From Gammaproteobacteria bacterium (lineage in GTDB: Bacteria > Pseudomonadota > Gammaproteobacteria > SZUA-229): a DNA stretch of 64,000 nucleotides. Positions 1 to 64,000 of the stretch are shown one piece after another (within the stretch, counting starts at the first letter, position 1; every line of letters begins with the position of its first letter). A program made the position numbers and the translations under genes. The stretch lies in NCBI GenBank assembly GCA_029882215.1, contig JAOULC010000003.1, positions 62,001 to 126,000 on the forward strand, in the 5' to 3' direction. The notes below the pieces were generated by a model. It was not told where the DNA came from and did no database searches. It saw nothing but the letters and a program-made list of their open reading frames with translations.

Positions 1-1503
1 TGCAACTCGCTGTTTTTCACCACCCGATAATTTCAGCCCTCTTTCACCGACAATGGTTTGATAACCTTCCGGCAAGCTGCTGATGAATGTGTGTATATTG
101 GCCATTTCAGCCGCTTTATAAACATCCTGCTCGCTAGAGTCCGGTTTTGCATAAATAATATTATTGTATATGGTGTCATTAAACAGCACCGTATCCTGCG
201 GTACGATGCCGATGGCATCTCGTAAACTTTTTTGACTGACGTCCTTTATATCCTGACCGTCAATTAATACCGCGCCGCTATCGGTATCATAAAATCTGAA
301 CAATAAACGAGTAATCGTGGACTTACCGGCACCGGAAGCACCGACAATGGCCACTTTATGGCCAGACGGTACTTTGAAACTGATATTATTTAATATCTGG
401 CGGTCGCTGTTATAGCAAAAGCTGACATTGTTAAATTCAATTTCAGCGGCCGTTAAGATTAAAGTCGCCGCATTGGCTTTATCCTGAATCTCTGCTTTTT
501 TATCTAACAGTTTGATCATCAGATCCATGTCGGCCAGTGAATATTTAAGCGCCCGGTATATCACCCCTAAAAAACCCAATGGCATAAACAGCTGCAACAT
601 CATGGTATTGACCAGTACCAGATCACCCAGTGTCATATTGCCATCGACCACACCTTTGGCGGCGTATATCATGATAAAGGTAACGCCGACGGTAATCACA
701 GCACCCTGACCAAAGTTCAGCAATGACATGGAGTTCTGGCTTTTAACCGCGGTGTCTTCCCATTCATTCATGGTTTTGTTGTAACGGCTTATTTCATATT
801 CTTCGTTGGTGAAATACTTTACCGTTTCATAATTAATCAGTCCGTCAATAGCCTGGCTGTTAGCCTCAGAATCCAGCCGGTTCATGGCATGGCGGTAATG
901 CATGCGCCACTCGGTAATGGCCAGTGTAAAGACGATATAAACCACCACGGTCAGTGCAGTAACGAGCGCAAACTTCCAGTTATACTGAGTTAATAAAATA
1001 CCGGCAACCAGCAAAAACTCTGCAATGGTCGGGACGATATTAAACACCAGATAATTCATGATTGAACTGAGGCTCTGTGTGCCACGTTCAAGATCGCGGC
1101 TAATGCCACCGGTTTTCCGCTCAAGATGAAAGCGCAGCGACAACTGATACAGATGCGTTAATACCTGCATGGAGAGTTTTTTAATCGCGCCGTAACGAAC
1201 CCTGGCAAACACTGCATCACGCAGTTCATTAAACAAGCCACTGGTGAGGCGCAATGCACCATAACCCAGTAATAATGAGAGCGGCAAATACAGCGTCAGG
1301 GTATCTTTTGAATGATCCAGCAGATCAATAATTTCTTTTAATACTAACGGCATTCCCACCACCGCCAGTTTCGAAACCACCAGAAACAACAGCGCCATTA
1401 ATGCCCTGCCCTTGTAATCCCAGAGAAAGGGCAGCATTCTTTTAATGTTTCTAATGTCGGTGCGGGAACGGTGTGGTGCAGTTACGGGTCGGCTATCAAT
1501 CAT
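1..1503 (-). CDS. Atm1/HMT1-type ABC exporter, permease-ATPase fusion (3' end cut by window)
   Basis: A half-size ABC exporter, an inner-membrane permease fused to an ATPase. The ATG is at 1503 and the frame stays open for 501 codons to the window edge, so the last ~100 residues are missing. Residues ~25-300 hold the hydrophobic six-helix domain, including the segment GGISRDLERGTQ. The nucleotide-binding domain follows with Walker A (GASGAGKST), a Q-loop region (GIVPQDTVLFND) and the signature LSGGEKQR, which reads into the edge. The Walker B motif lies outside the window. LSGGEKQR and the ISRDLERG stretch fit the Atm1/ABCB7/HMT1 branch, which exports glutathione-linked or metal-related compounds; the substrate here is inferred only from family. 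It diverges from the RND efflux pair across an 88-bp gap. Confidence 0.85.
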   Translation of the reverse strand, partial: MIDSRPVTAPHRSRTDIRNIKRMLPFLWDYKGRALMALLFLVVSKLAVVGMPLVLKEIIDLLDHSKDTLTLYLPLSLLLGYGALRLTSGLFNELRDAVFARVRYGAIKKLSMQVLTHLYQLSLRFHLERKTGGISRDLERGTQSLSSIMNYLVFNIVPTIAEFLLVAGILLTQYNWKFALVTALTVVVYIVFTLAITEWRMHYRHAMNRLDSEANSQAIDGLINYETVKYFTNEEYEISRYNKTMNEWEDTAVKSQNSMSLLNFGQGAVITVGVTFIMIYAAKGVVDGNMTLGDLVLVNTMMLQLFMPLGFLGVIYRALKYSLADMDLMIKLLDKKAEIQDKANAATLILTAAEIEFNNVSFCYNSDRQILNNISFKVPSGHKVAIVGASGAGKSTITRLLFRFYDTDSGAVLIDGQDIKDVSQKSLRDAIGIVPQDTVLFNDTIYNNIIYAKPDSSEQDVYKAAEMANIHTFISSLPEGYQTIVGERGLKLSGGEKQRVA

Positions 1504-1591
1504 CTGGTAGTATTCTTAATTTAAGGCTGACTTTATCTTGTATAAAATTGTATTTAAAGACACAATTCAGCGATATGAAAATTATAAAGAA

Positions 1592-2650
1592 ATGAATATG
1601 CAATATGCTAAAGCATTCATAGCCATCTTAATCTCAGGGTTATTACTATCGGGCTGTGATCAGTCACCAAAACAGTCAGCTAAAGACAAATCAAACCCGC
1701 ATCAGGTCAACAGCGAACTGCTAACGATTGAAAGCAGCACTGTTAAGCGCCGTTTCAATGGTCTTATCATCGCACCAAACACAATAAAAATCAGCAACCA
1801 AATCGACGGCAATATCATCAGCATGCCTTACCGGGTTGGCTCGGTTGTCAATAAAGGCGACGTACTGGTTCAGCTCGACAGCCGCCTGACGAAAGCCGAA
1901 CACCTTAAAGCCCTGGCCAGCCTTGAAAAAGCCACACAGGACTTACAAAGAATAAAACAATTAATACCCAGACAACTGGCTTCCGCTGAGGAATTATCGG
2001 CTGCCACCACCGAGCAAAAGCTGGCGCAGGCTAATCTCACTTTAAAAACGATCCAGCTTGACCGCAGCACCATTAAAGCCCCCTTTAGCGGTGTTATTAG
2101 TGAACGATTATTTGAACCCGGTGATACCGTTGCGGTTAATACTAAGCTGCTGACACTGGTCGACAAATCCAGTCTCATTATTAAAAGCGCCATTCCTGAG
2201 AGTTTTATTTCATATATATTCATTAATAAAACAGTCGAGATACAGATACCGTCACTGGCACTTTCGCTAGACGGGAAAATTTCAAGCATTTACCCAACTG
2301 TTGACAGTCGAACTCAGCAAATTCCGCTTGAAGTAAGTTTTACCGCTGATAACTCACAACTGTCGCCGGGGCAGTTTGCCCAGCTGATCATTACGCACAA
2401 AACCGCAGAAAAAATTCTGATTCCGGTGAATTCGGTTCAGTACGACACTCAGGGCACCTGGGTATATACCATTGACAGCCAGCAACAGGCACAGCAGACA
2501 TGGATTACCACCGCTCAGAATCTCAACAATAAAATCGAAGTGATCAGCGGATTAAAAGCCGGTGATCATATTATAACTAACGGCTTTATTGGTTTACGGC
2601 CCGGTAAAAAAGTCATTTCCGAGACACTACTAAATAGTCAGCCTAAATAA
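1592..2650 (+). CDS. RND efflux periplasmic adaptor (membrane-fusion protein), lipoprotein
   Basis: Periplasmic adaptor of a tripartite RND pump, linking the inner-membrane transporter encoded next to an outer-membrane channel that is not in the window. I place the start at 1592 rather than the longer in-frame start at 1538, because the protein then opens with a lipoprotein signal ending in the lipobox LLSGC. A biotinyl-lipoyl-like segment (GNIISMPYRVGSVVNKGDVL) is followed by a helical hairpin, a second lipoyl half (IKAPFSGVISERLFEPGDTV) and a beta-barrel/membrane-proximal C-terminus with LSPGQFAQL and GLRPGKKV. Its stop overlaps the start of the permease gene by one base (TAATG), so the two are translationally coupled. 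The substrate is unknown. Confidence 0.88.
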   Translation: MNMQYAKAFIAILISGLLLSGCDQSPKQSAKDKSNPHQVNSELLTIESSTVKRRFNGLIIAPNTIKISNQIDGNIISMPYRVGSVVNKGDVLVQLDSRLTKAEHLKALASLEKATQDLQRIKQLIPRQLASAEELSAATTEQKLAQANLTLKTIQLDRSTIKAPFSGVISERLFEPGDTVAVNTKLLTLVDKSSLIIKSAIPESFISYIFINKTVEIQIPSLALSLDGKISSIYPTVDSRTQQIPLEVSFTADNSQLSPGQFAQLIITHKTAEKILIPVNSVQYDTQGTWVYTIDSQQQAQQTWITTAQNLNNKIEVISGLKAGDHIITNGFIGLRPGKKVISETLLNSQPK

Positions 2651-5600
2651 TGCAGTCGAATTCACACAACAAGGGCGGTCTGGCTCGCTGGTCAATAAGC
2701 AACCCGGTCTCTGTGTCAGTCATTCTTATGACCATTGTTGTAATGGGTATTTTTTCATTAAGTCGCTTAGGCGTGGATTTATTACCGCAGTTAATTTATC
2801 CGGAGGTTCGCATCAGGATCCTCAACCCGGGTGTGCCGGCAGCTATTATGGAAGACGAGATAACCCGTCAGCTGGAAGAACAGTTAGCCATTACAGAAAA
2901 TGCCACTAATATTCAGTCACGCTCATCCGAAGGCCGGTCAAATGTTGATCTGTCATTCCCCTACGGCACCGATATCAATATTGCATTACGCGACGCCAGT
3001 ACCCGTCTTGACCGTGCCAAACGTTTTCTGCCAACCGATATTGATCCGCCGGTTATTTATAAACGCGATCCGTCACAAATTCCTATTATGGAGCTGATCA
3101 TCAGTTCCGATAATAAAACACCGGTCGAGTTGCGCAGCTGGGTAGATTATAACTTCGGTAAATGGTTTCTGAATTTACCCGGAGTAGCGGCCACCGAAGT
3201 GGGTGGCGGATTAATACGCGAAATTAATATCATCGTTGATCAGAACAAACTTAATCATTATGGTTTCAGTATTGATGATGTAATCAGCCAGTTAGAAAAA
3301 GAAAACCAGGATACACCGGGAGGAAAATTATTTGGCGAGCAACAGGAAATCAGTATCAGAGCCCTTGGCCGCTTTGACAGCATAGAACAGATTGCCAATA
3401 CCTTTATCAGTAAAGAAACCTCAGGCGGTATCAGAACCATTAAATTACTGGATATCGCCAGTATAGAAAACACGCATGAAGATGAGCGGTTAAAAATTCG
3501 TCTTAACGGTGTACAAGGCGTAAAACTTTCGATTCAAAAACAGCCATCTGCTAACACGGTGGAAGTTGTCGATCAGGTAAAAAACCGCTTAGACTGGCTC
3601 AAAGACAATCAGCTGATCGCCGACAACATCAGAGTACAAACCGTCGGTGATCAGTCGGTATTTATCCGCCACTCTGTCAATAATGCAGCAACAGCTGCCG
3701 TCAGCGGTGCCTTACTGGCGATGCTGGTGGTTTACTTATTTCTGGGTAACTTTACCCGCACATTAATTATCGGCAGTGCAATACCCATCGCGATTCTCGT
3801 TACCTTTATCATCATGAGCATTGCCGGTATCACTCTTAATATCATGACACTGGGCGGACTGGCTCTGGGCATCGGCATGCTGGTAGACAGCACCATAGTT
3901 ATGCTTGAAAACATTTCCCGCCATCAGCAGGAAGGTGAAGGCCAGAAAGAAGCCGCTTTACATGCAGCGGCAGAAGTTAACAGCCCGATTATTGCATCGA
4001 CCAGTACCAACCTGGTTGCTGTACTGCCCTTTTTACTGGTGGGTGGTCTGACCGGATTATTATTCAAAGAGTTAATCATCACCATTGCAGCCGCAATGAT
4101 CGCCTCACTCTTTGTAGCCATGACAGTTGTACCTGCACTGGGCTCATTAATTAAAAAATCACAGGCTAAAAACCTGCTGTCTTTAGACAGGGTTATTGAT
4201 GTTTATAAACAAATCAATAAAAAAATCATTGCAAAACCTGCGATTGTGGTCAGTATATTTCTGCCTTTATTCATTATCAGTGTTTATTACTTTAACCAGA
4301 CAGGCAGTATCTTTTTACCGAAGACAGATGAAGGCAATATAGACTTTAATATCACCACTGACAGCGGCACTCAGTTAGATCAGATGGATGGCATCGTCTA
4401 TAAACTGGAAAACCTGCTGTTGAACGACCCGGCTGTCGAGTCTGTTTTTTCAACCGTCGGTGGCTTTGTGTTTGGCCGCTCGGAGTACCTTGAAAGTAAC
4501 CGGAGCTCTTTACGCATTCAGTTGAAAAAGAATGCCACCGGTAAATACAACAGTGAAGAATGGATAAAATCCATTAAGAATAAAATAAAAGCATTAAAAC
4601 TCACAGGTATTAAAACCCGCATACAGCTGCGAGGTGTCAGAGGTGTGCGACTTAATTCTGGCAATGATGACATCAGTATTCGTGTCAGAGGTCAGGATTT
4701 GAATACGCTGGCCCGTATCGGCAATGAAATTGTTGACCTGATTAAACCTGTTAAGGGACTGACAAATGTTGAGCATCAGTATGAGGATTCTGAAAAAGAA
4801 CTCACTATCGCATTAAAACGGGAAATAACCAGCAGCCTGAATATCAGCTCAAAAGATATTGGGCGTGCGGTAAGGCTCTCGTTAGATGGCATCATCGTCA
4901 GTGATTTTATTGAACAGGATCAGCAGTTCAATATCAGACTGCGCTATGACAAAAAATCAGTCGCTAATGTCAGCGACCTGAACAATATCATTGTTGCTTA
5001 CCGCAGCAATAAACCCATTTATCTGGCAGATGTGGCTGATTACAAAACCATTGCCAGCACAAAAAATATTTACCGTGATAAACAGCAGCGCTTTATAGAA
5101 ATTTCTGCATCACTGGATTCAAAAACGACATTACAGGCTGCTCTCGCTGAGATTGAATTAAAACTTCGCGACTACCGTCTGCCAGACGGCTACACGCGTT
5201 ATCAGAGTGATGATGCAAAAACACTGCAACAGGGACAGGCACAGGGCATGACACTGATGTTTCTGGCCTTATTTCTGGTGTTTGTTGTTATGGCCATTCA
5301 GTATGAGTCATTTCTCAACCCGTTTATTATTTTACTGACCATACCTTTTACAATTATCGGCGTTGTCTTCGGTATTTATCTCACCGGCATCGCACTCTCC
5401 ATGTCAGTCTGGCTGGGTATTATTATGCTCGCCGGCATTGTGGTAAATAACGCCATTGTCATGGTAGAACAAATCGAAATAGAAAAAGCCAGCGGCTCCC
5501 CTGTTGATCAGGCGATTATTAATGCCGCAGCAATACGCTTTAAACCCATACTGATGACAACCCTGACAACGGTTATTGGCATGACGCCACTGGCTCTGGG

Positions 5601-5727
5601 ACTGGGTGAAGGCTCTGAAATGCTACAGCCACTGGCAATCGTGACGGTTTATGGCCTGAGTTTCTCAATGCTGGTGAGTTTATTGTTATTACCTGCTTTT
5701 TATAAGCTACTGAATAAAAATATATAA
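2650..5727 (+). CDS. RND efflux permease (AcrB/HAE-like)
   Basis: Inner-membrane proton-driven efflux pump of 1025 aa, the usual length for the family. It shows the duplicated RND plan: an N-terminal helix, a large periplasmic loop (~residues 35-335), helices 2-6, a second helix 7 and loop, and helices 8-12. The helix-4 proton relay reads GIGMLVDSTIVMLENI. It keeps the first aspartate of the AcrB Asp-Asp pair but has serine at the second, a variant known in several RND branches. The helix-10 counterpart (LAGIVVNNAIVMVEQI) is conserved. The sequence resembles hydrophobe/amphiphile pumps more than CzcA-type metal pumps, but the substrate cannot be read from it. It forms an operon with the adaptor at 1592. 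Confidence 0.9.
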   Translation: MQSNSHNKGGLARWSISNPVSVSVILMTIVVMGIFSLSRLGVDLLPQLIYPEVRIRILNPGVPAAIMEDEITRQLEEQLAITENATNIQSRSSEGRSNVDLSFPYGTDINIALRDASTRLDRAKRFLPTDIDPPVIYKRDPSQIPIMELIISSDNKTPVELRSWVDYNFGKWFLNLPGVAATEVGGGLIREINIIVDQNKLNHYGFSIDDVISQLEKENQDTPGGKLFGEQQEISIRALGRFDSIEQIANTFISKETSGGIRTIKLLDIASIENTHEDERLKIRLNGVQGVKLSIQKQPSANTVEVVDQVKNRLDWLKDNQLIADNIRVQTVGDQSVFIRHSVNNAATAAVSGALLAMLVVYLFLGNFTRTLIIGSAIPIAILVTFIIMSIAGITLNIMTLGGLALGIGMLVDSTIVMLENISRHQQEGEGQKEAALHAAAEVNSPIIASTSTNLVAVLPFLLVGGLTGLLFKELIITIAAAMIASLFVAMTVVPALGSLIKKSQAKNLLSLDRVIDVYKQINKKIIAKPAIVVSIFLPLFIISVYYFNQTGSIFLPKTDEGNIDFNITTDSGTQLDQMDGIVYKLENLLLNDPAVESVFSTVGGFVFGRSEYLESNRSSLRIQLKKNATGKYNSEEWIKSIKNKIKALKLTGIKTRIQLRGVRGVRLNSGNDDISIRVRGQDLNTLARIGNEIVDLIKPVKGLTNVEHQYEDSEKELTIALKREITSSLNISSKDIGRAVRLSLDGIIVSDFIEQDQQFNIRLRYDKKSVANVSDLNNIIVAYRSNKPIYLADVADYKTIASTKNIYRDKQQRFIEISASLDSKTTLQAALAEIELKLRDYRLPDGYTRYQSDDAKTLQQGQAQGMTLMFLALFLVFVVMAIQYESFLNPFIILLTIPFTIIGVVFGIYLTGIALSMSVWLGIIMLAGIVVNNAIVMVEQIEIEKASGSPVDQAIINAAAIRFKPILMTTLTTVIGMTPLALGLGEGSEMLQPLAIVTVYGLSFSMLVSLLLLPAFYKLLNKNI

Positions 5728-5744
5728 ATAAATTTAACTCAGAT

Positions 5745-5773
5745 AAAAAAGCTGCTAACGATAACGGCTTTTT
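5745..5773. terminator. Bidirectional terminator between RND permease and relA
   Basis: A hairpin with arms AAAAAGCTG (5746-5754) and CGGCTTTTT (5765-5773) around a 10-nt loop, one G-T pair. It is flanked by A and T runs, so it can serve both convergent genes. Confidence 0.6.
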
Positions 5774-5809
5774 ATTTTTAACTTTATCAGGAAACAGTCA
5801 CTGCTTGAA

Positions 5810-7978
5810 TTAGCTTTGTCTATAAACTTTAATCACATTTCTCAGCTGCATGATTTTATCCGATACTTTTTGCAGCTGCTCAAGATCATAAATTTCAATA
5901 GTCAGTTTTATGTCTGCAGTTTGAGTTTTCCGGTCAGATGAGGTCTGGAAACTCAGTACATTTATTTTCATATCAGAAAGCAGGTTTGTAATATCCCGCA
6001 GCAAACCGGTGCGATCAATCGCTTCAATCATCAGGCCGATTTCAAATATTTGATTATCCTGATACGACCATTCAACAGAGATTAAATTCCCCTGCTTATC
6101 ATCATCAAGATTCAGAATATTATTGCAGTCAACGCGGTGTACAGAAACGCCTTTTTCACGGGTGATAAAGCCGACGATATCATCACCCGGAACCGGTTTG
6201 CAGCAACTGGCAATAGTGGTAAACAGATTACCCACACCACTGACATTAATGGCCTGCGAACCGGCTTTACTTGCCGGCTTTTTAAGCCTTGGCTTTGCCG
6301 GAATTTTCTTTACTGCTTCATCCGCACATAACTGACTGAAAGCTGATAACAGCTGGCCGCTTGTAATATCCCCGCGCCCTACTTTTGCCTGCCACTCCTC
6401 TTCTGTTTGCAGTTTAAAGTGTTTGATTAAATGATTAATATCGGGTTGTTGGATGTGCATGCGCTTTAATTCACGATCAATAATTGCTTTACCATCAATA
6501 ATATTTTGTTCATAGTCCTGCTGCCGAAACCAGGCTTTAACCTTAGACCTTGCTCGATTACTGGTAAGATAACCGAGATTCGGGTTCATCCAGTCACGGC
6601 TTGGTCTGGCGGTTTTTGAAGTAAGTATTTCAACCTGCGAGCCGTTTTCAAGTTCTGTAGTTAACGGCACAATCCGTCCGTTTACCTTTGCTCCGCGGCA
6701 TTTATGACCCACTTCGGTATGCACGTTGTAGGCAAAATCCAGCGGTGTTGAGCCCTGAGCCAGGTCAATAACTTTTCCCTGCGGGGTCAAAACAAAAACA
6801 CGGTCAGAAAATAAATCGGTTTTGAAATTATCTAATAATTCGTCTTCTTCGGTTTCTGATGTGTCGAGTAATTTGCGGATTGAAACAATGGTTTGTTGCA
6901 GCACATCATCCTGCGCGGAGCGTTCCTTGTAACGCCAGTGAGCTGCTACTCCGTACTCGGCAAACTCATGCATCGCTGTGGTCCTTATCTGTATTTCTAC
7001 CGGCTTCCCTTCCGGTCCGTATACTGCCGAGTGCAGACTCTGGTAACCATTTTCTTTTGTATTGGCAATGTAATCATCAAACTCTTTCGCGATATGTCGC
7101 CAGTGACCGTGAATCAACCCCAGAACGGTGTAACATTCAGCAACTGTTTCTACAGTAATCCTGATTGCGCGCACATCAAAAAGTTCTGAAAACTTTTTAT
7201 GTTTATGTGTCATTTTCGACCAGATACTGTAGATATGTTTTGGCCGGCCATAAACATGTGCTTTGATTGCATTATCATCCAGCAATGTTTTTATTTCACT
7301 GACGACACGGTTGATATAGAGTTCTCTTTCCTCTCTTTTTTCCTCCAGCATTTTTGCAATATGCTTATAAACATCAGGGTATAAATAACGAAATGAGAGG
7401 TCTTCGAGTTCCCATTTGAGCTGACCAATTCCGAGACGGTTGGCAATGGGTGCAAATATTTCCAGTGTTTCTGTTGCAGTGGCTTCACGCTCCAGAGTAT
7501 CGGTGTGTGCCAGTTCACGCAGTCTTTGTACACGAAAGGCCAGTTTGATTAAGACTACCCTTACATCATCAACCATGACCAGCAACATTCTTCTTAATCG
7601 TTCTGTCTGCTCTTTATTGTCTGTTTGTGCCGCTTTAAAGCCGTGCAGCTTTTCAAGACTGTGCACCATGGTATGAATTTCTTCACCAAACTCATTCTGA
7701 ATAATTTTATAAAAAGATTCGCAGCGTAAGCGGATGTCACTTAGCAGACAGACAATTAATGTTGTTTCATCAGCACTGAGTTCACTCAGCAATAAGGCAA
7801 CGTCGAGGCTACTGGGCATATCGGATTCTTTATCCTGACTATCCCATGCATAGCGACAGGCGTGATCCAGCGCTGATGAACGAATATGAATATGACCGGA
7901 ATTACTGACGAGAAGATCTAAGTACTCGGAAAACGTGTACTTTGTGGAAATATCTTTCTGTTCTCTGGTATGTTTCAT
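5810..7978 (-). CDS. relA: RelA, GTP pyrophosphokinase ((p)ppGpp synthetase I)
   Basis: Ribosome-associated stringent-response enzyme that makes (p)ppGpp from ATP and GTP/GDP during amino-acid starvation. 722 aa, close to E. coli RelA. Domain order: pseudo-hydrolase (~40-180), synthetase (~235-350, with KHIYSIWSKM and NGYQSLHSAVYGPEG), TGS (~390-455), the Cys-containing insertion (IASCCKPVPGDDIVGF), and a C-terminal ACT domain (~645-722). The hydrolase His-Asp motif is replaced by LLSDIRLRCES, and the synthetase has EFDD (the RelA-type EXDD signature) rather than the RXKD of bifunctional Rel/SpoT. I therefore call monofunctional RelA. It lies 25 bp downstream of fur on the same strand with no evident Shine-Dalgarno of its own. 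Confidence 0.93.
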   Translation of the reverse strand: MKHTREQKDISTKYTFSEYLDLLVSNSGHIHIRSSALDHACRYAWDSQDKESDMPSSLDVALLLSELSADETTLIVCLLSDIRLRCESFYKIIQNEFGEEIHTMVHSLEKLHGFKAAQTDNKEQTERLRRMLLVMVDDVRVVLIKLAFRVQRLRELAHTDTLEREATATETLEIFAPIANRLGIGQLKWELEDLSFRYLYPDVYKHIAKMLEEKREERELYINRVVSEIKTLLDDNAIKAHVYGRPKHIYSIWSKMTHKHKKFSELFDVRAIRITVETVAECYTVLGLIHGHWRHIAKEFDDYIANTKENGYQSLHSAVYGPEGKPVEIQIRTTAMHEFAEYGVAAHWRYKERSAQDDVLQQTIVSIRKLLDTSETEEDELLDNFKTDLFSDRVFVLTPQGKVIDLAQGSTPLDFAYNVHTEVGHKCRGAKVNGRIVPLTTELENGSQVEILTSKTARPSRDWMNPNLGYLTSNRARSKVKAWFRQQDYEQNIIDGKAIIDRELKRMHIQQPDINHLIKHFKLQTEEEWQAKVGRGDITSGQLLSAFSQLCADEAVKKIPAKPRLKKPASKAGSQAINVSGVGNLFTTIASCCKPVPGDDIVGFITREKGVSVHRVDCNNILNLDDDKQGNLISVEWSYQDNQIFEIGLMIEAIDRTGLLRDITNLLSDMKINVLSFQTSSDRKTQTADIKLTIEIYDLEQLQKVSDKIMQLRNVIKVYRQS

Positions 7979-8003
7979 TTTTTATGATGATCACTTATTT
8001 ATT

Positions 8004-8411
8004 TCAGGTACATTTTGCACACGTGCCATAGATAATTAAGTTGTGATCGGTAATGGCATAACCTTTTTCTTTCGCTATTTTCATTTGCTGCTGTTCGATA
8101 ATCTCGTCATAAAACTCATCAACACGCCCGCATTTTACGCACACCAGATGATCATGATGATTTCCCTGATTCAGTTCAAACACAGCCTGACCGCTTTCAA
8201 AGTGATGGCGTGTAACCAGTGAGGCTGACTCAAACTGTGTTAAAACTCTGTACACAGTGGCCAGACCAACTTCTTCCCCCATATCAAGTAATGCTTTATA
8301 AATATCTTCAGCGGTATGATGTCTGGTATTTGAGTTTTCCAACATTTCAAGAATTTTTACCCGTGGCATAGTCACTTTCAGACCGGCTTTTTTTAAATCT
8401 TTGGATTCCAT
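8004..8411 (-). CDS. fur: Fur, ferric uptake regulator
   Basis: Iron-responsive DNA-binding repressor of 135 aa. The N-terminal winged helix (KKAGLKVTMPRVKILEML, then GLATVYRVLTQFE as the recognition region) is followed by the dimerisation/metal domain with the HHDHLVC motif and the pair CVKCGRV. A second pair, CAKC, closes the C-terminus. A strong Shine-Dalgarno (AGGAAAC) precedes the ATG. It diverges from bamE, a pairing common in gammaproteobacteria, and is followed 25 bp later by relA, which is less usual. Zur or another Fur paralogue is possible, but the length, HHDH motif and bamE neighbour favour Fur. I saw no convincing Fur box in the 70-bp fur/bamE gap. Confidence 0.9.
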   Translation of the reverse strand: MESKDLKKAGLKVTMPRVKILEMLENSNTRHHTAEDIYKALLDMGEEVGLATVYRVLTQFESASLVTRHHFESGQAVFELNQGNHHDHLVCVKCGRVDEFYDEIIEQQQMKIAKEKGYAITDHNLIIYGTCAKCT

Positions 8412-8481
8412 AACTGTTTCCTGGTGTAAAATTCTTTCTAAATGAAGTATTATTTGCGTGTTTATTATTGAGTTATTTTAT

Positions 8482-8820
8482 ATGAAATCTATTATCGTTA
8501 CATGCTGTATTCTGTTTGCTTCACTTTTCAATACGGCCTGCACCTCTATTTTGCCGGATGCTCATAAAATAGACATCCAGCAGGGTAATGCTATTAAATC
8601 TGATGAATTAAAAAAATTAACCGTTGGCATGAGTAAAAAGCAGGTGTTACTACTGCTGGGAACTCCAATAATACGTGATGTCTTTCATGACAACCGCTGG
8701 GATTATGTTTATACCTTTAAGAACGGCGGCGGGAGTACGAAATCAATGCGTTTAACGCTTTATTTCAAAGCCTCAACGCTGAGTGAAATTGATAACGTCT
8801 CTTATGTTCCGGAGATGTAG
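8482..8820 (+). CDS. bamE: BamE (SmpA/OmlA), outer-membrane assembly lipoprotein
   Basis: Small lipoprotein of the BAM complex that inserts beta-barrel proteins into the outer membrane. The start is set at 8482, not the in-frame start at 8458, because it yields a clean signal peptide with the lipobox NTAC (Cys20). The mature part matches the family: KIDIQQGN, VGMSKKQVLLLLGTP (the typical VGM...QV...LGTP turn) and RWDYVYTF. At 112 aa it is the expected size. It is transcribed divergently from fur. The Shine-Dalgarno is weak. Confidence 0.9.
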   Translation: MKSIIVTCCILFASLFNTACTSILPDAHKIDIQQGNAIKSDELKKLTVGMSKKQVLLLLGTPIIRDVFHDNRWDYVYTFKNGGGSTKSMRLTLYFKASTLSEIDNVSYVPEM

Positions 8821-8850
8821 TGCGCCTGATCAGCCATATTCCGGTTATGA

Positions 8851-9162
8851 TTACGGCTTTTCATCCGCTGCACCGCCTCCTTTGCTCATTTTCTTTCCTT
8901 CTGCAGCGCGACGTCTGCGAACTTCCTTAGGGTCTGCCAGTAAAGGCCGGTAGATCTCAACCCGGTCCCCTGCTTTAAGGTTATCGGATAGTTTAGCCAT
9001 TTTGCCGAAGATTCCGACTTTATTAACGGCTAAATCAATGTCATCAAAATGTTGTTTGATGCCCGATAATTCTATCGCCTGCTCTACTGTAACCGGCTCA
9101 TCAACCTCCAGACTCAGTAACAACTGTTTATCTGGCAATCCGTACACTACTTCAATATTCAT
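8851..9162 (-). CDS. rnfH: RnfH/RatB family ubiquitin-fold protein (UPF0125)
   Basis: 103-aa beta-grasp protein usually found beside ratA. Seen here: MNIEVVYGLPDKQLLLSLEV, the KVGIFGKMAKL turn, and DRVEIYRPLLADPKEVRRRRA, all hallmarks of the family. Its exact role is not settled; the E. coli relative was named RatB, and homologues occur near rnf genes elsewhere. It overlaps the end of ratA by 4 bp, so the two are coupled. The tail is low-complexity, Lys/Gly/Ala-rich. Confidence 0.85.
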   Translation of the reverse strand: MNIEVVYGLPDKQLLLSLEVDEPVTVEQAIELSGIKQHFDDIDLAVNKVGIFGKMAKLSDNLKAGDRVEIYRPLLADPKEVRRRRAAEGKKMSKGGGAADEKP

Positions 9163-9599
9163 CTTTCGCCGTAAACCTCAACTGCTCTTTTGCAGAATGA
9201 ATCAACCAATGTGTTGGCTATTTTACTGAATACCGGGCCGACTGCCAGTGCTACCAGCTTTGAATTAAACTCGAATTCCAGATCAAGCATCACCTTGCAG
9301 GCCGATGGGTCTTTTAATGGCATAAAGCGCCAGTAGCCCTCGAGATGCTTGAATGGCCCTTCGAGCAATTTCATTTCAATCATCTTATTAGCCTGCAATA
9401 AATTACGGGTTGCAAATGATTTATTCAGCGAGCCTTTGGCAATTTCGACACTGGCCTCAATCACATCATCTGTCTGAGAAATAATATGAGATGAACGACA
9501 CCACGGTAAGAAATCCGGGTAAGCCGCCACATCATTGACTAGGTCATACATTTCAGCGGGGCTGTACATGACCAGTGACTGCCTGGAAATTAAGGGCAT
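9159..9599 (-). CDS. ratA: RatA, START-like ubiquinone-binding (COQ10) protein
   Basis: 146-aa polyketide-cyclase/START-fold protein of the COQ10/RatA family, which binds ubiquinone and is thought to help quinone function; the E. coli protein has also been reported to interfere with 50S subunit joining. Family marks: the opening with VMYSPAEMYDLVNDVAAYPDFLPWC, the LEGPFKHLEGYWRF strand pair, and a C-terminal helix with FCKRAVEVYG. It is first of a two-gene operon with rnfH (4-bp overlap). Downstream of smpB in many relatives, here it lies on the other side of a symporter gene. Confidence 0.87.
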   Translation of the reverse strand: MPLISRQSLVMYSPAEMYDLVNDVAAYPDFLPWCRSSHIISQTDDVIEASVEIAKGSLNKSFATRNLLQANKMIEMKLLEGPFKHLEGYWRFMPLKDPSACKVMLDLEFEFNSKLVALAVGPVFSKIANTLVDSFCKRAVEVYGER

Positions 9600-9614
9600 T
9601 TTATACGGTACCTT

Positions 9615-10994
9615 TTAAATTAATTTAATCAAATTTAAAAAGACAATGATAACCAATAACGGAGTCACATAGCGAATCAGATAAAACCATACTTTATACA
9701 ATGTTGGATGCGTCTGAATTTCATCTTTGACTTTATGCTCGGCCATTAAGTGACCGGCAAAGATGGCTATGAATAGCCCTCCCAGTGGCAGCATGATATT
9801 TGCCGTCAGACCATCAAGCGTATCGAAGATCGTCAGATCTTTAAATAAACCGGGGATCGACCAGGTGACGTTCGACCAGACATTAAACGACAGGATCGAA
9901 CCAATACCCAGTACCCAGGCTGCAAGCCCCATATAGACCGCCGCCTGTATACGAGTAACATTCTTGTTTTCTACCAGCCAGGCAACCATTGGCTCGATCA
10001 GTGAAATAGCCGAGGTTAAGGCCGCAAATACCAGTAACACAAAAAACACGGTTCCAAAGAGTGTGCCAGCGTCCATTTGGCCAAAGGCTATCGGCAGTGT
10101 CTGAAAGATCAAACCGGGACCGGCAGCGGGCTCCAGAGCGTTGGCGAAGACAATCGGAAAGATTGCCATGCCTGCCAGTAATGCAACCAGCGTATCGGCG
10201 GCTGCTATGGCAAATGAGGTTTTTGCAATCGATACGTCTTTAGGCAGGTATGCACCGTAGGCCATAATAGCCCCCATGCCCAGACTTAATGTGAAGAAGG
10301 CGTGTCCCATCGCCACCACCACTGATTCAGTCGATAGTTTGCTAAAGTCCGCAGAGAACAGATAGTTAACTCCCTGCAAAAAAGCACCGGTACTGGTTGC
10401 ATAACCGACCAGTATTAATAACATAACAAATAGCAGCGGCATCAGGTAACGTACAGCCCTCTCAAGCCCGTGCTGCACCCCTCTTGCTACAATCATTGTG
10501 GTTAACAACATAAAGATCGTATGCCAGGCCAGTAAGCGCTCAGGATCCGCTGTTAAGGCCGTAAAAATACCGTTAACTCCGTCAGTGGTTGAAGCCAGAA
10601 AAACACCACTTGCCATGCGCACCACATAAGCCATAGCCCAGCCGGCAATCACGCTGTAATAAGACAGGATAATTAAGCCGGCAATAGCGCCCATCCAGCC
10701 AATAGCACGCCAAATTTTATGCCGGTTATCTTCGGATGTGAGCAAAGCCATGGTATTGATAGGGCTTAAGCGGCCTCTGCGCCCGAGCATTATTTCAGCC
10801 ATCATAATCGGCACACCAATAATAGCAATGCAGATTAAATAGACAATAACAAAGGCACCGCCACCGTTTTCGCCGGTAATATAGGGAAACTTCCAGATAT
10901 TACCTAAACCGACTGCGGAACCTGTCGCTGCCAGAAAAAAAGCCAGCCGCCCGGACCACTGACCATGGATAGATAGACGAAATTCGGATGACAT
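9615..10994 (-). CDS. Sodium:neurotransmitter symporter (NSS/SNF) family transporter
   Basis: Inner-membrane sodium-coupled amino-acid-type transporter, 459 aa. The helix-1 unwound region GSAVGLGNIWKFPYITGENGGGAF is the NSS signature and carries the sodium and substrate backbone contacts. Eleven to twelve hydrophobic segments follow, including the helix-6 region AFFTLSLGMGAIMAYGAYLP. Bacterial members such as LeuT and MhsT transport amino acids; the substrate here is not predictable. It lies 15 bp upstream of ratA on the same strand and diverges from smpB. Confidence 0.88.
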   Translation of the reverse strand: MSSEFRLSIHGQWSGRLAFFLAATGSAVGLGNIWKFPYITGENGGGAFVIVYLICIAIIGVPIMMAEIMLGRRGRLSPINTMALLTSEDNRHKIWRAIGWMGAIAGLIILSYYSVIAGWAMAYVVRMASGVFLASTTDGVNGIFTALTADPERLLAWHTIFMLLTTMIVARGVQHGLERAVRYLMPLLFVMLLILVGYATSTGAFLQGVNYLFSADFSKLSTESVVVAMGHAFFTLSLGMGAIMAYGAYLPKDVSIAKTSFAIAAADTLVALLAGMAIFPIVFANALEPAAGPGLIFQTLPIAFGQMDAGTLFGTVFFVLLVFAALTSAISLIEPMVAWLVENKNVTRIQAAVYMGLAAWVLGIGSILSFNVWSNVTWSIPGLFKDLTIFDTLDGLTANIMLPLGGLFIAIFAGHLMAEHKVKDEIQTHPTLYKVWFYLIRYVTPLLVIIVFLNLIKLI

Positions 10995-11123
10995 TTCTTT
11001 CCCCCTGTTATATTTTTTAAGCCATTGTCATCAATCTGTCTGACAGTTACAAGCATGATAGTAACTTTTTACTAAGGTACTGAATTTAAAGTCTTTTAAT
11101 AGGCTGTAAATTTATAAATCATG

Positions 11124-11129
11124 TATAAT
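11124..11129 (+). promoter_or_regulatory. Consensus -10 box before smpB
   Basis: A perfect TATAAT ends 6 bp before the smpB ATG at 11136. No good -35 is seen at the normal distance. A start site about 7 bp downstream would put the transcript end at or next to the initiation codon. Confidence 0.4.
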
Positions 11130-11135
11130 TAAAAG

Positions 11136-11609
11136 ATGGCTAAAAAGAATACAAAACAACCTGATAATACGATCGCGCAGAATAAAAAAGCCCGGCATGA
11201 CTATTTTATTGAAGAGACATTTGAAGCCGGCCTTGAACTACAGGGCTGGGAAGTAAAGAGTCTTCGTGCCGGACGCATTCAGATGACGGATAGCTATGTC
11301 ATGGTGAAAAACTCTGAGCTTTGGTGGGTGGGCATGAATATCACCCCGTTATTATCTGCTTCAACGCATATCAATCCCGATAACTACCGCAGCCGCAAGT
11401 TACTGATGCGCCGGCGTGAGATCGATAAACTCATTGGTCTGATTGATCGCAAAGGCTACACCCTGGTGCCACTCAGTGCATACTGGATAAAAGGTAACGC
11501 CAAACTCAAGATCGGCCTTGCTAAAGGTAAAAAAGATCATGACAAGCGTGCAACGGATAAAGAGCGTGACTGGCAGCGGGAAAAACAAAGAATCCTGAAA
11601 TCTCACTGA
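11136..11609 (+). CDS. smpB: SmpB, tmRNA-binding protein
   Basis: Escorts tmRNA (ssrA) into stalled ribosomes for trans-translation. 157 aa, the normal size. Seen: [31 protein letters not shown] (OB-fold entry), the ALA-like [14 protein letters not shown] strand, and a basic C-terminal tail ([23 protein letters not shown]) that enters the mRNA channel. No tmRNA gene lies in the window, although ssrA is often close to smpB. There is little Shine-Dalgarno upstream. Confidence 0.93.
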
Positions 11610-12065
11610 TAATGCTTTTATAGTCATCACTACAAATCCACCATTCGCTCGGCCAATGAAGTCAGATATATTTACTTGTAGTTTTTTCTCAAATAAACAC
11701 TGAGCCGGTTATACCTATGGCGTACTCGTTGATGGCTATTAGCTGAATGATGCGTTGTATATAAACAAGACTTTGCCGCTCCATTCAATCAGCAATGGCA
11801 CGATCTTAGGCTTATGCTATAGAAAATCACATAAATTATTTTGAAAAAACAAAGGAAGATAGCTTAACTAATGAGTGCCATTGGTGCTCTGAGCCGATAA
11901 ATACCCTGCCCCCTGACAATACTAAAATATGAAATTCATATAAGCATCAACTTCAGAAAAGCTTGTCCTCCCCTTAGCCAATAAACGCTTTACAAGTATG
12001 AACCCGTGAGCCGAAACCGGTGTTAAAGCGAATACTTAATGACTACATACTCATAAATAGTTGGC
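11610..12065. other. 456-bp gap between smpB and the Mrp operon; no gene seen
   Basis: No open frame longer than ~15 codons looks real, and there is no tmRNA or tRNA signature. Two structures are visible. ACTACAA (11629-11635) pairs with TTGTAGT (11676-11682) followed by a T run, a weak long-loop terminator for smpB. A perfect 15-bp palindrome, ATATGAAATTCATAT, lies at 11927-11941. This gap also lies downstream of the convergent Mrp operon. It could be decayed coding DNA. Confidence 0.6.
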
Positions 12066-13772
12066 TTAGTGGGTAATAAAACTAAGAAATAAGTAAACCG
12101 CCAGTATTACGGTAACCCACATAACCATGCTTCCCGCCGGGTAAGTGTGTGAAAGTAAACGACTGGTTCCGCCATTTCTTTGAGAAATAAAAGCCAGACC
12201 CCGATTCAATCTGACGAAAAATGACTGCTGTATAGGGTGGTAAACCTTCCCTATAACAGAGAATATATTTTCAATGATGAAAGGAAAGGCTCGTCGATAG
12301 AACCAGTCAAAGTCCAGGCTGATGGTCAGGGTGCGTTTCATTTGTGGTAACAATACAAAGAAGGCTAGCCCGGCAAACAGCAAGAGTTGCAGTTGCGCTA
12401 CCACATGATGCACAGTGTATGGAACATAATCCACCTCATAGGGAAGAATAGCGTACAGAGGTTCAGGGTAAACACCGAGCCCGATACAAAGTGCTGCAAA
12501 CAGGATCATGGCCAGGCGCATATTAAGAGGTGGATCCGCCGGTCGCAGGCCGGAGTCTTTCTGAAAAAAGACAAACCAGGGAAATTTAATACCGGCATGG
12601 AGGAATACCCCGGCGCTGGCAGCGGCCAGCAACAGCCATATGGTCGCCAGATGCTCATCAAAGGCCGCCTGAGAAATCATGGACTTGGAAATAAAGCCCG
12701 AGGTCAACGGAAAGGCAGAAATAGCCAGTGCACCAATGATGCCACATGCCGTTGTTACCGGCATAGTACGAAACAAGCCACCAAGGTCGGTACACTTGCG
12801 TTTGCCGGTCATGTACAACACCGAACCCGCAGACATCAGTAACAGGGCCTTATAAATGATATGAGTAAAGGCATGAGCTGCCACACCGTTAAGTGCCATG
12901 GTGGTACCGATGCCAATGCCGGTGACCATGAAGCCGACCTGATTGACGATACTATAGGCAAGAATACGACGCATGTCGTTTTCCATCAGGGCATAGATAA
13001 TGCCGTAAAACACCATAAACAGGCCGATGTAAATAAGGATCTCCGCGCCAGGAAAACCCTGTAACAAAACAAACACAGCCGTTTTGGTGGTAAAGGCAGA
13101 AAGAAACACACTACCACTGGGACTGGCCTCCGGATAGGCATCTGCCAGCCAGGCAGACAACGGTGGTGCCGCCGCATTAATCAGGAAACCGACAAGTATC
13201 ATCCAGTGTGCCAGACTATCAGTTTGCATCGCCGTAAAGACCAGCGAGCCAGTCTCGTTAACATGACCAGCAATACCGATCATCAAGATGACCCCACCCA
13301 GCAAGTGTACCAGCAGATAGCGAATACTGGCACGGTAAGATTCAGCTGTGCCAGCACTCCACAACACAGCCGTTGAAGCTATGGCCATGATTTCCCAGAA
13401 CACAAACACGCTAAGCAGGTCACCTGCCAGGGTAATACAAATGGCACTGCCGGCATAAACCGCTGCGGCTGTCAGTTCAGTGGTGCGGGCCTGCCCTAAG
13501 GCAAACAGGTTTCCAGCAAATAACATAATAGCAAACACGGTTGCGAACAATCGACCCACGGCGCTACCATGAATTGGTTGCAGACTATATTCCAGAAAAG
13601 CAATGGTCAGGCTGGTGCCGTCGGGTACCTGCCAAATCAGAAACAGGACGAATATAGGAAGGCCCAGTAGTAGCAACGAGCGCAGGTAGCCGCGTGTGCA
13701 AGGGATTAACAGCGCGCACAGAACAAGGATTAAACCTGGCGGGATCAGATTAGTCATTGTGGTAATAATCAT
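12066..13772 (-). CDS. MrpD/NuoL-like proton-translocating subunit (third copy in operon, 568 aa)
   Basis: Multi-spanning antiporter-type subunit of the NuoL/M/N-MrpA/D family, last gene of the Mrp operon. The TM5 glutamate is present (FVFWEIMAIAS), as are the TM8 lysine (SAFTTKTAVF), the TM10 HAFTHIIYKALL and the TM12 FISK. The TM7 lysine is replaced by asparagine (GFLINAAAPPLSAWL). The C-terminal ~140 residues form an extension beyond the 14-helix core, with aromatic/basic amphipathic stretches (DFDWFYRRAFPF) and a final membrane helix, as in subunits with a lateral arm. The start is uncertain: 13772 or an internal ATG at 13757. Either overlaps the small gene upstream. It probably supplies the channel role that the missing N-terminal part of MrpA plays elsewhere. 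Confidence 0.82.
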   Translation of the reverse strand: MIITTMTNLIPPGLILVLCALLIPCTRGYLRSLLLLGLPIFVLFLIWQVPDGTSLTIAFLEYSLQPIHGSAVGRLFATVFAIMLFAGNLFALGQARTTELTAAAVYAGSAICITLAGDLLSVFVFWEIMAIASTAVLWSAGTAESYRASIRYLLVHLLGGVILMIGIAGHVNETGSLVFTAMQTDSLAHWMILVGFLINAAAPPLSAWLADAYPEASPSGSVFLSAFTTKTAVFVLLQGFPGAEILIYIGLFMVFYGIIYALMENDMRRILAYSIVNQVGFMVTGIGIGTTMALNGVAAHAFTHIIYKALLLMSAGSVLYMTGKRKCTDLGGLFRTMPVTTACGIIGALAISAFPLTSGFISKSMISQAAFDEHLATIWLLLAAASAGVFLHAGIKFPWFVFFQKDSGLRPADPPLNMRLAMILFAALCIGLGVYPEPLYAILPYEVDYVPYTVHHVVAQLQLLLFAGLAFFVLLPQMKRTLTISLDFDWFYRRAFPFIIENIFSVIGKVYHPIQQSFFVRLNRGLAFISQRNGGTSRLLSHTYPAGSMVMWVTVILAVYLFLSFITH

Positions 13773-14001
13773 CCTTACGTTTTATGAACAGCCCCAGCAG
13801 TTTTGCGACAAAGACCATCAGTGCACAGGTGATAAAACCGTACCAGGCATAAAAGCCAAACGTGCCATCAATACCAAAATGTCCATAACTGGGCAAGAAA
13901 AAATCAGCTGCTACGGTTAGTGCCAGCACGAATAGAGAAGTAATGCTGAGTCGGCGTATGGTGGCGGGTCTAACAAGCCAGTGTACTTGCTTACTTTCCA
14001 T
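13750..14001 (-). CDS. Small two-helix membrane protein inside Mrp operon, unrecognised
   Basis: 83-aa protein with two predicted membrane helices (ITSLFVLALTVAADFFL and FYAWYGFITCALMVFVAKLL), a basic N-terminus and a charged C-terminus. It overlaps the flanking genes on both sides (11 bp with the upstream subunit; 8 or 23 bp with the downstream one, depending on its start). A real, co-translated gene is therefore likely. I do not recognise the family. By position it may be an accessory or assembly subunit of the antiporter complex; this is inference. Confidence 0.7.
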   Translation of the reverse strand: MESKQVHWLVRPATIRRLSITSLFVLALTVAADFFLPSYGHFGIDGTFGFYAWYGFITCALMVFVAKLLGLFIKRKDDYYHND

Positions 14002-15469
14002 TAGAGTTCCCCGGGAGAAGTTGTTGCGCTAATTCAAGCGCATTATCTGAATAGAAGAACAACAAAATAGTCAGTGCAGCTGTGGTGGTCAGTGCCATGA
14101 CCATGAGCACAGGCGCTTCACCGTGTTCAACAGGCTGGTCTTCACTTTTAAAGAATGCGGCATATATCACGGGCAAAAAGTAAGAGGCATTTAACAAAGT
14201 GCTGCTGATGATGACGGCAATAACAAACAGTTGTTGTGCTTCCATGGCCCCCAGCACGATGTACCACTTGCTAATAAAACCAATGGTTGGTGGCAAACCG
14301 ATGATGGACAGGCTGCCCACAGCAAATGCCAGCATGGTCCAGGGCATACGCCGGCCAATACCATTTAGCTGACTGACTTTGGTTTTATGGCTGGCGACAT
14401 AAATAGAACCCGCAGCAAAGAACAGAGTAATCTTGCCGAAGGCGTGAGCCAGGATATGCAATGCGGCACCCGTGACTGACAGAGGTAGCAGCATCAGAGT
14501 GGCCATAATGACATAGGAGAGCTGACTGACTGTAGAATATGCCAGCCGACGTTTCAGGTTATCTGAACGCAGGGCAATAATGGAGCCGACAATAATTGTG
14601 AAACCTGACAGGTACAACATCCAGTCGCTACTGGATACGTTTTGTAACTGATCAAGGCCAAAGATATACACAATCACTTTGACTACAGTGAACACTCCTG
14701 CCTTGACGACCGCCACCGCATGCAGCAACGCACTGACCGGCGTCGGTGCAACCATTGCGGCAGGTAGCCAACGATGAAATGGCATTATAGACGCCTTACC
14801 AATACCAAATATAAACAACACCAGTATTACACCGGCAACGGTTAAATCAACGTTGGCATCAAATACGCCTCCCGCTGTAAAGTCCAGTGTTCCGGCCACA
14901 AACCAGGTACTGACGATTGCTAACAGGAAAAAGGCAATTGATGTACTCAATAAAATACCAAGATAAATTCGACCGCCTTTCCTTGCCTCATCAGTACCTG
15001 AATGTGTCACCAATGGATAAGTAGACAAGGTCAATATTTCATAAAAAATAAATAAGGTGAACAGGTTTTCTGCAAAGGCAATACCCATCACGCTACCGAT
15101 TGCGATGGCAAAACAACTATAGAACCGGGTTTGATTCTGCTCGTTGTGACGACGCATATAACCTATTGCATAAACCGTTGTGATCAACCAGAGAAAGCTG
15201 GCAATCAATGCAAACATCATCCCTAACGCTTCAATCTTAAAACTTACCTGCAAGCCCGGTATAAGTTCCCACCATTGCACACTGATAGTTTCACCACTCT
15301 CATAGCCCTGATAAAGACTGCTGACAAAATAGAGCAATACTAAAGAGGTAGTGATGGTGACGGCTTCGCGCAGGTTAGGATGGCGCCCTGCCACCACGAT
15401 ACCCAGTGTCGCCAGCACCGGCAGGACGATGCTGAATTGCAGCATCGTATCAAGAGACAAAAAGCTCAT
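13991..15469 (-). CDS. MrpD/NuoM-like proton-translocating subunit (second copy, 492 aa)
   Basis: Antiporter-like membrane subunit with about 14 helices. The family's ion-path residues are visible: TM5 glutamate (FIFYEILTLSTYPL), TM7 lysine (IFGIGKASIMPFHRWLP), TM8 lysine (AVAVVKAGVF), the HAFGKITLFFAAGS helix and the TM12 lysine in GFISKWY. It overlaps the preceding MrpD gene by 4 bp and the small gene by 11 bp. It is clearly distinct in sequence from the 15466 copy, so the pair is not a recent duplication. It translocates protons or sodium as part of the complex; the ion is unknown. Confidence 0.87.
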   Translation of the reverse strand: MSFLSLDTMLQFSIVLPVLATLGIVVAGRHPNLREAVTITTSLVLLYFVSSLYQGYESGETISVQWWELIPGLQVSFKIEALGMMFALIASFLWLITTVYAIGYMRRHNEQNQTRFYSCFAIAIGSVMGIAFAENLFTLFIFYEILTLSTYPLVTHSGTDEARKGGRIYLGILLSTSIAFFLLAIVSTWFVAGTLDFTAGGVFDANVDLTVAGVILVLFIFGIGKASIMPFHRWLPAAMVAPTPVSALLHAVAVVKAGVFTVVKVIVYIFGLDQLQNVSSSDWMLYLSGFTIIVGSIIALRSDNLKRRLAYSTVSQLSYVIMATLMLLPLSVTGAALHILAHAFGKITLFFAAGSIYVASHKTKVSQLNGIGRRMPWTMLAFAVGSLSIIGLPPTIGFISKWYIVLGAMEAQQLFVIAVIISSTLLNASYFLPVIYAAFFKSEDQPVEHGEAPVLMVMALTTTAALTILLFFYSDNALELAQQLLPGNSNGK

Positions 15470-16944
15470 GGACTGACTCCAAACAAACTGTGAGCCGCGG
15501 CCTGAGCGACCTGAATGCTAAGACGGGTATCGATGCCAAAATAAATATTGGCTGATACCAGTAGCCAAATGGGAATCAAAAATGACAGAGGCGCCTCTTT
15601 AACCGCTTCATTACCTGCTACTGGCGGCTTAAAATATGCAACTTCAACAAGCCGCCAGACATAAACCACAGCGAGTAGCGAGCCGATTAAAATAAGCACT
15701 GCAACCGGCCACCAGCCTTTTTCGATTAAGGCCATCAGCAAATACCACTTGCTGATAAAGCCAACGGTTAGCGGCACGCCTATTAAACTAATACCGCCGA
15801 CTACAATGGCTGCCATGGTGTAAGGCATTAGCCGACCCAGACCATGAAAATCATTGATTTTTACACTACCAAAACGATACATCACCGCGCCCAATGCTAA
15901 AAACAGAGCACTTTTCATTAATGCATGATTAAACATATGTAATAAGGTTGCCATTAAACCGGTTACCGTACTAACGCTGAAACCAATAATCATGTAACCG
16001 ACCTGGGCGATACTTGAATAGGCGAACAGATGTTTGATATTTGTCTGATAAATTGCCGATGTGGACGCCACAAAGACGCCAGCCAATCCAAGCACCACGA
16101 ACAGCAGCTGCAACGGCAGTGCCGTAAAAGAAAAGGAAAGACCAAATATCGAAAATGTAAAACGAATCAGTAAATAAATGGCCACCTTTGTTGCCGTAGC
16201 AGCAAAAAAAGCCGTGACGATTGAAGGTGCATAAGCATAGGCATTAGGTAACCACAGATGCAGTGGAAACAGCGCCAGTTTTAAACAGACACCTACGATA
16301 AAGAAACTAAATGCTGTAAACAGGGTTCGCGTATTCTCCACACCAGGCAGCCGCTGTGAGAGGTCATACATATTCAGAGTACCGGTCATTTGGTACATTA
16401 AACCAATACCAATCAGGATAAAAGTGGCACCGATGGTCCCCATAATTAAGTACTGATAAGAGGCCCAAAGCGCACGTCTGTCTTTACCCAGTGCGATCAA
16501 TGCATAAGCAGAGAGCGACGATATTTCCAGAAAAACAAAGACATTAAATGCATCCGCTGTAGCAACGATGCCCAGCATTCCGGCCAGCGATAACAAATAT
16601 AAAATATAAAAAAGTGAGTGACGGTCTGGGGAAATTTCTTTCCGGATACTGGTGTGAGCTGCCATCAATACTACTGTACTCACTCCTGAAATAATAAGTA
16701 ACAACAAGGCATTTAGCTGATCGATTCGATATTCAATACCCCATGGTGCATCCCAGCCACCCAGCTCATAAATGATAGTGCCGGTTGCCATAACCTGTTG
16801 TAGTAAAAGGCCGCTGATCACAAAGGCCAAACCACTCACTATTAAAGTAAACACCCAGACCAGGCGTGAGCGTGTTAGAAGCAGGCACAAAGGAGCGGCT
16901 AGAAGCGGTACAATGACTTGCAAAACAGGTAAATGCGTTAACAA
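15466..16944 (-). CDS. mrpD: MrpD-like cation/proton antiporter subunit (first copy, 492 aa)
   Basis: The subunit directly downstream of mrpC and the closest in position to canonical MrpD. Visible: TM5 glutamate (FVFLEISSLSAYALIALGKD), TM7 lysine (VCLKLALFPLHLWLPNAYAYAP), TM8 lysine (ATATKVAIYLL), HMFNHALMKSALFLALGA and GFISKWYLLMAL. Length and motifs match MrpD/NuoN-type subunits. It overlaps mrpC by 7 bp and the next subunit by 4 bp. Na+/H+ exchange is the family's role; use as part of another redox or CO2-related complex cannot be excluded. Confidence 0.88.
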   Translation of the reverse strand: MLTHLPVLQVIVPLLAAPLCLLLTRSRLVWVFTLIVSGLAFVISGLLLQQVMATGTIIYELGGWDAPWGIEYRIDQLNALLLLIISGVSTVVLMAAHTSIRKEISPDRHSLFYILYLLSLAGMLGIVATADAFNVFVFLEISSLSAYALIALGKDRRALWASYQYLIMGTIGATFILIGIGLMYQMTGTLNMYDLSQRLPGVENTRTLFTAFSFFIVGVCLKLALFPLHLWLPNAYAYAPSIVTAFFAATATKVAIYLLIRFTFSIFGLSFSFTALPLQLLFVVLGLAGVFVASTSAIYQTNIKHLFAYSSIAQVGYMIIGFSVSTVTGLMATLLHMFNHALMKSALFLALGAVMYRFGSVKINDFHGLGRLMPYTMAAIVVGGISLIGVPLTVGFISKWYLLMALIEKGWWPVAVLILIGSLLAVVYVWRLVEVAYFKPPVAGNEAVKEAPLSFLIPIWLLVSANIYFGIDTRLSIQVAQAAAHSLFGVSP

Positions 16945-17291
16945 TCGAGGTTATCCTTTGCTTGTATTTCTTCTTCTTCGATACTGCCATAGGCTTCTTT
17001 AATACGTACAGCCAGCGCGAGTCCTACGGCGGTTGTGGCAATGCCAACGACAATTGCGGTGAGAATTAAAACATGGGGTAATGGATTAGAATATTGCTTT
17101 ATGCCCTCGGCTAAAATAGGCGCAGTACCTCCATCGACTTTAGCCATACTAATATAAAAGATAAAAACGGATGTTTGAAAAATACTGAGCCCGACGATTT
17201 TTTTAATCAGATTGCCGTTGGCGATAACGATGTAAAACCCGATCATCATCAGCACCACCACTACCCAATAATTATAGAGCCCTATTAACAT
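16938..17291 (-). CDS. mrpC: MrpC (NuoK-like) antiporter subunit
   Basis: 117-aa three-helix NuoK-type subunit. It opens with a helix (YWVVVVLMMIGFYIVIANGNLIKKIVGLSIFQ), continues with the loop KVDGGTAPILAEG, and ends in PLPHVLILTAIVVGIATTAVGLALAVRI, the classic MrpC/MnhC C-terminal helix (NPLPQALVLTAIVI type). It is followed within the operon by a 7-bp overlap with the first MrpD. The acidic C-terminal tail (SIEEEEIQAKD) faces the cytoplasm by prediction. Confidence 0.9.
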   Translation of the reverse strand: MLIGLYNYWVVVVLMMIGFYIVIANGNLIKKIVGLSIFQTSVFIFYISMAKVDGGTAPILAEGIKQYSNPLPHVLILTAIVVGIATTAVGLALAVRIKEAYGSIEEEEIQAKDNLDC

Positions 17292-17296
17292 GACCT

Positions 17297-18307
17297 TTAA
17301 TTATCTCCTTTGTGGTTATTTTCCTGACTCTGTAAAACGTCACGACGCCCCTCAAAATTGAAAAAGATAATGACCATAACCGATGCAACAGTTAAGCCCA
17401 CACCCAGTTCAACAAGAAGAATCCCCAAGTGCTGACCGGCAACAGGATCCGCAGATAACGCACTGTAATCAAGAAAACTTTTGCCATTTATTAAGGCAAC
17501 CACACCAACACTACCGTATAGTAATACGCCAATGGCAGCGAAGAACTGAATAACTGACTGATTAATGACACGACGCGCTGTACTCATGCCAAACAGCATG
17601 GCATATAGGATAATGGCAGCCGCAAAAATCACACCCGCCTGAAAGCCGCCGCCCGGTCCAAAATCACCGTGAAACTGCACATAAAGCGCATACAGTAAAA
17701 TAAAAGGTATCAGTGCCTTGACCACAATTCTAAGAATTAAATACTCTGCATGCATTGAATCATTAATAGAATCGATTTTTGTAATATTCTCAGCACGACG
17801 TACTACCGACAAAAGAGCCAGCACCCCCATACCTGCAGTAAAGATGACTACCACCTCACCAAAAGTGTCAAAGCCTCTGTAACTTGCAAGTACCGATGTC
17901 ACTATATTTGGAATACCAATCTCCTGCATGGAATTATTAATGTAGTGTGGTGCAACATGCAGATGTATAGGTGCATCGGCCGAGCCAAAGTAAGGCATAT
18001 CCAGCGTGCCATAGATCAACAGGCAGCCCGTGATAAGAACCACAAACAAAGCTAAAACGGGCTTGTGCCGTGTGGGATGCTCTGAACGTCCAGTCAGGGT
18101 TATCGCGGCTAGCATAAGCAAGGTCGATATACCGGCTCCTACGGATGCTTCTGTAAATGCAACATCAACCGCGTCCATAGTGACAAAGAAGCTGGCTGAT
18201 AACAAACCGTAAATACCTAACAGCATACTAACGGCAAGCAGGTCCCTCATTCTGACAATAGCAACTGCAATGACAACAAGAAAAGCTAATAAGAATACGC
18301 TAGTCAA
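17297..18307 (-). CDS. mrpB: Fused MbhD-MbhE-MbhF-like subunit (MrpA C-terminus plus MrpB)
   Basis: 336-aa membrane protein made of three parts normally separate in Mbh or split between MrpA and MrpB. Residues 1-85 are a DUF4040/MbhD-like unit (DAVDVAFTEASVGAGISTLLMLAAIT, with the conserved glutamate). Residues ~130-165 are the MrpA C-terminal/MbhE type (NIVTSVLASYRGFDTFGEVVVIFTAGMGVLALL). Residues ~190-325 are MrpB/MnhB (VQFHGDFGPGGGFQAGVIFAA, then ALINGKSFLDY and GILLVELGVGLTV). It overlaps mrpG by 4 bp. It keeps the lateral ion-path parts of MrpA without the large NuoL-like domain. Confidence 0.85.
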   Translation of the reverse strand: MTSVFLLAFLVVIAVAIVRMRDLLAVSMLLGIYGLLSASFFVTMDAVDVAFTEASVGAGISTLLMLAAITLTGRSEHPTRHKPVLALFVVLITGCLLIYGTLDMPYFGSADAPIHLHVAPHYINNSMQEIGIPNIVTSVLASYRGFDTFGEVVVIFTAGMGVLALLSVVRRAENITKIDSINDSMHAEYLILRIVVKALIPFILLYALYVQFHGDFGPGGGFQAGVIFAAAIILYAMLFGMSTARRVINQSVIQFFAAIGVLLYGSVGVVALINGKSFLDYSALSADPVAGQHLGILLVELGVGLTVASVMVIIFFNFEGRRDVLQSQENNHKGDN

Positions 18308-18648
18308 GTTTTCGATGACATCCCCCCCTCGTGATCGGCTGGCTTATCAAGCATAGGTTTAAGACCATTAATCATGGCAGCTCTCGCTAATGCATGACTG
18401 GCTGTTGGGCTAATAAATAATGTCATTAGCAAAATAATAATGAGTTTAAGTATCACCAAACCATCCGGATTTTGCAGCATCAGGCCGGTTAGAATCATTG
18501 CAGAGGCTAAGGTATCTGTTACTCCTGCCGCATGCATTCGAGTAAAAAGATCAGGAAAACGTAAAATACCCACGCCACCGGATACGCATAAAAAACTGCC
18601 GATTAATAAAAAAACTGCACTACTAATATTCATTATGATATCCATCAT
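18304..18648 (-). CDS. mrpG: MrpG antiporter subunit
   Basis: 114-aa three-helix subunit. The family stretch GGVGILRFPDLFTRMHAAGVTDTLASAMILTGLML (residues ~25-60) is the MrpG/PhaG signature. LKLIIILLMTLFISPTASHALARAA forms the third helix. It overlaps mrpF and the MrpB-like gene by 4 bp each. The short C-terminal tail is hydrophilic. It is a required small subunit of Mrp/Mbh complexes. Confidence 0.9.
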   Translation of the reverse strand: MMDIIMNISSAVFLLIGSFLCVSGGVGILRFPDLFTRMHAAGVTDTLASAMILTGLMLQNPDGLVILKLIIILLMTLFISPTASHALARAAMINGLKPMLDKPADHEGGMSSKT

Positions 18649-18938
18649 GAGTGCCTTTGCATTGATTTTTTATCTGCCTGTGTTGTTTTAAAAATGGACT
18701 TGTCGGAGTGACGTAGCACCGCTATCACGCTGATAAAATTAATAAGAGCATAGACAATAGCGATATCTAAAAACTCTGGTCTCCCCATTGCAAAACCTAA
18801 CACTGAAATAAGCAAAACCGTCTTGGTGCCGAACATATTGACAGCAAGTATACGGTCATAGAGTGTAGGCCCCATGATGGCCCGAGTAATTGCCATGATC
18901 ATGACAACAAGAATGGCTATAATCGCAGCTGTCAGCAT
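18645..18938 (-). CDS. mrpF: MrpF antiporter subunit
   Basis: 97-aa three-helix subunit. The sequence RAIMGPTLYDRILAVNMFGTKTVLLISVLGF is the MrpF/PhaF motif (GPT..DR..A.N..G), followed by GRPEFLDIAIVYALINFISVIAVLRH, including the conserved DIA-LIN helix. Overlaps: 1 bp with mrpE, 4 bp with mrpG. Confidence 0.92.
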   Translation of the reverse strand: MLTAAIIAILVVMIMAITRAIMGPTLYDRILAVNMFGTKTVLLISVLGFAMGRPEFLDIAIVYALINFISVIAVLRHSDKSIFKTTQADKKSMQRHS

Positions 18939-19408
18939 TATTTTTCCAGTTCAGTTACCCGGCGATCCATTTCACCGGCTTCAAGTTTTTTCAATGATTC
19001 AGATAACAAAGCATGTACTGTAATCTTGCCACCTTCCAGCTCGACAGAAACGGTGCCCGGCGTCAGCGTTATAGAATTTGCATAGATAACTTTTCCTACA
19101 TCCGTCGCCTGGCTAATATTTATGACTTGCATGGCAGGTGAAATCGCCTTGTTGTCAAACCAGATATGTTTTACCACTGTTATGTTGGAGAGAATAATTT
19201 CTTTAATTAGCCAGACTAAGTAAGCGGGAAGTTTTAAAGTGAGATGTAAAGGCTGAGATTCATGATCAAGCACGTCCATTCGATGTGCAATATATAGAAC
19301 AAAAAAAATAGACAGTATGCCAAGCGATATCATAAGCAGGCTAAAATGCCCGGAGTTAAGCAACCAAAATATTGCCAGCATCAATGACAGATAGACAGTA
19401 TGACGCAT
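18938..19408 (-). CDS. mrpE: MrpE antiporter subunit, first gene of the operon
   Basis: 156-aa subunit with two N-terminal hydrophobic segments and a soluble C-terminal domain. Marks of the family: LPAYLVWLIKEIILSNITVVKHIW, then ANSITLTPGTVSVELEGGKITVHAL (the SITLTPGT motif). The ATG at 19408 is preceded by AGGTG at a good distance, so I prefer it to the GTG at 19414. This is the operon's first gene; the 225 bp upstream, shared with the dnaQ 3' side, should hold the promoter, but I could not place a convincing one. Confidence 0.9.
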   Translation of the reverse strand: MRHTVYLSLMLAIFWLLNSGHFSLLMISLGILSIFFVLYIAHRMDVLDHESQPLHLTLKLPAYLVWLIKEIILSNITVVKHIWFDNKAISPAMQVINISQATDVGKVIYANSITLTPGTVSVELEGGKITVHALLSESLKKLEAGEMDRRVTELEK

Positions 19409-19633
19409 AATCACCTAGTTTTTATAATGTGAAAAAATATATAAGGATGAACTGTAATAGAATTAATTATATTCATCACTAATGGTTAATGCTTTGATAA
19501 TCAACTTTAACTGATTTTAGTATAGTCGCTCAATATAATTTTTGCCTTACTATTTATTTATGTGCGTTTTTTATCTTATTAAGTCAGCCGTGAATACCAA
19601 CTACAAAAGATCAGTTTGTATTTTTCTGCTTTG

Positions 19634-20356
19634 CTAATCTGTTTTACCCCATAACCGACCGTCACCTAACTTATTCAAATATTCTTCATGTGCAGTCATT
19701 TCCTCTGCAGATGCCAGTACCACGGGCGAGGCTTTTCGGTTAGCACTGAGTTTTTGAATAATTTCATCACGCTGCTTATGTTCCTCTTCAGGTGACTCTG
19801 TATTACTGTCCAGCAGCAAGTTACTTTGCCCGCCAGTCATTGCCAGATAAACGTCAGCTAATATTTCAGCATCCAGTAAGGCGCCGTGTAATTCACGCTT
19901 ATCATTATTAACGTCATAGCGTTTGCACAGAGCATCCAGACTGTTTCTCTGCCCCGGATGCATTTTTTTGGCCATTACCAGCGTATCTAAAACGCTTGCA
20001 TGGTCATTAATGGTGATCAGTTCTTTTGCATGGTTCTGGTTTAATAGTTTAAATTCATGCTCAATAAAGCCGATATCAAACGGTGCATTGTGGATAACTA
20101 GCTCAGCACCTTTAATAAAACTGAGAAAATCATCAAAGATATCTTCAAAGCGGGGTTTATCGGCCAGGAATTCGCTGGTGATGCCATGCACAGCAAGAGC
20201 ACCCTCTTCGCTCTCCCTGTCCGGCTGAATGTATTGATGGTAATGGTTGCCAGTGAGTTTACGGTTGATCAGTTCAACGCAACCAATTTCAATAATTCTA
20301 TTACCTTGTCTGGGGTCTAAACCGGTTGTTTCTGTATCTAGTACAACTTGACGCAT
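19634..20356 (-). CDS. dnaQ: DnaQ, DNA polymerase III epsilon subunit (3'-5' exonuclease)
   Basis: Proofreading exonuclease of the replicative polymerase, 240 aa. DEDD-family motifs: Exo I at the N-terminus (VVLDTETTGLDPRQGNRIIEIG), Exo II (ELVIHNAPFDIGFIEHEF) and Exo III (LHGALLDAEILADVYLAM, with the catalytic His-Asp pair). The C-terminal ~60 residues are the polymerase-alpha-binding tail. In many gammaproteobacteria dnaQ lies beside rnhA; here a porin gene lies between them. It diverges from the porin, so its 5' region borders the Pho-box cluster. Confidence 0.93.
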   Translation of the reverse strand: MRQVVLDTETTGLDPRQGNRIIEIGCVELINRKLTGNHYHQYIQPDRESEEGALAVHGITSEFLADKPRFEDIFDDFLSFIKGAELVIHNAPFDIGFIEHEFKLLNQNHAKELITINDHASVLDTLVMAKKMHPGQRNSLDALCKRYDVNNDKRELHGALLDAEILADVYLAMTGGQSNLLLDSNTESPEEEHKQRDEIIQKLSANRKASPVVLASAEEMTAHEEYLNKLGDGRLWGKTD

Positions 20357-20422
20357 GGGCTGCTCTCTTAACTATTGTTCCAGCTATAAAACTGGCTGCT
20401 TATAACTGACTGGAAATGAGCA

Positions 20423-20478
20423 CTGTCATTTATCGTTAATAAATCTGACATCATTTTGTCATTAACAACTGCTGTAAT
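20423..20478 (+). promoter_or_regulatory. Tandem Pho box and -10 of the porin gene
   Basis: Four 7-mers sit at exact 11-bp steps: CTGTCAT (20423), CGTTAAT (20434), CTGACAT (20445), TTGTCAT (20456). The three 4-bp spacers are mostly A/T (TTAT, AAAT, CATT). The PhoB site consensus is two CTGTCAT repeats separated by 4 bp, so this reads as two adjacent PhoB sites. A -10-like TGTAAT follows at 20473-20478, 10 bp after the last repeat, the normal geometry when PhoB replaces the -35. The porin start codon is at 20545. Confidence 0.72.
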
Positions 20479-20544
20479 TCAAACCCGTCAGATAAACCAT
20501 TTATTTAAAAATAACTCAGTTTGAGATTATATAGGAAATTAACA

Positions 20545-21513
20545 ATGAAACACTTAAAACTAAATGCTATTTCAATGGCTCTTGCGGCTTCTTTAATTGC
20601 ACCTGTTGCCATGGCAGAAAACACTGTTTATGGCAAAGGTCATGTCAGTATTGCTTCGATTGAAGATGCTACTGGCAGTGCTGTAGCCGTTACCAGTCAT
20701 GCTTCACGCTTTGGTGTTAAAGGCAGTGTTAAGCAGGACAGCAGCGCTGAAGTCATCTACAAACTGGAATGGCAGGTAGATATGGCGGACAAGGCCGACT
20801 CGACTCAGATTAAAGCACGCTCACAATATATTGGCCTTAAAGATAGCTGGGGCGAAGTGCGTTTAGGTCGCGATGACTCACCTTATAAAGGCGCTGGAAA
20901 AAAAGCGGTCGAGTTTTTCAGTGATACTTTTGCTGATTACAATAACATCATTGATAAAGGTCAGGACATACGCGCCGATAACGCGTTATCTATCAAGTTA
21001 AATGCCGGCCCGGGTAAAGTTAGCCTGATGTATGCCGCTGGTGATGATACAACGGCTGGTGATAATCTTGCTGACATGACATCAATTGCATACGATGCAA
21101 GATTTGGTGCCATCACACTGGGTTTAGCGACCCAAACGGTTAATAAGTCATTAACAAATGATGAAACAGGTACTAAGCTTGCATTAGGCTACAAAATCAG
21201 TGATACAACACAGCTTGGCTTTGTCTATGAAACGGTTAGCGATGATACAACAGCCGGTTTTGATGATAAAAACACGCTGATCAGCTTCAAACATAAAATG
21301 GAAGAAGATGCCATCAAGCTGGCTTACGGCTTCAAAGATCAGGGTCTAGCGAGTGATGCTACGATGTTGGCTGTGGCATATGATCATAAAATCAACAAGA
21401 CCACTACTGCTTATGCACTCTACGCAGATGGCTCAGATAACGGTTTAAATGACGCCAGCAAATTAGCCGGTGACTCCTCCGTGATTGCTACGGGTCTGGT
21501 CGTTAAGTTTTAA
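20545..21513 (+). CDS. Outer-membrane porin, probably phosphate-starvation inducible
   Basis: 322-aa general porin-type beta-barrel. The ATG at 20545 follows a good Shine-Dalgarno (AGGAAA) and gives a clean signal peptide cut after VAMA; the frame also opens further upstream at 20521 with TTG, which I reject. Porin marks: NTVYGKGHVSI as the first strand, RSQYIGLKDSWGEVRLGRDDSPY (the conserved loop-3 entry region) and a C-terminal phenylalanine (VVKF). It faces the outer membrane as a trimer by family. The upstream Pho repeats suggest PhoB control, like PhoE, but the sequence does not prove phosphate selectivity. Confidence 0.88.
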   Translation: MKHLKLNAISMALAASLIAPVAMAENTVYGKGHVSIASIEDATGSAVAVTSHASRFGVKGSVKQDSSAEVIYKLEWQVDMADKADSTQIKARSQYIGLKDSWGEVRLGRDDSPYKGAGKKAVEFFSDTFADYNNIIDKGQDIRADNALSIKLNAGPGKVSLMYAAGDDTTAGDNLADMTSIAYDARFGAITLGLATQTVNKSLTNDETGTKLALGYKISDTTQLGFVYETVSDDTTAGFDDKNTLISFKHKMEEDAIKLAYGFKDQGLASDATMLAVAYDHKINKTTTAYALYADGSDNGLNDASKLAGDSSVIATGLVVKF

Positions 21514-21516
21514 TCA

Positions 21517-21538
21517 GTCAGGCCTTATCAGGCCAGAC
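21517..21538. terminator. Hairpin after the porin gene
   Basis: GTC-A-GGCCT (21517-21525) pairs with AGGCC-A-GAC (21530-21538) around loop TATC, with one A-A mismatch. No T run follows, so it is only terminator-like. It lies between the convergent porin and rnhA. Confidence 0.35.
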
Positions 21539-21561
21539 AACGGATTTAGACAAGGATGTCA

Positions 21562-22020
21562 TTAATCCTCCAGCTTCCCCATGACTGAGTCAGCTCCTTT
21601 GTTTGCGAGCTCATCGGCCATTTCATTACCATCATGACCGTCATGACCTTTTACCCACTTCCATTCAATCTCATGCATTTCTCTGGCTTTATCTAAGCGT
21701 TGCCATAAATCTGCATTTTTGACCGGTTTTTTAGCCGCATTTTTCCAGCCATTTTTTTTCCAGCCATCAATCCACTCGGTAATACCCTTTAACACATATT
21801 TCGAATCTGAGGTTAACTGGACACGACAAGGCCGGGTCAAATTTTCTAAACCCATGATGGCTGCCATTAACTCCATTCTGTTATTGGTGGTGTTTTTTTC
21901 ACCACCAAACAGTTCTTTATGAGTACCGTTATAATGCATCCAGACGCCCCACCCTCCCGGTCCGGGATTGCCTCTACATGCACCATCTGTAAATAACTCA
22001 ACAATCTTTTCAGCAGACAC
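21562..22020 (-). CDS. rnhA: Ribonuclease HI
   Basis: Removes RNA from RNA-DNA hybrids. I start it at the GTG at 22020 with AGGTCG upstream, giving 152 aa, close to the 155 aa of E. coli; the frame is open further upstream (to 22128) but that part is unlike RNase H. Catalytic residues are visible: Asp in [18 protein letters not shown], Glu in [10 protein letters not shown], Asp in LTSDSKYV, and the His loop/final Asp in [18 protein letters not shown]. The C-terminus carries the basic-protrusion helix ([19 protein letters not shown]). Confidence 0.92.
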
Positions 22021-22222
22021 AATTCGACCTATTTTTGAAACGGGCTTGCATTTCACACGGCTAACAAAGAAAATGCAATCTAATTTATCAATTGTTAAAT
22101 TCAATGAATAAACAGCGACATCTATCAATCACTGCTTTTTTAGATAATATATCTTTATGTGATTGATAAATATACATATTTTACGAACACCCTGCTACAT
22201 CAACAAAAGTTTTATACAAATT

Positions 22223-23890
22223 ATGAGTTTATTTTTAAAAAGCATCACCTTTATTAGTTTTTTTATACTCAGTGGCTGCAACCAGACGCTCTTGGGCACG
22301 GTTAAAAATAACACAACCGATGCAAATGAAATCGCTTCAAAAGAATACCAACTGCCTGCACTCCTCCCTCACTGGGCAGTCACTGCAACAGAACAGGCAG
22401 AACATCATGCCGATACCTTTGTTGAAACAGACCCCTTTGCTATTGATTATGATGACTACATTTCAGATGGCTTTGATATTATCTGGGACAGAATTCGCGC
22501 GGGCTTTACTTTACCGACTTCAGAACACAAAAAAGTACAATCTGAGCTGCGCTGGTTTGCCAGACACAAAGACTATCTGGACCGGGTTGTTGACCGTGCA
22601 GAACCCTTCCTGCATTTCATCATGGAAGAACTGGACAAAAGAGATATGCCAGCAGAACTGGCCTTGCTACCCATTGTTGAAAGCGCCTTTCAGCCATTTG
22701 CCTATTCACATGGTCAGGCGGCAGGTATCTGGCAGTTCATTCCATCGACAGGTCGTATCTATGGTTTAAAGCAAAACTGGTGGTATGACGGCAGACGTGA
22801 CATTCATGCATCAACAATCGCCGCGCTTGATTACCTGCAGTATCTGGCTAAGGCATTTGATGGCAACTGGTTACATGCCTTAGCAGCATATAACTCAGGT
22901 ATTGGTACCGTGGGCAAAGCCATTAAGAGAAACAGGCGCCAGGGCAAGCCAACAGATTTCTGGAATTTAAAGCTACCGAAAGAAACTCAGGGTTATGTGC
23001 CAAAACTCATGGCACTGACAAAATTAATTTCTGAGCCTGAACTGTATGATGTTGATTTAAAATGCATTCAGAATGCGCCTTATTTCAAAGTTATCAATAC
23101 CGGTTCACAGATTGATCTTGCTGTTGCAGCAGAGCTTGCTGACCTGGATATTGAAGACCTATACAAACTCAACCCGGGTTTTAATCGCTGGGCAACAGAC
23201 CCTGCCGGCCCACACAGACTGCTGATACCAATTGAAAATAGTGAACAGTTTGAGGCTGAGTTACAAACTATTCAGGAAAAGAACCGCATCACCTGGAAGC
23301 GTTATAAAATAAGAACCGAAGACACACTCAGTCACATCGCTAACAAGTTTCATATTACCGTTTCGCAGCTCAAGCAAATCAATAAAATGCGTTCAAACAG
23401 CATTCGAGCCGGTCGCTACCTGATAGTTCCTAGTGCCAGCAAAGGCATGGCTCACTACGCTCTGAGTAAGTCGCAGCGAGATAAGCAACGTCGCGCCATT
23501 AAAAGAAGCGGTAAAGGTAACAAGATCTATCACACGGTAAAAAGTGGTGACTCGCTATGGGATCTGTCACAACTCTATAAAGTGGGAACACAACAGATTG
23601 CACGCTGGAACGGAATGTCACCCAAAGATGTATTGAAAGCGGGTCAGAAACTGGTTATCTGGACGAAGAGTTTAGTAGCACCGCGCATTAACAGCAGCAT
23701 GGTAGGTGACTTCATCCGCACTGTTCGCTACCGGGTACGTAACGGTGACTCATTATATCTGATTGCCAAACGCTTTAATGTCAGCATTAGTGATTTAAAT
23801 CGCTGGAATCCGGTACAGACTAAGTATTTGAAACCGGGTCAGTCAATCAAGGTCTACGTTGATATCACCAAACAGGCCAGCAATATATAA
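22223..23890 (+). CDS. mltD: MltD-like membrane-bound lytic transglycosylase with LysM repeats
   Basis: Cleaves peptidoglycan glycan strands with 1,6-anhydro product formation. The start at 22223 gives a lipoprotein signal (FFILSGC); the longer TTG start at 22163 does not. The lytic transglycosylase family-1 domain (~residues 110-260) has PIVESAFQPFAYSHGQAAGIWQF, with the catalytic glutamate, and ALAAYNSGIGTVGKAI. Three LysM modules follow (IRTEDTLSHIANKFHI..., VKSGDSLWDLSQLYKV..., VRNGDSLYLIAKRFNV...), which bind glycan. E. coli MltD has a similar plan. The dnaQ/rnhA/mltD neighbourhood is conserved. Confidence 0.9.
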   Translation: MSLFLKSITFISFFILSGCNQTLLGTVKNNTTDANEIASKEYQLPALLPHWAVTATEQAEHHADTFVETDPFAIDYDDYISDGFDIIWDRIRAGFTLPTSEHKKVQSELRWFARHKDYLDRVVDRAEPFLHFIMEELDKRDMPAELALLPIVESAFQPFAYSHGQAAGIWQFIPSTGRIYGLKQNWWYDGRRDIHASTIAALDYLQYLAKAFDGNWLHALAAYNSGIGTVGKAIKRNRRQGKPTDFWNLKLPKETQGYVPKLMALTKLISEPELYDVDLKCIQNAPYFKVINTGSQIDLAVAAELADLDIEDLYKLNPGFNRWATDPAGPHRLLIPIENSEQFEAELQTIQEKNRITWKRYKIRTEDTLSHIANKFHITVSQLKQINKMRSNSIRAGRYLIVPSASKGMAHYALSKSQRDKQRRAIKRSGKGNKIYHTVKSGDSLWDLSQLYKVGTQQIARWNGMSPKDVLKAGQKLVIWTKSLVAPRINSSMVGDFIRTVRYRVRNGDSLYLIAKRFNVSISDLNRWNPVQTKYLKPGQSIKVYVDITKQASNI

Positions 23891-23901
23891 CACCTCATCC
23901 C

Positions 23902-23935
23902 GCGTCATAAAAAATCGCACTGTTATTTATGACGC
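23902..23935. terminator. Hairpin between mltD and the HD-GYP gene
   Basis: GCGTCATAAA (23902-23911) pairs perfectly with TTTATGACGC (23926-23935) around a 14-nt loop. No T run follows on either strand. Its position between convergent genes suggests transcript ends here. Confidence 0.4.
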
Positions 23936-23974
23936 TAATCAGAAATACATACGACTACCGTACTTCAGATCAGC

Positions 23975-25585
23975 CTAATGTTCTTCATATCCCGGAATTG
24001 ACGCATGATCAATTTCATCGATCTGATCAGCTGATAAAAATTTCTCGGCATAATCCAGATAAACTTTTTCACGAATAAAGACATTGAAGATATCGGGATC
24101 AATATGATGATCAATTTTCATTCTTCCCAGTATATGCAGGCACTCACTGATTTTTTTACCCTCTTTATACGGCCGGTCTTTTGCCGTCAGCGCTTCAAAA
24201 ATATCAGCGATAGCCATTAAACGTGCCGGCACTGACATTTCAAAACCCATTAAGCCATTCGGGTAGCCTTTTCCGTCGATGCGTTCGTGATGACCACCGG
24301 CATATTCAGGGACATTTTTTAAATGATCCGGAAACGGCAATGACTCGAGCATGTTATTGGTAACGACTATATGATGATTAATTATTTCACGTTCTTCATG
24401 TGTCAGCGTTCCACGCTCAACACTTAAATTATAAGCTTCATTTTCCGTTAAAAAAGATACAGTTTCACCTTTATGATTGACCCAGCTAAATGATGTGGCG
24501 ATTTTGCTGAGACGCTGTTTATCTTCATCACTCATAAATTCACTGCCGATATTTATCTGCCGGAGGAATTTCATATCATCATCTATTTTTTTAACAGATT
24601 TCAAATATTCTTCTTCTATAGCCTGTACATCAGCAGATGATTGCGTTTCAAGTGAAACTATTTTTTTCTCTAAAAATGCCAGTCTTGCATCTCGTTTTAA
24701 AATTTCAGCCCGTGCCTGCACTGTTTCAATTCTGTCGTAGATGGTTTCAAGCTTAGTGGATTTATCAACAATATATTCAGGAGTAGTGACTTTACCGCAA
24801 TCATGCAACCAGCCGGCTATCCTGAGTTCATAACGATCTTTTGCTGTCATTTTAAAATTTTTAAGAGGCCCTGTTAACTGTGCATTGCAGACTTCAGCAA
24901 TCATCATGGTTAATTCAGGCACCCGTCTGCAATGGCCGCCTGTATACGGCGATTTTTCATCGATAGAAGCAGCGATCAATTCGATAAACGACTCAAAAAG
25001 TTCTTTTTGCTGGTCGATGAGTTTTTTAGTGGTTAAGGTAACGGCCGCCTGTGATGCAAGCGATTCCGCCAGCTGCACATCTTCCTCAAGAAACGCCCTG
25101 ACTTCGCCTGTACTCTTATCGATAGCGTTTATCAGTTGCAATACACCAATGATTTTATTCTCATGATTTTTCATTGGTATCGTAAGAATTGAACGTGTAC
25201 GGTAACCCGTCGTTTTATCAAACTCTTTGGTGCCGGAAAAATCAAAGCCCTCTACATCATAAGCATCACTAATATTAATGATTTTGTCATCGAGCACCGC
25301 ACAAGTGACAACCATTGAAGTATTAGGCTGACCGTTGATATACAGCGGTATAGGCGGAAACTTTACACGTTGACCGTCTCTTGCTCCGAGGGAAATATTT
25401 AATGAATCCGTCGTTACTATTTCAAACTTGAGATACTGACCATCAGTCAGCAGATAAAGACTGCCACCGTCTGCATCAGTTAACGACTTTGCGCCCATCA
25501 GAATATGATTAAGCAGATTTCTGGAATCTTTTTCAGCGGAAAGAGCAATACCAATCCGGTTAAGCTCTGATATACGAGAAATCAT
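23975..25585 (-). CDS. GAF-HD-GYP cyclic-di-GMP phosphodiesterase
   Basis: 536 aa. Residues ~1-190 are a GAF sensor domain (GAKSLTDADGGSLYLL..., SILTIPMKNHENKIIGVLQLIN). Residues ~195-500 are HD-GYP, which hydrolyses cyclic di-GMP: YTGGHCRRVPE, the metal pair in GWLHDCGKVTTPEYIVDK, HH in INHHIVVTNNML, and HHERIDGKGYPNGL carrying the GYP element. All catalytic motifs look intact. Between the HD and the following HH helix is an insert of about 110 residues, charged and helical (LETIYDRIETVQARAEILKRD...), probably coiled-coil. No membrane segment, so cytoplasmic. The ligand of the GAF domain is unknown. Confidence 0.9.
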   Translation of the reverse strand: MISRISELNRIGIALSAEKDSRNLLNHILMGAKSLTDADGGSLYLLTDGQYLKFEIVTTDSLNISLGARDGQRVKFPPIPLYINGQPNTSMVVTCAVLDDKIINISDAYDVEGFDFSGTKEFDKTTGYRTRSILTIPMKNHENKIIGVLQLINAIDKSTGEVRAFLEEDVQLAESLASQAAVTLTTKKLIDQQKELFESFIELIAASIDEKSPYTGGHCRRVPELTMMIAEVCNAQLTGPLKNFKMTAKDRYELRIAGWLHDCGKVTTPEYIVDKSTKLETIYDRIETVQARAEILKRDARLAFLEKKIVSLETQSSADVQAIEEEYLKSVKKIDDDMKFLRQINIGSEFMSDEDKQRLSKIATSFSWVNHKGETVSFLTENEAYNLSVERGTLTHEEREIINHHIVVTNNMLESLPFPDHLKNVPEYAGGHHERIDGKGYPNGLMGFEMSVPARLMAIADIFEALTAKDRPYKEGKKISECLHILGRMKIDHHIDPDIFNVFIREKVYLDYAEKFLSADQIDEIDHASIPGYEEH

Positions 25586-25749
25586 AATATATTCGCCTGC
25601 TGCTGTTTCAGCCAGTCATGAAAATAGCCGAAAGTATTACTTTGTTATTTATTATTATATAGCAGCTTGTCACTGCATTTTTAAGAATAGTTTACCCATA
25701 GTGTGCAGTTTTATGAAGTTAAGCTTTTGCAAGCGTAAGGTTTACTGAC

Positions 25750-25823
25750 GCAAAGTTATGAATCTGCAAGCGTTAGCATGAACAACCCTGCCGCGCAGCG
25801 AAACCTGTTCACTTTAACTTTGC
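25750..25823. repeat. 74-bp imperfect nested inverted repeat downstream of fumC
   Basis: Outer arms GCAAAGTTA (25750-25758) and TAACTTTGC (25815-25823) enclose TGAACA (25779-25784) and TGTTCA (25806-25811), with a small CTGC-CGC-GCAG stem inside. The core is richer in G and C than the flanks. The sequence TGCAAGCGT occurs both inside it and ~37 bp upstream (25728). No T run, so not an ordinary terminator; it resembles a short non-autonomous hairpin repeat. Copy number is unknown. Confidence 0.45.
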
Positions 25824-25843
25824 ACCAGCTCACTCACTATGAA

Positions 25844-27220
25844 TTATCCAGTTATACCCCCCTTTGTCAGTTGCATAGGACTAAGAATTTTTTCTAACTC
25901 AGACCGGCTTAAATCCGTCATTTGTTCGGCCACATCGATAACAGCGCGGTCTTCAGCATAAGCCGTCTTGGCGATTTTTGCGCCGAGTTCATAACCAATT
26001 ATCGGGTTGAGAGCGGTAACCAGTATCGGGTTTTTATCCAGTGCTTTTTTGATATTCGCTTCATTGACGCTAAAACCCGCTATCGCTTTAGTGGCTAATA
26101 CGTTAGCGCCATTAGCCAGTATCTCTATGCTCTGTAACAAGTTATAAGCAATCACGGGCAACATCACATTAAGCTGGAAATTACCTGACTGACCGGCAAC
26201 GGTGATGGTTGCATCATTACCAATGACCTGTGCGCAGACCATAGCAACCGCTTCCGGGATAACCGGATTGACTTTTCCAGGCATAATGCTGCTACCAGGT
26301 TGCAGTGCTGGCAGTGCAATTTCACCGATGCCCGCCAGCGGCCCGCTATTCATCCAGCGTAAATCATTACTGATCTTCATCAGGCTCACAGCCAGCGTTT
26401 TTAACTGCCCGCTCAGCTCAACCGCAGAATCCTGAGTGCTTAATGACTCAAATTTATTATCATTGCTGGTGAATGCCTGCCCCGTAATCGCTGATAACTG
26501 GCTTGCAAAGGCCACGGCAAAGCGCTCATCTGCATTGATGCCGGTACCCACTGCTGTGCCACCTTGTGCCAGTGCATTTAAGCGCGGTAAGGTATCCATG
26601 ATCCGGGCTTTTGCATTGCGAATCTGGGCTTGCCAGCCTGATATTTCCTGTTTCATTGATACCGGCATAGCGTCCATTAAGTGGGTACGCCCTGTTTTCA
26701 CAATATGTGCAAGACTATCGGCTTTATCAGACAGCGTTTTCTCCAGTAAATCCAGTGCTGGTAAAAGCTGTTCAGTAACAGCCTGACTGGCACTCACCTG
26801 CAAGGCCGTCGGTATCACGTCATTTGATGACTGGCCCATATTGACATGATCATTCGGATGAATGGCGACCTTATCTTGCTGGCATAAATTCGCGATCACT
26901 TCGTTGGCATTCATATTGGTACTGGTACCGGAACCGGTCTGAAAAACATCAATTGGAAAGTGCTTGTCATGTGTACCATCAGCCACAGCCTGTGCATGCT
27001 TTACAATCGACTGCATCAGCTTTTCATCGAGGAAACCCAGCTCTGTATTGACCTTAGCGCAGGCAATTTTTACCAGTCCCAGCGCTTTAATAAAAGCTCT
27101 TGGCATGGTTAAGCCACTGATTGGAAAATTATCAACAGCACGCTGTGTTTGCGCGGCATATAAAGCACTCTGTGGAACCTGTAGTTCGCCCATGCTGTCT
27201 TTTTCTATACGATATTTCAT
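25844..27220 (-). CDS. fumC: Fumarate hydratase class II
   Basis: Iron-independent fumarase that interconverts fumarate and malate in the TCA cycle. 458 aa, like E. coli FumC. Visible: GTHDKHFPIDVFQTGSGTSTNMNANEV, VNMGQSSNDVIPTAL, KTGRTHLMDAMPVS and the superfamily signature GSSIMPGKVNP (residues ~315-325). It diverges from purB, itself a member of the same superfamily. Being the oxygen-stable form, it fits an aerobic or iron-limited sulfur oxidiser. Fur control was not seen in the intergenic DNA. Confidence 0.93.
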   Translation of the reverse strand: MKYRIEKDSMGELQVPQSALYAAQTQRAVDNFPISGLTMPRAFIKALGLVKIACAKVNTELGFLDEKLMQSIVKHAQAVADGTHDKHFPIDVFQTGSGTSTNMNANEVIANLCQQDKVAIHPNDHVNMGQSSNDVIPTALQVSASQAVTEQLLPALDLLEKTLSDKADSLAHIVKTGRTHLMDAMPVSMKQEISGWQAQIRNAKARIMDTLPRLNALAQGGTAVGTGINADERFAVAFASQLSAITGQAFTSNDNKFESLSTQDSAVELSGQLKTLAVSLMKISNDLRWMNSGPLAGIGEIALPALQPGSSIMPGKVNPVIPEAVAMVCAQVIGNDATITVAGQSGNFQLNVMLPVIAYNLLQSIEILANGANVLATKAIAGFSVNEANIKKALDKNPILVTALNPIIGYELGAKIAKTAYAEDRAVIDVAEQMTDLSRSELEKILSPMQLTKGGITG

Positions 27221-27280
27221 TCTGTTACCTGTAAACGATGGTTTTAAAGCCGAGATTGATGCTCAATGCGAGATGATCAA

Positions 27281-27289
27281 TGCTATAAT
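27281..27289 (+). promoter_or_regulatory. Extended -10 promoter of purB
   Basis: TGCTATAAT is a perfect extended -10 (TGnTATAAT). A start near 27296 leaves a ~40-nt leader before the purB ATG. No clear -35 is seen, which extended -10 promoters can tolerate. It lies in the divergent fumC-purB gap. Confidence 0.55.
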
Positions 27290-27326
27290 AATGCATTAAT
27301 TTTTCCCTAATCAATACAGAGCATAG

Positions 27327-29843
<2,517 letters not shown>

Positions 29844-29847
<4 letters not shown>

Positions 29848-30278
29848 GCGCAGACAAAATAATCATACGTGATGCTGACTGGCTGCAGGATAATTCGGAT
29901 CTAAAATATATCCGCAGGGAAGTTTTTATTGTCGAACAACAGGTACCTGAGGCAATGGAATGGGATGAGCAGGATTTATCAGCGCTACACTGTCTGGCTA
30001 TTGTAAATAATAAAGCCGTTGCAACGGCACGACTTCAGCGTAATGGTCAGCTAGGGCGTATGGCCGTATTAAAAGAATACAGACACCGCGGTATTGGCGG
30101 CATGCTTTTAACACACCTCATCAATAAGTACCCGCTACCAATTTCTACACCTCTTTTTTTACATGCGCAAAAACATGCTGTAGACTTTTATAAAAAATAT
30201 CACTTCATCAGGGATGAAAATGAATTCATGGAAGCCGGGATTCCACATTATTTAATGACAATGAGAAACGATAAGTAA
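29844..30278 (+). CDS. GNAT-family N-acetyltransferase
   Basis: 144 aa, with a GTG start overlapping the roxA stop (GTGA). The acetyl-CoA-binding motif reads LGRMAVLKEYRHRGIGGMLLTHL (R-x-x-G-x-G/A type). The N-terminal part contains IRREVFIVEQQVPEAMEWDEQDL, typical of the ElaA/YjcF-like branch, where the substrate is unknown. The C-terminus FYKKYHFIRDENEFMEAGIPHYLM is also family-typical. It sits in the purB-roxA operon, with the hypothetical gene at 30281 two bases behind it. Confidence 0.85.
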
Positions 30279-30280
30279 GC

Positions 30281-30826
30281 ATGAAGCCATTGATTCCGCC
30301 ACAGGCACCACCAGCTGATTTACCCGAGCGTTATGACCTGGGAAAAACCAATGCAGAGATTATCATCAACAGTGCCGCTGCCAACAAAAACGCAGCCATA
30401 TCAATGCTCAATCAGGGCGCTCTCGCGGTGCACATTTACACTCAGGATTTAGACCCACTTGTACTTAATGATGAAGCGGTTGCGAAAAACCTATTGAAAA
30501 TGGTTAAAAGCCATAAACAAATGCAAATAAAAATACTGATCAGAGACTCCAGCAAAGCCGTAAAGGGCTCTCACGCTTTACTCAGATTAGCCCAGCAACT
30601 CAGTACACATATTGAAGTCAGAGAAATTCCTCAGGCTTTTTATGAAGAAAAAGGATCTTTCATGGTGGTCGACAGAACAGGATTTTATTACCGCCCAAAT
30701 GCCAGAGAGTTTGAAGGTTCTGTGAATTTCTATAGCCCGATTCGGGCAGTCAAACTGATCGATTTTTTTACTAATGTCTGGGAAAAATCAACACCTGAAC
30801 CACATTTCAGGAAACTGCATATTTAA
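30281..30826 (+). CDS. Conserved-looking hypothetical protein, end of purB operon
   Basis: 181 aa, soluble, with no signal peptide or membrane segment. It contains an alternating beta/alpha pattern (ALAVHIYTQDLDPLVLN..., MQIKILIRDSSKAVKGSHALLRLAQQL..., HIEVREIPQAFYEEKGSFMVVDRTGFYYRPN) reminiscent of a phospholipase-D-like fold, but the HxK motif is absent. I do not recognise a function. It starts 2 bp after the GNAT gene and is followed by a strong terminator, so it is the operon's last gene. Confidence 0.75.
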   Translation: MKPLIPPQAPPADLPERYDLGKTNAEIIINSAAANKNAAISMLNQGALAVHIYTQDLDPLVLNDEAVAKNLLKMVKSHKQMQIKILIRDSSKAVKGSHALLRLAQQLSTHIEVREIPQAFYEEKGSFMVVDRTGFYYRPNAREFEGSVNFYSPIRAVKLIDFFTNVWEKSTPEPHFRKLHI

Positions 30827-30843
30827 TATTTCCAGGCACCAAT

Positions 30844-30883
30844 AAAAAAGCCCCTGCAATAGTCATATCGCAGGGGCTTTTTT
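30844..30883. terminator. Strong bidirectional terminator after the purB operon
   Basis: A perfect 14-bp stem: AAAAAAGCCCCTGC (30844-30857) with GCAGGGGCTTTTTT (30870-30883) around a 12-nt loop, flanked by A and T runs. It serves both the purB operon and the convergent soxB. Confidence 0.92.
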
Positions 30884-30901
30884 TATCTTAATAATGATTC
30901 A

Positions 30902-32836
30902 TCAAGATGATTTGCCAGCATAGTCGGCAATACCCGGGTTGTTATTAACACCGATCAGTTCAGGATCATTTTGCTTAGGAATAACGTAAACATTATCTTC
31001 GCCACGGCGTCTGATCAGGTGATCACGTACCACATCCCATAACGGGCGACCTTCAGGTGTTCTGGTTACACTTGCCCAGCCCGCGACTGTATAGGTTTTT
31101 TCAGGGTCAATCGGCGTACCATCATCCAGTCGTGCATTGGTAATACGCTTGCCAAGTGTTGCAGCCGGCTCAATTGTGTAGTCCAGACCACCGACACGAA
31201 CCATATCACCGCCTGACTGCAAATACGGATCCGGATCAAACAGGTTATCTGCAACGCCTTCCAGAGTATCCAGTAATTGCTTGCCAGACATTCCGCTAAC
31301 ATAGGTTTCACCGTAAGTCATTGAGCTCTGAGTCAGCACATCTTCCATTGTGATCCACTCGCCTTTTAGTTTACTGGTTCCCCAGCGAACACCGGCTGAC
31401 ATGGAGATATCCGCATCATACTCATCACGTAAAGCATTACACAAAATCTGATCCCATGTACCCATAAAGTTACCGCGACGATATAAGGTACGGTCTGCAA
31501 TGGCTAATTTTTCAGACAGGATTTCTTCATAGGTTTTGCCTAAACGCTCTTTATTGTAGAAGAACTCTTTATTACGGCTTTCAATGATCTTGTCATCGTA
31601 TTTTGTCTGACGCATCTGATCAATATAGGCCTGCATTTCTTTGTCAGCAGGAATCCAGTCAGTAATGATCGGCATCATTTTATAATGCATGGCTTTTACT
31701 TTACCGTCCTGAATATCAAAATCCATTACACCCAGATATTTAGAGTTAGATCCGGCATTTGTAACAAGGCAGGTATTACCCGCTACGTTCTTAACTTCAA
31801 CAGGCTTTGGAATACCATCATGTGTATGGCCACCAAAGACTGCGTTCAGACCCGGTACGCGCTCGGCCATCTTGATATCAACATCCATACCGTTATGTGA
31901 TAACAGTACGATTGCATCCGGCTTCTCATTTTTACGAATGCCTTTAACCAGCTCGATCATGTCATCTTCACGCAGACCGAATGACCAGTCCGGGAAAAAT
32001 TCCTGAGGATTGGCATTACCAGTACGCGGGAACGCCTGTCCGATCACGCAAATACGCGCACCGCCAACATTCTTGATGACATAGGGTCGGAAGGCATGGC
32101 CGGTGTCTTCATTGAAGAGACCTGTACCATCGTATTTTTCTACCATTTCGGGATATTCATCACCAAACATCGCATCCGGTTTAACACGGACATTCTGGCC
32201 AATGAAATCACCTTTGAACAAAGTGACATTGTTTAGTACTTCATTCTCACGATAGGTAAATTCCCAGTGCCCTACCATAACATCCACACCCATGATGTTA
32301 GAGGCTTCCACCATATCAACACCACGAGTCCATAGTGAGGTACCGGAACCCTGCCACAAATCACCACCATCAATGGTTAATGTGTTTTCACGGCCACCAG
32401 CCTGCTCTGTCAGCTGATTTTTTAATGCTTTGATGTGTGCATAACCACCCGTTTTACCGTATTTGCGTGCCGCGTTTTCAAAATCGATATAGGTATAGGC
32501 ATATGACTCTGGACTATTGAGCTGCATGCCCATTTTTTGCATTAATTTACTGCCAACAATGTGTGGCGGACGACCAAATGCATCACCCACACCTAAATTG
32601 ACGTTAGGCTCACGAAAATGAACCGGGTTAAGCTGTCCATGCACGTCTGTAATGTGGAATATACGCGCATTACCTTTCATCGGCAGGTCATAAAAGCCCG
32701 CAGGCATCGCAGATGATGTATCAGTTTTGCCCGCTGAAGCAGCAGTATCCTGATCTGATGAGCAGGCAGGAAGCATAGTAGCGGCAGTCCCTGCACTCAT
32801 TATTTTCAAGAACTCTCGACGGTCTATATATTTCAT
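30902..32836 (-). CDS. soxB: SoxB, periplasmic thiosulfohydrolase
   Basis: Di-manganese enzyme of the Sox sulfur-oxidation system; it hydrolyses the sulfate end from SoxY-bound thiosulfate. 644 aa. The metallophosphoesterase domain shows HITDVHGQLNPVHFREPNVNLG, TIDGGDLWQGSGTSLWTRG, VMVGHWEFTYRENE, LLSHNGMDVDIK and FGGHTHDGIP; the C-terminal 5'-nucleotidase-like domain follows (AGWASVTRTPEGRPLWD). The N-terminus has a twin-arginine-type signal (DRREFLKIMSAG), followed by LPACSS, so it may be a Tat lipoprotein. No other sox gene is in the window, matching gammaproteobacteria in which soxB stands apart from soxXYZA. Confidence 0.95.
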   Translation of the reverse strand: MKYIDRREFLKIMSAGTAATMLPACSSDQDTAASAGKTDTSSAMPAGFYDLPMKGNARIFHITDVHGQLNPVHFREPNVNLGVGDAFGRPPHIVGSKLMQKMGMQLNSPESYAYTYIDFENAARKYGKTGGYAHIKALKNQLTEQAGGRENTLTIDGGDLWQGSGTSLWTRGVDMVEASNIMGVDVMVGHWEFTYRENEVLNNVTLFKGDFIGQNVRVKPDAMFGDEYPEMVEKYDGTGLFNEDTGHAFRPYVIKNVGGARICVIGQAFPRTGNANPQEFFPDWSFGLREDDMIELVKGIRKNEKPDAIVLLSHNGMDVDIKMAERVPGLNAVFGGHTHDGIPKPVEVKNVAGNTCLVTNAGSNSKYLGVMDFDIQDGKVKAMHYKMMPIITDWIPADKEMQAYIDQMRQTKYDDKIIESRNKEFFYNKERLGKTYEEILSEKLAIADRTLYRRGNFMGTWDQILCNALRDEYDADISMSAGVRWGTSKLKGEWITMEDVLTQSSMTYGETYVSGMSGKQLLDTLEGVADNLFDPDPYLQSGGDMVRVGGLDYTIEPAATLGKRITNARLDDGTPIDPEKTYTVAGWASVTRTPEGRPLWDVVRDHLIRRRGEDNVYVIPKQNDPELIGVNNNPGIADYAGKSS

Positions 32837-32867
32837 AAAATTAGATCCAGATGGTAAATGTTTGTAA

Positions 32868-32980
32868 TTATTCGATTATGTCAGTGTTATATGTATTTTA
32901 TCCGATTATAATGCGGGTCGCGGTTAACAGCGGCTGGCATTAAAAGCTCACTTATCTATTCGATTTATATCGATTTATTA
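32868..32980. promoter_or_regulatory. Four CGATT-centred repeats in the soxB/HupE divergent region
   Basis: TTATTCGATTATG (CGATT at 32873), TTATCCGATTATA (32903), CTATTCGATTTATA (32961) and ATATCGATTTATTA (32971). The CGATT starts lie 30, 58 and 10 bp apart, so two of the intervals are close to whole helical turns. A TATAAT on each strand overlaps the second copy (32905-32912). This looks like a repeated operator for an unidentified regulator. Confidence 0.4.
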
Positions 32981-33023
32981 TTTTTAAGTGCCCATATATT
33001 AAAACATATTAGTCATTAAGCAA

Positions 33024-34220
33024 ATGAATCATTTATCTATACTTAGTTTTTCTCTACAACTACGCAGCGCATTAAAAACATTAACCACACTGTTGGCAGG
33101 CTTATTGGTTTATTCACCGCTCACTTTCGGCGATATCGTTAAACCCGCGCTGATAGAGATTAGTATTTATAATAGCGGGCACTACCGTATTGAGCTCCGT
33201 GTCAGCATCGAGGCCATGATGACGGGAATTGATGCACGCTATAAAAACACTCAGGACTCACCAAATGCTGAGGCCTATGACCGGCTGCGTGCCATGCCAG
33301 CAGAGCAGCTAGCGCTTGAATTTGAAAGTTTCAAATCCCGTTTAACATCTGAAGCATATTTAAAATTTGATGATAAAAAAACACATCTACAGATAGCAGA
33401 AGTCAATATACCTGAACCGGGCTATTTAAAAGTACCACGTACCAGCCTGATCATCATGCAAGGGCAGGTCGATAAAGACGTTGAAAAGGTTATCTGGTAT
33501 TACCCTCAAAGTTTTGCCGATAACGCTGTGCGCCTGCGCCAGGTTGATAAAGAAAAACAAAAATGGCACTGGTCAGGCTGGCAATGGTTAAGAAAAGATA
33601 AGCCCAGTGAGCCCTTCAGCCTGTCTGAAGTGTTTAACCCGCCAACTTTATTAGAGACCATTAAAACCTACACTGGCGCGGGCTTTGACCATATATTGCC
33701 CAAAGGGCTTGATCATATTCTGTTTATCTTAGGCATATTCTTGTTAAGCCTGAAAATGAGACCGCTATTATGGCAGGTGACTATGTTCACCCTGGCTCAT
33801 TCGATTACTTTGTCGTTATCCATGCTCAACATCATCAGCTTACCCTCAAACATTGTTGAACCACTGATTGCACTGTCGATAGCCTACATAGCCATAGAGA
33901 ACATTTTTATTAAGGATCACGATGAAAAAGCCAGAAACAGCCGCTTAGCCATCGTCTTTGCTTTTGGCTTATTACACGGACTGGGATTTGCCAGTATGCT
34001 GGCTGACTTTGGAATGCCGGATAATGCTTTTGCAACCGCTTTAATCAGCTTTAATGTCGGTGTTGAGCTGGGGCAGTTATTTGTTATTGCACTGGCTTTT
34101 ATAGCGGTGGGATTCTGGTTTGGTAAAAAGCAATGGTACCGTCAGGCCATCATTATCCCCTGCTCTGCAATGATTGCCCTGACGGGATTGTACTGGACGT
34201 ATGACAGAATCGTTTTTTAA
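33024..34220 (+). CDS. HupE/UreJ-like membrane protein
   Basis: 398 aa. It has an N-terminal signal, then a soluble region of ~190 residues of unclear fold, then 6-7 membrane helices. The membrane part matches HupE/UreJ type 2: GFDHILPKGLDHILFILGIFLLSL, LAHSITLSLSMLN, HGLGFASMLADFG and FNVGVELGQLFVIAL, with the conserved HDH/HxLDH and His pairs likely to bind a metal. Family members transport nickel or cobalt, but this long variant is mostly uncharacterised. It diverges from soxB across the repeat region. Confidence 0.8.
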   Translation: MNHLSILSFSLQLRSALKTLTTLLAGLLVYSPLTFGDIVKPALIEISIYNSGHYRIELRVSIEAMMTGIDARYKNTQDSPNAEAYDRLRAMPAEQLALEFESFKSRLTSEAYLKFDDKKTHLQIAEVNIPEPGYLKVPRTSLIIMQGQVDKDVEKVIWYYPQSFADNAVRLRQVDKEKQKWHWSGWQWLRKDKPSEPFSLSEVFNPPTLLETIKTYTGAGFDHILPKGLDHILFILGIFLLSLKMRPLLWQVTMFTLAHSITLSLSMLNIISLPSNIVEPLIALSIAYIAIENIFIKDHDEKARNSRLAIVFAFGLLHGLGFASMLADFGMPDNAFATALISFNVGVELGQLFVIALAFIAVGFWFGKKQWYRQAIIIPCSAMIALTGLYWTYDRIVF

Positions 34221-34222
34221 AG

Positions 34223-34852
34223 TTAAATACTTTGCTGTTTTTTAAAATATACAAACAACCGGTAAGCTAATAAACCGCTAAGAATAATAGCAATGATAAC
34301 CGGCTGGCGAAAATCAGCCCGTGTCATCCAGAAGTAATGAACAACAGCCATCAGTGATATCGGATAAATCATCTGGTGCAGGGTTTTCCAGCGTCTTTTC
34401 AACCTTTTCATCATTTTATTGGTAGACGTCAGCACCAGTGGAATTAATAAAATAAACGTTGCAAAACCCAGCGTAATAAAAGGACGTTTAATAATATCTT
34501 TAACAATTTCATTCCAGTCAAAATACTGATCAAACCATACATATGCCAGCAAGTGTAGGCTGGCATAAAAAAACATAATCAAGCCGAGCATTCGGCGCAC
34601 TCGAATCAATGCCGTTAAACCCGCTATTTTTCTCAGCGGTGTTACCGCTAATGTAAAGAGCAATATATACAGCGCCCAGTCACCCAGAGTACGAATAATG
34701 GTCTCGGCCGGGTTTACCCCGAGCCCCTGATTAAAGCCGTTCCAGACAAGATTCATTAATGGCAACAAACACAATATAAAAACAGCGGGCTTAATAAGAG
34801 CCGGATTATACAAACTAGATGAGTATTTATTTGAGTTGATAACCGTATCCAT
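34223..34852 (-). CDS. msrQ: MsrQ (YedZ), heme-b membrane subunit of methionine sulfoxide reductase
   Basis: 209-aa ferric-reductase-like membrane protein that passes electrons from the quinone pool to MsrP. Six hydrophobic helices are visible. Family marks: ETIIRTLGDWALYILLFTLAVTPLRKIAGLTALIRVRRMLGL, YASLHLLAYVWFDQ, and the helix WKTLHQMIYPISLMAVVHYFWM, with histidines suited to heme. It overlaps the msrP stop by one base, forming an msrPQ operon. Confidence 0.92.
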   Translation of the reverse strand: MDTVINSNKYSSSLYNPALIKPAVFILCLLPLMNLVWNGFNQGLGVNPAETIIRTLGDWALYILLFTLAVTPLRKIAGLTALIRVRRMLGLIMFFYASLHLLAYVWFDQYFDWNEIVKDIIKRPFITLGFATFILLIPLVLTSTNKMMKRLKRRWKTLHQMIYPISLMAVVHYFWMTRADFRQPVIIAIILSGLLAYRLFVYFKKQQSI

Positions 34853-35817
34853 TAAAAGTTTTTCTTCAAATCCATACCGGCATATAAGTGGGCGACCTGC
34901 TCTGCATAACCGTTAAATATTTGTGTATCATGCTTCGGTGCCCAGAACGGTTCACCGATTTTTCTTTCGGTTTTCTGGCTCCATCTTGGGTGGTCAACTT
35001 GCGGATTAACATTGGAATAGAAGCCGTATTCTTTAGGACCGATTTTATTCCAGGTTGAGAGCGGCTGATGCTCAGTGAAGCGTATTTTCACAATTGATTT
35101 GATACTTTTAAAGCCGTATTTCCAGGGCACCACCAGGCGTATGGGCGCGCCATTTTGATTGGGTAAATCATTGCCGTATAAACCCACAGCCATCAGTGTC
35201 AGTGGATTCATTGCTTCATCGATGCGCAGGCCTTCGGTGTAAGGCCAGGGCAGCACTTTTAGCACTTGCCCCGGCATCCGTTTAGTATCATACAAAGTCA
35301 CAAACTCTACATACTTAGCCTTGGATGTCGGTTTAAACTGCTTGATCATGTCCGCTAAAGGGAAACCAACCCAGGGTATAACCATTGACCAGCCTTCTAC
35401 GCAGCGAAAACGGTAGATACGTTCCTCCAGTGCATACGGTTTTATAAAATCTTCGAGATTAAAAACACCCGGCTTTTCTACTTCACCCTCGATGGCGACT
35501 GACCAGGGATCAGAATTGAAAGACTTTGCTTTTTGAGCCGGATCATATTTACTCGTACCAAATTCATAAAAATTATTGTAACCGCTGACGTCGCTAAAAT
35601 CTGTCAGTTTATCGGCTGCACTGAATGCACTTTTTGGCAGATCACTGTATTTACCGGCAGCTGTTTTGGCGTGCGATAATGATATGTGGCCGCCAGTCAG
35701 AAGAGCAGCTGAGCCGAAGCCAATTTTTTTAATGAATTCACGTCTGCCTTCAAATACCTTCTGATCGGTGATTTCAGATGGCAAGATGTCGTCTGAACTT
35801 TTAATAATAATGCTCAT
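34852..35817 (-). CDS. msrP: MsrP (YedY), periplasmic molybdenum methionine-sulfoxide reductase
   Basis: Repairs oxidised methionine in periplasmic proteins; holds Mo-molybdopterin. I start it at 35817, where GAGG lies 7 bp upstream, and not at 35919, because the added residues look unrelated. The resulting 321 aa carry a Tat signal ([21 protein letters not shown]), the Mo-ligand Cys in [20 protein letters not shown], and the downstream [21 protein letters not shown] and [16 protein letters not shown]. It is coupled to msrQ. In an organism meeting oxidants this is a repair system. Confidence 0.93.
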
Positions 35818-35926
35818 AATTAACCTCGTAAGTGTCAATAAAGAGACACTGATACAGATCAAAAGTTCATGGTATTGACAGAAATATTCAAAGCAATCAT
35901 CAAGATTGCAGTACGACAAAGTTTAA

Positions 35927-36796
35927 TCAGTACTCCGCCAGCAGGCGTTCAATCGATGATTTAACACCAGCCACCTCAAATGGTTTATTGCAAATAGCTG
36001 AAACACCAGATTGTTGTACTGTCGTCAGAATGCGCTGATTCTCTTCCGAGGTAACCATTAATAGCGGCACCGATTTTTGACTGCTTTCTTTGCGAATATA
36101 ATCCGTTAATGCCTGTCCATCGATATCGGGCATATGGTAATCCGTTATGATTAAATCAAAAAATTGCTTATCAATTAAAGCAATGGCGGCTGCCCCGCCA
36201 TCAGCCTCAGCAAAGTTCTCAACCCCCATATCTGTCAGTACGCGCCTGATTTGTTTGCGAGAAAAAGCACTATCATCGACGATTAATACGTTCAAATCTT
36301 CAATAATGACATTTTCGAGATGCAGCTCATCAGGCTCAAGATAATCAAGTGAGTTGTATAGCGCTTTTCTGAACTGGGAAGCTTCAAAAGGCTTGGGCAG
36401 TAATGCCGTGATACCAGCCTGTCTTATCGGGTCCAGCATTTCTGTATGTGTTTCGCTGGATATCAAAATATAGGCAATGTCCATTAAATCATCCTCAGCG
36501 CGTATCATTTGCACTAGATCAAGGCATGACATATCCGGCAGGTACATGGCGCTTATGGTTAAATCAAAATGTCTGGATTGCATATGTTTAAACGCTTCAC
36601 CGCCCGTTTGCACATATTCAATAAACTCAATACCTGCCTCGTTCAGCTCATTAGTGATGATTTTTGCTTGTGTCGATGATGGTTCAACCATCAACACCGT
36701 CAATTCATTCAGGGTTTTCAATGCTTTCAATCTCTTGATGTTAAGGTAAGATACGGCTTTAAAAATAAGTTTAGCAGCAAGTCTGTAATCCGCCAT
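35927..36796 (-). CDS. Double-receiver response regulator, first receiver degenerate
   Basis: 289 aa with two CheY-like receivers and no output domain. The first (~30-150) has VLMVEPSSTQ where the acidic pair belongs and ISAMYLPDM where the phospho-accepting Asp belongs (Ala instead), though its KPFE lysine remains; it cannot be phosphorylated normally. The second (~165-285) is complete: VLIVDDSAFSRKQ, LIITDYHMPDIDG, VTSEENQ and NKPFE. The listed start is 4 bp from the aat start on the other strand, so a downstream start (a TTG/GTG in the first ~30 residues) is possible. It probably acts by protein-protein signalling. Confidence 0.85.
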   Translation of the reverse strand: MADYRLAAKLIFKAVSYLNIKRLKALKTLNELTVLMVEPSSTQAKIITNELNEAGIEFIEYVQTGGEAFKHMQSRHFDLTISAMYLPDMSCLDLVQMIRAEDDLMDIAYILISSETHTEMLDPIRQAGITALLPKPFEASQFRKALYNSLDYLEPDELHLENVIIEDLNVLIVDDSAFSRKQIRRVLTDMGVENFAEADGGAAAIALIDKQFFDLIITDYHMPDIDGQALTDYIRKESSQKSVPLLMVTSEENQRILTTVQQSGVSAICNKPFEVAGVKSSIERLLAEY

Positions 36797-36799
36797 AAA

Positions 36800-37516
36800 A
36801 TGTCTAAAAATTACATACCCTGGATAGACCCTGAGAAACTGGAATTCCCGCCAGTCAGTGAAGCATGGGATGAACCTAACGGCATCCTCGCTGCCGGTGG
36901 CGACCTGTCAGAGGCTCGCCTTATAGAGGCCTATTGTCACGGTGTTTTCCCCTGGTACAACGAAGATGAGCCCATTTTATGGTGGTCACCCAATCCGCGC
37001 TGTGTATTAAAACCGGCAGATTTAAAAGTTTCCAAAAGCCTCAGAAAAACCATCAACAAAAAAAAATATGCCATCACATTTGATCACTGCTTCAGTGAGG
37101 TCATCAGCGCCTGTGCTACTGGCAGAGAAGCAGCGGATAGCCACAGTTCCGGCACCTGGATTTCTGCTGAAATGAAACAGGCGTATATCGGTTTACACCA
37201 AAGCGGCTATGCACACTCTGTCGAGTGCTGGTTAGGTAAACAGCTGGTGGGTGGTTTATATGGGCTGGCAATAGGCAAGGTATTTTTTGGTGAGTCAATG
37301 TTCAGCCGGGAAAATGATGCATCTAAAGTCGCATTTGCTACGCTTTGTGAAAAACTAACTATCAAGGGCTTCGAGTTGATTGACGGACAGGTCTACTCAC
37401 CTCACCTCGAAACCCTTGGCTTTACTTTAATTGAACGCAGCGAATTTGTAGCAAGTCTGAAAAATTTAACTAATAAAAGAGAAAAATCAATTTTTAACAG
37501 ATCACTTATTTTTTAA
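36800..37516 (+). CDS. aat: Leucyl/phenylalanyl-tRNA-protein transferase
   Basis: Adds Leu or Phe to N-terminal Arg/Lys of proteins, marking them for ClpS/ClpAP (N-end rule). 238 aa, the usual size. Seen: GILAAGGDLSEARLIEAYCHGVFPWYNEDEPILWWSPNPRCVL, SSGTWISAEMKQAYIGLHQSGYAHSVECW, and GGLYGLAIGKVFFGESMFSRENDASKVAF. The final 15 bp overlap the convergent tatD gene tail to tail. Confidence 0.94.
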   Translation: MSKNYIPWIDPEKLEFPPVSEAWDEPNGILAAGGDLSEARLIEAYCHGVFPWYNEDEPILWWSPNPRCVLKPADLKVSKSLRKTINKKKYAITFDHCFSEVISACATGREAADSHSSGTWISAEMKQAYIGLHQSGYAHSVECWLGKQLVGGLYGLAIGKVFFGESMFSRENDASKVAFATLCEKLTIKGFELIDGQVYSPHLETLGFTLIERSEFVASLKNLTNKREKSIFNRSLIF

Positions 37517-38275
37517 GAAGTTATAAAAATTTTGTTTGCTGATGGCAGCCACTTCCTCAACACTCAGATTACGTTCGTTGGCCACACACTCGGCCACGTA
37601 TTTGACATAGCCAGGCTGATTTTGTTTTCCTCTCATCGGAACAGGCGCCAGATAAGGCGAGTCAGTTTCAATTAAAAAACGATTCTCAGGTACTTTTCTG
37701 ATGACCTCCCGGATCTGCTCTGCTGTTTTAAAAGTTGCTATACCACTGAATGAGATATAGAGGTTCTGATCCAGCGCTGCTTTTGCAAACGCCCAGTCCT
37801 CTGTAAAGCAGTGAATAACGCCTCCGCAATCCTGCACTGATTCCTCTTTAAGTATTTTAAGTGTGTCGGCCTGTGCCTCTCTTGTGTGCACAATAACAGG
37901 TTTGCTAACGGTTTTAGCGGCGCTAATGTGATGTCGAAAACGTAGCTTTTGCCATTCGGGCTTATCTTTTTGATAAAAGTAATCTAAACCTGTTTCGCCA
38001 ACCGCAACGACCTCCTCTTTTGATGCGTATTGCAATATGGTCTCAACACTGAGTGCATCACCTACTGCATGTGTAGGATGCATACCAGCAGATACCGATA
38101 TCTGGGCATAGTCTTTTACCGCATCATACATTTTATCAAAGCCATATAAATCAATACAAACACACAGCATATGCTCTACATTATTAGCTGAAACTTCTTT
38201 CATTAATTCATTAATATTGTTTTGATAACCATTCAGATCGATACAATCTATATGACAATGTGAATCTATAAACAT
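37502..38275 (-). CDS. tatD: TatD-family metal-dependent DNase
   Basis: 257-aa TIM-barrel hydrolase (YcfH/YjjV/TatD group). Metal ligands: the opening FIDSHCHID, VGETGLDYFY, VIVHTREA, VIHCFTEDW and LIETDSPYLAPVPMRGKQNQP. This last motif is diagnostic for the family. Which of the E. coli paralogues it matches cannot be decided. It overlaps aat convergently by 15 bp. Confidence 0.9.
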   Translation of the reverse strand: MFIDSHCHIDCIDLNGYQNNINELMKEVSANNVEHMLCVCIDLYGFDKMYDAVKDYAQISVSAGMHPTHAVGDALSVETILQYASKEEVVAVGETGLDYFYQKDKPEWQKLRFRHHISAAKTVSKPVIVHTREAQADTLKILKEESVQDCGGVIHCFTEDWAFAKAALDQNLYISFSGIATFKTAEQIREVIRKVPENRFLIETDSPYLAPVPMRGKQNQPGYVKYVAECVANERNLSVEEVAAISKQNFYNFLKNK

Positions 38276-38535
38276 TTACTATTTCTCACCTGTTAAATGG
38301 ATTTATTGTGCTGGTTTTAATTCATCGCTTACGAGTAATCCAAGGGAACAACACACAAGATAACCGGGATAAAAATCTGGGGGATTTAAGAAAAGAAATT
38401 AATACCATACCTGTGTTTGTGACCACGGTAACTGGCGTAGTGAACAAACTAAAGCAGTAATAATATCAGATGCCGGGGTAATTAACATCTGAAAAAATCT
38501 ACCGCAGGCAGCAGTATGTATGTGTCATACAACGC

Positions 38536-39771
38536 TTAAAGTGACAAGCCACTGAATGTTTGTTCTGCCCACTCAATTGAGCGTATATAGTAATCAGATA
38601 ACTCAGATGAATCCAGCTCATTTATCTCGTTTAGCTTGTTTTTATTGAGGCAGCACTTTTCGTAATCTATAACGCACTGCAGGGTTTTACCCATAAATCC
38701 TTGTAGCAGCAGAGCCTGCCTGAGCTCATTACTGATAGCTAACTCATCAATGATGTGTTCCATAGACTGATCAAGCATAGCATCGAGTACGGATAACAAG
38801 CCTACTGTAAAGTAACTATTTGCATCTTCAGCGCCGACCTGCTCGGCAAGAATTTCACACATTTTCCCCCTGATGAGAGCCAGCTTTGACAGCTCTGTTG
38901 GTTTATCATCAACTCCGGTAAGTACGATAATGATAGCCAGTTTTTTGATTGCATCACGGCCTAAATAAACGATCGCTCTGCTGATTGAATTAATCTCATC
39001 GATATTAAAGCCTGCACTGTTAACCAGTCTTAATACCCGGTAGCTAAAACTGACATCCGAAGATATCAGTGCTTCAAGCTCAGTAAGGTCAAGCTCCGGA
39101 TCAAGAATTCTCGAGAGTGTTTTAATAACAGGTAAAAGAATAGTTGGAACTGATTTTTGTGACGTCGTATCTGGTCTGCTAAGAAAAAAACCCTGTAGAT
39201 AATCCACACCAAGATTAATCAAGTTTGGTATTTGCTGATAATCTTCTATATTTGTACCGATTATTTTGCAGTTGTGTTGTTTAGCTACCTGAGCAGATTG
39301 TATCAACTGTTCTTGAGTTAGTGACTGTGTATCACACTTAATAACATCAAATAACTGCATCATTGCGGCAGAGCTTTTTTCAGGTTTGAAATGATCAATA
39401 GCCAGCTTTATGCCTTCTGACGACAGGCGGGTTAATACTTCAAAATGTTTATCTGACAGTGGCTTAGAAATATCAAGTTCAAATGTAATAGCCAGAGAAC
39501 CAAATGGAATATCAAAAATATCCTCGATATCATCAATATAGTCATCGCAAATATTAATATAGCAATCATGCCCAGATGTTATTTTTTCAATGCCAATATC
39601 TATCACCGATGATAACATCACTTTTGATGTCGCCAGATCCGCAGAGTCGTATACTGCACTATCATTGAATCCGTCACGATATAACAATTCATAACCGTGC
39701 AGGTTGTATTCGACATCAAATATGGGCTGTCTCGCCAAAAATATATCAGGCATTCTTATCCATAAATCCAT
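38536..39771 (-). CDS. EAL-HDOD (YuxH-like) signalling protein, EAL part degenerate
   Basis: 411 aa. Residues ~7-210 are an EAL fold typical of YuxH proteins (IFLARQPIFDVEYNLHGYELLYRDG), but catalytic positions are altered: AIDHFKPE stands where DDFG is expected, so cyclic-di-GMP hydrolysis is unlikely. Residues ~215-410 are an HDOD domain (LDLTELEALISSDVSFSYRVLRLVNSAGF, INSISRAIVYLGRDAIKKLAIII), an HD-related fold with no enzymatic centre. It may bind a nucleotide or protein and relay a signal. An internal ATG at 39753 (MPDIFLARQ) may be the true start. It diverges from the gene at 39957. Confidence 0.87.
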   Translation of the reverse strand: MDLWIRMPDIFLARQPIFDVEYNLHGYELLYRDGFNDSAVYDSADLATSKVMLSSVIDIGIEKITSGHDCYINICDDYIDDIEDIFDIPFGSLAITFELDISKPLSDKHFEVLTRLSSEGIKLAIDHFKPEKSSAAMMQLFDVIKCDTQSLTQEQLIQSAQVAKQHNCKIIGTNIEDYQQIPNLINLGVDYLQGFFLSRPDTTSQKSVPTILLPVIKTLSRILDPELDLTELEALISSDVSFSYRVLRLVNSAGFNIDEINSISRAIVYLGRDAIKKLAIIIVLTGVDDKPTELSKLALIRGKMCEILAEQVGAEDANSYFTVGLLSVLDAMLDQSMEHIIDELAISNELRQALLLQGFMGKTLQCVIDYEKCCLNKNKLNEINELDSSELSDYYIRSIEWAEQTFSGLSL

Positions 39772-39956
39772 AAAATTATTTAATACTTAATATAGACGAT
39801 AATTCAAATTATGCCATTTGTTTGCAATACATAAGACTTACCTCTATACCTTATAGAATAAGACCTGAATGAAAGCATCCTGAATATGACTAATACTCGA
39901 TTACGATTAAAATCTGTAACAGTTTCTAAATGAATAATTCGTTTTAATATGCAAAC

Positions 39957-41012
39957 ATGCCGGTAAACACTGTGCTAAAATCCTACTCTGTTTCCAGTTG
40001 CTGTCTTACTCATGCAGATATGATTTTGCTTGAATTCTTATTATCTCTACTGGAAAAATCAATTGGTGGACACTGGCATCTGGTTACCTATTTATCTGCC
40101 GATATGTGCATTATTGATATCGATAAAGAAGCTGGAAAAGAGCTATATAAGAAAAACCTGACAGCGGATAATTCACCACTAATAATTGCTTTGACATCCG
40201 ACGGATTAATAAATGCCGGAAAATATCGATTAGAAAAACCATTAAGAACATCTGATTTTATTTCACTGATCAAAACTTTACTTGAAACTCATCCGGAGAT
40301 TGGGCGAGAAGAGGACAGCCATGCAACACTAGATACAAGTTCTCAAGTCTCCTCAGGGATTTCATCGAAAAATAAAAAAATTGCCAATATAGAAATCTGC
40401 CGCCCTATAAAAGAACGCTTATTTAACTTCCTCATGAAATGCAAGAACAGGAGCCGCTCTGTATTAAGAATAAATCATCATGGTTTAACACTGTACATCG
40501 ATTTTATATCACAACAATGCTACTACAAAGACGACTTACTAACACTCTCATCATTATTTAAAGCAGATTTAAATGCACTGCTGATCACTGAGATCGTGCA
40601 AGAAGACTTAACAAGGCTGATTGATAATCTCAAGCATAAATCTATTGATGAGTTATTGTGGTACTCAACCCTACTCGGAGCTTCAGGAGAGTTAGACGAA
40701 TCAATAGATACTAAAACATTACTACATCTGCGTCGATGGCCTAATCTGAAATCACTGTACCACTTACCCGTACATTTATCATTAACGGCTTATATGACAA
40801 GTCACACAAACACAATAACAGAAGTGATTAGCACAACCGGTATCAACAAAGACATCACTGTTAATTTTATTAACGCCTGCTTAGCCATGAACTATCTGGT
40901 GACAGACAGTAACAGGCATACCATCAGCAACAGCACGTTCATTAATAAAAGCAACACCATTCATTTATTTGGCCGATTACGAAAGAGATTCAGTATAAGC
41001 ACGACGAGCTGA
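39957..41012 (+). CDS. Uncharacterised pseudo-receiver / winged-helix-like protein
   Basis: 351 aa, soluble, function unknown. The N-terminal ~115 residues have a receiver-like pattern (ADMCIIDIDKEAG, PLIIALTSDG, then YRLEKPLRTSDFISLIKTLL, where KPLR sits like the conserved receiver lysine), without a clear acidic pair. The middle (~150-260) is mixed alpha/beta, and the end (HLSLTAYMTSHTNTITEVISTTGINKDITVNFINACLAMNYLV) resembles a winged helix. By position it could pair with the GTPase that follows at 41152. Domain assignments are by eye. Confidence 0.72.
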   Translation: MPVNTVLKSYSVSSCCLTHADMILLEFLLSLLEKSIGGHWHLVTYLSADMCIIDIDKEAGKELYKKNLTADNSPLIIALTSDGLINAGKYRLEKPLRTSDFISLIKTLLETHPEIGREEDSHATLDTSSQVSSGISSKNKKIANIEICRPIKERLFNFLMKCKNRSRSVLRINHHGLTLYIDFISQQCYYKDDLLTLSSLFKADLNALLITEIVQEDLTRLIDNLKHKSIDELLWYSTLLGASGELDESIDTKTLLHLRRWPNLKSLYHLPVHLSLTAYMTSHTNTITEVISTTGINKDITVNFINACLAMNYLVTDSNRHTISNSTFINKSNTIHLFGRLRKRFSISTTS

Positions 41013-41014
41013 GT

Positions 41015-41050
41015 CGCATAGGCTAGACCCACACGATATAAACCTATGCG
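41015..41050 (+). terminator. Hairpin just after the pseudo-receiver gene
   Basis: CGCATAGG (41015-41022) pairs perfectly with CCTATGCG (41043-41050) over a 20-nt loop, followed by TTTAC. It begins 3 bp after the stop codon. Either a weak terminator or a processing/attenuation site before the GTPase gene. Confidence 0.4.
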
Positions 41051-41151
41051 TTTACATAAGATCACAGATACTTTCATGAGTATACATTTCAACTACAATT
41101 AGATTAATTGGCTTTTAAGCAACACAAAACCGTCCAATCTGAGGTAGATTT

Positions 41152-41697
41152 TTGTCATATTTCAAGTTTATTTTTACAGGTACGCCCGGCTCTGGTAAGA
41201 CAAGTGCTATCAGCGCCTTAAGTGATAATCCGCCGATAACATCAGCCGCTTCTGTCAGTCAAGAGCTCTCAGATATCACATCTGGACAAAAAATTTCAAT
41301 GGATTTCGGAGAAATCACACTAAAAGAGAACATCAAAGTACACTTATACGGTATACCTGGACAGGAACGATTCAGGTTTTTATGGGAAACAATTACCAGA
41401 GGCAGCATAGGCTTAATTATACTGGTAGATAACAGTAGACCTTCGCCATTAGACGACCTCGATATATATCTGGATAATTTCGCAAGCTTTATTAGCGAAA
41501 CAGGTGCAGTTGTTGGTATAACTCACATGGATACAGCCGGTAAATGTACAACAAGCCTGGAAGATTACTACACACACCTTGAGCAACGTGGCATCACACT
41601 GCCGGTATACCAGACAGATGCAAGAGACCTTAACGACGTACTTTTTCTACTGGATACATTAATGGCAATTATTGAATACAGTCAACTGATAAGCTAA
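41152..41697 (+). CDS. MglA/SRP-like small GTPase (COG2229 type)
   Basis: 181-aa Ras-like GTPase. G1 is FTGTPGSGKTS; the G3 region reads YGIPGQERFRFLWETITRG (Gly replaces the usual Asp of DxPGQ); G4 is GITHMD in place of NKxD. This pattern is seen in prokaryotic MglA-like and SRP-related GTPases paired with regulators. TTG at 41152 is chosen as start because GAGGT lies 6 bp upstream (41141-41145) and the P-loop then begins at residue ~8. In MglA the role is in cell polarity and motility; for this protein the role is not known. Confidence 0.85.
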   Translation: MSYFKFIFTGTPGSGKTSAISALSDNPPITSAASVSQELSDITSGQKISMDFGEITLKENIKVHLYGIPGQERFRFLWETITRGSIGLIILVDNSRPSPLDDLDIYLDNFASFISETGAVVGITHMDTAGKCTTSLEDYYTHLEQRGITLPVYQTDARDLNDVLFLLDTLMAIIEYSQLIS

Positions 41698-41862
41698 ACG
41701 CCCTGCTTACAAACACAAAGAGCACTCATCAACCGGCTAAAAATCATAGCAAACAAACACTCCGCTAATGATTATCGAATTAATCTAAAGTGTCACACAT
41801 TTGTTACAGCATGACATTAAATTAAAGCAATCAAGTTCAATCCTCAGTGAATTAGTCATTAA

Positions 41863-41882
41863 TTGTAATAAATTCGTTACAA
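41863..41882. promoter_or_regulatory. Palindrome upstream of rsd
   Basis: TTGTAATAAATTCGTTACAA is palindromic at 8 of 10 paired positions. CAAGTTCAAT occurs at 41832-41841 and again at 41880-41889, so the palindrome is flanked on the left and overlapped on the right by a direct repeat. It could be a regulator site in the 274-bp gap before rsd; no -35/-10 could be fixed with confidence. Confidence 0.35.
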
Positions 41883-41971
41883 GTTCAATATATAAGCTCT
41901 TCATTATTGATGTGCTTCAATAAGGCGTGATAAAAATACTCCATCAAAAATAATAAAGCAGGAGAATCAGG

Positions 41972-42463
41972 ATGGACAATTTATCTAACGAACGCAGAGA
42001 CAGAACTCGCCTGGAATTACAAAACCTTATTAAAGATCGCACACAGGTTCTTTCGCAATATTGCCTGCTCGCCGGTACCTGCTCAAAAGCAGCCAATGAT
42101 AATATTCAGGAAACGGATAACGACAAATTTCTATTGCAAGAGTTTTGTGAAAACCTCATAGACTATCTGGCAAGAGGCCATTTTGAACTCTACCAGCGTA
42201 TTAATAATGGTGCAGAACGTCGTCAGGATATTGTAGAGCTGGCCAATAAATTCTACCCCCGTATTTCAGCAACAACTGACTATGCCGTTGACTTTAATGA
42301 CGCATATGATCAGAGTCTGACAAAAATTGGCAGCTTCGATCATTATGGTGAACGCTTATCAAAACTTGGAGAGGAACTTGCCATCCGTTTTGAACTGGAA
42401 GATAAGTTAATCAGCTCATTACTAGCTGCATCAGACGACCTGCCGGAAGCACTTTCTGCATAA
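41972..42463 (+). CDS. rsd: Rsd/AlgQ family anti-sigma-70 factor
   Basis: 163-aa all-helical protein that binds region 4 of sigma-70 and shifts RNA polymerase toward other sigma factors, chiefly in stationary phase. Visible: DRTRLELQNLIKDRTQVLSQYCLLAGT, LLQEFCENLIDYLARGHFELYQRI, and DFNDAYDQ...FDHYGERLSKLGEELAIRFELEDKLI, all family-typical. A strong Shine-Dalgarno (AGGAG at 41960) sits 7 bp before the ATG. A perfect-stem terminator follows. In Pseudomonas the homologue AlgQ also influences alginate control. Confidence 0.88.
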   Translation: MDNLSNERRDRTRLELQNLIKDRTQVLSQYCLLAGTCSKAANDNIQETDNDKFLLQEFCENLIDYLARGHFELYQRINNGAERRQDIVELANKFYPRISATTDYAVDFNDAYDQSLTKIGSFDHYGERLSKLGEELAIRFELEDKLISSLLAASDDLPEALSA

Positions 42464-42472
42464 CAAGCAATA

Positions 42473-42499
42473 AAGGATAATTTATTATAAATTATCCTT
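42473..42499. terminator. Bidirectional terminator between rsd and rlmKL
   Basis: Perfect 12-bp stem, AAGGATAATTTA (42473-42484) with TAAATTATCCTT (42488-42499), 3-nt loop. Low GC and only short A/T flanks, but it is well placed between the convergent genes. Confidence 0.65.
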
Positions 42500-42512
42500 A
42501 TTCTCTGGTATG

Positions 42513-44651
42513 TTAGCGGCGTATTCTCCAGCAATGATGGATAGCCTTAGGCCGGTTGAAATCTTCCGGCATTGTGGCTTTAGTAATATCCTGAACAGTG
42601 AAACCTCGGTCAGTCAGGGCTTCTTTATCCAGTTTAAAAGACTTCATATTATTGGAAAAGATTAACACACCGCCTTTTTCTAAAGATGCCATGCAAGCCT
42701 TAATTAAAAACAAATGATCCCGTTGTATATCAAAGCTGGATTCCATTCGTTTGGAATTTGAAAAGGTTGGCGGATCTAAAAATATCAGATCAAATTTCTT
42801 TTTGTTTTCTTTCAGCCACTGAATACAGTCGGCATGAATAAACTGAAACTCCCTGCTATCAAAGTTATTGAGTTTAAAGTTACGTTTTGCCCAGTTCAGA
42901 TAAGTATTTGACATATCCACAGTGGATATTGAACGGGCTCCGCCTGCAGCTGCATAAACACTGGCTGTTCCTGTATAAGCAAATAAATTCAGTACTCTTT
43001 TATCATTACTTTCTTCACGGATTAACTGTCTGACCAGGCGATGATCAAGAAACAAACCGGTATCAAGGTAGTCTGTCAGATTAACATCAAACAACAGCCC
43101 CGATTCATTGACGGTGAAAAATTCCTTATCCTGCCGCTGTTTTTCATATTGCGCAACACCGCGCTGGCGCGCTCTGGTTTTAAAAACCAGATTTGAGCCA
43201 TCGTCACCGGTAACATCCTTAACCACACACTGCATTTCCAGCTGACGCTTTTTAACTTTTGAGAGTTCTATCTGACCAGGGGCCTGATATTCCTGCACAT
43301 GATAGTGGTCATTATAGATATCGATCGCAAATGCAAACTCCGGAATATCTGCATCATAAACCCGGTAGCAGGATATATTATTTCTTCTGGCCCATTTTTT
43401 CAGGTGCTTAAGATTCTTCTGCAAGCGATTGCGAAAGGTGATGGCCTGCTCACTTAGTTCATCGATGGTGACCGGTTTTTGTTCTTCAAGCAGCGGTAAA
43501 ATCAGATAATGATTAAGCTGACAGGTCATCGCACCGTTAAAAAACTTATTGGTTTTATGTGCCCGCAGTGCGATATTTTTCAACAGCTTTTCATTACAAC
43601 TGAAGACCGAAGCCTTCCAGTCTTCAAACTTTAGTTTTAATACATCGCCCAGATCAGAGTACAGATAACGCAGTGATTCTTCATCACCGAGGCGTTCACC
43701 ATAAGGAGGGTTTGTTATGACTAAACCTGGCGTCATATACGCAGCAGGTTGACACTCGTCGAGTGTTTGCCGGCGTATTTTAATAAAATCAGAGAGCTCC
43801 ATAGACTCGATATTGTCATGCGCCGCTTCAACGGTTCTGGCGTCTTCATCAAAGCCATAACAAACCGGTAGCTTATTTGACTCTAAAGCTTTATAAAAAT
43901 CTTCCGAGGCTTTTGTTTTTATTTCATCCCAGTACGCTGAGTCGTGGCCTTTCCAGCCGATAAAACCATAATAGTCTCTCAGTACGCCGGCAGCGACGCC
44001 TGCCGCCATCAGTGCACCTTCGAGTAGAAAGGTAGCTGAGCCACACATAGGATCGAGCAAGGTACCGCCTGCTTTTGCAATTTCAGGCCAGCCAGCCCGC
44101 AATAAAATAGCTGCGGCAAGATTTTCCTTCAGTGGTGCGGTAACATTCGTAACACGGTAGCCGCGCTTGTGCAGTGACTCACCGCTCAGATCAATACTGA
44201 TAGTGGCTTCATCATTATTAAGATAGAGATGCAAACGCAAGTCTGGCTGATAGCGTTCGACATTAGGACGCGCATCATGCTTTTCAACAAACTGATCGAC
44301 GATGGCATCTTTAACTTTTAATGCAGCATAGTGGCTGTTCGTCATTTCAGAATTAGACACCACGGCATCTATTGCAAAGGTGGATAACAACTCCAGATGC
44401 TCATCCCAGTTTATATTCTGTACCATGGCATACAGTTCATCTTCATTAGCAGCGGGTGCCGTATAAACCGGCATTAATACCCTGCTCGCAAGCCGAGAGT
44501 ACAGGCAGACATTATACGCATCATGAAGACTGCCATCGAACTCAATAACAAAGCGTTTCAAACGCGGCTGTGAAATACCAAGGGACTTCAACTCATCAAT
44601 TAATAAGTCTTCCATACCTTTAGCAAAGATAACTCTGAACAATGTAGACAT
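42513..44651 (-). CDS. rlmL: RlmKL bifunctional 23S rRNA methyltransferase (m2G2445 / m7G2069)
   Basis: 712-aa fusion of two methyltransferases that modify 23S rRNA. The N-terminal RlmL half has the THUMP region and LDPMCGSATFLLEGALMAAGVA plus VITNPPYGERLGDEESLRYLY (motif IV NPPY). The C-terminal RlmK half has RVLNLFAYTGTASVYAAAGGARSISTVDMSNTYLNWAKRN and LIFLDPPTFSNSKRME. The length is like E. coli RlmL (~702 aa). Its start overlaps the kdsB stop by 1 bp, so it ends the comEC-kdsB series. Confidence 0.94.
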   Translation of the reverse strand: MSTLFRVIFAKGMEDLLIDELKSLGISQPRLKRFVIEFDGSLHDAYNVCLYSRLASRVLMPVYTAPAANEDELYAMVQNINWDEHLELLSTFAIDAVVSNSEMTNSHYAALKVKDAIVDQFVEKHDARPNVERYQPDLRLHLYLNNDEATISIDLSGESLHKRGYRVTNVTAPLKENLAAAILLRAGWPEIAKAGGTLLDPMCGSATFLLEGALMAAGVAAGVLRDYYGFIGWKGHDSAYWDEIKTKASEDFYKALESNKLPVCYGFDEDARTVEAAHDNIESMELSDFIKIRRQTLDECQPAAYMTPGLVITNPPYGERLGDEESLRYLYSDLGDVLKLKFEDWKASVFSCNEKLLKNIALRAHKTNKFFNGAMTCQLNHYLILPLLEEQKPVTIDELSEQAITFRNRLQKNLKHLKKWARRNNISCYRVYDADIPEFAFAIDIYNDHYHVQEYQAPGQIELSKVKKRQLEMQCVVKDVTGDDGSNLVFKTRARQRGVAQYEKQRQDKEFFTVNESGLLFDVNLTDYLDTGLFLDHRLVRQLIREESNDKRVLNLFAYTGTASVYAAAGGARSISTVDMSNTYLNWAKRNFKLNNFDSREFQFIHADCIQWLKENKKKFDLIFLDPPTFSNSKRMESSFDIQRDHLFLIKACMASLEKGGVLIFSNNMKSFKLDKEALTDRGFTVQDITKATMPEDFNRPKAIHHCWRIRR

Positions 44652-45409
44652 TATAGAGACCTGGTTTCGATGATTTTTTTAACCTGAGCAAGATCTTCCG
44701 GTGTATCAACACCATGACCCGGTAACTCAGCCGCTTCTGCTACATGTATTTTTTTACCATTCCAGAGAATTCGAAGTTGCTCCAGCGACTCATGTTTTTC
44801 CAGACTGCACACCGGCAACTGTGAATACTCTTTTAAAAAACTAACCCGGTAAGCATAAATACCAATATGACGCTGGTACAGGGCAAGCTCATCAGCTGCG
44901 ATTGTGTTATCACGGTCATAAGGAATACCTGCCCGGCTAAAATACAGTGCAAAGCCATTGATATCACTCACCACTTTAACAACGTTCGGGTTTGTGACTT
45001 CATCGTGTGAAGTGAGTGCCGCACTTAAAGTAGCACATACTGCCTGCGGGTTTTTATGCAGGTTTGCAGCCACCTGTTTGATAATTTTTGCCGGCGTTAA
45101 CGGTTCATCACCCTGTAAATTAACAACAATGTCTTCATCTTTCCACTGCATTTTTTGCGCAACTTCGACAATCCGGTCGGTGCCGGAGACATGATCCGGT
45201 GATGTCATGCAAACAGTGGCACCAAAAGCTTTTGCAACACTGGCAATGCGCTCATCATCTGTCGCAACAACCACTGTTTCGGCACTTGCTTTACAGGCGC
45301 ATTCATATACATGCTGGAGCAAAGGTTTACCGCATAAATCAACCAGCGGTTTTGCCGGAAAGCGACTAGAAGCATAACGCGCCGGGATGACTATTTTGAA
45401 TTCATTCAC
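44651..45409 (-). CDS. kdsB: CMP-KDO synthetase (3-deoxy-manno-octulosonate cytidylyltransferase)
   Basis: Activates Kdo with CTP for LPS inner-core synthesis. 252 aa. The N-terminal nucleotide site [31 protein letters not shown] is diagnostic, followed by [22 protein letters not shown] and [14 protein letters not shown], then [12 protein letters not shown]. It overlaps ycaR by 8 bp upstream and rlmKL by 1 bp downstream. Order lpxK-ycaR-kdsB is conserved in gammaproteobacteria. Confidence 0.95.
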
Positions 45410-45593
45410 TGTCTTTATCGTCTTTTGTTGCTGCTAAAGAGCGCGCCTCTTCCACCAGCATAACCGGAATACCGTCTTTTATTGGATAGGCCAGCTGATC
45501 ATTCTGACAAATTAGTTCCTGAGTGTTTTTATCAAACTCAAGTTTAGACTGACATTTTGGGCATACAAGAATACTTAAGGTTTTTTTATCCAT
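45402..45593 (-). CDS. ycaR: YcaR/Trm112-like zinc-ribbon protein
   Basis: 63-aa protein with a CPKC motif ([22 protein letters not shown]) and the downstream [19 protein letters not shown]. Only the first cysteine pair plus one further Cys is present. Its function is not well defined; it belongs to the Trm112 group that stabilises methyltransferases in other organisms. Overlaps kdsB by 8 bp and lpxK by 8 bp. Confidence 0.9.
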
Positions 45594-46557
45594 GAGTTAA
45601 TTGAACCACCTGTTTTTTAAAATCATTTAAGAATTGCTCAGTCAGTTTAATATCAATGGTCACATACCATAAATTATTATTGACTAGCGATTTGCATTTA
45701 ACACTGTCTTTTTCTGTCATTAATACCGGCAGATCATCAGCAAAATTTAAATCTGACTCAGAGAACTGATAATGATCAGCAAAAGGATGTTCGATAACTT
45801 TGATACCGTGATCTTTTAACATATTAAAAAAGCGATCCGGATTACCAATCCCGGCGACTGCATGTACGGTTGTGCGGGTGAATGCGGACAATTTTTCAGT
45901 GCAGTCAGAGCCTAGTTGTTTTACATACGAAGGCTCAATAGTAAAAGAGTATTTTTGCTCACCGCCGTTATATATACACCAGCTTTGTCTGTTAAGCCTT
46001 GAGAGCGGTTCACGCAAAGGACCGGCCGGTAAACAAAAACCATTGCCAAACTGGCGCTGCTGATCAATCACTACCAGCTCAAGATCTCGTTGCAAACGAT
46101 AATGCTGCAGGCCGTCATCAGCCAGGATAATATCAATTTCGTTTTGCTTGCATAGCAAGTTAGCATCTTCTACCCGGTCGGGGCCGACAACAACCGGTAA
46201 TTTCGTGCGCTGAAAAAGCTGCACGGGTTCATCACCAGAAGCCTCTGCCTCAGCACCCTCATACAACTGATGTGGCCACGGCCCTGTGCCGCCATAACCT
46301 CGGGAAATAACGCCCACTTTAAGGCCGCATGATGAAAGTATGCGACATAGCTCAAGAATTAATGGTGTTTTACCGGTTCCGCCCACGGCTATATTGCCAA
46401 TAATAATGACCGGTTTGGCAGCCTTAAAGGATTTAAAAACACCCAGCTGATAAGCCTTCAGACGGGCCCACACTAGCAGTCTGAACAATAGTGAAACAGG
46501 CCATAACAGAAAAGCGATCAGGTTTCTATCATACCAATAGTGATCAAGTGATTTCAT
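45586..46557 (-). CDS. lpxK: Tetraacyldisaccharide 4'-kinase
   Basis: Phosphorylates the 4' position of the lipid A precursor at the inner membrane. 323 aa. The N-terminal hydrophobic helix ([28 protein letters not shown]) is followed by the Walker [47 protein letters not shown] and [22 protein letters not shown]. The C-terminus [14 protein letters not shown] is also family-typical. It is followed by an 8-bp overlap with ycaR and lies behind msbA with a 37-bp gap. Confidence 0.95.
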
Positions 46558-46594
46558 AAATCAGATCAAACCGTGTTGCAGAGCTGGCATTAAG

Positions 46595-48364
46595 TTATAC
46601 AGATACACTGTCATCAGCATCATTAAATTGAATTTGATGAAGCGCCGAGTAACTGCCGTTTTCACGTTTAATTAGTTCCTCATGTGAGCCCTGCTCTACA
46701 ATATGCCCTTTATCCATCACCACAATCAGGTCTGCACTTTCTATGGTCGAAAGACGGTGTGCAATGACCATTGTCGTTCTGTTTTTAACCAGCTCTTCAA
46801 GCGCTTCCTGAATATGGCGCTCTGATTCTGTATCTAATGCCGATGTAGCCTCATCCAGAATCAATATCGGTGCATCCCTTAAGAGCGCCCTGGCAATAGC
46901 GATACGCTGGCGCTGGCCACCGGATAACTGAATCCCGCGATCTCCTACATAAGTATCAAGCCCATCAGGCAGTTCGTTAATAAATTCCATGGCATGAGCC
47001 GATTCAGCGGCTTTCAGAATGGCTTCTTCGCTGGCATCATTCATCAGCCCGTAAGCAATATTATCGCGCAAGGTGGTACTGAAAATAATGGTTTCCTGGC
47101 CAACATAGGCAATATGCTGGCGCAACGATGACAAACTATAATCACGGCAGTCATGCCCGTCTATTGTTATGCTGCCTTCATTGGTTTCATATAACCTTGG
47201 CAGCAGATTAACCAGGGTTGTCTTGCCACTGCCTGAACGACCAACAAAGGCGACAGTTTGGCCCTGTTGAATACGTAAATTAATATGATTCAGTATGCGT
47301 TTATGGCTGGTTTCATATTCGAAAGAAACATTATTATATTCTATGTCACCGACGACACCGTTTAGCTGAGTCTGACCGCTATCATTTTCTGTTTTCTGAT
47401 CAAGCAGTTCAAAAATACTAATCGCCGCTGCGATCCCTTTCTGCACTTCCACATTAACATTAGTCAGGCGTTTCATCGGCGCAAATAACATCATCATGGC
47501 AATAAAGAATGACATGAAAGTACCCACATCAATCTGCTCGATGACGCCATCCATTGTGGCGACAAAAATAACCCCGGCCAACGCTATGGCAATGATCAGC
47601 TGTATAACGGGCACACTTAATGAGGTTGTCAGCGCCAGCTTTAACTGTTGCCGCCGGTTCTTGCTATTAATACTGGAAAATTCATTTGTTTCAAACTGAT
47701 GACCACCAAAAATTTTAACCACGCGCTGAGCTCTGACACTCTGATCCACTATGGTACTGACATCACCCATTGAGTTTTGAATTCGCCGGCTAATAGCACG
47801 GAAGCGTTTTGAGACAACGATAATAAGTATGCCAATGAGCGGTGCTGCGACAACAAAACTTAAGGTTAAAAAAGCATTGAGGTATAACATCCAGCCAAAT
47901 AGCGCAATAAGTGTTACCGTATCGCGAATTAATGTAGTGATGGCCTTTGTCGCCGCATTGGCAACCTGTTCTGTATCATAGACAAATTTTGAGATCGTTT
48001 TACCGGCTTCATTTTGATCAAAATACGCATCCGGCAACAACAGCATTTTATTAAACATTTCATTACGAATATTTAAGATAAGATTCCGGCCGATCCAGCT
48101 CATGCCATAACCTGAAACAAAACTGCCTAAGGTTCTGACCACAAAGATAGTAATTAAGCCCAGCGGTATCCAGGCAATCACATCAGGATCTTTTTTAACA
48201 AAACTGCCATTGAGCATGGGCTCCATGATGGCAGCAAAAGCTGTTTCAGTAAGGGCTACCACGACCATGCCGATAACTGACAACATAAACACCAGCCAGT
48301 ACTGGGTAACATACGTCAGCAAACGTTTATACGTTTTTAGTGATTCCGGATTATTTTCTTGCAT
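46595..48364 (-). CDS. msbA: MsbA, lipid A-core flippase
   Basis: Half-size ABC exporter that flips lipid A-core across the inner membrane. 589 aa (E. coli 582). Six membrane helices (~residues 20-330) precede the ATPase with Walker A VGRSGSGKTT, the Q-loop IAYVGQETIIFS, signature LSGGQRQRIAIARALL, Walker B APILILDEATSALDTESE and the switch IAHRLSTIESADLIVVMDKG. Its place before lpxK and behind the exbBD genes supports msbA rather than another ABC exporter. Confidence 0.94.
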   Translation of the reverse strand: MQENNPESLKTYKRLLTYVTQYWLVFMLSVIGMVVVALTETAFAAIMEPMLNGSFVKKDPDVIAWIPLGLITIFVVRTLGSFVSGYGMSWIGRNLILNIRNEMFNKMLLLPDAYFDQNEAGKTISKFVYDTEQVANAATKAITTLIRDTVTLIALFGWMLYLNAFLTLSFVVAAPLIGILIIVVSKRFRAISRRIQNSMGDVSTIVDQSVRAQRVVKIFGGHQFETNEFSSINSKNRRQQLKLALTTSLSVPVIQLIIAIALAGVIFVATMDGVIEQIDVGTFMSFFIAMMMLFAPMKRLTNVNVEVQKGIAAAISIFELLDQKTENDSGQTQLNGVVGDIEYNNVSFEYETSHKRILNHINLRIQQGQTVAFVGRSGSGKTTLVNLLPRLYETNEGSITIDGHDCRDYSLSSLRQHIAYVGQETIIFSTTLRDNIAYGLMNDASEEAILKAAESAHAMEFINELPDGLDTYVGDRGIQLSGGQRQRIAIARALLRDAPILILDEATSALDTESERHIQEALEELVKNRTTMVIAHRLSTIESADLIVVMDKGHIVEQGSHEELIKRENGSYSALHQIQFNDADDSVSV

Positions 48365-48372
48365 GGAAATAT

Positions 48373-48786
48373 TTACTGCGTCTGCAAGGTAGCAATTGAA
48401 AGTTTCACCAGGCCCAGCTGGCTGGCGGCATCCATCGCAGTGACAACAGACTGATGCGGGGTTTTTGCATCTGCTCGTAAGGTAACAACCATATCTGTTT
48501 TACCGTTAGTGACTTTTTGCAGTGCAACTTTCAATGTAGCAAGCGATGTATTAACAACCTGGCGATCATTGATGTAAAAATGACCTTTGGCGTCAATGCC
48601 GATGGTAATTGATTTTTGATCCTGTACTTTTGCCTGAGCTGATGAATCCGGTAATTGCAGTTTCAGTGTTGCCTGCTTTTCAAAGGTTGTTGATACCATA
48701 AAGAAAATGAGCAGCAAAAAAACAACATCAATTAACGGCGTCAGGTTGAGTTCTATGTTGTCTTCTCTGTTAGGCTTCAAATTCAC
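48373..48786 (-). CDS. exbD: ExbD/TolR-family proton-channel subunit
   Basis: 137 aa with one N-terminal membrane helix carrying the essential Asp (LTPLIDVVFLLLIFFMVSTTF) and a periplasmic domain. Family of TonB- and Tol-linked energy transducers. This copy, between exbB and msbA, matches the conserved comEC-exbB-exbD-lpxK neighbourhood and may be specialised; no TonB gene is near. It overlaps exbB by 4 bp and precedes msbA by 8 bp. Confidence 0.92.
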   Translation of the reverse strand: MNLKPNREDNIELNLTPLIDVVFLLLIFFMVSTTFEKQATLKLQLPDSSAQAKVQDQKSITIGIDAKGHFYINDRQVVNTSLATLKVALQKVTNGKTDMVVTLRADAKTPHQSVVTAMDAASQLGLVKLSIATLQTQ

Positions 48787-49436
48787 TTTGAGCTACCCTG
48801 CATCTGAACGTTTTTACTGTGCATCACATCGACCAGTTTAATCGCCTGTTGCTCCATTTCTATCACCAGTTCATCAACACGACCACGGAAATAGCGGTGA
48901 AACATATAAGCAATAATGGCCACTGTGAGCCCTGCTGCGGTGGTTGTTAAAGCCTGTGAAATACCGCCGGCTAACTCACCCGGATTACCGACACCCACAA
49001 TGGTAATGGCCGCGAAAACTTTAATCATACCAACCACGGTGCCCAGCAGACCCAGAAGCGGTGAAATGGCTGCTATGGTACCGAGGGTATTCAGAAAGCG
49101 GTCCATACCATGTACCACCTGACGGCCCACTTCTTCAATACTTTCCTTCATTCTGGCACGATCTGACTGGCTGTTCATAATGCCGGTTGCAAGAATTTTA
49201 CCCAGTGCGGATTCTGTACTGATAGCCTGTACTTTTGCCTGATCCAGCTGGCCTTCTTTGATCCAGTGCCATACGGTTGCCACCAGATGTTGAGGAATGA
49301 TTTTACTGCGGCGTAAACTCCAGAAACGTTCAGCCACAATGCCTAATGCAATAATTGAACAGGCAATAATTGGAAACATTAACCAACCACCTGCTTTTAC
49401 AAACTCTAACACGCCCGATACTTCCTGATTCACCAA
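48783..49436 (-). CDS. exbB: ExbB/TolQ-family proton-channel subunit
   Basis: 217 aa, three membrane helices. Visible: FVKAGGWLMFPIIACSIIALGIVAERFWSL (TM1), NTLGTIAAISPLLGLLGTVVGMIKVF (TM2, family signature), and GNPGELAGGISQALTTTAAGLTVAIIAYMFHRYF (TM3). Together with ExbD it forms a proton-conducting motor unit. Whether it drives TonB or an LPS-related process is open. It follows comEC at 115 bp. Confidence 0.92.
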   Translation of the reverse strand: MVNQEVSGVLEFVKAGGWLMFPIIACSIIALGIVAERFWSLRRSKIIPQHLVATVWHWIKEGQLDQAKVQAISTESALGKILATGIMNSQSDRARMKESIEEVGRQVVHGMDRFLNTLGTIAAISPLLGLLGTVVGMIKVFAAITIVGVGNPGELAGGISQALTTTAAGLTVAIIAYMFHRYFRGRVDELVIEMEQQAIKLVDVMHSKNVQMQGSSK

Positions 49437-49551
49437 TTAATAGTAGGGAATGATACTCGAAAAGGCAGTTATTTACTAACCAAAGTAGCCAGCAATTGAT
49501 TAAAAATTTGTTTTTAGTCATATACTTATGCCGCATAGTCAAACTATCCCC

Positions 49552-51876
49552 TTAATGCTCGGTACGATGCCAGTAACGCCGTTTTTGTTGACGATAGCCC
49601 TGTGCTCGACCGAACAGAGGGCTCTGATCTAGCAACAGGCTGATTTGTCCTTTATCGGCTGTATTGAGCTGGCTAACACCCTGCTGCTGATAACGCCCCA
49701 CCACCTCTGGCCGGGGGAAATCATAACGGTTCAGATAGCCAATGGAATAAATAGCTATTTCAGGCTTTACGGCTTTAATAAAGCGCATACTGGAGGAAGT
49801 TTTACTGCCGTGATGGGGCACAATTAAAACATTTGCTCGTAGCGAAAAAGCTTGCTGACTTAATAATTCATTTTCAGCTCTTTTTTCAATATCACCGGCA
49901 ATCAGTACACTGTTGACAGCATTACTGATCTTTAACACACAACTGTAATTATTACGCTTACGATAACGCTGATGTTGTGGGTGCAATATTTCAAAATCGA
50001 CACCATCCCAGTTCCAGCTCTGGCCTTTTATGCAGTGCTGTTTGTTTTTATGCTTGATCATTTCAATATCGCGGCCGATAACCTGAACCGTTTCAATGAC
50101 ATCAAGCACTGCCTGGGCGCCTCCTATGTGGTCATTATCACCATTACTGATTACAACCCTGTCGAGTTTTTTGATGCCCTGATGCCTTAAAAAAGGCACA
50201 ACCACTTTTTCCCCAACATCAAAGCGCTCACTGGACCGGCCTCCCGCATCAAATAATAAATGATGGCTTTTCGTACTGATCAACACCGATAAGCCCTGAC
50301 CGACATCTAAGACATGTAATTCAAACACGGCATCCGGCAAGGTAGTGACTTTATGTAACAGTAATGGCATGAGTAAAAAGACCGATAAGAATCGCGCCGG
50401 AAAAGCAGTCGGTGCAAATAATATCAGCAGCCCGATCATAGCCAGTAGCAGAGCGATGAAACTGGTCTCACTGTGCACCCAGACAGCGTATTCAAAGTCA
50501 GCCAGATAGCGCAGAAGCATCAACAGATAAGACAAACAGTCCGCAGAAATAGCGATAAATATCGCAGACAGTCCGTCATGTAACGGCGCCAATAACAGAG
50601 CCAGCATCAGCAGTGGCAAAATCAGCATCCCTACCAGCGGGATAGCCACGATATTAGCCAGTAGCGCGATCAGCGATGTTTGCTGAAAAAAATAAAAGCC
50701 AAGTGGCATTAATACCACGATCACCACCAGCTGCGGCCATAACCAGAGCAATATTTTATTTCTACCCGGCAACCTGCCAGCCAGACTGTAGCTAATGGCA
50801 GCAACCGCCAAAAACGACAACCAGAAGCCCACAGATAACACCGAGCTGGGTGATACGATCAGTACAACGATCAGTGCCAGCGACAGGCTTTGTAATACTG
50901 TTAATTGTCGGTAAAAAAACAAACCAGCATAGACCACCGCCAGCATCACGAGTGCTCGCTGTGTGGGTATCGTAAACCCGGCCAGTGCCGCATAAATATA
51001 GGCAACGATAAAGCTATAAAGTAACAAACTTCGATGACCAAAGTAAGGCTGTAAAAAGCTGATGCGGCTAACTAAACGTAATGCTGTCCAGGCAAACCCT
51101 GCCATTAATGCAATATGCAAGCCTGATATTGCAATCAGATGATTTGTGCCCGTATTGATAAACAGCTGCCAGTTTTCAGGGCTAATATCACCGCGATAGC
51201 CGATTGACAAGGCACTTAATAGCGCAGCCTCATCAGCGCCAGCATTGGCCTGTATTAGCTGGCGGATGTTAAATCGCTGGCGATCAACCAGCGACAAAGC
51301 ATTCGCTTCAGCTATTTTTTTATTAAGGGAGCTTGTCCTGACATAGCCGGTAGCATGAATATTTTGCTGGTAAAGCCAGGCTTCATAGTCGAAACCACCG
51401 GGATTCTGTAAGCCGGACGGAGGCTTGAGTCTTACCATTAATTGCCAGCGATCACCCGGCCTGATATCAACCGTCGAGTAATACCAGCTCAGCTGAATAC
51501 GCTCAGGTACCGCTCCTGAGTACCCCGTCAGTTTGAAGTGTTCAATATCAATGCGGAATTTAATCGCGCGCGAACCCCGCACTGGCAGGTCGACGACAAC
51601 GCCGCTAATCAATATATCCTGGCGTGCCAGACTCTGATCAGGCACGGCCTGTATATAATGCCAGCCCTGTAGGCTTGCCGAGAAAAATCCTGCCAAAAGG
51701 AAGATGAACCAGTAATGCTTTTTACGACGGTAAGAAACAGCGACAGCAACAACAAGAAGCCCGCTCCAATACAGATCAGGCAAGTGGGACTGCAGCTGTA
51801 AGCAAACAACACCGGACAGAAAAGCCAGTGCACAGACAGGCAACCTTAACACTGTAGGTATTACTTTATTCATCAA
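49552..51876 (-). CDS. comEC: ComEC/Rec2 DNA-uptake channel
   Basis: 774-aa inner-membrane protein that carries transforming DNA into the cytoplasm. The N-terminal part has an OB-like region (~60-160: PSGLQNPGGFDYEAWLYQQNIHATGYV), the competence domain (GTNHLIAISGLHIALMAGF, FTIPTQRALVMLAVVYAGL) and many helices. The C-terminal ~260 residues form a metallo-beta-lactamase domain: LDVGQGLSVLI, LLFDAGGRSSERFDVGE, ISNGDNDHIGGAQAVLD and LIVPHHGSKTSSS. The first His of the motif is Asn here. ComEA-like genes exist in the window at 59081, but not linked. It heads the exbB-kdsB series. Confidence 0.92.
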   Translation of the reverse strand: MMNKVIPTVLRLPVCALAFLSGVVCLQLQSHLPDLYWSGLLVVAVAVSYRRKKHYWFIFLLAGFFSASLQGWHYIQAVPDQSLARQDILISGVVVDLPVRGSRAIKFRIDIEHFKLTGYSGAVPERIQLSWYYSTVDIRPGDRWQLMVRLKPPSGLQNPGGFDYEAWLYQQNIHATGYVRTSSLNKKIAEANALSLVDRQRFNIRQLIQANAGADEAALLSALSIGYRGDISPENWQLFINTGTNHLIAISGLHIALMAGFAWTALRLVSRISFLQPYFGHRSLLLYSFIVAYIYAALAGFTIPTQRALVMLAVVYAGLFFYRQLTVLQSLSLALIVVLIVSPSSVLSVGFWLSFLAVAAISYSLAGRLPGRNKILLWLWPQLVVIVVLMPLGFYFFQQTSLIALLANIVAIPLVGMLILPLLMLALLLAPLHDGLSAIFIAISADCLSYLLMLLRYLADFEYAVWVHSETSFIALLLAMIGLLILFAPTAFPARFLSVFLLMPLLLHKVTTLPDAVFELHVLDVGQGLSVLISTKSHHLLFDAGGRSSERFDVGEKVVVPFLRHQGIKKLDRVVISNGDNDHIGGAQAVLDVIETVQVIGRDIEMIKHKNKQHCIKGQSWNWDGVDFEILHPQHQRYRKRNNYSCVLKISNAVNSVLIAGDIEKRAENELLSQQAFSLRANVLIVPHHGSKTSSSMRFIKAVKPEIAIYSIGYLNRYDFPRPEVVGRYQQQGVSQLNTADKGQISLLLDQSPLFGRAQGYRQQKRRYWHRTEH

Positions 51877-51932
51877 ACATCCTTGTTATCCGTTTGCAAT
51901 CATAATGCCAGACAGGCGATAATTCACCTTTA

Positions 51933-52469
51933 ATGTTCCGAATTACAAAGATGCCAAAACACTTACTCAAAAAGTACATGCCGGACCCAAAAACAATCCG
52001 CGAACACAAATCACTACAAATCTTCGGCAAACTGCTTCATGACCCTAACTTGTGGCATTTAAACCGGCGTTCAATAGCAAAAGCCTTTGCTGTCGGGCTG
52101 TTTTTTATGATGATGCCGGTACCTTTCCAGATGGCTCTGGCAGCCGGTGCTGCGATTATCGTCAGAAGCAATCTGCCAATTTCAGTGGTGCTGGTCTGGA
52201 TCAGCAACCCGGTCACCATGCCACCTATGTTTTACTTCGCCTATAAATTCGGCGCCTGGGTACTGCAGACACCCGAAACTCATTTCAGCTTCGAGCTGTC
52301 TATCGACTGGTTACTGAACGGCATGTCGGCAATATGGCTGCCTTTCCTGTTCGGTTGCATTTTGCTCGGTACTATTTTTTCTATTCTGGGTTATCTGAGT
52401 ATTCGCCTGTTATGGCGCTTATCCATCATCAATAAGATAAGCCAGCGTAAAAACTCCCGTTTAAGTTAA
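51933..52469 (+). CDS. DUF2062 membrane protein
   Basis: 178 aa with 3 or so hydrophobic segments. The family marks RRSIAKAFAVGLFFMMMPVPFQMALAAGAAIIVRSNLPISVVLVWISNPVTMPPMFYFAYKFGAWVL are present in the central region. No biochemical function is known. It diverges from comEC, a placement conserved in other gammaproteobacteria. The start could be 51933 or the ATG at 51951 (MPKHLLKKYMPDP). Confidence 0.88.
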   Translation: MFRITKMPKHLLKKYMPDPKTIREHKSLQIFGKLLHDPNLWHLNRRSIAKAFAVGLFFMMMPVPFQMALAAGAAIIVRSNLPISVVLVWISNPVTMPPMFYFAYKFGAWVLQTPETHFSFELSIDWLLNGMSAIWLPFLFGCILLGTIFSILGYLSIRLLWRLSIINKISQRKNSRLS

Positions 52470-52512
52470 CCGCTGCCATTTAAGTTAACCACTAAGAGTC
52501 AGTATTTATAAA

Positions 52513-52959
52513 ATGATCTGGAAACCTCACGCCACTGTATCGGCCATTATCGAAAAAGATGGCAAATTTCTGCTGATTGAAGAGCTGATTGACGGAATAA
52601 AAGTTTTAAATCAGCCGTCAGGTCATATTGAGCCTGACGAAAGTTTTGCCAATGCGGTCATCCGTGAAACACAGGAAGAAGCCGCCGTTGTGTTTCAGCC
52701 CGAATATATTGTTGGCCTATATCGCTGGGTTTTGAATGAGAAGGAACGAACTTATATTCGTTTGTGCTTCTCCGGAAAAATGCTCAGGACACTTGAAAAC
52801 CAGCCGCTTGATACCGATATTATCAGAACCCTGTGGCTCAGCTATGAAGAAATCATCGCAAATAAAGAACAGTTAAGAAGCCCTATGGTACTGGAATGCA
52901 TTGATGATTATCTAAAGGGAAGCCGCTTCTCACTTGAACTGCTAAAAGATCTGGGTTAG
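52513..52959 (+). CDS. nudJ: NudJ-like NUDIX hydrolase
   Basis: 148-aa phosphatase-type NUDIX enzyme. The NUDIX box spans [23 protein letters not shown] (residues ~38-60), matching G-x5-E-x7-REUxEExGU closely. [18 protein letters not shown] precedes it. E. coli NudJ acts on nucleoside di/triphosphates and thiamine-PP-type substrates; the exact substrate here is unknown. It precedes mnmA by 5 bp, as nudJ does in E. coli. Confidence 0.9.
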
Positions 52960-52964
52960 GTATA

Positions 52965-54059
52965 TTGGATAAAAAAAATATCATTGTGGGTATGTCCGGT
53001 GGCGTCGACTCATCGGTTGCGGCCTTACTGCTGATAAATCAGGGTCATCACGTCGAAGGGCTTTTCATGAAAAACTGGGAAGATGATGACGAGGAAGGCT
53101 ATTGTGCAGCAGCGGCCGATCTGGCAGATGCCCAGTCAGTTTGTGACAAGCTCGGCATTAAATTACACAGTGTTAATTTTTCTGATCAGTATTGGGACCG
53201 TGTTTTCGAAAACTTTCTCGAAGAATACAAAGCAGGCAGAACACCGAACCCGGATATTCTGTGCAATAAAGAAATAAAGTTTAAAGCCTTTCTGGATTAT
53301 GCCATTGAGCTTGGGGCTGACTATATTGCGACAGGACATTATGTCCGGCGCTCTGAAAGTGATAATAAATCACACTTACTCAAGGGTCTGGATGCCAACA
53401 AAGATCAAAGTTATTTTCTCTACACATTAGGCCAGCAACAGCTGTCAAAGTCACTCTTCCCTGTCGGCGAGCTGGATAAGCCTATCGTCAGAAAAATGGC
53501 GAATGATGCAGGCCTGATTACCTATGATAAAAAGGACAGCACCGGTATTTGCTTTATTGGTGAGCGCAAATTTAAAGAATTTCTGGAAAAATACCTGCCC
53601 GCCCAGCCCGGAGAAATTCATGACCCTGAAGGCCGGTGCATCGGCAAACACCATGGCCTGATGTACTACACTCTGGGGCAGCGTAAAGGCCTGGGAATTG
53701 GTGGTTTAAAAGACAGCGCAGAAGAACCATGGTTTAGTGTTGCAAAAGATCTCAAGAATAATATCCTGATAGCTGCTCAGGGTCAGGAAAACCCTTTGCT
53801 ATATCACAACACACTCAATGCTTCACAGCTATGTTGGACCGATACAGCACCGGCTAGCGGAGCTAAATTAAAAGCAAAAGTGCGTTACCGTCAGGCCGAT
53901 CAGGATTGCACAATTACTCAAATAGACGGTGATTACTGCACAGTCGCTTTTGAGCACCCCCAGCGCGCCATTACTCCCGGTCAGTCCATTGTTTTTTACG
54001 CCGGCGATGAATGTCTGGGTGGCGCTATAATCGATAATATGTATAACGAAGATCACTAA
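52965..54059 (+). CDS. mnmA: MnmA (TrmU), tRNA-specific 2-thiouridylase
   Basis: Makes 2-thiouridine at the wobble position 34 of Lys, Glu and Gln tRNAs. 364 aa. P-loop for ATP-adenylation: [18 protein letters not shown]. The two catalytic cysteines are visible in [14 protein letters not shown] and [14 protein letters not shown]. The start is TTG at 52965, with AGG 4 bp upstream overlapping the nudJ stop. Followed at 2 bp by hflD, as in E. coli. Confidence 0.95.
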
Positions 54060-54061
54060 TA

Positions 54062-54688
54062 ATGCCCTATACACAAGAAGATAAAACCATCGCCTTAGCC
54101 GGTGTTTTTCAGGCCGCCCAGCTTGTTACTGAAATTGCGCGTAAAGGTAAGTCCAATCAGGCTGCAATTGAATCAAGCCTTGAAAGCCTGCTACGGTTTG
54201 ATGCACCCGATGTCGTTTCGGTGTTTGGCGATCTCACCGGTGTTATACAGGGCCTGCGCACATTACAAAAGCAGCTGGACAATACGGCATATGAAAGAAA
54301 CACGGATATCACTCGCTATGCCATTACCATTATTCATTTACAAAGAAAGTTAGAAAAAGATCCTGCGATGCTAGAGCAAATCACTTCTCGTCTGGACAGT
54401 ATCAAATCCCAGCTTGATTACTTTGACCTGTCTCATACCAACACGATTGCAAAACTTGCCGACATCTACAAATCAACCATCAGTAATATGCAACCAAAGA
54501 TCATTGTGGAAGGAGAGCAGGCCTTTTTATCTAATGGTGTAAATGCAGATAAGATCAGAGCGCTATTGCTTGCTGGAATTCGCTCAGCTGTATTGTGGCG
54601 GCAGACTGGTGGCTCTCGTCTGCAACTCTTATTTTCCAGGAAAAAATATTTCTCTTCTGCAAAACAACTCAGTGAAAAGATACAGTAA
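54062..54688 (+). CDS. hflD: HflD, lambda CII-associated/membrane-linked protein
   Basis: 208-aa helical protein of the HflD family. Seen: TIALAGVFQAAQLVTEIARKG, LESLLRFDAPDVVSVFGDLTGVIQGLRTLQKQL and RDTDITRYAITIIHLQRKL-like stretches, then IRALLLAGIRSAVLWRQTGGSRLQLLFSRKK. Physiological role is undefined. In E. coli it links mnmA to purB; here purB has moved away and hflD ends the cluster. Confidence 0.92.
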   Translation: MPYTQEDKTIALAGVFQAAQLVTEIARKGKSNQAAIESSLESLLRFDAPDVVSVFGDLTGVIQGLRTLQKQLDNTAYERNTDITRYAITIIHLQRKLEKDPAMLEQITSRLDSIKSQLDYFDLSHTNTIAKLADIYKSTISNMQPKIIVEGEQAFLSNGVNADKIRALLLAGIRSAVLWRQTGGSRLQLLFSRKKYFSSAKQLSEKIQ

Positions 54689-54702
54689 GGTAGCGCTGTG
54701 AT

Positions 54703-54805
54703 CTGCCATAGTATCAATTATGGCAGGTATGCTTTCAGCCACCGCTATGACTGATATGAAAAGCATCTGCGAATATTTATTTCCGTTATTTAAAATAGCG
54801 GAAAT
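54703..54805. terminator. Two hairpins between hflD and the phosphorylase gene
   Basis: CTGCCATA (54703-54710) pairs with TATGGCAG (54719-54726). A second perfect-to-near-perfect hairpin runs 54779-54805, arms ATTTCCG and CGGAAAT plus an AT inner stem. Neither has a strong T run. They sit between convergent genes and probably end transcripts. Confidence 0.4.
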
Positions 54806-54832
54806 AGTTTGAGTCACTTTTTAGCTACTTTG

Positions 54833-55576
54833 CTAAAGCACCAGTGGTAATGTTTTTTCTATTAAGTCTCTGACACTTTGCATACCATCGACCAGATTCC
54901 TTTCAATTTCTTCCATCGTGATATTATCATTACAGCGTCCTGCTCCCCAGTTTGCTATTACAGCACAGGTTGCATAATCCATTTCCAGCTCACGAGCAAG
55001 TGCGGCTTCCGGCATACCCGTCATACCAACAATATCGCAGCCATCACGCTCTAATTTATTGATTTCAGCCGCTGTTTCCAGTCGTGGTCCCTGGGTAGCT
55101 GCATAAACACCTGAATCGACAATATTACAATTAGCTGCAGACGAAGCCGAAATCATCGCCTTTCTAAGCCGTGTATTGTAGGGGTGAGTAAAATCTATGT
55201 GCCTGTCCGGACTGAAGTCATCACTGTAAAATGTATGCTCTCTTCCATATGTGTAATCAATTAACTGATCTGGAATAACAATGGTTTTCGGTGACATTTT
55301 AGCGGTGATACCACCAACAGCAGCCACGGCGATAATCTGTTCTACGCCCAGTGATTTTAATGCCCAAATATTAGCCTGGTAATTAATTTTATGAGGAGGA
55401 ATCGTGTGACCATGTCCATGTCTGGCCAGAAAGACAACCGACTCAGAACATAACTCTCCGGTAATAAGAGGCGCTGAGACCGCTCCGTAAGGCGTGTGAA
55501 TCATCTGCTTGTTGATAATCGTTAAATTACTTAAGTGAGCAAGACCTGTTCCGCCAATTATTGCCAATTTAGACAT
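54833..55576 (-). CDS. S-methyl-5'-thioinosine/thioadenosine phosphorylase
   Basis: 247-aa purine-nucleoside phosphorylase family member. Seen: AIIGGTGLAHL, VVFLARHGHGHTIPPHKINYQANIWALKSLGVEQIIAVAAVGGI, and GCDIVGMTGMPEAALARELEMDYA. Pseudomonas has a close relative acting on methylthioinosine rather than methylthioadenosine in polyamine-linked sulfur salvage. The length (about 250 aa, versus ~280 for MTAP) fits that group; substrate choice cannot be proven here. It is monocistronic. Confidence 0.85.
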   Translation of the reverse strand: MSKLAIIGGTGLAHLSNLTIINKQMIHTPYGAVSAPLITGELCSESVVFLARHGHGHTIPPHKINYQANIWALKSLGVEQIIAVAAVGGITAKMSPKTIVIPDQLIDYTYGREHTFYSDDFSPDRHIDFTHPYNTRLRKAMISASSAANCNIVDSGVYAATQGPRLETAAEINKLERDGCDIVGMTGMPEAALARELEMDYATCAVIANWGAGRCNDNITMEEIERNLVDGMQSVRDLIEKTLPLVL

Positions 55577-55747
55577 ACTTACCTCATAGGATGATTATTA
55601 GGTGAATAATAACTCATTATTTACAACATAATCCTTAAAATATTGCTAAAATTAAATTTCTTTTTAGATGATGCTTTTGCTCATTGAAAACCTTACAGTG
55701 CCCCGGCTACTACGGGCCATCACATTGAATAACACAGGATTCTGTAA

Positions 55748-56257
55748 ATGTCTGAAAATACAAAAGTTCAAATTGAAACTACAATGGGTAGCATTATCAT
55801 GGAGCTTTACCCTGAGAAAGCGCCTATTACTGTAGAAAACTTTTTGACTTATGTGAAAGATGATTTCTTCTCAGAAACCATTTTCCACCGCGTCATCCCG
55901 AATTTCATGGTACAGGGTGGAGGCATGTTAGAAGACATGACTCAGAAAACAACTCGCGACATGATCAAAATTGAAGCAGACAACGGTCTTTCTAATGATC
56001 GTGGAACAGTTGCTATGGCCAGAACAATGGTACCGGACTCAGCAACTGCACAGTTTTTCATCAATGTAAAAGACAATTCTTTCCTTAACCATACCGCACC
56101 TACCAGCCAGGGCTGGGGATACTGTGTATTTGGTAAAGTACTTGAAGGAATGGATGTCGTTGATAAAATTGTAGCTGTGCCTACCACAACAAAAGCAGGA
56201 CACGGTGACGTACCTGTTGAAAGCATTATCATCAATAAAGTCAGTATTATTGACTAA
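55748..56257 (+). CDS. ppiB: Peptidyl-prolyl cis-trans isomerase B (cyclophilin)
   Basis: 169-aa cytoplasmic cyclophilin with no signal peptide. Active-site region: FHRVIPNFMVQGGGM, GTVAMARTMVPDSATAQFFINVKDNSFLNH, and GWGYCVFGKVLEGMDVVDKI. Catalyses proline isomerisation in folding. Two bases before lpxH on the same strand (its stop TAA runs directly into the GTG start region), so likely one transcript. Confidence 0.93.
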   Translation: MSENTKVQIETTMGSIIMELYPEKAPITVENFLTYVKDDFFSETIFHRVIPNFMVQGGGMLEDMTQKTTRDMIKIEADNGLSNDRGTVAMARTMVPDSATAQFFINVKDNSFLNHTAPTSQGWGYCVFGKVLEGMDVVDKIVAVPTTTKAGHGDVPVESIIINKVSIID

Positions 56258-56259
56258 TA

Positions 56260-57012
56260 GTGAAAGCTGATCACCCTGAAATTCTTTTTATTTCAGACCT
56301 TCACTTATCACCCGATCGCCCGCACATTATCAAACTCTTTAGCCGGTTTGTTAATGAGCGGGCTATTTATGCTGGCGCTTTATATATACTCGGCGATTTT
56401 TTTGAATACTGGATTGGCGATGACGATCCGGCTGACGGTCTGGAAAGTGTTTTCACCGCATTTGATACACTCAAAAAGAATAAAACACCGGTATATTTCA
56501 TGCATGGCAACCGCGACTTCCTGATCGGTTCTGATTTTGAACAACGCGCTCACTGTCAGATCATTCCTGATCCGCAAACTATCACTATCAATCAGCAGGC
56601 GGTTGTTTTAATGCATGGTGACAGCCTCTGTACCAAAGATATTAAATATCAGGAATTTAAAACGCTTGTGCGTTCAGAAACATGGCAAAAAATGTTCACT
56701 GAGAAAACCTTAGCCGAAAGAAAATCTATTGTAGCGTCACTGAGAAAAACAAGTCAGTCTGAAACATCTATAAAAGACGAAGTCATTATGGATGTTGATC
56801 GACAGGCAGTTGAAGATTTGTTTCATACCTACAAGAACAACTATCTGATTCACGGTCACACTCACCGGCCCGACATACACCAGCTTACAGTGGATAATAA
56901 AGCCGTAACGCGGATCGTACTGGGTGACTGGTACGAAAAAGGCAGCCTGCTATCCATATCAAATAAGGATGATACAGGCGACCTTGACTATAAATTAGAA
57001 AGCTTTCAGTAA
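56260..57012 (+). CDS. lpxH: LpxH, UDP-2,3-diacylglucosamine pyrophosphatase
   Basis: Manganese phosphoesterase forming lipid X in lipid A synthesis, acting at the inner-membrane face. 250 aa. The metal-site motifs are ILFISDLHLSPDRPHI, YILGDFFEYWIGDD, FMHGNRDFLIG, VVLMHGDSLCTKD and YLIHGHTHRPDIH. The start is GTG at 56260, following ppiB at 2 bp, a pairing seen in E. coli (ppiB-lpxH). Confidence 0.94.
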   Translation: MKADHPEILFISDLHLSPDRPHIIKLFSRFVNERAIYAGALYILGDFFEYWIGDDDPADGLESVFTAFDTLKKNKTPVYFMHGNRDFLIGSDFEQRAHCQIIPDPQTITINQQAVVLMHGDSLCTKDIKYQEFKTLVRSETWQKMFTEKTLAERKSIVASLRKTSQSETSIKDEVIMDVDRQAVEDLFHTYKNNYLIHGHTHRPDIHQLTVDNKAVTRIVLGDWYEKGSLLSISNKDDTGDLDYKLESFQ

Positions 57013-57014
57013 AA

Positions 57015-57734
57015 CTAACGCTCACCGAAGCTTAAATTATCCCCCATAGAATATTTTTTGTAGTCTTTTGGCAAAACAAACAGCGATTCTTTATATTGTG
57101 TATCTTTTTTATAAGTGGTCATGATTCTCTGCAAGCCATTTAAATGCCACTGTTGTATTGGAAAACCCTTCTCGTAAACACTGCCAGTATTATAAACATT
57201 GTCAATTAACAAACACGGCGTTCTCATATCTTCCGGTGTTGCCGCAATAGCATCAACCTGCCCCGCTGAAAGAGTTTGACGATAACGCTTTAACAGATGA
57301 GCTTCTTTTATTAAGAAACCTTCAACCACTTGAGCTTCTGTACAAACTTTTTCATTCGCGGACAGCCAGTAATTATACACTGGCTTACTATCAAAAGCCG
57401 GCGCGTCCTCAATCAGCCTCCAGCTCACATTACGCTGAAATGTAAAAACTGGCATTTTCCAGTCTTTATTTTCTATAACCAGAATTGTTGAGTCATCGTG
57501 GTTAACGCTATAAATAACACGCTTCTTGTCATCATATAGGATGAAGTCACCGTCATTTGTATTATCATCAACTCTTAAGATATTACCGGCAAAAATATAA
57601 CGAACCGGATACGGATCAATCCCCTTTTCTCGTTCATCAAAATGAACTGTTATTACTGAGCGGCTTTCAGCACTTATATCAACTGAAAGCATACACAATA
57701 TAAGAATTAACGTGCTAGTTATTATATTCAACAT
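57015..57734 (-). CDS. Periplasmic hypothetical protein
   Basis: 239 aa. An N-terminal signal peptide (NIITSTLILILCMLSVDISAES) predicts export. The mature part alternates beta strands (SVITVHFDEREKGIDPYPVRYIFAGNILRVDDN, GDFILYDDKKRVIYSVNHDDSTILVIEN) and carries two or three cysteines. I do not recognise a family. Its start shares one base with the stop of the DUF455 gene, so they are coupled. It ends 2 bp from convergent lpxH. Confidence 0.75.
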   Translation of the reverse strand: MLNIITSTLILILCMLSVDISAESRSVITVHFDEREKGIDPYPVRYIFAGNILRVDDNTNDGDFILYDDKKRVIYSVNHDDSTILVIENKDWKMPVFTFQRNVSWRLIEDAPAFDSKPVYNYWLSANEKVCTEAQVVEGFLIKEAHLLKRYRQTLSAGQVDAIAATPEDMRTPCLLIDNVYNTGSVYEKGFPIQQWHLNGLQRIMTTYKKDTQYKESLFVLPKDYKKYSMGDNLSFGER

Positions 57735-58549
57735 TAGTTTTTTAACCCATCTTCTAGTAATTTTAAGTCAGACATTTCCAGCTCAGTAAAGCCAGCCTGC
57801 AACCTGCTCCACTCATCAAACGGGCCTCTTAGGCCACTGTTCATATGCTGTTTTAATAAATTAATAAAGGTTGTCCTGGAGTCCACTTCAGCTATTTTAC
57901 AACAGTAAAAAAACCAGCGACTACCAATCGCCACATGGCCAATTTCTTCTTCATAAATAATCTTCAGACAATCAACAAATGCCATATCACCTGCATTTTC
58001 AAGTTTTTTTATCATACCCGGAGTAACGTCAAGTCCTCTTGCTTCCAGTACTCGCGGTACAAGCGCCATTCGCTCCAGAAGATTATGATCCGTTTTTAAC
58101 GCCATTTCCCAGAGCCCGTTATGAGCAGTAAAATCACCGTACCGGCAGCCATGCCTTTTCAGATAAGCTGTCATAAGACTGAAGTGATAAGCTTCTTCTT
58201 TTGCTACCTTCATCCAGTCCGTATAAAAGTCATCTGGCATTCCTCTGAAACGATATGCCGCATCCAGTGCCAGATTGATGGCATTGAACTCAATATGAGC
58301 AACTGCATGAGCCAGAATACTGCGCCCTTCTGTCGAATTGATTGAGCGCCTTGAAACGGCTCTCGGGTCGACCAGCTCGGGCTTAGCAGGACGGCCAGGT
58401 ACAGGTATTTTCACAACTTCTGATCCATGATCAAAGATAAACCTGCCCGCTGTAAGGTCATCAAAACACTGATATGTTTTATTAACCTTTAATTCTGGAT
58501 CCGTTATCATCAGACATTCAAAGACGCGGGAGAAAAAATGTGTATTCAT
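57734..58549 (-). CDS. DUF455 ferritin-like protein
   Basis: 271-aa ferritin-like helical protein. Likely di-iron ligands lie in ILAHAVAHIEFNAINLALDAAYRF (E-x-x-H type), WMKVAKEEAYHFSLMTAYL and IIYEEEIGHVAIGSRWFFY. The family is DUF455, related to MiaE-type tRNA hydroxylases, but its substrate is unknown. It is followed, with a 1-bp overlap, by the periplasmic protein at 57015. No signal peptide, so cytoplasmic. Confidence 0.85.
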   Translation of the reverse strand: MNTHFFSRVFECLMITDPELKVNKTYQCFDDLTAGRFIFDHGSEVVKIPVPGRPAKPELVDPRAVSRRSINSTEGRSILAHAVAHIEFNAINLALDAAYRFRGMPDDFYTDWMKVAKEEAYHFSLMTAYLKRHGCRYGDFTAHNGLWEMALKTDHNLLERMALVPRVLEARGLDVTPGMIKKLENAGDMAFVDCLKIIYEEEIGHVAIGSRWFFYCCKIAEVDSRTTFINLLKQHMNSGLRGPFDEWSRLQAGFTELEMSDLKLLEDGLKN

Positions 58550-58607
58550 ATGTTATGATTATACCTGATATAGAAATATTGAATAAATATATTAGAGCAG
58601 CAGATAA

Positions 58608-58997
58608 ATGAGTTTTTACCCGCTATTAAAAACAATCCATATATCTACCGTGATTTTTAGTTTTGTGTTCTTTTTAACACGAGCCTACTGGTTGCTGCGA
58701 AAGCCCGGACTATTACAAAATAAAGCGGTAAAAATACTCCCGCATATCAACGACAGTATTTTACTATTCAGTGCCCTGGCACTTGTCTATACGGGCAAGC
58801 TATTACCGCTGAGTGATAATCCGTGGATTATTGCAAAGGTTAGTGCACTGGTTTGTTATATTATTAACGGTGTTTATTTGTTTAGAATCGCCAGTACTCA
58901 TTTTCAACGATATATCGCACTGACGATAGCAATTTTGATTTATCTGTATCTTTTACAAACAGCGGTTTCAAAAAGCATTATTCCGGTTATCCATTAA
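58608..58997 (+). CDS. SirB2 family membrane protein
   Basis: 129 aa with four hydrophobic helices (HISTVIFSFVFFLTRAYWLL, ILLFSALALVYTG, IIAKVSALVCYIINGVYLF, IALTIAILIYLYLLQTAV). The start YPLLKTIHISTVIFSFVFFLTRAYW matches SirB2 proteins (regulator of invasion-gene transcription in Salmonella by name only). Function unproven. Diverges from the DUF455 gene. Confidence 0.85.
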   Translation: MSFYPLLKTIHISTVIFSFVFFLTRAYWLLRKPGLLQNKAVKILPHINDSILLFSALALVYTGKLLPLSDNPWIIAKVSALVCYIINGVYLFRIASTHFQRYIALTIAILIYLYLLQTAVSKSIIPVIH

Positions 58998-59023
58998 CAT
59001 TTGGCAAAACTTTGCCCAGCAAC

Positions 59024-59049
59024 AAAAAAGCCTGCAGTAAGCAGGCTTT
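59024..59049 (-). terminator. Terminator of the ComEA-like gene
   Basis: AAAGCCTGC (59027-59035) pairs with GCAGGCTTT (59041-59049), loop AGTAA. On the minus strand the stem is followed by a run of T (59024-59029 is all A on plus), so it is best placed for the gene at 59081. Confidence 0.85.
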
Positions 59050-59080
59050 AGGCGATGGATTTTTAATTCGTAAATTATCT

Positions 59081-59341
59081 TTAATGACGGACCTCTATTA
59101 AAGTCCGGTTTTTTTCAACGATTTTTAAACCAATCCCTTTTACATTAACCAGCTCATCAGCACTGGAAAACTGGCCATGCTGATTACGATAGTTGACTAT
59201 TGCTTGAGCTTTTTTAGAACCTATACCTTTTAACTCCGCTAACTGCTCGGACGTTGCTGTATTGATATCAATCGCTGCTGACCAGGCAGCCGTTGCAAAT
59301 ACAAATGTTGCTGCTAATACTAAAATCCTGAATATGTTCAT
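59081..59341 (-). CDS. ComEA-like helix-hairpin-helix protein
   Basis: 86 aa: an exported N-terminus (IFRILVLAATFVFATAAWSA) and a DNA-binding helix-hairpin-helix pair: IDINTATSEQLAELKGIGSKKAQAIVNYR and SADELVNVKGIGLKIVEKNRTLIEV. It is the size and layout of the DNA-receptor ComEA of proteobacteria, which binds incoming DNA in the periplasm for ComEC (present at 49552). A general HhH protein of unknown role cannot be excluded. It is a single gene with its own terminator. Confidence 0.87.
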   Translation of the reverse strand: MNIFRILVLAATFVFATAAWSAAIDINTATSEQLAELKGIGSKKAQAIVNYRNQHGQFSSADELVNVKGIGLKIVEKNRTLIEVRH

Positions 59342-59406
59342 ATCACTCTCCTTGTTTTAGAACTATCGATCCATCGGTAGCTAAATCATAACCGAGAGCA
59401 AGCAGT

Positions 59407-60111
59407 TTATAAGTCAGATATTTCCGAATTAATTGTCCTCAAAATGCCAACAGGATCATCAGATTTAGTAATTGGCCGGCCAATTACAAGATAACTAGAA
59501 CCGGCGTTAACCGCTTCGGCCGGTGTCATGATTCGGCGCTGATCATCAGGTGCTGAGCCAGCCGGACGAATACCGGGTGTTATCAGTAAAAAGTCATCTG
59601 TGAACTTCGCTCTCATCTGCACTGCTTCCTGCGCTGAACAGACAATACCATCAAGACCAGCATTATGCGTTAACTGCGCCAGTGACTGAGCTAATGTTGA
59701 TGGCTCCTGAGTGATCCCCAATGCAGTTAAATCCGACTTATCCATACTGGTTAATACTGTCACTGCAATCAGATGCGCAGGTGAATTAACTCTGGACAAA
59801 GCCTCTTTTGCCGCCGCCATCATGCGCACACCTCCCTGAGCATGAACATTCATCATCCAGACCCCAAGGTCAGCGGCAGCTTCGCAGGCCTTGGCTACAG
59901 TATTTGGTATATCGTGAAATTTCAGATCAAGGAATACATCAAAGTCAGACTTACAAAGCTCTTTTACGAACTCAGGTCCAAACCGTGTAAACATCTCTTT
60001 GCCTACTTTTAATTTGCACAGATCCGGACTGAGTTTATCAATCAGTAACTTTGCTTCAGTGATATCGGCATAATCGAGTGCTACAATTATTTTGGAATCA
60101 ATATTGTGCAT
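59407..60111 (-). CDS. pyrF: Orotidine 5'-phosphate decarboxylase
   Basis: Last step of de novo UMP synthesis. 234 aa TIM barrel. Seen: [51 protein letters not shown] (catalytic Asp-x-Lys-x-x-Asp), and [40 protein letters not shown]. Overlaps lapB by 14 bp. Same order as E. coli (lapA-lapB-pyrF). Confidence 0.95.
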
Positions 60112-61288
60112 TTATATTACCTGCAACCGGTTTAATTTCACCCCAGGCATGACAACTAGGACACTGCCAGTTTAATGTTCCGGAAGTGTAGCCACATTTA
60201 TTGCAATGATATTGTTCATTCTGTTTCTTCATACTTTCTATCACTTTCTGTATTTCCTGAAAATGCGTATTACAAGTGTAATCACCCTGTTTATTCATTA
60301 AATTTATAAAGCTTGCCAGTCCATTCATACTCGGTGCTAATGATAACTGCTTACGTAAATAGCTTTGCGCCTCATCAGCGCTTTGATGTTCCGTAATAAG
60401 ACCGGCGATTACTTCCGTTAGATTTATGTTTATATTTTCTTTCTCAACCAGTTTTAAATAGTCAATTAACTCATCCACTTTACCCAGTTCACGATATGCC
60501 TCAACGCAGTAAGACAGTACTGACAAAAAGTAGTCCGAGTCGGTTTGCTGAATCTGTTTTATGTATCTTATTGCATCTTTATATTTTTTTATACGAACAG
60601 CATTACGAACGCGGGCAATCAGTGCTCTGACACAGCCAGCGTTATAAGTTAAAGCATCCTTTATAGCAAGCTCGGCCTGCTTAATATTACCTTTAGCAAA
60701 AAACTGCTCACTAAGCTCACAATAAAGCTGAGCAATTAGGGGTTTCAGGTTAGTATCACCTTGCTGTATTAATGTTTTTGCTTCAGTGATCGCTTCCAGC
60801 CACTCTTTTTCTTGCTGATAAATAGTGAGTTTATACTGTCTCGCCGCTTTATCGTAAAAACCGCTCCTGATGACATCATTGAACAAACCCTCTGCCCGAT
60901 CAAATAGGCCAGCTGTTAGATAATCACGCCCCAGCTCTAATAATGCTTTGCTACGGTATTTTGCGGATAGTGAAGGTTTTGCTATTAAATTCTGATGAAT
61001 TTCTATTGCTTTATCATAGTTCCCGCTACGGCGGTAAATCGTTGCTAATGCAAGGTGCGTTTCAATGGTTTCATTGTCAATCTGAACCAGCTTCAAAAAG
61101 ACGGGTAAGGCCCTGTCCTGCTGATCAGACAACAAATAGTTCAGGCCTTTAAAGTAATCTGAAGAAAGTGTGTGTGATGACTCGCTTTGATTATCAGCAC
61201 TATTAGACCTGCCTTTTAGCCAGCCGAATAAATACACCACAGGTAACAGTAGAAATAACCAGGGCCAGTACTGAACAATAGTCTCCAT
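60098..61288 (-). CDS. lapB: LapB (YciM), LPS assembly/LpxC-control TPR protein
   Basis: 396 aa. One N-terminal membrane helix ([20 protein letters not shown]), about eight TPR-like repeats, and a C-terminal rubredoxin-type zinc ribbon ([26 protein letters not shown], two CxxC pairs). In E. coli LapB directs FtsH to degrade LpxC and so holds LPS synthesis in balance. It sits between lapA and pyrF (14-bp overlap). Confidence 0.93.
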
Positions 61289-61320
61289 ATCGCTTATTTT
61301 ATCCGTGTCATTTTGTAATG

Positions 61321-61569
61321 TTAATCTTTAACGCTTTTAACTAAAGATAATTTAGCAATTTTACGTTTTTGCAAGAATATCAAGCTGATATAAGAGAGTG
61401 TGGATACAGCTAAACCAAGCAGAAAGGACAGAAATAGCAAAACAGATAATGGTATTTGAGCTTTAGCGATGATGTAGTCGAAATAAACGCGATCAGAGTT
61501 TAGATAGGCAAGAAAAACTAAAGTAAGTAATAATATTATAAAGGTAATAACACTGGCTATTCTAAGCAT
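61321..61569 (-). CDS. lapA: LapA (YciS) domain membrane protein
   Basis: 82 aa with two membrane helices (ITFIILLLTLVFLAYLNSDRVYFDYI and IPLSVLLFLSFLLGLAVSTLSYI) and a short basic C-terminus. DUF1049/LapA family, LapB's usual companion. It lies between ihfB (32 bp upstream) and lapB (32 bp downstream). Confidence 0.9.
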   Translation of the reverse strand: MLRIASVITFIILLLTLVFLAYLNSDRVYFDYIIAKAQIPLSVLLFLSFLLGLAVSTLSYISLIFLQKRKIAKLSLVKSVKD

Positions 61570-61601
61570 ATAAATAGTATCAAAGAAATACTGACTAAGA
61601 A

Positions 61602-61925
61602 TTAAGCCTCAAATTCAAGGAAAGACTCATTAACTTTTTCCCTTAATTCTTTACCTGGTTTGAAGTGCGGTACATACTTGCCGGGTAACTCAACAGAATC
61701 ACCTGTTTTAGGGTTACGACCTGCGCGTGGTGGTCGAAAATGCAGACTGAAACTGCCAAAACCACGAATTTCAATACGCTCACCCGATGATAATGAATGA
61801 CTCATCTGCTCAAGTAAACTTTTAACTGCCAGTTCAACATCCTTATAAGCCAGGTGGCTTTGTTTGCGTGCCATCATTTCGATTAACTCAGATTTCATTA
61901 ATGAGTTTATTGCAGAGTCTGGCAT
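61602..61925 (-). CDS. ihfB: Integration host factor subunit beta
   Basis: 107-aa HU-family DNA-bending protein; IHF is an alpha-beta heterodimer, and the alpha gene is not in the window. Seen: [36 protein letters not shown], then the DNA-clamp arm region [52 protein letters not shown] (with the intercalating proline). A very good Shine-Dalgarno (GGAAGGGG) precedes the ATG. It follows rpsA, as in E. coli. Confidence 0.94.
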
Positions 61926-61954
61926 ATCCCCTTCCTTCTTATTATTGTTTAGTA

Positions 61955-61984
61955 ATTAGGGTGTGTGAAAACACACACCCTAAT
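61955..61984 (-). terminator. 13-bp perfect hairpin between rpsA and ihfB
   Basis: ATTAGGGTGTGTG (61955-61967) pairs fully with CACACACCCTAAT (61972-61984), loop of four. On the minus strand it falls in the ihfB leader. No T run follows, so it could be a partial terminator or an mRNA processing/stability site between the two genes. Confidence 0.5.
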
Positions 61985-62000
61985 CATAGCACAGAACTAA

Positions 62001-63683
62001 TTATTCGCTGTCTTTACCAGCTTCCATTTGCTCTTTTAACAAATCACCCAGTGTTGGGGCTGCAGCAGGAGCTGAACTTGAATAATCTTTCAGTGTTTTA
62101 GCTTCATCTTCGTTGTCTTTCGCTTTAATCGACAGGTTTACCATACGACTCTTACGATCAACACCGGTGAATTTAGCTTCTACTTCTTCACCGACTTTCA
62201 GTACTGTACGTGCATCTTCTACGCGATCACGAGACAGCTCAGATGCTTTTAAAGTACCTTCGATACCATCGCCCAGATCAATAGTCGCAGCTTTTGCATC
62301 TACATCTGTAATAACACCCTTAACAATAGAGCCTTTTTCGTTTTCAGCAAGGAAGCTTGAGAACGGATCAGTTTCCATCTGTTTAACACCTAACGAGATA
62401 CGCTCACGTTCAGGGTCAATAGACAGTACAACGGCTTCAAGCTCATCGCCTTTTTTGAAGTTACGAACAATATCTTCACCAGTACTGTTCCATGACAGAT
62501 CAGATAAGTGAATAAGACCGTCGATACCACCAGGTAAGCCAACGAAAATACCAAAATCAGTGATAGATTTGATAGTGCCGACAACTTTGTCGTTCTTATT
62601 GTGTGAAGTACCGAAATCATCCCAAGGATTAGCAGAACACTGCTTCATACCCAGAGAAATACGACGACGCTCTTCGTCGATATCAAGGATCATGACTTCA
62701 ACTTCCTGACCTAAAGTCACAACTTTAGCAGGATTAACGTTCTTGTTAGTCCAGTCCATTTCAGATACGTGGACCAGACCTTCAACACCCTCTTCGATCT
62801 CAACAAAACAACCGTAATCAGTAATATTAGATACTTTACCTGATAAACGAGTGTGCTCTGGATAACGCAGTGCGATATCAGCCCATGGATCACTACCCAT
62901 TTGCTTAAGGCCCAGAGAAACACGGTTACGTTCTTTATCAAATTTCAGAACGATAACGCTGATTTCTTTACCCACTTCAACGATTTCTGATGGATGCTTA
63001 ACGCGCTTCCAGGCCATATCAGTGATATGCAGAAGACCGTCGATGCCACCCAGATCAAGGAACGCGCCGTAATCAGTAAGATTTTTAACGATACCTTTAA
63101 CTTCCTTGCCTTCTTCCAGGCCAGCAAGTAATTTTTCGCGCTCTTCGCTGTACTCAGTCTCAACAACAGCACGACGAGATACAACAACGTTATTACGCTT
63201 CTGATCCAGCTTGATAACTTTAAATTCAAGCTCTTTGCCTTCAAGGTACGTGGTGTCACGAACCGGACGAACATCAACTAATGAGCCAGGTAAGAATGCA
63301 CGGATGTCGCTAAGGTCAACAGTGAAACCACCCTTAACTTTACCAGTGATGATACCGGTAACAATTTCATCCGCTTCAGACGCTTTTTCAAGGCGAATCC
63401 AGGCTTTAGCGCGCTTAGCTTTTTCACGAGACAGACGGGTTTCACCCCAGCCATCTTCTAGAGATTCAAGTGCAACTTCAACTTCGTCACCGATGTTGAT
63501 GTCGAGCTCACCGTTCTCATTATAAAATTGATTTTCTGCGATAACGCCTTCTGATTTCAAACCAGCAGCGACAAAGACAAAGCCATTGTGAATATCGACG
63601 ATTGTACCGGTTACAATAGAACCGACTTCCATATTCGTCTCAACTAGACTCTGTTCAAATAATTCAGCAAAACTTTCAGACAT
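62001..63683 (-). CDS. rpsA: 30S ribosomal protein S1
   Basis: 560 aa, six S1/OB repeats. The first two (~20-170) bind the ribosome; the others bind mRNA. Repeat edges are clear: [143 protein letters not shown], and [32 protein letters not shown]. The leader at 63684 may carry autoregulation. Placed after cmk and before ihfB, as in E. coli. Confidence 0.96.
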
Positions 63684-63820
63684 GATTAAACCTTAAGAAA
63701 CTGTTTATCCTTATATTGGCCATAGGACTGGTCAACCAGATAGACAGGGTTAGTGTTAAACAAATGGCCGGCTTTACGCAGACCGCTAATATCCTTTAAT
63801 GGCGGATCAGCCAATGAACG
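63684..63820 (-). promoter_or_regulatory. rpsA leader with possible S1 autoregulatory hairpins
   Basis: The 137 bp between cmk and rpsA can fold: CCGC/GCGG (63783-63805) encloses a minus-strand loop with AGGA, and GGCCAT (63719-63724) can pair with ATGGCC further upstream on the transcript. The Shine-Dalgarno is weak (TAAGG). In E. coli the rpsA leader uses hairpins with GGA elements for S1 feedback; the likeness is by eye. Confidence 0.35.
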
Positions 63821-64000
63821 TTAACTAAACAGCTGCTGCGCCAATTGAAGCACTCTGGCTTCGACTTCAGCGACCGATAAATCAGTGGTGTCTATGATGA
63901 CAGCATCCTCGGCAGGCTTTAGTGGCGCTACTTTGCGATTAGAATCTCGCTCATCCCTTGCCGTTAAGTCGGCTACAAGGTCGCGGATATTAACATCAAT
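63821..64000 (-). CDS. cmk: Cytidylate kinase, C-terminal part (5' end outside window)
   Basis: Only the last 59 codons lie inside: [58 protein letters not shown]. The stretch [23 protein letters not shown] is the family's C-terminal ATP/base-site region. CMP and dCMP are phosphorylated. The gene is the upstream neighbour of rpsA, as in E. coli. Confidence 0.9.

Follow-up and report, generated by a model that had tools for sequence, protein, structure and literature searches.

The four phased repeats that precede a porin gene in the 64,000-nucleotide stretch of DNA analysed here ('the window') can be assigned, with high confidence, to a PhoB-activated promoter driving this gene. The layout of this four-repeat promoter is almost identical to that of the promoter of the genome's own pstS gene. 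Phosphate starvation therefore very probably induces the porin, as it does PhoE-like porins in other bacteria, and the best reading is that of a general anion porin activated by PhoB, which would resemble PhoE in its role but not in its family. We infer PhoB binding, induction at low phosphate and permeation of anions or phosphate as follows: with phosphate scarce, PhoR would phosphorylate PhoB, two dimers of which would occupy the four 11-bp units in head-to-tail orientation and substitute for the -35 element; sigma-70 RNA polymerase, recruited in this way to the -10 hexamer TGTAAT, would start porin transcription about 60 bp before the ATG. The porin would then raise the permeability of the outer membrane to anions such as phosphate, and this influx would feed PstS/Pst uptake, itself induced via the same type of promoter. 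The regulatory prediction is ordinary and well supported; that PhoB can control a porin induced by starvation is a familiar principle, and the case is new only as a member. It adds to the porins of the Pho regulon a Porin_4 protein from a gammaproteobacterial family that has been little studied, and the family-specific four-unit Pho promoter profile is usable for regulon mapping.

Architecture and statistical weight of the probable porin promoter

A Pho box comprises at least two direct CTGTCAT-like 7-bp repeats with AT-rich 4-bp linkers, that is, 11-bp units (PMC3511308, PMC4415409). The porin site has four such units in 11-bp steps, spanning 20423-20462 with 4-bp spacers throughout (Table 1), and direct reading of the sequence confirms exactly the four phased repeats and the TGTAAT described in the initial annotation. 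In the column of the second unit, the pstS promoters of congeners read TGTTAAT and GTTTAAT. A 10-bp gap, TAACAACTGC, leads from unit 4 to TGTAAT, an imperfect -10 hexamer ending 66 bp 5' of the porin ATG at 20545. The 10-bp gap is the spacing expected where the box replaces the -35 and the -10 lies about 10 bp downstream. Consistently, a promoter scan detected at the site neither a separate -35-like hexamer nor a sigma-70 -35/-10 pair. An RBS-like AGGAAA precedes the ATG.

Table 1. Features of the porin locus, in window coordinates.
Feature	Position	Strand	Basis or remark
dnaQ, DNA polymerase III epsilon subunit (RNase_T)	19634..20356	-	divergent from porin
Pho repeat unit 1, CTGTCAT	20423..20429	+	sequence reading; pstS-matrix and profile scores
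Pho repeat unit 2, CGTTAAT (weak unit)	20434..20440	+	sequence reading; family pstS promoters
Pho repeat unit 3, CTGACAT	20445..20451	+	sequence reading; unit matrix
Pho repeat unit 4, TTGTCAT	20456..20462	+	sequence reading; identical to unit 4 of own pstS promoter
-10-like hexamer, TGTAAT	20473..20478	+	same column as -10 of pstS promoters
Porin gene, 322 aa, signal-peptide-like start, PF13609 Porin_4	20545..21513	+	profile match; nearest structure Omp32
rnhA, ribonuclease HI (RNase_H)	21562..22077	-	convergent with porin

The weight of this arrangement was assessed against pstS promoters of the family, gathered from 54 genomes and put in register, nearly all of which consist of four 7-bp units in 11-bp steps followed, after 10 bp, by a -10. 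With a 7-bp unit matrix built exclusively from these promoters, the porin site, for which scoring with a PhoB-type matrix had been proposed, comes out on top in the window with a four-unit score of 27.4 bits vs 6.4 for the next best place on either strand. None of 69 million positions of third-order Markov sequence (about ten genome equivalents, both strands) reaches 25 with the same matrix, and alternative steps of 8, 9, 10, 12, 13 or 14 bp yield -0.9 at most. A 58-column matrix derived from 25 family pstS promoters, with the porin site left out, likewise gives the site the highest score in the window, 22 bits ahead of the runner-up (14.6 vs -7.3), and places it above the best match in 3.4 Mb of random sequence (10.6).

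The PhoB system and Pho boxes in the genome and its relatives

The initial annotation had made its prediction depend on the presence of phoBR and of similar repeats at pst genes, and both are found in the genome (3.43 Mb, 144 contigs). A PhoB exceeding the NCBIfam cut-off is encoded at C1:80557, with a PhoR-like kinase and PstS directly downstream, so that phoB, phoR and pstS are all present. Its effector domain aligns without gaps to that of E. coli PhoB and is nearly identical through the recognition helix, the stretch NVYVEERTVDVHILRLRK having just two differences. The own pstS promoter, CTGTCAT-TTATCAC-CTGTCAT-TTGTCAT followed by 10 bp and CATAAT, shares with the porin promoter the four phased units, the 10-bp gap and the -10 column, but differs in the sequences of units 2 and 3 and of the -10. 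The phoB box comprises two units (TTGTCAT-CTGTCAC), and three Pho units lie upstream of the gene after pstS. In a whole-genome scan with profile R1 (from A1), which was built on the sequences of 19 pstS promoters and includes the own pstS but not the porin, the pstS promoter scores 41.8 bits, phoB 20.8, the gene after pstS 18.4 and an unassigned site at C84:27074 17.5; the porin ranks fifth with 17.4 bits (E 0.015), and all later places reach 15.0 at most.

Several other places in the genome carry Pho-like units. The C84:27074 site (L170 1501) has four phased units, and an ORF of at least 80 aa was not found downstream on that strand. On C59 (L039 5369-6706), a gene whose product is, by eye, a fusion of a PstS-like domain with an OmpA-like C-terminus is preceded on its own strand by CTGTCAT-AAAT-ATGAAAT, 10 bp and TAGAAT, and is likely a further Pho target. 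Three phased units, 10 bp and TATTAT precede a small lipoprotein gene at C132:4649 (L186 1501-1585), and three phased units lie upstream of a histidine-kinase-like ORF at C16:55559 (L038 5560-5634).

The porin sites of relatives show how far the arrangement is kept. The orthologous porins of congeners G001 and G002 are about 60% identical, and at the place of units 3-4 their genes have ATGTCAT-CATT-ACGTCAT and CTGTCAT-CATT-GTGTAAT, respectively, each followed by 10 bp and TTAAAT; these two-unit sites (p about 0.001-0.002) lie about as far from the porin as in the window genome, and units 1-2 are not conserved. Among the other genera, four phased units precede the porins of G050 (22.0), G053 (14.8), G033 (14.0) and G035 (16.7), located 107-133 bp before the ATG and each with p = 0.001, the lowest value that 1000 dinucleotide shuffles can give. 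The porins of G040 and G038 and both porins of G044 score low (four-unit p 0.008-0.74) and are without clear boxes, and phoB/pstS were not found in these three genomes. For G043, the porin shows a weak four-unit match and a phoB/pstS match was not found. A rule that the box occurs exactly where phoB is present was not adopted, since G043 and G053 (an incomplete genome) have a four-unit match, weak in G043, and no phoB was found in either. The own genome's other Porin_4 gene (on C56) has no such site and serves as a negative control. As an observation apart, the genomes G040-G044 and G038 of genus g10 gave no phoB/pstS match though three of them are 97-98% complete, and their porins are mostly without Pho boxes, which suggests that the Pho system was lost in part of this genus.

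It has to be considered that the repeats might be a chance alignment of AT-rich sequence without function. Single CTGTCAT-like pairs are indeed common: the loose pattern CTGTCATNNNNCTGTCAT matches, with at most three mismatches, at 506 places in the genome vs 282 for the reversed pattern, and was discarded as too loose in favour of the matrix and profile R1. The four-unit score is, however, far above that of random sequence and specific to the 11-bp step, and congeners keep units about as far from their porins. A chance origin, tested with shuffled and random sequence and with alternative steps, was thus rejected, and we regard it as hardly credible. Somewhat less improbable, yet still quite unlikely, is binding of the 11-bp repeats by another regulator of the OmpR/PhoB family, for example the second PhoB-like protein, at C16:35312, or one of two further full-length members, in which case the porin would answer a different signal. 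No fewer than three further full-length members of the OmpR family are encoded in the genome, and regulators of this family bind direct repeats at 10-11 bp steps, but the units match the boxes of the own pstS and phoB in both sequence and spacing, and the same sequence class is found at pstS across the family.

PhoB might also bind the site mainly as a repressor, or act on the divergent dnaQ, with the porin under other control. Repression by PhoB is known for some genes, and dnaQ starts 67 bp away in an intergenic region of only 188 bp. Against this stand the orientation of the repeats and the porin-side -10 at 10 bp, which match activated pstS promoters, as well as the phased units at porins of other genera without an adjoining dnaQ, so that we attach a very low probability to such a role. 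PhoB-dependent activation of the porin gene is hence the reading that we retain. Weighing against it are the weak unit 2, the imperfect -10, the absence of units 1-2 from G001 and G002, the weak match in G043, for which no phoB was found, and a protein that falls outside the families of both classical Pho porins.

Genomic location of the porin gene

As the initial annotation had recognized, the porin is flanked by dnaQ and rnhA. The Porin_4 gene lies between RNase_T and RNase_H neighbours, and 188 bp separate it from the dnaQ start at 20356. The proposal in that annotation that the porin with its promoter may be an insertion between genes that adjoin in many relatives holds at the level of the genus: 18 relatives, drawn from nine other genera, have dnaQ and rnhA as direct neighbours with the same orientation, and a porin lies between them in G000, G001 and G002, that is, in genus g1 only. 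In G003, the porin adjoins rnhA and the contig ends there. The three complete g1 porins group with full support in the tree, and the simplest reading is a single insertion between dnaQ and rnhA, no later than the base of the genus. We also observed that G001 and G002 (L042 2575-3261, L070 2246-2962) have a lipoprotein-like ORF of ~230 aa between porin and rnhA, which is absent from the window genome.

Elsewhere in the family, the porin lies beside hydrogenase and prephenate dehydrogenase genes (g14), an ABC-transporter set and a purC-like gene (g7), or coaD and rsmD-like genes (g10), all names having been assigned by eye. This different neighbourhood in each genus leads to the reading that the promoter and the gene are kept as a unit while the chromosomal place changes. 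One may thus speculate, albeit with considerable doubt, that porin and PhoB promoter changed chromosomal site together in the history of the family, and that a Fur-box-like site was added upstream in two congeners, resulting in joint control by iron and phosphate.

The porin and its comparison with known systems

The protein matches PF13609 (Porin_4) with 98.2 bits, well over the cut-off of 27, barrel strands are predicted, and the best Foldseek matches are Omp32 and OmpU. The underlying AlphaFold model, built from four sequences, is of low confidence (pLDDT 60) and was used for the fold only. Omp32 is also the closest solved protein by sequence (E 9e-14); the best of the 12 hits in the PDB sequence search are Omp32 and PorB, and OmpF/PhoE are absent from these 12. 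PhoE belongs to Pfam Porin_1 (PF00267), whereas PF13609 is the sole Pfam match of the window porin, and membership in the PhoE/OmpF/OmpC family was rejected on these grounds; so was membership in the OprP/OprO family of phosphate-selective porins, which is marked by an arginine ladder, there being no match to another Pfam porin family and no OprP among the PDB sequence hits. Of the 'PhoE-like' designation given initially, the role therefore stands as a fair description and the family membership does not.

Among solved porins, the anion-selective Omp32 of Delftia (Comamonas) acidovorans is nearest by sequence and fold, but shares only about 20% identity with the window porin. Its constriction arginines R38 and R133 align with R55 and R143 of the porin, and both positions are invariant in the four aligned orthologues. 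The weak model does not allow these side chains to be placed. The alignment fits an anion pore and does not prove one; arginines of the Omp32 type may be widespread among Porin_4 proteins and are no proof of phosphate selectivity. Omp32 is not known as a Pho-regulon porin.

For such regulation the parallels come from other porins. PhoE of E. coli and Citrobacter is likewise an outer-membrane porin behind tandem CTGTCAT-like units, and its induction at low phosphate and permeation by anions (PMC3511308) are, for the window porin, predicted only. KpnO of Klebsiella pneumoniae, another porin in another organism, is reported to be regulated by PhoBR (PMC3405095). Finally, Vibrio cholerae VCA1008, though from a different organism and locus, is an anion-selective porin made under phosphate limitation and linked to PhoB/PhoR (PMC13157583), and provides the likeness of a Pho-linked anion-selective porin in a non-enteric gammaproteobacterium.
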